13,799 nt of DNA from positions 1 to 13,799 of the forward strand of contig PLHN01000456.1 of assembly GCA_003139975.1 (NCBI GenBank), in the 5' to 3' direction. Positions 1-13,799 of this stretch are shown here, piece after piece. Each line of letters begins with the position of its first letter. Positions within the stretch are counted from its first letter, which is position 1. Under the pieces are notes generated by a model that saw only the letters and a list, made by a program, of their open reading frames with translations, was not told the origin of the DNA and ran no database searches. A program made the position numbers and the translations under genes. The DNA is from Acidobacteriaceae bacterium (GTDB lineage Bacteria; Acidobacteriota; Terriglobia; Terriglobales; Acidobacteriaceae).

Positions 1-617
1 GCGAAGTGAAGCGCATCCGCGACGAAAAGAAAAAGCGCATTGTGGCTTCGATCGAGACGGTGGGCGCGAGCGGCGCGTATTACATAGCCTCGGCCACGAA
101 CAAGATTTATGCCGATAAAGGCAGCATCGTGGGCTCAATCGGCGTGATTGCCGAGTGGGTGAACTATGGCGAACTGCTGAAATGGGCCAAGCTGAACGCG
201 ATCACGATGAAGGCAGGCGAGTTCAAGGATACCGGCAGCCCGACGCGCGACATGACTCCGGCCGAGCGCGCGTATTTTCAGGGGCTGATCGATAACATGC
301 ACACGCAGTTCATTGAGGCGGTGGCCGACGGGAGGCACGCCAAGGCTGACGACATACGCGCAATCGCCGACGGAAAGGTTTGGACCGGCGAGCAGGCGCT
401 GCCGCTGAAGCTGATCGATCAAGTTTCGGATTTTGAAGGCGCGGTGAAGGATACGGCGCGGGCGGTCAACATATCGGGCGAACCTTCGCTAGTGTGGCCA
501 CCCAAAGAGAGGCGGCCGGGGATGAGGGACTGGCTGCTGGGAGATCTCGCCGACTATTTGCCTTCGCGCGAGAAGATTCTGGAGCAGCAGGTCGGGTTTT
601 ATTACCTTTGGAAGTAG
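1..617 (+). CDS. sppA: Signal peptide peptidase SppA (S49 family), 3' part only
   Basis: This is the C-terminal part of a membrane-bound S49 serine protease that degrades signal peptides left after protein export. The frame is open at the left edge (Glu-Val-Lys-Arg from base 3), so the GTG at position 6 is an internal valine and the true start lies outside the window. The Gly-Ala-Ser-Gly-Ala-Tyr-Tyr motif carries the expected nucleophile, with the Ser codon at 69-71. The Lys of the Gly-Glu-Phe-Lys-Asp segment, codon at 225-227, matches the catalytic lysine of SppA enzymes. The Ser-Pro-x-Arg-x-Met-Thr-x-x-Glu stretch and the following 'W-x-G-x-x-A' region are also typical of the family. The N-terminal membrane anchor is not visible. 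The stop is TAG at 615-617. The assignment is secure; SppA36K-type length cannot be checked. Confidence 0.9.
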   Translation, partial: EVKRIRDEKKKRIVASIETVGASGAYYIASATNKIYADKGSIVGSIGVIAEWVNYGELLKWAKLNAITMKAGEFKDTGSPTRDMTPAERAYFQGLIDNMHTQFIEAVADGRHAKADDIRAIADGKVWTGEQALPLKLIDQVSDFEGAVKDTARAVNISGEPSLVWPPKERRPGMRDWLLGDLADYLPSREKILEQQVGFYYLWK

Positions 618-676
618 GTGCTTTTTCTCTACTTGCGTTAAACCCCTGAAATTTGAGAAGGTTATAAGGAGAGAGA

Positions 677-707
677 ATGGCGGCCGGGCCGTGCGCCCGA
701 GCGCCAT
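677..707 (+). promoter_or_regulatory. GC-rich hairpin in the leader of the IHF/HU gene
   Basis: An inverted repeat runs from 677-682 (ATGGCG) to 702-707 (CGCCAT). After a 2-nt internal mismatch it continues with 685-689 (CGGGC) paired to 695-699 (GCCCG) around a 5-nt loop. It sits just downstream of a strong Shine-Dalgarno sequence (AAGGAG, 666-671) and begins exactly at an in-frame ATG that lies 66 nt before the homology-supported start. No U-tract follows, so it is not an intrinsic terminator. A role in translation control is inference. Confidence 0.45.
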
Positions 708-742
708 CCAACCCGGCATTAACGGGGGGCGGAAGAGGCGAT

Positions 743-1072
743 ATGACAAAAGCGGATCTGATCGAAGAAGTGTCCAGGCTGGCGGAACTGACGCGCAAAG
801 ACAGCGAAGTGATTGTGGAGACCATCTTTGACAGCGTAGTGCGCTCGCTGCGCGTGGGCGACAAGATCGAAATCCGCGGTTTTGGCAGCTTTCGCACCCG
901 GCAGCGCAAGCCGCGCGTCGGCCGCAACCCGAAGACCGGCGACCGCGTGGAAGTTCCCGCGAAGAAGATTCCGTTTTTCAAGCCCAGCAAGGAATTGAAG
1001 GACTTGATCAACAGCGGAGCTACCGCACCGGCGCCTGCCGCGGCGCCTTCAGCCCCGCCAACGCAGCACTAA
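743..1072 (+). CDS. IHF/HU-family DNA-bending protein (IHF beta-like)
   Basis: This is a small nucleoid-associated protein that binds the DNA minor groove as a dimer and bends it strongly. The 109-residue product begins Met-Thr-Lys-Ala-Asp-Leu, as in most relatives, and holds the family signature at residues 46-66 (Gly-Phe-Gly-Ser-Phe, then Arg-Asn-Pro-Lys-Thr-Gly). Pro63 is the DNA-intercalating proline at the tip of the beta arm. The core is followed by an Ala/Pro-rich tail (residues 92-109) that goes beyond the usual 90-95 residues. I chose ATG 743 by homology; GGAAGAGG (731-738) precedes it closely. An in-frame ATG at 677 has a better Shine-Dalgarno (AAGGAG) and would add 22 unconserved residues, so an extended form is possible. 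The stop abuts the start of the next gene, which suggests co-transcription. I cannot separate IHF from HU with certainty. Confidence 0.9.
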   Translation: MTKADLIEEVSRLAELTRKDSEVIVETIFDSVVRSLRVGDKIEIRGFGSFRTRQRKPRVGRNPKTGDRVEVPAKKIPFFKPSKELKDLINSGATAPAPAAAPSAPPTQH

Positions 1073-1744
1073 ATGGCGGAGCCGTATTTCAATCCCCGGC
1101 TATTCCAGTTTCTTGCGCAGTTACGGCGGAACAACCGGCGCTCCTGGTTTCTGAAACATAAGGCTGAATTCGAGGAGTTCGCCCGACGGCCCAGTCTGCG
1201 TTTTATTACAGATTTGCGGCTGCGGCTGCGTGAGATCAGTCCATGGCTCATCTCGGATCCTAAGCCGGTGGGCGGCTCGCTGTTCCGCATCTACCGGGAT
1301 GTTCGTTTCTCCAAAGACAAAAGTCCCTACAAGACTCACATCGGCATGCACTTCCGGCATGCCAGCACGAGCGAGTCAGTGCATGGGCCGGGCGTGTACC
1401 TGCATCTTGAGCCGGAAGGATGTTTTCTGGCGGGCGGTGTGTGGCAACCCGATCCGCGTGCGCTGGCACGCATTCGCGATGCGGTTGCGTGGAAGCCGGA
1501 CGAGTGGCGGAAGGCGAAACGCGGATTGGAACTCAGCGGAGAGACGTTGTCACGCCCTCCCCGCGGATATTGCTCCGATCATCCCCTGATCGAAGACCTG
1601 AAGCGAAAGGATTTCGTCGCCAGCGTGGATTTGCCGGAAGACCAGGTATGCGGACCGCGCTTCATGACCGACTTCCTGCGGGCCGCGCGCAAGATGCTTC
1701 CGCTGCTGCAGTTTCTTTCCGAGGCGGAAAAACTCAGGTTTTGA
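1073..1744 (+). CDS. DUF2461 / TIGR02453 family protein
   Basis: A 223-residue cytosolic protein recognised as DUF2461 (TIGR02453). It has the N-terminal Phe-x-Pro-x-Leu-Phe-x-Phe-Leu and Asn-Asn-Arg-x-Trp-Phe segments (residues 3-26), the central Phe-Arg-Ile-Tyr-Arg-Asp-x-Arg-Phe-Ser-Lys-Asp-Lys-Ser-Pro-Tyr-Lys block (about residues 67-88), and the Gly-x-Tyr-Leu-His-Leu-x-Pro segment near residues 106-113. The biochemical role of the family is unknown and I do not assign one. The ATG follows the TAA of the IHF/HU gene with no intervening base (TAAATG), so translation is very probably coupled. The length is normal. The gene converges on accD, with a hairpin between them. Confidence 0.85.
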   Translation: MAEPYFNPRLFQFLAQLRRNNRRSWFLKHKAEFEEFARRPSLRFITDLRLRLREISPWLISDPKPVGGSLFRIYRDVRFSKDKSPYKTHIGMHFRHASTSESVHGPGVYLHLEPEGCFLAGGVWQPDPRALARIRDAVAWKPDEWRKAKRGLELSGETLSRPPRGYCSDHPLIEDLKRKDFVASVDLPEDQVCGPRFMTDFLRAARKMLPLLQFLSEAEKLRF

Positions 1745-1767
1745 ACGGTTTCGGTTTTGGGTAACGG

Positions 1768-1791
1768 CACACCAGTTTCAAAACCGGTGTG
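1768..1791. terminator. Inverted repeat between convergent DUF2461 and accD genes
   Basis: Arms 1768-1778 (CACACCAGTTT) and 1781-1791 (AAACCGGTGTG) pair with a single A/C mismatch. The innermost pairs would open to form a loop. It lies in the 53-nt gap between two convergent stop codons (1744 and 1798). It has no long U-tract on either strand, so it is at best a weak bidirectional transcription barrier. Confidence 0.4.
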
Positions 1792-1797
1792 GAGCAC

Positions 1798-2649
1798 TTA
1801 CGCCGCAGCGCCCGCCATAAAACTCAGCGCGCGCGCAACATATGGTTTTATCTCCTTGCGGGCGACCACCGCATCGAGCATCCCGTGCTCCAGCAGGAAC
1901 TCGGAGCGCTGAAACCCCGGAGGCAGCTTCTGCCGGATCGTCTGCTCGATCACACGCGGCCCGGCAAAACCAATCAGCGCGCCCGGCTCGGCAATATTCA
2001 GGTCGCCCAGCATGGCAAACGATGCCGTTACCCCTCCGGTCGTCGGGTCGGTCAAAACCGAAACATAGGGAACCTTGGCGTTGTCGAGCCGCGCCAGCGC
2101 GGCCGAAATCTTGGCGAGCTGCATCAGGCTGATTGCGCCTTCCATCATGCGCGCCCCGCCCGAAGCCGAAACAATAACGATCGGAGTGCGCGTCTCCGTG
2201 GCTTTCTCGATCGCGCGTGTAATCGCCTCGCCCACCACCGACCCCATGCTGCCGCCGATGAACGCGTACTCCATCGAACTCACGATCACCGGGCGTCCGT
2301 TCAGCTTCCCGTACGCGTTGATCACCGCGTCCTTCAGGCCCGTATCGGCCTTGGCCTGCTTCAGCCGCGAGGAATACGGCTTCAGGTCCACAAACTTCAG
2401 CGGATCGGTCGAAACCATGTTGCTGTCGAAAACCTCGTACTTCCCATCGTCGAGCAGCTGCGTGAGCCGCGTGCGCGCGTCGATCCGAAAGTGCTTATCG
2501 CACTTCGGACAAACATTCAGGTTCTCCTCCAGATCCTTCTTCCAAATGATCTGCCGGCAGTTGTCGCACTTCACCCACAGCCCTTCGGTGCGGACTTTCT
2601 TCTCGCCCGCAGCATCGATTTCGCCGGATTGTCGCTTGAACCAGGTCAT
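1798..2649 (-). CDS. accD: Acetyl-CoA carboxylase carboxyltransferase subunit beta
   Basis: AccD with AccA forms the carboxyltransferase that moves CO2 from carboxybiotin to acetyl-CoA, giving malonyl-CoA, the first committed step of fatty acid synthesis. The 283-residue product has the N-terminal zinc ribbon of bacterial AccD (Cys28, Cys31, Cys47, Cys50). It also has the crotonase-fold carboxyltransferase core, with Ser-Ala-Ser-Gly-Gly-Ala-Arg-Met (161-168) and Asp-Pro-Thr-Thr-Gly-Gly-Val (201-207) providing the oxyanion-hole glycines, and Gly-Phe-Ala-Gly-Pro-Arg-Val-Ile (227-234). Length is normal. The start is ATG at 2649, with no good Shine-Dalgarno upstream; the leader is instead taken up by a long hairpin (2657-2732). 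cobO lies 81 nt upstream on the same strand, so the two may share a transcript. No accA is in the window. Confidence 0.97.
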   Translation of the reverse strand: MTWFKRQSGEIDAAGEKKVRTEGLWVKCDNCRQIIWKKDLEENLNVCPKCDKHFRIDARTRLTQLLDDGKYEVFDSNMVSTDPLKFVDLKPYSSRLKQAKADTGLKDAVINAYGKLNGRPVIVSSMEYAFIGGSMGSVVGEAITRAIEKATETRTPIVIVSASGGARMMEGAISLMQLAKISAALARLDNAKVPYVSVLTDPTTGGVTASFAMLGDLNIAEPGALIGFAGPRVIEQTIRQKLPPGFQRSEFLLEHGMLDAVVARKEIKPYVARALSFMAGAAA

Positions 2650-2656
2650 AAACGTC

Positions 2657-2732
2657 AGTTGCCAGTTCCCAGTTGCCAGTCAGTAATTCCAGTTCGATCT
2701 TACTGGCAACTGGTTACTGGCTACTGGCAACT
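2657..2732. repeat. Long two-part hairpin built from CAGTTGCCAGT-like units
   Basis: The gap between cobO and accD is almost entirely one inverted repeat. The inner arms are 2669-2680 and 2702-2713 (CCAGTTGCCAGT and its complement), and the outer arms are 2657-2666 and 2723-2732 (AGTTGCCAGT and its complement), with a loop at 2681-2701. The unit is also repeated directly within each arm. The right arm runs into the cobO stop codon. A related single copy lies at 3799-3818. This is like an intergenic REP-type element; it could also attenuate transcription or modulate accD translation. Confidence 0.65.
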
Positions 2733-3267
2733 AGTATTCAATTCCTCTCTGCGCCATCACGCCTTTCTCATACGCATGTTTCACCTGGCGCATTTCCGTG
2801 ACGGTATCGGCAAGCTCCACAATTGTCGGATGCGCGTTGCGTCCGGTCAAGATCACATGCACCATTTCCGGCCGCGCCTTCAAAGCCTCGGCAACCTTTG
2901 CCGGATCGAGCATACCGTAGCTGATGGCGTAGTTGATCTCATCGAGCACCACCAGGTCCCACTCGCCCGACTGGATCGCCTTGTCGGCTTCGGCCCAGGC
3001 TTCCTCCACCATGCGCACATCTTCGGGGTCGGGCTTTTCCGCGCCCACCTTCACAAACCCCCGGCCCATCTGCTTCATGACAAATCTGTCGCCAAATGCT
3101 TGCACCGCATCGAGCTCACCGTAATGCCAGGACCCTTTTAGAAACTGGAGCATCAGCACGCGCATCCCCTGCCCCACTGCGCGCAGAGCGGTCCCCATGG
3201 CTGCGGTCGTTTTCCCTTTGCCCGGGCCGGTGTTCACGATGATGAGACCGCGGCGAAGCTCTGCCAT
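2731..3267 (-). CDS. cobO: Cob(I)alamin adenosyltransferase (CobO/BtuR type)
   Basis: This enzyme transfers the 5'-deoxyadenosyl group of ATP to the cobalt of cob(I)alamin or a corrinoid precursor, making the coenzyme B12 form. The product has 178 residues, close to the family's usual 180-200. A P-loop, Gly-Pro-Gly-Lys-Gly-Lys-Thr-Thr, lies at 14-21. Residues 33-48 (Gly-Gln-Gly-Met-Arg-Val onward) and the Val-Val-Leu-Asp-Glu-Ile-Asn-Tyr motif at 106-113, with the acidic pair 109-110, are family hallmarks. ATG 3267 was chosen because homologues begin Met-Ala-Glu-Leu-x-Arg-Gly just before the P-loop; a longer reading from 3336 adds unconserved residues. A candidate promoter lies at 3300-3329 and a terminator of the upstream unit at 3397-3430, so cobO probably starts a new unit that may include accD. 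No other B12 genes are nearby, so the role may be salvage. Confidence 0.95.
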   Translation of the reverse strand: MAELRRGLIIVNTGPGKGKTTAAMGTALRAVGQGMRVLMLQFLKGSWHYGELDAVQAFGDRFVMKQMGRGFVKVGAEKPDPEDVRMVEEAWAEADKAIQSGEWDLVVLDEINYAISYGMLDPAKVAEALKARPEMVHVILTGRNAHPTIVELADTVTEMRQVKHAYEKGVMAQRGIEY

Positions 3268-3299
3268 GGAAAGAGTCGGCCATGAAGGCCGAAGGTGTG

Positions 3300-3329
3300 A
3301 TTGTACGCGGAGCGGAAACCTGCTGCCAG
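3300..3329 (-). promoter_or_regulatory. Candidate promoter for cobO (and possibly accD)
   Basis: On the minus strand CTGGCA (3324-3329, four of six matches to the -35 consensus) and TACAAT (3300-3305, five of six to the -10 consensus) are 18 nt apart. This would start transcription near 3294, about 27 nt before the cobO ATG. It lies downstream of the terminator that ends the previous unit, as expected for a new transcription unit. Found by eye only. Confidence 0.45.
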
Positions 3330-3396
3330 TAGTCACCGGGAAAAAGGGGCCGACAGCTCAACCGATGGCACGAGGTCACAGGTGGTATCTTTTGCA

Positions 3397-3430
3397 GAAA
3401 ATAAAAGCGGACGGCTTGCCTGCCGTCCGC
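3397..3430 (-). terminator. Intrinsic terminator of the small coiled-coil gene / rlmH unit
   Basis: A perfect 9-bp GC-rich stem, GCGGACGGC (3407-3415) with GCCGTCCGC (3422-3430), encloses a 6-nt loop. On the minus strand it is followed at once by TTTTATTTTCT (3396-3406). It lies about 58 nt past the stop of the 56-residue gene and before the cobO promoter, so it separates two minus-strand transcription units. Confidence 0.85.
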
Positions 3431-3488
3431 CATCGAGGAAAAGGGGGAGTCTGCTTCGGGGAAGTCATCTCCACGGTCCTTCGACCGC

Positions 3489-3659
3489 TCAGGGCATTTC
3501 GACTACTCGCGTCAGTTTCGGCTGACCATCATCATTGGCTGCCGCGCTTTTGTCTTCGGCGCCCAGCAAACGCACGGCAATCCGCAGAGCGTCCATCTCC
3601 TTGCGGATCCTGATCAGTTCCTGCTCCTTCGCTCTCAGGACTTCGTACGGGTTTTTCAT
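3489..3659 (-). CDS. Small coiled-coil protein of unknown function (56 aa)
   Basis: The product begins Met-Lys-Asn-Pro-Tyr-Glu-Val-Leu-Arg-Ala-Lys-Glu and continues with a charged heptad-like helix (residues 5-33, rich in Glu, Lys, Arg, Leu and Ile). A polar, probably disordered tail follows (34-56). I recall short proteins with this Lys-Asn-Pro-x-Glu-Val-Leu-Arg opening from Acidobacteria, but no function is known to me. ATG 3659 is preferred because the similarity starts there; a GTG at 3707 in the same frame would add 16 residues. Neither start has a good Shine-Dalgarno. The strong terminator just downstream (3397-3430) supports a transcribed gene. rlmH ends 211 nt upstream. Confidence 0.6.
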   Translation of the reverse strand: MKNPYEVLRAKEQELIRIRKEMDALRIAVRLLGAEDKSAAANDDGQPKLTRVVEMP

Positions 3660-3798
3660 TTGGGGGAAGGCCTCGCCGATCAAACTCAATCGCCTTACAG
3701 GATTCACAATAGGGCAATCGGGGGCGCCTGAGAAGCTGTCGGAAGTGCACGCTGTCGCCCGCGCTGGTTCCCGCAGGCAATTGGATGATCGGACGGTG

Positions 3799-3818
3799 CC
3801 CAGTTACCAGTCAGTTAA
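3799..3818. repeat. Solo copy of the CAGTTGCCAGT-like repeat unit
   Basis: CCCAGTTACCAGTCAGTTAA at 3799-3818 closely matches the left inner arm of the cobO-accD hairpin (2668-2686, CCCAGTTGCCAGTCAGTAA), with one substitution and one inserted T. It lies in the 211-nt gap downstream of rlmH. I see nothing else in that gap. Confidence 0.5.
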
Positions 3819-3870
3819 TGCCCAAGTGCCCGAGTCGCATTCACGAAAACCTGCGCACGGTTTATGGGAT

Positions 3871-4335
3871 CTAATGCCCCAAATGATAAGGATGCTTCTT
3901 CAGAATGGTGAAGGCCCGGTAAATCTGCTCCAGCACCACCACCCGCGCCAGTTCATGCGGCAGCGTCATCTTGCCCAGCGATAGCGTCAGCGCGGCCTGC
4001 CGCCGTGCCTCCTCGGTAAACCCGTCGCTCCCGCCAATCGCAACCAGCAGAGGCACAGCGTGAACCTGCTCCCGCTCCAGGAACGCCGCCAGCTCTGCGG
4101 ATGAAAACTGCTTCCCGCGAGAATCCAGCAGAACGAGCCGGTGGCGCTGTTTCCCGCCGCCTCTTCGTTGGTTGGCCCCTCGCTCGGCGCGGGCCAGCGC
4201 CAGCACCGCCGCTTCATCCTTTACCGCCAGACCCTCAATTTCGCCGTAGCGCGCGATCCGCTTCAGGTATTCATCGGTCAGGCTCTGAATCGCCGGCTCT
4301 TTCGTCTTTCCGATCCATGCCACTTTTATATTCAC
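3871..4335 (-). CDS. rlmH: 23S rRNA (pseudouridine1915-N3)-methyltransferase RlmH
   Basis: RlmH is a SPOUT-fold methyltransferase that methylates pseudouridine 1915 in helix 69 of 23S rRNA on assembled 70S ribosomes, using SAM. The 154-residue product has the usual length. It shows the Leu-Asp-x-x-Gly-Lys-x-x-Ser-Ser-x-Glu block, the SAM-knot segment Ile-Gly-Gly-Ser-Asp-Gly-Phe, and the conserved C-terminus Leu-Ser-Leu-Gly-Lys-Met-Thr-Leu-Pro-His-Glu-Leu-Ala-Arg through Glu-Gln-Ile-Tyr-Arg-Ala and a terminal Pro-Tyr-His. The start is a GTG at 4335, 12 nt after the stop of the upstream methyltransferase gene and without a good Shine-Dalgarno, so translation is probably coupled. Clustering with rsfS and nadD, other ribosome-related housekeeping genes, is common in bacteria. 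Confidence 0.95.
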   Translation of the reverse strand: MNIKVAWIGKTKEPAIQSLTDEYLKRIARYGEIEGLAVKDEAAVLALARAERGANQRRGGGKQRHRLVLLDSRGKQFSSAELAAFLEREQVHAVPLLVAIGGSDGFTEEARRQAALTLSLGKMTLPHELARVVVLEQIYRAFTILKKHPYHLGH

Positions 4336-4347
4336 GGCTGCGGACGC

Positions 4348-5181
4348 TCACGCCCTCCCCGACGCCAGCACCACGTCGGCGCCGAACCGAATCTCATTCC
4401 CCACCCGATAGCGCTCGATCGCCGCCCGCGCCTCCGCGCGAATCGCCGGCCACATCCGTTCCGGAACGCGTTCGAGCATCGGTCGAAAGGGCACGCTCAA
4501 CGTGCATGCGTAGTCGAGGACCTCGTCCGCGTCTCCCAGCCAGGTCCACGGCAAATTGCGCGTCGACTCTTCGACCTTCTGAAATCCCGCGTTGCGCAGC
4601 GCGTTGGTCAGCGAACCCGGAGCTGAGAATCGAAACGGATTCTCGCCGCCCTCCGCGAGCATCGCGCCCCCAACATGCCGCTGCACAATCTTCATCGTAG
4701 TCTGCCAATACGGCTGGTCGATCGGGCCCCACGCGGCGAAACAGGCGCACGCGCCGGGCTTCAACACGCGCCGCAACTCGGCCAGGGCTCCGATAGCATC
4801 GGCAAAGAACATCACTCCAAAGCGGCAGGTAGCAAGATCAAACCTGTGCTGGGCAAACGGGAGTTTGTGCGCATCCGCCTGGCGCGTCACCAGATTGGCC
4901 AGCTTTCTTTGCCGCGCCCGTTCGGCGGCAACTTCCAGCAACTCCGAGCTCTGGTCGACGGCAATCACAGAGCCTTCCGGCCCCACGCGCCCCGCCAGGC
5001 TGATGGCCGGTTCGCCCGTGCCGCTGGCCAAGTCGAGCACCGCCATTCCGGCGACTGGCTGCGAGTACTCCACCAGCGCCTCGGTGACCGCGCCGCCCAT
5101 GGCCGCAGATTTTGCTTTCCAATTCTCCGCGGCTATCAGGCGGTATCGTGAACCCCATAGCTCTGCATTGGTAGCGGACAT
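4348..5181 (-). CDS. Class I SAM-dependent methyltransferase (UbiE-like)
   Basis: A 277-residue Rossmann-fold methyltransferase. Motif I is Val-Leu-Asp-Leu-Ala-Ser-Gly-Thr-Gly-Glu-Pro (48-58), the acidic end of beta 2 is in Val-Ile-Ala-Val-Asp (72-76), and motif II/III are the Ala-Asp-Ala-x-x-Leu-Pro-Phe segment (102-109) and the Leu-x-x-Val-Leu-Lys-Pro-Gly segment (136-143). It resembles small-molecule methyltransferases of the UbiE/Methyltransf_11 type; the substrate cannot be read from the sequence. The ATG at 5181 follows the rsfS TGA by one base (TGAGATG), so it is translationally coupled to rsfS. rlmH starts 12 nt after its stop. Its place inside an rsfS-rlmH unit makes a role in ribosome or cofactor metabolism imaginable, but this is only a guess from context. 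Confidence 0.85.
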   Translation of the reverse strand: MSATNAELWGSRYRLIAAENWKAKSAAMGGAVTEALVEYSQPVAGMAVLDLASGTGEPAISLAGRVGPEGSVIAVDQSSELLEVAAERARQRKLANLVTRQADAHKLPFAQHRFDLATCRFGVMFFADAIGALAELRRVLKPGACACFAAWGPIDQPYWQTTMKIVQRHVGGAMLAEGGENPFRFSAPGSLTNALRNAGFQKVEESTRNLPWTWLGDADEVLDYACTLSVPFRPMLERVPERMWPAIRAEARAAIERYRVGNEIRFGADVVLASGRA

Positions 5182-5182
5182 C

Positions 5183-5617
5183 TCAGGCCTTCGTCTTCCG
5201 CGGCTTGCGCGGAGCGGCGGTTTTGGCTCCCGGAGCCCGCGCCTTTTTCGGCTTGGCCAGCAAGTCCGCCGGCTCCATTCGCTTCGCCGACTTCCACAGC
5301 CGTTCCAGATCGTAGAACTGGCGCGCCTTGTCGGAGAAAATGTGGACGACAAAATCCACGTAATCGAGCAGCACCCACTCCGCCTGCTTGTAGCCTTCCT
5401 GGTGGGTGACGCGCAGGCCCATGTTTTCCAGCCGTTCATCCACGGCGTCGGCAATAGCCTGAACCTGCCGCGGGTTGGTTCCGCTGCACATCACAAAATA
5501 GTCCGTAAACGCGCCCGAGCCTTGCTCCAGCTCGAGAATGGTCAGTTGCTCGGCTTGCTTTTCCTGGCAAGCGAGGATGGCTTCATTGATCTGGAGGCGG
5601 AGGGGGTTCTTCGTCAT
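5183..5617 (-). CDS. rsfS: Ribosome silencing factor RsfS (Iojap/YbeB family)
   Basis: RsfS binds ribosomal protein uL14 on the 50S subunit and blocks subunit joining when nutrients are short. The core includes Asp-Tyr-Phe-Val-Met-Cys-Ser-Gly-Thr (39-47), Gln-Val-Gln-Ala-Ile-Ala-Asp (51-57), and Gly-Tyr-x-x-Ala-Glu-Trp-Val-Leu-Leu-Asp-Tyr-x-Asp-Phe-Val-Val-His-Ile-Phe (75-94). A Lys/Ala/Pro-rich basic tail (118-144) makes it 144 residues, longer than the usual 105-120, and may add RNA contacts. ATG 5617 was chosen because homology begins there; the frame stays open upstream to 5758 without conservation. A TACAAT -10-like hexamer at 5630-5635 lacks a convincing -35. The gene leads a coupled unit with the methyltransferase and rlmH. 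Confidence 0.93.
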   Translation of the reverse strand: MTKNPLRLQINEAILACQEKQAEQLTILELEQGSGAFTDYFVMCSGTNPRQVQAIADAVDERLENMGLRVTHQEGYKQAEWVLLDYVDFVVHIFSDKARQFYDLERLWKSAKRMEPADLLAKPKKARAPGAKTAAPRKPRKTKA

Positions 5618-5832
5618 ACCGGTCCATTGATTGTAACCTGCGGTTTGCCAATGACACGCGACCAGACCCGGAGATCCCAACCAAGGCACGAATTCACGCA
5701 GCTCGCACTGCCGTTTCGGCTTGCTGCAGAAATCACCGCCGGAGGAGCGAAGATCCACCGGTTACTTCCGGCACCGGCAACTTCCTCTTCTTTTCCGTTG
5801 ATCGGTCTGTTCGGCTGAAAATAACGGTATCT
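5618..5832. other. Divergent intergenic region between rsfS and the TPR membrane protein
   Basis: This 215-nt gap must hold the start signals for both diverging genes. I see a minus-strand TACAAT (5630-5635) near rsfS. On the plus strand TTGATC (5798-5803) is followed 17 nt later by a poor -10 (ATAACG, 5821-5826). Neither promoter is convincing, and the plus-strand gene has no Shine-Dalgarno. No coding potential or repeat was recognised. Confidence 0.3.
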
Positions 5833-7725
5833 ATGAGTGCATCTGCAAGTGCAGCGGCGCCGAAGCGTCTGGAACAACCGCCGGCTTCAACATCCTTCCG
5901 GCCGTTTCAGTCGCATTCGCAACAAACTTTGCTGCTCTGCCTGCTGCTGACTGCCGCTGCGTTGATCGCCTACAACGCCACCGTACACAATGGTTTCCTC
6001 AACTACGACGACCCCGGATACATCCCGGAAAACCCTCATGTAAGGGCAGGCCTCACGTGGGCAACAGTAAGGTGGGTCTTTACCACTTATGACGGGGCGA
6101 ACTGGATACCCGTTTCGTGGCTTTCTCATGCACTCGATTTCGAACTCTTCGGTCTGAATCCGGCAGGCCATCACTACATGAGTGCGTTCCTGCACGCGGT
6201 CAACGCGGTCTTGCTCTTTCTGTTGCTTCAGAACGCCACCGGATTCCGCTGGCGCAGCCTGATGGTCGCGGCTCTGTTCGCGCTTCATCCCATGAACGTT
6301 GAGTCGGTGGCATGGGTGGCCGAGCGGAAGAACGTGTTGAGCATGCTGTTCTTGTTGTTGGCGCTGCATGTCTATTCCTGGTACACGCGGAAGCCCGCTC
6401 TTCTCCGCTACGGGGCCGTGTTTTTTCTGTTTGCGCTTGGACTCATGAGCAAGTCCCAAATCGTCACGTTTCCGTTCCTGCTTTTGCTGTGGGACTACTG
6501 GCCGCTATGCCGAATCTTTGCCCCGGCTCCCTCGGAAGCGGGGGCGCAACTGGGGAGCCCGCCCAGATTGTGGAAGGGATGGCTGCTGTGGGAAAAGGGG
6601 CCGCTCATCCTGCTCTCGGCAGTGAGCGCGGCGATCACCGTAAAGGCCGAACGGGCCGGGGGGGCCATCAAGGGCGCTTCCCAGTACAGCCTGCTCCTCC
6701 GGCTGGAGACTGCGGTGATCTCGTACGTCCGCTACCTTGGCAAGGCATTCTGGCCCTCGAAGCTGGTGGCGCTGTATCCGCACCCTACCGAGCTGTACCC
6801 TGTCTGGCAAGTGATTGCGGCGGCGGCGCTGTTGCTGCTCGTCACTGTCTCGGTTCTTCTCGCACGCAACCATCGCTATCTTGTGGTCGGCTGGTTCTGG
6901 TTCCTAGGCAGTCTGGTCCCGATGATCGGTTTGGTGCAAGTGGGGGCGCATGCCATGGCCGACCGCTTCGCCTACCTTCCTTTCATTGGCCTGTTTCTGA
7001 TGCTGACATGGTTGGTGGCCGAGCGGGCCGAACGTCACAAGGTTTCCGCCGCTTTCCTCGCTACTCCCGCCATCATTGCGCTGTTCGCTCTGGGAACGCT
7101 CACTTATCGTCAGGTCGATTACTGGCGCGACACGGAAGCATTTTGGCGCCGCACTCTCGCGCTTACCGACGACAATTTCCTCGCCCACGACATCTTCGGA
7201 GACTATCTGACCAGCCAGGGCCGAACCGAAGAAGCAGCCGCTCAATTCCGGGCCGCGATCGCCATCCGTCCCAAAGATCCCGAAGCCAACATGAACCTCG
7301 GTCCTTATGAGCAGGCCCGTGGCCATCTGCCAGAGGCCATCGAGCACTATCAGACCGTGGCTCTTTACTCGGCCAATCCAGGCCTGCGTGCCACGGCTTA
7401 CTTCAATCTCGGGCATGCCTATCGGCAAATGGGCGACTTGACGGCAGCGAAGCAATGTTTCGAAATGGTGCTGCAACTGGCGCCTGCCCAGCCCGAGCCG
7501 ATGGTCGGGCTTGGGTTGATCGCCCAAGAGAAAGGTGACCAGGCGGAAGCGGTTCGGCAATATTCGCGCGCCGTCGCCTTGCATCCTACCGACCCTGGGT
7601 ACTGGTTGCTGGCGCGGGCCTTGCAGCAGCAGGGGCGCCTGGAAGAGGCGCGGGCAATCTCCGCACGCGTGGAAAATCCGGTGGAAGCAGAGAAAACAGC
7701 GGAGTCATTTCTCTCGCGAAATTAA
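5833..7725 (+). CDS. GT-C-like multi-spanning membrane protein with C-terminal TPRs
   Basis: A 630-residue integral membrane protein of the bacterial group resembling TMTC O-mannosyltransferases. The first membrane helix (about 32-48) is followed by the conserved Asn-Tyr-Asp-Asp motif (57-60), where GT-C enzymes keep catalytic acidic residues. Next come Asn-Trp-x-Pro-x-Ser-Trp-Leu-Ser-His (90-99) and Leu-Asn-Pro-x-Gly-His-His (108-114), all hallmarks of this family. Further hydrophobic segments lie near 118-133, 142-155, 168-184, 191-220, 256-270, 325-344, 348-370, 378-396 and 405-423. Residues about 448-610 form TPRs, with Gly-Arg-x-x-Glu-Ala-Ala-x-x-Phe and Gly-Asp-Leu-x-x-Ala-Lys repeats. 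Glycosyl transfer from a lipid-linked sugar is inferred from the family; donor and acceptor are unknown. The gene lies between nadD and rsfS on the opposite strand and converges on nadD with a 32-nt gap. Confidence 0.8.
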   Translation: MSASASAAAPKRLEQPPASTSFRPFQSHSQQTLLLCLLLTAAALIAYNATVHNGFLNYDDPGYIPENPHVRAGLTWATVRWVFTTYDGANWIPVSWLSHALDFELFGLNPAGHHYMSAFLHAVNAVLLFLLLQNATGFRWRSLMVAALFALHPMNVESVAWVAERKNVLSMLFLLLALHVYSWYTRKPALLRYGAVFFLFALGLMSKSQIVTFPFLLLLWDYWPLCRIFAPAPSEAGAQLGSPPRLWKGWLLWEKGPLILLSAVSAAITVKAERAGGAIKGASQYSLLLRLETAVISYVRYLGKAFWPSKLVALYPHPTELYPVWQVIAAAALLLLVTVSVLLARNHRYLVVGWFWFLGSLVPMIGLVQVGAHAMADRFAYLPFIGLFLMLTWLVAERAERHKVSAAFLATPAIIALFALGTLTYRQVDYWRDTEAFWRRTLALTDDNFLAHDIFGDYLTSQGRTEEAAAQFRAAIAIRPKDPEANMNLGPYEQARGHLPEAIEHYQTVALYSANPGLRATAYFNLGHAYRQMGDLTAAKQCFEMVLQLAPAQPEPMVGLGLIAQEKGDQAEAVRQYSRAVALHPTDPGYWLLARALQQQGRLEEARAISARVENPVEAEKTAESFLSRN

Positions 7726-7757
7726 ATTGGGCCGGCGAGCACTGCCAGGCACGTTCT

Positions 7758-8519
7758 TCACTCGGGCCGACTGCCCCGATACAAACCCATCTTCCTGATG
7801 TAGTCCGCCACGCGCGGATCCACCCAGCGCGCCAGCGGTTTGCCCTGCGCCGCAGCTGCGCGAATCGTGGTCGCCGAAACATTCTGCTGAACGCCTTCGA
7901 GCAAGTGCAGCGTGACTCCCGGCAGAACGAGGTCTCCGGTGGCCGGTTGCTTGTGGAACGGGCGCGTCACGGCCGCGGGAGGACGTAACTGTTCCGGCAG
8001 CGCCTCGGCCACATCGCGCAAGGAATAGCCCGGCCGGCTCGCCACCACGAACTCGCACTCGCCGAGCAGAGCGCGCGCTTCCCGCCAGTTTGCAATGTCG
8101 CGAAAGGCGTCAATTCCGACCAGCAAAAACAGGCGGTCCGGCTTCTTGAGCGTAGCCTTCACCCGCCGCACGGTATCGATCGTGTAATTCGCGCCGGGTT
8201 GCGGAAGGACAGTCCCGGGGTCCCCGGCACATGTCTTCGTCTGACGAGGTGAAGACGCTCTGGGCTTTCCGGCGGGGGTTCCCGCTTCCGGCGCCTCCAC
8301 CAGCGACGGCACAAATTGCTTTTCATCCTGCGTAGCCAGCGCCACCATCGCATAGCGATGGACGAACGGCGTAACTGGCAGCTCCTGCTTGTGCGGAGGT
8401 ACACTGGCAGCCACAAACAGCACCTGGCGCAGACCATAGCGCTCCGCAGCCGCTCGAGCGAGCGAGATGTGTCCCCGGTGAATCGGGTCAAAGCTGCCGC
8501 CAAAAAAGCCGATATTCAT
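7758..8519 (-). CDS. nadD: Nicotinate-nucleotide adenylyltransferase
   Basis: NadD adenylates nicotinate mononucleotide with ATP to form deamido-NAD, an essential step of NAD synthesis. The product starts Met-Asn-Ile-Gly-Phe-Phe-Gly-Gly-Ser-Phe-Asp-Pro-Ile-His-x-Gly-His (1-17), the nucleotidyltransferase signature. It keeps Pro-Pro-His-Lys (41-44), Tyr-Thr-Ile-Asp-Thr-Val (112-117), Gly-Ile-Asp-Ala-Phe (135-139) and the C-terminal Val-Ser-Ala-Thr-Thr-Ile-Arg (214-220). At 253 residues it exceeds the roughly 190-215 of typical NadD. The excess is partly a low-complexity insert at about 76-108, before Tyr-Thr-Ile-Asp, with an inverted repeat in its DNA (8233-8256). It is on the same strand as rsfS and rlmH but separated from them by the plus-strand TPR gene. 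No clear Shine-Dalgarno precedes the ATG. Confidence 0.95.
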   Translation of the reverse strand: MNIGFFGGSFDPIHRGHISLARAAAERYGLRQVLFVAASVPPHKQELPVTPFVHRYAMVALATQDEKQFVPSLVEAPEAGTPAGKPRASSPRQTKTCAGDPGTVLPQPGANYTIDTVRRVKATLKKPDRLFLLVGIDAFRDIANWREARALLGECEFVVASRPGYSLRDVAEALPEQLRPPAAVTRPFHKQPATGDLVLPGVTLHLLEGVQQNVSATTIRAAAAQGKPLARWVDPRVADYIRKMGLYRGSRPE

Positions 8520-8803
8520 ATCAGGTTCATCAAGCCAGGACCATCAGGCCAACGTCTCCGCTGCCCGGCTAGTTTCGTCGTTCGCCGGCCCATGTTGCAA
8601 GTCTTTGTTCCCTTGCCGCCAGTTTTCCGGTTCGAGTCTTTACGAAGACCACGACTCAGACTACGCTGTGGGCAAGGGTTTTCACTTCCACGCCTTCGTC
8701 TGAGCTGGACCACTGATGTACTTCTGGCCAATGTACCGCCAAGGGAGAATACGGTGTACCAGCGTAACTCGCCGCGCATTGGATGCGCGCATAGCATCTA
8801 GGT
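8520..8803. other. Divergent intergenic region between nadD and the hybrid kinase
   Basis: This 284-nt gap separates the divergent starts of nadD and the kinase. It holds an inverted repeat with 7-bp arms at 8655-8661 (CTCAGAC) and 8698-8704 (GTCTGAG), with a shorter inner stem near 8666-8670 and 8689-8693. Short minus-strand readings through it (ending at 8516 and 8656) have no recognisable similarity, so I treat it as non-coding. No convincing promoter was found. Confidence 0.35.
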
Positions 8804-11068
8804 ATGCGAATGAAACTCCCCCTCATCCGCATCTTCGCCTTCACGCCCGCGCGGGCTCCCGCACTGCGCTACGGCGTCGCCCTGCTCAGCGCGGTGCTGG
8901 CTCTGATCCCAACTTTATTCTTCTCCGATCCAGCCGAGAGCCGCCTCGTGGTATTCGCCGTTGCCGTCATGGTGAGCGCCTGGTACGGCGGATGGAAGCC
9001 CGGCCTCGCCGCCACCTCGTTCGCTCTCACCGCGGGCGCTTACTATTCGCTTGCCGGGGGTCACACGGCGGCTGAGTATCGCAGGGCGATCGCGCACCTG
9101 GCGTTGTTTTTCGCGGTGGCCTTGCTCATCTGCTGGTTCAACGCCGCCCTGCGCGCCACTCAGGAGAGTCTGCGCCGCTCGGAAACCAACTTTCGCTCGC
9201 TGGTGATGAATGCGCCCTACGGTATCTGCCGTTGCGATGCGCTCGGAATTCTCCGTGACGCAAATCCCGCTCTGGTCGCCATGTTCGGCTACGCCGACCC
9301 TCGCGATCTGACCGGGCGCCACCTCGGCAGCCTCTACGCCGACGCCCAGCAGTGGTTTCAGACCGCGGACTATTTTCAGGCGCAAAAGGAGTTCGACGAC
9401 CTCATCGTGGAGTGCGTGCGCAAGGGCGGCTCTGCGATCGTTGTGCGCATCTCCGGCCGCGTGATTCCGAACGGCAAAGACAGCAGCTTCGAAATCTTCA
9501 TGGAAGACATTACCGAGACGCGGACCCTCGAATTGCAGCTTCGGCAGGCGCAAAAGATGGAAGCGGTCGGCCGCCTGGCCGGTGGCATCGCCCACGACTT
9601 TAATAATCTCCTGATGGTGATCTCCGGTTACTCGGAGTTTCTGCTGGAGCGCATTGGCCCCGATCCCCAGCTCCGCGGTCCCGCCGAGGAGATTTCAAAC
9701 GCGACCCAGCGCGCCACTTCGCTCACCCGCCAGCTCCTCGCTTTCAGCCGCAAGCAGATGCTGGCGCCGAAGGTGCTCGACCTGAATGAAGTGGTCACCG
9801 AAAACCTGAAAATGCTGACGCGCATGATCGGCGAGGATATCGATCTCGTCATGGTACCCGGTGCGGTGCTCGGGGCGGTCCGGGCCGATCCCGGCCAGAT
9901 TGACCAGGTGATCATGAACCTGGCTGTGAACGCGCGCGACGCCATGCCCCAGGGTGGCAAGCTCACGATTGAGACAGCGAACGTCTCGCTCGACGAGGAT
10001 TTTGCCCGCACCCATGCGCCGATCGTCGCCGGCGAATACGTCATGCTCTCGATCAGCGATACCGGCGTCGGCATGGACAGCGAAACGCAGTCCCGCATTT
10101 TCGAACCGTTCTTCACCACCAAGGGCACCAAGGGCACCGGCCTCGGCCTTTCCACCGTGTACGGGATCGTCAAGCAGAGCGGCGCGTACATTTTTGTCGA
10201 CAGCCAGCCCGAGCGCGGAACTGCTTTTCGCGCGTATTTCCCGCGTATCGATGGCCGTGAAGACATCGCGGCCGCGCAGGAAGTGGCCGGTCTGCCGCGC
10301 CCCGATCACGGCCAGGAGACGATCCTGCTCGTCGAAGACGAAGCCAATCTACGGCAGCTGGCGAGGCAGTATCTGGAGACGCAAGGCTACCGCATTCTTG
10401 AAGCCGCCGATGGCGCCGCCGCCTTGCAAATCGCCAATGGCCACAAGGGCCCGATCCACCTTCTGCTCACCGATGTGGTCATGCCCGGGATGAATGGGCG
10501 CGAAATGGCCGAGAAGATCGCGGCGCAGCGCTCCGATGTGCGCGTGCTTTTCATGTCCGGCTACACGGAGAATGTAATTGGGCACGATGGACTGCTCGAC
10601 GCCGGCGTCAATCTCCTGCAAAAGCCGTTTACGCTTCCCACCTTGAAGGAAAAAGTGCGTGAGTTGCTCGACTCCGAAATCATGCCTAGCGCAACCGCGC
10701 TATCCACCGCCAAAGCCGGTGTCGCGGAACAAAAGAAAGCGCCGCCGTATCGCGCTCGCCGCTTCAAGCTGCAACTGCCTCTCCGCTATCGCCCGCTCGG
10801 CGAAGCAAATTGGCGGCCTGGGACCACGGAGAACATCAGCCGCTCCGGCATCCTGTTCCGCGCCGAGGAACTGCTGCAGCCCACCGTACAGCTCGAGATC
10901 AGCCTTGTGCTGCCGCCCGAAATTGCCGGACTCGCCTCAACCGAGGTCGTTTGCCGCGGAGAAGTCGTGCGCTCCGTCGGGGCCCAAGGCATGCAGATAA
11001 GCCCGGCCCTGGCCGCCAAGATCGTCCAATACCACTTCCAGCACGGAACCCACACCGCTCTGGCGTAG
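8804..11068 (+). CDS. Hybrid histidine kinase: DUF4118, PAS, HisKA, HATPase, REC, PilZ
   Basis: A 754-residue membrane sensor kinase. Residues about 22-113 form a DUF4118-like four-helix membrane domain. A PAS domain follows (about 126-240), then the H-box Gly-Gly-Ile-Ala-His-Asp-Phe-Asn-Asn with phospho-acceptor His264. The ATPase has an N-box Asn-Leu-Ala-Val-Asn-Ala-Arg-Asp (372-379), G1 Asp-Thr-Gly-Val-Gly-Met (419-424) and G2 near 441-450. A receiver domain spans about 505-622 with Glu511-Asp512, acceptor Asp557, Ser585 and Lys607. Residues about 650-745 form a PilZ-like domain with Asn-Ile-Ser-x-x-Gly (677-682). The usual PilZ RxxxR appears only as Arg650-x-x-Arg653, so c-di-GMP binding is uncertain. 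Start: ATG 8804, or ATG 8810, which is better spaced from the AGG at 8800-8802. It has no partner regulator nearby. Signal and output are unknown; the receiver-PilZ end suggests output by protein contact or second-messenger input. Confidence 0.93.
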
Positions 11069-11293
11069 AGCGTAGCGCCGGCACCCTCCCGGGGCCCCCA
11101 GACTGCGCGGTTTTTTGCGGGCTGGGGTGGTGGCGGCGGTTCCGCGGGCGCTCCGCCCGCTCGCGGTGCGGTGCGGTGCGGTGCTCCTTACCACGCGTCA
11201 TTCCCCAACATTACCTTCGACACCCGCCCCGTCTTTGAAATCCCCCTCCAAGACTGTTACATTTCCGCCAGCACAAATTTCGAGGGATTCCCG
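11069..11293. other. Intergenic region with GC-rich hairpin and GCGGT tandem repeat
   Basis: The gap after the kinase contains a T6 run (11111-11116) without a convincing stem before it and a perfect 7-bp inverted repeat (GCGGGCG at 11144-11150, CGCCCGC at 11154-11160). It also holds four tandem copies of GCGGT (11163-11182). Its right end carries the promoter of the next gene. The hairpin has no U-tract, so it is not a standard intrinsic terminator. Confidence 0.4.
11235..11263 (+). promoter_or_regulatory. Candidate sigma70-type promoter of the 97-aa gene
   Basis: TTGAAA (11235-11240, five of six matches) and TACATT (11258-11263, four of six) are separated by 17 nt, with a TG at 11255-11256 forming an extended -10. 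The predicted start near 11270 leaves a short leader containing GAGGG before the ATG at 11294. It is the best-looking plus-strand promoter I found in the window. Confidence 0.6.
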
Positions 11294-11587
11294 ATGTCCT
11301 TAGTGATCAAACTGGAAGACGACCTGGGCGAGCGCAGCGAATGGGTCATTCTGAATGGAGTTGTTCCAGCCCCGAGCGACCCGACGTTCGTGCTGCTAAG
11401 TGGCGTTGATCCCTTCGGCAAAACCGTCTTCAATCACCTGCAGATGGAAGGCTTCCTGAAGGAATGGGAGCGCGTCCGGGAACGCGTCCGAGATGACTCG
11501 CAGCTGGAAGCTTGGCAGCGCGTCAAACAGATGGCCGAAACCTGCCGCCAGGACCGCGACCTTTATCTCCGCTTCGTAGGCAACTAG
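11294..11587 (+). CDS. Small acidic protein of unknown function (97 aa)
   Basis: I do not recognise a family. The product begins Met-Ser-Leu-Val-Ile-Lys-Leu-Glu-Asp-Asp-Leu-Gly and has an N-terminal, beta-rich looking half (1-50). A charged, probably helical C-terminal half follows (about 50-97), with an Arg-Val-Arg-Glu-Arg-Val-Arg run and many Glu, Lys and Gln. There is no signal peptide, membrane segment or cysteine pair. ATG 11294 is favoured by GAGGG (11282-11286) at good spacing and by the promoter at 11235-11263; the same frame is open from 11171. Its TAG (11585-11587) directly abuts the stop of the convergent MT-A70 remnant (11588-11590), so the two genes share no spacer. Whether it belongs to the restriction locus is unclear. 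Confidence 0.65.
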   Translation: MSLVIKLEDDLGERSEWVILNGVVPAPSDPTFVLLSGVDPFGKTVFNHLQMEGFLKEWERVRERVRDDSQLEAWQRVKQMAETCRQDRDLYLRFVGN

Positions 11588-11947
11588 CTAGGCACCGGGC
11601 AAGTCGAAGAGCAGGGGATGATCCGAGTCCCGCCCGCTCTGCGAGTGATTTGCGTAGGTAGACCAAGTCGGGAAATACTCGTCGGCCTGATTGCCCCAAG
11701 AAGTCCATCCCCGCCGGAGACCGCGAGCGAATAGTTCAAGGTAGGGTCCTGGGCTACAGGATTCGATGATCTCGTAGATCTCATCCGGCTTTCGGGAATG
11801 CTCACGCTTCTGGGTTTTGATGACGTTGACCTGCCTACGACCCGGCGCGAGCGTGCGCGCATTCTTTCCTCTGACGCCGAAAAGTATCAATTCGGTCGTG
11901 TTTCGGAAATAGAAGCCGACGCCGCGACCATCGGGGCCACCGTCTTT
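11588..11947 (-). pseudogene. MT-A70 family N6-adenine methyltransferase, C-terminal half only
   Basis: A 119-residue reading matches the C-terminal half of bacterial MT-A70 adenine DNA methyltransferases. It has Gly-Val-Gly-Phe-Tyr-Phe-Arg-Asn-Thr-Thr-Glu-Leu-Ile-Leu-Phe-Gly (9-24), then Arg-Gly-Lys-Asn-Ala-Arg-Thr-Leu-Ala-Pro-Gly-Arg, and Glu-His-Ser-Arg-Lys-Pro-Asp-Glu. Pro-Gly-Pro-Tyr-Leu-Glu-Leu-Phe-Ala-Arg and a Trp-Gly-Asn near the end complete it. The N-terminal half with the catalytic Asp-Pro-Pro-Trp motif and most of the SAM pocket is absent. The reading begins in frame right after the TGA (11948-11950) of the DpnI-like gene, and the DNA upstream encodes that nuclease, so no frameshift can restore the missing half. 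A TTG at 11890 is the only weak internal start seen. It should be catalytically dead. It converges with the 97-aa gene, with abutting stop codons. Confidence 0.85.
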
Positions 11948-12715
11948 TCATGAACGAAGCCTGTAGGTTCCCTTGTCCGTGAAGTCGAGGAGCCGCAGGT
12001 CTCGGAGCACCTGAAGTTGCTGTCGCATTTTCGGACGTACGTTCCGGTTGTGAGGGTGCGCCGCTTGCAGCTCCGGCTCCAGTTGGTATAGCTCTTGAAG
12101 GGAAAACTGGGACTTCCCCAATCGGCGGATGGCGTTAAGGACATCCACAGTCCAGCCCCTCAAGGACGGCGGCAGTTTGCCCAACCCCCTCACGCGTTCA
12201 AATTCTCGCCGAACTTGTTCTCGTGGCTCAGGGGTGCCGGACGATACAACCGCGATTTTGCCGTCCTCGGGAATTCCGCTCAGCAGTATCTTGCAGCCAA
12301 CCCAACCCGCCCTGCGCGCTGTTGGGCTTAGAGGTTTGCGCTTCTCAATGACGCTCTCGGAAAAAAACATCCGAGGAATCAGCAACACGTTCTGGACGTA
12401 CCACTCGCTCGTGTACTGAAGCACGAGAAGATTCGGCGCTCTATCCGACCTAATCGCACGAATCATCGCGTCGTATCCCGCGTCGACAATTTTCTTTGGA
12501 TTCCAGATTCGCGAGCTCTTGAGTTGAAAAACCTGGTCGCATCGCGGGCAGGTAAAGTCGAGACCAGGCGTGTTCACCCGCGACGGCAATATTTGGTTGG
12601 AATCGCAAGCGGGACAATAAAGCTCTCGGCCACACCAGTGCTCGCTTACAACGCGAGCGATCTGCGTGCCGGATTTGTAGGCGGCGGCGACGTCAATGCT
12701 GCATTGCAAATTCAT
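11948..12715 (-). CDS. DpnI-family methyl-directed type II (IIM) restriction endonuclease
   Basis: A 255-residue protein, nearly the length of pneumococcal DpnI (254). DpnI cuts GATC only when the adenine is N6-methylated. The N-terminal PD-(D/E)xK domain holds a zinc site (Cys34, Cys37, Cys56, Cys59). The catalytic series is Asp53, Gln64, Lys66 (Asp-Phe-Thr-Cys then Phe-Gln-Leu-Lys-Ser); as I recall, DpnI itself has Glu at the middle position. The segment Arg-Lys-Pro-Leu-Ser-Pro-Thr-Ala-Arg-Arg-Ala-Gly-Trp (126-138) is a family fingerprint. Residues about 185-255 form the C-terminal winged helix that also reads the methylated site, from Arg-Gly-Trp-Thr-Val through Arg-Gln-Gln-Leu-Gln-Val-Leu-Arg-Asp. 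The ATG at 12715 overlaps the small zinc-ribbon gene by 23 nt, and there is no Shine-Dalgarno, so translation is probably coupled. The gene looks intact. Cutting of GmATC is inferred from the family. Confidence 0.93.
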   Translation of the reverse strand: MNLQCSIDVAAAYKSGTQIARVVSEHWCGRELYCPACDSNQILPSRVNTPGLDFTCPRCDQVFQLKSSRIWNPKKIVDAGYDAMIRAIRSDRAPNLLVLQYTSEWYVQNVLLIPRMFFSESVIEKRKPLSPTARRAGWVGCKILLSGIPEDGKIAVVSSGTPEPREQVRREFERVRGLGKLPPSLRGWTVDVLNAIRRLGKSQFSLQELYQLEPELQAAHPHNRNVRPKMRQQLQVLRDLRLLDFTDKGTYRLRS

Positions 12716-12863
12716 GAGCTAAGGGAGCACTGATTTCATCGCTTCGATAAGGCTCAATCTCCGCATTACAGTTGGGGCACTTGTCGTTGCACATGGAGGA
12801 CCACGCATTTGCCCATTGCGTTCCCTCCCTGGGGCAGCGGTAGTAATTCACATAGCTAATCAT
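12693..12863 (-). CDS. Tiny zinc-ribbon-like protein preceding the DpnI-like gene (56 aa)
   Basis: A short gene starting with ATG at 12863 and ending with TGA at 12693-12695. It encodes Met-Ile-Ser-Tyr-Val-Asn-Tyr-Tyr-Arg-Cys-Pro and so on, with cysteines at 10, 25, 29 and 32 (Cys-x14-Cys-x3-Cys-x2-Cys) and Trp17 and Trp21 between them. It ends the core with Glu-Ile-Glu-Pro-Tyr-Arg-Ser-Asp-Glu. This looks like a family of small zinc-binding proteins in which Cys-x2-Cys-Gly, Trp, and Cys-Pro-x-Cys-Gly are usual. Here the first knuckle has only one Cys, so metal binding may use the Cys set above. An in-frame TAG shortly upstream rules out a longer form. The gene overlaps the DpnI-like gene by 23 nt in another frame, which suggests a two-gene cassette. 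Function is unknown. Confidence 0.6.
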   Translation of the reverse strand: MISYVNYYRCPREGTQWANAWSSMCNDKCPNCNAEIEPYRSDEISAPLAHEFAMQH

Positions 12864-12924
12864 ATTTGGGAAGCCCTAGGGAGACATCGAATCAGTTGAA
12901 ATCAGATCGAGGCTCCTCCAAAGT

Positions 12925-13365
12925 CTATACTTGTTCGCTCCGCGTTATCAGCACGGCAGCGCTGATCTTTCCGAACTCAAAAAACGACCGAAATGCGTAC
13001 AAGTCGCGGTCGAATGTCTGGTCCTTGCTGTTCCACTCGACATCCAAGGCGACTCGGCCCTTTACGTAGTCGATCCGATGGGTATCGCTGCTGATTGTTC
13101 TGTCGTCGACCATCAGATTGGCTTGCAATTTCTCTTCCTTCCATCCTAGAGGGCGGAGGATGGCGGAGAACCTCTTAGGGATCGCCGATTCGTTTCCGCC
13201 CTTGGCCAGAATGTCAGCGGTTGTGATGCGAAATTCGCTTAAGGCCTTGCAAACATCCTGAAATTCGCTTCGGAATTCGTTCGCAAGTATCGTGGCGGCG
13301 TGATGGTAGTCCCGAGTCTCGTACGACTCCTGTATGTCGCGAGGTACGTAATCCTGCCAGACCAA
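12925..13365 (-). pseudogene. BglII/BstYI-family restriction endonuclease, C-terminally truncated
   Basis: A 146-residue product with the hallmarks of the BglII/BstYI nuclease family (Endonuc-BglII), whose known members cut AGATCT or RGATCY. It has Gly-Gly-Asn-Glu-Ser-x-Ile-Pro-Lys-Arg-Phe (56-66), Leu-Arg-Pro-x-Gly-Trp (70-75), and Thr-His-x-Ile-Asp-Tyr-x-Lys (95-102). The signature Asp-Val-Glu-Trp-Asn-Ser-Lys-Asp-Gln-Thr-Phe-Asp-Arg-Asp-Leu-Tyr-Ala-Phe follows at 108-125, with Asp99, Asp108 and Glu110 as likely active-site residues. It stops at Leu-Ile-Thr-Arg-Ser-Glu-Gln-Val. Relatives continue for roughly 60-75 more residues, and neither other frame downstream restores them. The start is TTG 13365, supported by GGAG with a 6-nt spacer; the open frame runs back only to a stop at 13420-13422. 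An orphan GGAGGAG (12913-12919) lies just after the truncation point. It is probably inactive. Confidence 0.82.
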
Positions 13366-13390
13366 GTTGCGCTCCGGAGAAAACGAGCCG

Positions 13391-13409
13391 ATTCGGGAAC
13401 GAATTTCCC
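13391..13409. promoter_or_regulatory. Small overlapping inverted repeats in the leader of the restriction locus
   Basis: ATTCG (13391-13395) pairs with CGAAT (13400-13404) around GGAA, and GGGAA (13395-13399) pairs with TTCCC (13405-13409) around CGAAT. They lie between the candidate promoter and the TTG start of the BglII-like gene. Operators of R-M controller proteins often sit in this position, but no controller gene is visible here, so the role is open. Confidence 0.3.
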
Positions 13410-13416
13410 AAAGCGA

Positions 13417-13444
13417 AATTTACAGGTGGATGGCCAGCAATCAA
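13417..13444 (-). promoter_or_regulatory. Candidate promoter of the restriction locus
   Basis: On the minus strand TTGATT (13439-13444, four of six) and TAAATT (13417-13422, four of six) are 16 nt apart. The predicted start is near 13410, about 45 nt before the TTG start of the BglII-like gene. The rest of the 197-nt gap between that gene and the dipeptidase (13366-13562) shows nothing else I can name. Confidence 0.4.
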
Positions 13445-13562
13445 AGCATCGTTTCGTGTACTCGCAGACCGCCTAGAGTAGATTTGCTTGTAAGCAGATA
13501 TCTCACCCCCGAACACGCCCCAAGCGTTAGCGGGACCGACGCACGGCACCGACTATCGCCCT

Positions 13563-13799
13563 TTACCGCTCCGGCAAATTCTCCCGCAGAAACTTCATCG
13601 CGTTCTCGCCCATAATCTTGCGAATGTCTTCTTCCGAGTAGCCTGCATCCATCATGGCGGCTGTAATTTCGATCACGCCGGTCGTATCGAAAGGCTCGGT
13701 GACCGCTCCATCGAAATCGGATCCGAGCGCCACATGCTCCACTCCCACGCGGTCGGAAACATAGCGCATCGCCCGGACAATCGCCCGCGCATCCGTGCC
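13563..13799 (-). CDS. Membrane dipeptidase (peptidase M19), C-terminal end only
   Basis: The window ends inside this gene; only the last 78 residues are present and the frame is open at the right edge. M19 enzymes are zinc-dependent dipeptidases related to renal dipeptidase. The segment His-Val-Ala-Leu-Gly-Ser-Asp-Phe-Asp-Gly is the conserved block near the active site. The end, Ile-Arg-Lys-Ile-Met-Gly-Glu-Asn-Ala-Met-Lys-Phe-Leu, corresponds to the family's usual 'Gly-x-Asn-x-x-Arg' C-terminal helix. The stop is TAA at 13563-13565. The metal ligands closer to the N-terminus cannot be checked. It is on the same strand as, and upstream of, the restriction locus but separated from it by 197 nt, so it is probably not part of it. 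Confidence 0.88.
   Translation of the reverse strand, partial: GTDARAIVRAMRYVSDRVGVEHVALGSDFDGAVTEPFDTTGVIEITAAMMDAGYSEEDIRKIMGENAMKFLRENLPER

Follow-up and report, generated by a model that had tools for sequence, protein, structure and literature searches.

The window, a stretch of 13,799 nucleotides from an uncultured acidobacterium whose assembly is a 73%-complete MAG of 545 contigs, carries on its minus strand, end to end, a truncated BglII-type gene, a zinc-ribbon gene, a full-length DpnI-family gene and an MT-A70 methylase gene reduced to its C-terminal half. This layout, including the 3' cut of the BglII-type gene, had been proposed in a first-pass annotation and was confirmed by open reading frames and Pfam. 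The left flank is a plus-strand host gene for a 97-aa protein (p97; 11294..11587), found in 28 of the 61 genomes searched, its own included, and its stop codon adjoins the end of the methylase remnant (11588..11947, minus strand). The remnant consists of the C-terminal 119 codons with their own stop (PF05063 positions 92-172 of 172, E 5.4e-15); it begins at the residue equivalent to 101 of the phage methylase M.Nph3I, to which it is 77% identical across 104 of its 119 amino acids, and retains 42 of 43 invariant columns, the DPPW catalytic motif having gone with the N-terminal half. The DpnI-family nuclease (11948..12715, minus strand, 255 aa) follows, its start overlapped by the gene of a 56-aa zinc-ribbon protein (12693..12863, minus strand), which was identified as an ORF and by DNA homology with the genome G518. 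A spacer of 61 nt outside that homology (12864..12924, no strand assigned) leads to the BglII/BstYI-type endonuclease remnant (12925..13365, minus strand, 146 codons; PF09195 positions 1-120 of 163, E 3.6e-30). This remnant keeps its N-terminal end and lacks everything beyond ITRSE, including the conserved C-terminal TTH..KL and CP blocks of a full-length enzyme; it is 47% identical to the intact enzyme of G583 and 39% to R.Nph3I. NCBIfam named neither the BglII nor the MT-A70 proteins, and one intact BglII relative, used as a sequence query against the PDB, gave no match. On the right flank, the 3' end of an M19 dipeptidase gene (13563..13799, minus strand) runs past the window into the rest of the contig (25,140 bases in total). 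The extent of 977 nt (11948-12924) first proposed for the replacing segment is correct, because the TGA stop of DpnI (11950-11948) is followed immediately by the first codon of the methylase remnant. These features support the view that a zinc-ribbon plus DpnI cassette sits where the junction of a BglII-like/MT-A70 pair was, with both older genes broken.

The DpnI protein belongs to its family by both domains, the catalytic domain PF06044 (positions 1-180 of 183, E 8.8e-57) and the winged helix PF17726 (3-69 of 70), and its family profile matches DpnI 4esj across 252 positions. C34, C37, C56, C59 and W138 are invariant in an alignment of 18 family members; the four cysteines presumably bind zinc, and W138 is presumably the tryptophan of RAGW. 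The active site reads D..QLK rather than D..ELK: D53 and K66 are conserved, and at position 64 six of the 18 members, the window's among them, have Q for E. The catalytic Glu is retained in the DpnI of G226, G550, G626 and G653. QxK also occurs in Mrr-type nucleases. The protein is predicted to cut Gm6ATC, and the Gln in place of the catalytic Glu counts against that prediction. The suspicion raised by QLK, that this DpnI is catalytically dead, is weakened but not dispelled by its dN/dS of 0.055 with respect to G518, indicative of purifying selection, and by the occurrence of this Gln in five further members of the alignment. The zinc-ribbon gene has a dN/dS of 0.13. DNA homology with G518, the nearest relative (78%), spans 12863-11947, ending a single base beyond the DpnI stop, and as it starts at the ATG of the zinc-ribbon gene, that gene is considered part of the cassette. 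Furthermore, a zinc-ribbon gene adjoins DpnI, at no more than 287 bp, in 17 of 117 DpnI loci.

The nearest characterised relatives found for the broken pair are R.Nph3I and M.Nph3I of the Nitratiruptor phage NrS-3, which share its gene order, nuclease then methylase, and differ in being intact and phage-borne, with no DpnI among the annotated genes of the fetched NrS-3 stretch. M.Nph3I makes RGm6ATCY, a product that DpnI cuts in vitro (PMC10734518); R.Nph3I is reported to bear PF09195 and to cleave RGATCY, and another BglII/BstYI-type system to yield m6A:RGATCY in A. baumannii. The link of the lost pair to GATC, at first only assumed, is thereby tied to experiment on a methylase 77% identical to the remnant. 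Judged by these relatives, RGATCY was most likely the site of the lost Type II pair and RGm6ATCY its product. Intact pairs also exist in relatives: a full-length BglII gene lies within 121 bp of 10 of the 12 intact MT-A70 copies of the family and 2.6 kb from one more, and the tandem order of the window recurs in G065, G519, G537, G608 and phage NrS-3. Relatives of the pair were seen on phages and relatives of the methylase on plasmids.

The insertion between p97 and M19 comprises the entire island and not just the DpnI segment. Of 24 other p97 loci, seven, all of the same genus, have M19 no more than 140 bp from p97, and two more have it at 0.75 and 1.3 kb; at the remaining 15 it was absent from the sequence fetched, which extended to 3.3 kb at most. 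The BglII remnant was matched in 9 of 101 genomes, its own included, and both p97 and M19 were missing from the fetched flanks (about 1.5 kb per side) of the other eight. The idea that a sister genome would hold an intact BglII/MT-A70 pair in the p97-to-M19 neighbourhood was thus not borne out among these 101 genomes.

Similar remnants were found beside DpnI in other genomes, and the core claim, that a DpnI cassette replaced a BglII-like/MT-A70 junction, holds. They occur in 9 of the 117 DpnI loci (window counted), 9-519 bp from DpnI, and none was found at 1-7 kb from it within 841 kb; the end facing DpnI is missing in 11 of the 11 remnant genes of these nine loci, as read from coordinates. 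The 117 loci include fragment-only loci, and their named part was drawn from the best 80 of at least 538 relatives, with 11 of the 80 dropped as duplicates of G loci by contig names and lengths, so that residual overlap is possible. Pfam was weak for four of nine re-tested remnant pieces (L121, L162 and L136 below the cut-off, L163 without match). A second junction replacement with the anatomy of the window is shown by G626 when compared to G615 of the same genus, where 637 bp of facing 3' ends are exchanged for 1167 bp comprising a zinc ribbon and DpnI. In addition, two-sided synteny places DpnI and a BglII remnant in G226 where G493 has an intact pair; because the BglII genes are in opposite orientation and their identity (89%) exceeds that of the flanks (66-83%), two separate transfers may have filled this slot. 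In a sample of one genome per species, the slot is the nearest approach to two forms at one locus within a species, here across genera. The DpnI gene of G006 is itself split over two frames, and frameshifts are also present in the remnants of G006, G626 and a Dehalococcoidia MAG. In a tree of 106 DpnI proteins, which left out 11 fragment-only loci and represented split genes by their longest piece, the remnant label needs seven changes, of which starred branches force only three; remnant-bearing loci have several origins, and the window and G491 may share one.

The neighbours of DpnI were also surveyed with families not preselected, using 346 flanking ORFs (at most two per side, at least 70 aa, the nearer end no farther than 800 bp away). 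Pfam was run on all of them in batches of 140, 140 and 66, with ranks taken from the 25 commonest families per batch; PADLOC covered the first 140 and NCBIfam the second 140. Among the 140 from the window's phylum, BglII was the commonest family (five members, window included), followed among those listed by SH3_18 (three), and no other restriction family stood out. Dam-type remnants adjoin DpnI in eight other loci, and a DpnII-type match was placed by eye at L235; L248, considered as a DpnII system adjoining DpnI, was rejected on re-examination. Putative methylases that look whole adjoin DpnI as well, CcrM-like at L180, L187, L206 and L214 and of HPPY or DHPW types elsewhere. L183, L186 and L193-L195, tried as DpnI-adjoining methylases without a catalytic motif, were rejected since they contain HPPY. 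L151 and L152 have DpnI_C-like proteins that may be stand-alone and did not enter the remnant count. L041 has an intact BglII/MT-A70 pair with DpnI winged-helix pieces close by and may be a candidate reverse switch.

All 12 MT-A70 copies from DpnI-free relatives were whole and all six from DpnI genomes were broken (exact p 5e-5, by hand); the 250-genome draw alone gave three of three broken with DpnI versus 0 of 12 without it (p 0.002). No intact MT-A70 of the M.Nph3I-type subfamily was found in the family's 43 DpnI genomes, where about two were expected (by hand), a deficit that alone is not significant, nor in 80 named DpnI genomes (the best 80 of at least 538), which partly overlap the 43; 30 of the DpnI genomes searched for MT-A70 gave no match and had no positive control. 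The exclusivity of methylase and nuclease in the sampled genomes concerns this MT-A70 subfamily only. No D12 family member was found in the window's own, incomplete genome. A full-length BglII-domain gene away from DpnI was seen in a single DpnI genome, G399, and the partner methylase there is not MT-A70 but bears SPPY, a hallmark of cytosine-N4 methylases.

On balance, the data point to a mechanism that we regard as probable, in which a mobile zinc-ribbon plus DpnI cassette displaced the junction of an RGATCY-type pair and incompatibility between methylase and DpnI selected broken methylases. Displacement of the junction between the tandem nuclease and methylase genes would remove the 3' end of one and the 5' half of the other, disarming both at once; the replacement would have been a single event. 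The newly arrived DpnI would cleave DNA that still bears Gm6ATC, and only recombinants with a broken methylase would survive, since an active methylase of this type and DpnI would be incompatible in one cell; selection of this kind would also explain why the damage to the methylases lies on their DpnI-facing side. For the window's host itself, both this selection and the underlying chemistry are presumed.

The best surviving alternative, although improbable, is stepwise decay, where inactivation and erosion of the pair came first, beginning with the nuclease and continuing with the methylase, and DpnI arrived only afterwards, in harmless debris, giving the same end state without a single-step switch. 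Loss of the nuclease beside an intact methylase does occur, as G409 has an MT-A70 gene with only the C-terminus of BglII, and truncation is accompanied by the frameshifts of G006, G626 and the Dehalococcoidia MAG. The window remnants, however, are open across 119 and 146 codons, with the invariant columns of the methylase kept in all but one case; furthermore, the outer ends are intact and the facing ends alone are lost, and cuts on the DpnI side in 11 of 11 remnants are unexpected under random decay. It is very unlikely that DpnI and BglII/MT-A70 simply overwrite each other at common integration hot spots through turnover of defence slots, without functional incompatibility. Such turnover would fit the slot common to G226 and G493, the phage and plasmid relatives of the pair and the methylase, and L041; the BglII/MT-A70 unit is itself mobile, as an 81% match of 1649 bp is all that aligns between G493 and G598 in the 32-35 kb compared. 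Against it, the flanking ORFs of the window's phylum feature no other prominent restriction family among the 25 commonest listed, and Dam, the other methylase family broken beside DpnI, makes the same mark. A chimeric contig is scarcely credible: the contig is just 25 kb in a MAG of 545 contigs, but the two flanking genes also lie next to each other in other genomes of the genus and comparable joins exist in the assemblies of G226, G491 and G626, where the contigs of the first two are 167 and 531 kb long.

The replacement has counterparts in known systems. In Neisseria, dam+/drg- and dam-/drg+ are reported to be mutually exclusive (PMC516771), the dam replacing gene (drg, NmeBII) being a DpnI-family gene at a former GATC adenine methylase gene; the window likewise has a DpnI-family gene at a disrupted methylase gene. 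The disrupted gene in Neisseria is the orphan methylase dam, whereas in the window a whole Type II pair of other origin was cut at its junction and both remnants were kept. Pneumococcal DpnI and DpnII are reported to be complementary GATC systems, one or the other per strain (PMC3573125), alternatives swapped in the laboratory; in contrast, the window keeps the truncated genes of the loser, which is unrelated to DpnII, and the BglII/MT-A70 exchange is seen across species and genera. McrBC, reported to kill cells acquiring methyltransferases (PMC2614495), is also a methyl-specific nuclease directed at incoming methylation systems, and differs in both nuclease family and mark. The first-pass annotation knew of no description of a BglII/MT-A70-to-DpnI replacement, and none was found in open PMC papers either. 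The replacement in the window is a variant, itself new, of the dam/drg and DpnII/DpnI exchange.

A broader reading is tentative, if a serious possibility: DpnI genes may spread as small "demolition" cassettes, with a zinc ribbon, a 79-aa ORF or DpnD as partner, and become fixed mainly by landing in and destroying resident adenine-methylation systems with a GATC core, which are of unrelated origin (MT-A70/BglII, Dam, DpnII), since no other landing would be survivable. The nuclease-methylase junction would be favoured since one hit there disarms both genes, and Neisseria drg and pneumococcal DpnI would be special cases.

With the window, a pattern known from Neisseria dam and pneumococcal strains becomes a recurrent process traceable in genomes, in a case where both older genes are still readable and the loser has a biochemically characterised relative. 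The order of events becomes testable, and Gm6ATC is predicted to be missing from DpnI hosts. In addition, the finding points to the zinc-ribbon protein as a DpnI partner, and it gives a tangible example of a route by which cells may move from marking GATC to destroying marked GATC, and survive.

The island on the minus strand at 11588-13365 consists, in order, of a BglII-type nuclease remnant (12925-13365), a 61-nt spacer (12864-12924), a zinc-ribbon gene (12693-12863), a DpnI-family gene (11948-12715) and an MT-A70 methylase remnant (11588-11947). By sequence comparison, the BglII remnant ends in ...LITRSEQV where the intact nuclease of the relative genome G583 reads ...LVTRSETL and then continues; the conserved TTH..KL and CP blocks belong to the portion that is lost. 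The MT-A70 remnant opens with ...KDGGPDGRGVGF directly 3' of the DpnI stop codon, is devoid of its DPPW-bearing half and keeps its own stop. ORFs, Pfam matches and breakpoints thus bear out the first-pass annotation, which had placed a DpnI-type cassette between a nuclease lacking its C-terminus and a methylase lacking its N-terminal half. The window comes from a contig of 25,140 bases, one of 545 in its MAG (72.7% complete). Within the window, the entire island lies between two convergent genes, a 97-aa host gene (p97) and the M19 dipeptidase gene. Among 24 other p97 loci fetched, the two genes are at most 140 bp apart in seven, all of the same genus, and 0.75 and 1.3 kb apart in two; in the remaining 15, no M19 turned up within the DNA fetched. 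The island as a whole is an insertion at this position.

The broken pair has recognizable relatives. The MT-A70 remnant shares 79% identity with the G583 methylase and 77% with M.Nph3I of Nitratiruptor phage NrS-3, and the BglII remnant is 47% identical to the G583 nuclease (79 of 168 columns, gaps included) and 39% to R.Nph3I. The NrS-3 pair is in tandem, nuclease then methylase, and the ancestral pair in the window must have had the same order. Relatives were also found in five phage records (BglII query) and, for the methylase, in 17 plasmid records at 60-80% identity. In the published work on these enzymes, R.Nph3I is reported to cut RGATCY, the M.Nph3I product is RGm6ATCY and this product is cut by DpnI in vitro (PMC10734518). 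Therefore, the conflict between DpnI and this type of methylase has an experimental basis, though one obtained outside the host of the window, and the GATC-core link drawn in the first-pass annotation is now tied to an enzyme 77% identical to the remnant. A BglII/BstYI-type system in A. baumannii is also reported to give m6A:RGATCY (PMC10287943).

This arrangement was compared across 117 DpnI loci, which were obtained, after dropping 11 duplicates, from 43 of 250 family genomes with a match (some partial), 12 of 396 phylum genomes and the best 80 of at least 538 named genomes. BglII or MT-A70 remnants were present at nine of them: the window, G006, G226, G491, G550, G626, G653, a Dehalococcoidia MAG (JAFGCL010000050.1) and an Acidobacteriaceae MAG (PLUI01000102.1). 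The scans took in 218 kb within 1 kb of DpnI and 841 kb at 1-7 kb, and every remnant came from the nearer zone, at 9-519 bp. Coordinates and strands show that the DpnI-facing end is gone in all 11 remnant genes of these loci. When nine pieces were re-tested with Pfam, five exceeded the curated cut-off (L181, L176, L192 and both of L160) and three gave weak matches (L121, L162, L136); the L163 piece had no Pfam match, yet reached E 1.8e-16 with the methylase profile. On a tree of 106 DpnI proteins the remnant label requires seven changes, at least three of them forced. These comparisons confirm, at the level of sequence, that apparent replacement of BglII/MT-A70 by DpnI is recurrent and the window not a one-off.

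Closely related genomes locate the breakpoints. G615 carries a convergent MT-A70/BglII pair, of which 637 bp, the two facing 3' ends, have given way in G626, of the same genus, to 1167 bp with a zinc ribbon and DpnI; this replacement has the anatomy of the window, starting from a differently arranged pair. In PLUI01000102.1, MT-A70 homology to G537 (79% DNA identity) ends just short of a small ORF and DpnI, and in G006, where the DpnI gene is split over two frames, BglII homology stops 8 bp from the DpnI stop. Lastly, G226 and G493 are collinear on both flanks (66-83%); in the slot between these, G493 carries the BglII/MT-A70 pair intact and G226 carries DpnI with an N-terminal BglII piece (89% DNA identity to G493). 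The two BglII genes are in opposite orientation and more similar than the flanks, so that two accounts are equally likely here: transfer into a common hot spot, or replacement of a pair that had been inherited vertically.

In addition, the state of the methylase follows the presence of DpnI. Methylase-profile and DpnI results were compared over the 250 family genomes, handles indicating the same draw. The profile matched 15. In 12 of these, all lacking a DpnI match, the MT-A70 copy is whole; in the other three (G000, G626, G653), all with DpnI, it is broken. The 80 named genomes (best 80 of at least 538) gave three matches, all broken and adjoining DpnI; one, G491, is also among the 250, where it just missed the stricter limit. 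A search of 30 of these 80, run without a positive control, gave no match. MT-A70 was thus broken in 6/6 cases with DpnI versus 0/12 without (exact p 5e-5, calculated by hand; 0.002 when restricted to the 250). In the 43 DpnI genomes no intact MT-A70 was seen versus about two expected, which is not significant alone. Intact BglII/MT-A70 pairs were indeed found in relatives, BglII lying within 121 bp of ten of the 12 whole methylases and 2.6 kb from one; it was not found beside the other. The DpnI genome G399 carries elsewhere (L129:5353-6995) a full-length gene for a BglII-domain nuclease, with which a methylase gene overlaps; this partner bears SPPY and is not an MT-A70. SPPY is typical of cytosine-N4 methylases, whose mark DpnI would tolerate, and this pair perhaps makes such a different mark. 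Two further loci are of separate interest. L126:4988-5735 (G409) has an intact MT-A70, only a C-terminal BglII piece and no DpnI in the stretch, the nuclease being lost and the methylase kept. L041:5137-8393 has an intact pair with two DpnI winged-helix pieces nearby; inspection by eye also shows part of a cut methylase (DPPYFLSN) joined in frame to the upstream side of BglII. This may be a reverse switch.

The cassette itself is well delimited. DNA homology between the window and G518 spans 12863-11947, from the zinc-ribbon ATG to one base past the DpnI stop, with no other match of the region at the limit used. The two DpnI proteins are 84% identical, and dN/dS values of 0.055 for DpnI and 0.13 for the zinc ribbon indicate purifying selection. 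A zinc-ribbon gene like this one of 56 aa adjoins DpnI in 17 of the 117 loci, no more than 287 bp away, on one side or the other and in either orientation, and was not found farther out in the scanned flanks. Another small gene (MNKIFVTVSGG..., 79 aa and upstream of DpnI in G006) lies within 80 bp in five loci (L036:4462-4695, L140, L148, L150 and L181), all of them lacking the zinc ribbon. The window DpnI has QLK, not ELK, at its active site, and 6 of the 18 aligned members, the window's included, have this Gln. In addition, Lys takes the place of the nearly invariant N142.

A recent event is supported by the state of the remnants in the window: both are still open reading frames, and the methylase retains 42 of 43 invariant columns. 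In tension with this, G546 (L146:5648-6030) has a C-terminal DpnI fragment, 85% identical in DNA to the window; past its stop come about 16 nt similar to the first bases of the window's MT-A70 remnant, after which the DNA is unrelated. Either the join predates what its state suggests, or a locus of this kind was the source from which the cassette was carried on. Of simple events, only a cut at the nuclease/methylase junction would remove both genes together, and a cell that lost its methylase first would be open to attack by the nuclease; this reasoning favours a single-step replacement.

In published work, Neisseria has dam replaced by a DpnI-family gene (PMC516771) and DpnI alternates with DpnII in pneumococcus (PMC3573125), whereas in the window the junction of a BglII/MT-A70 pair would have been replaced. 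No account of this pair giving way to DpnI was found in openly accessible full texts, a body that includes few subscription papers, and the first-pass annotation likewise knew of none. Within that coverage, we rate the dam/DpnI-family and DpnII/DpnI exchanges as already known and the BglII/MT-A70 pair as loser as new.

As a family-blind control, all 346 ORFs chosen beside DpnI were scanned with Pfam in sets of 140, 140 and 66. The commonest family listed was BglII in the first set, from the window's phylum (five members including the window), N6_N4 methylases in the second (11) and D12 (Dam) in the last (three). Dam-type genes of L202, L241 and L244 stop at profile position 219-234 of 267 on the DpnI side, and shorter Dam pieces adjoin DpnI in L114, L115, L124 (where DpnI itself is a wreck), L221 (Streptococcus anginosus J4206) and L228, the last two being 34 and 23 residues long (E 1e-6 and 2e-5). 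Cut Dam-type genes thus occur at eight of the 117 loci, within 302 bp and with the DpnI-facing end gone. With the broken MT-A70 partners of BglII, DpnI therefore adjoins wrecks of two unrelated GATC-type methylase families. At L235:6135-6908, a DpnII-type nuclease ORF (PF04556 match assigned by eye) lies just downstream of DpnI. Whole-looking CcrM-like methylases (DPPYFLSN) adjoin DpnI in L180, L187, L206 and L214, and HPPY or DHPW methylases are also neighbours (such as L183, L215, L223); these count against a simple incompatibility rule, and if the four CcrM-like enzymes methylate double-stranded GATC, the incompatibility model would be contradicted.
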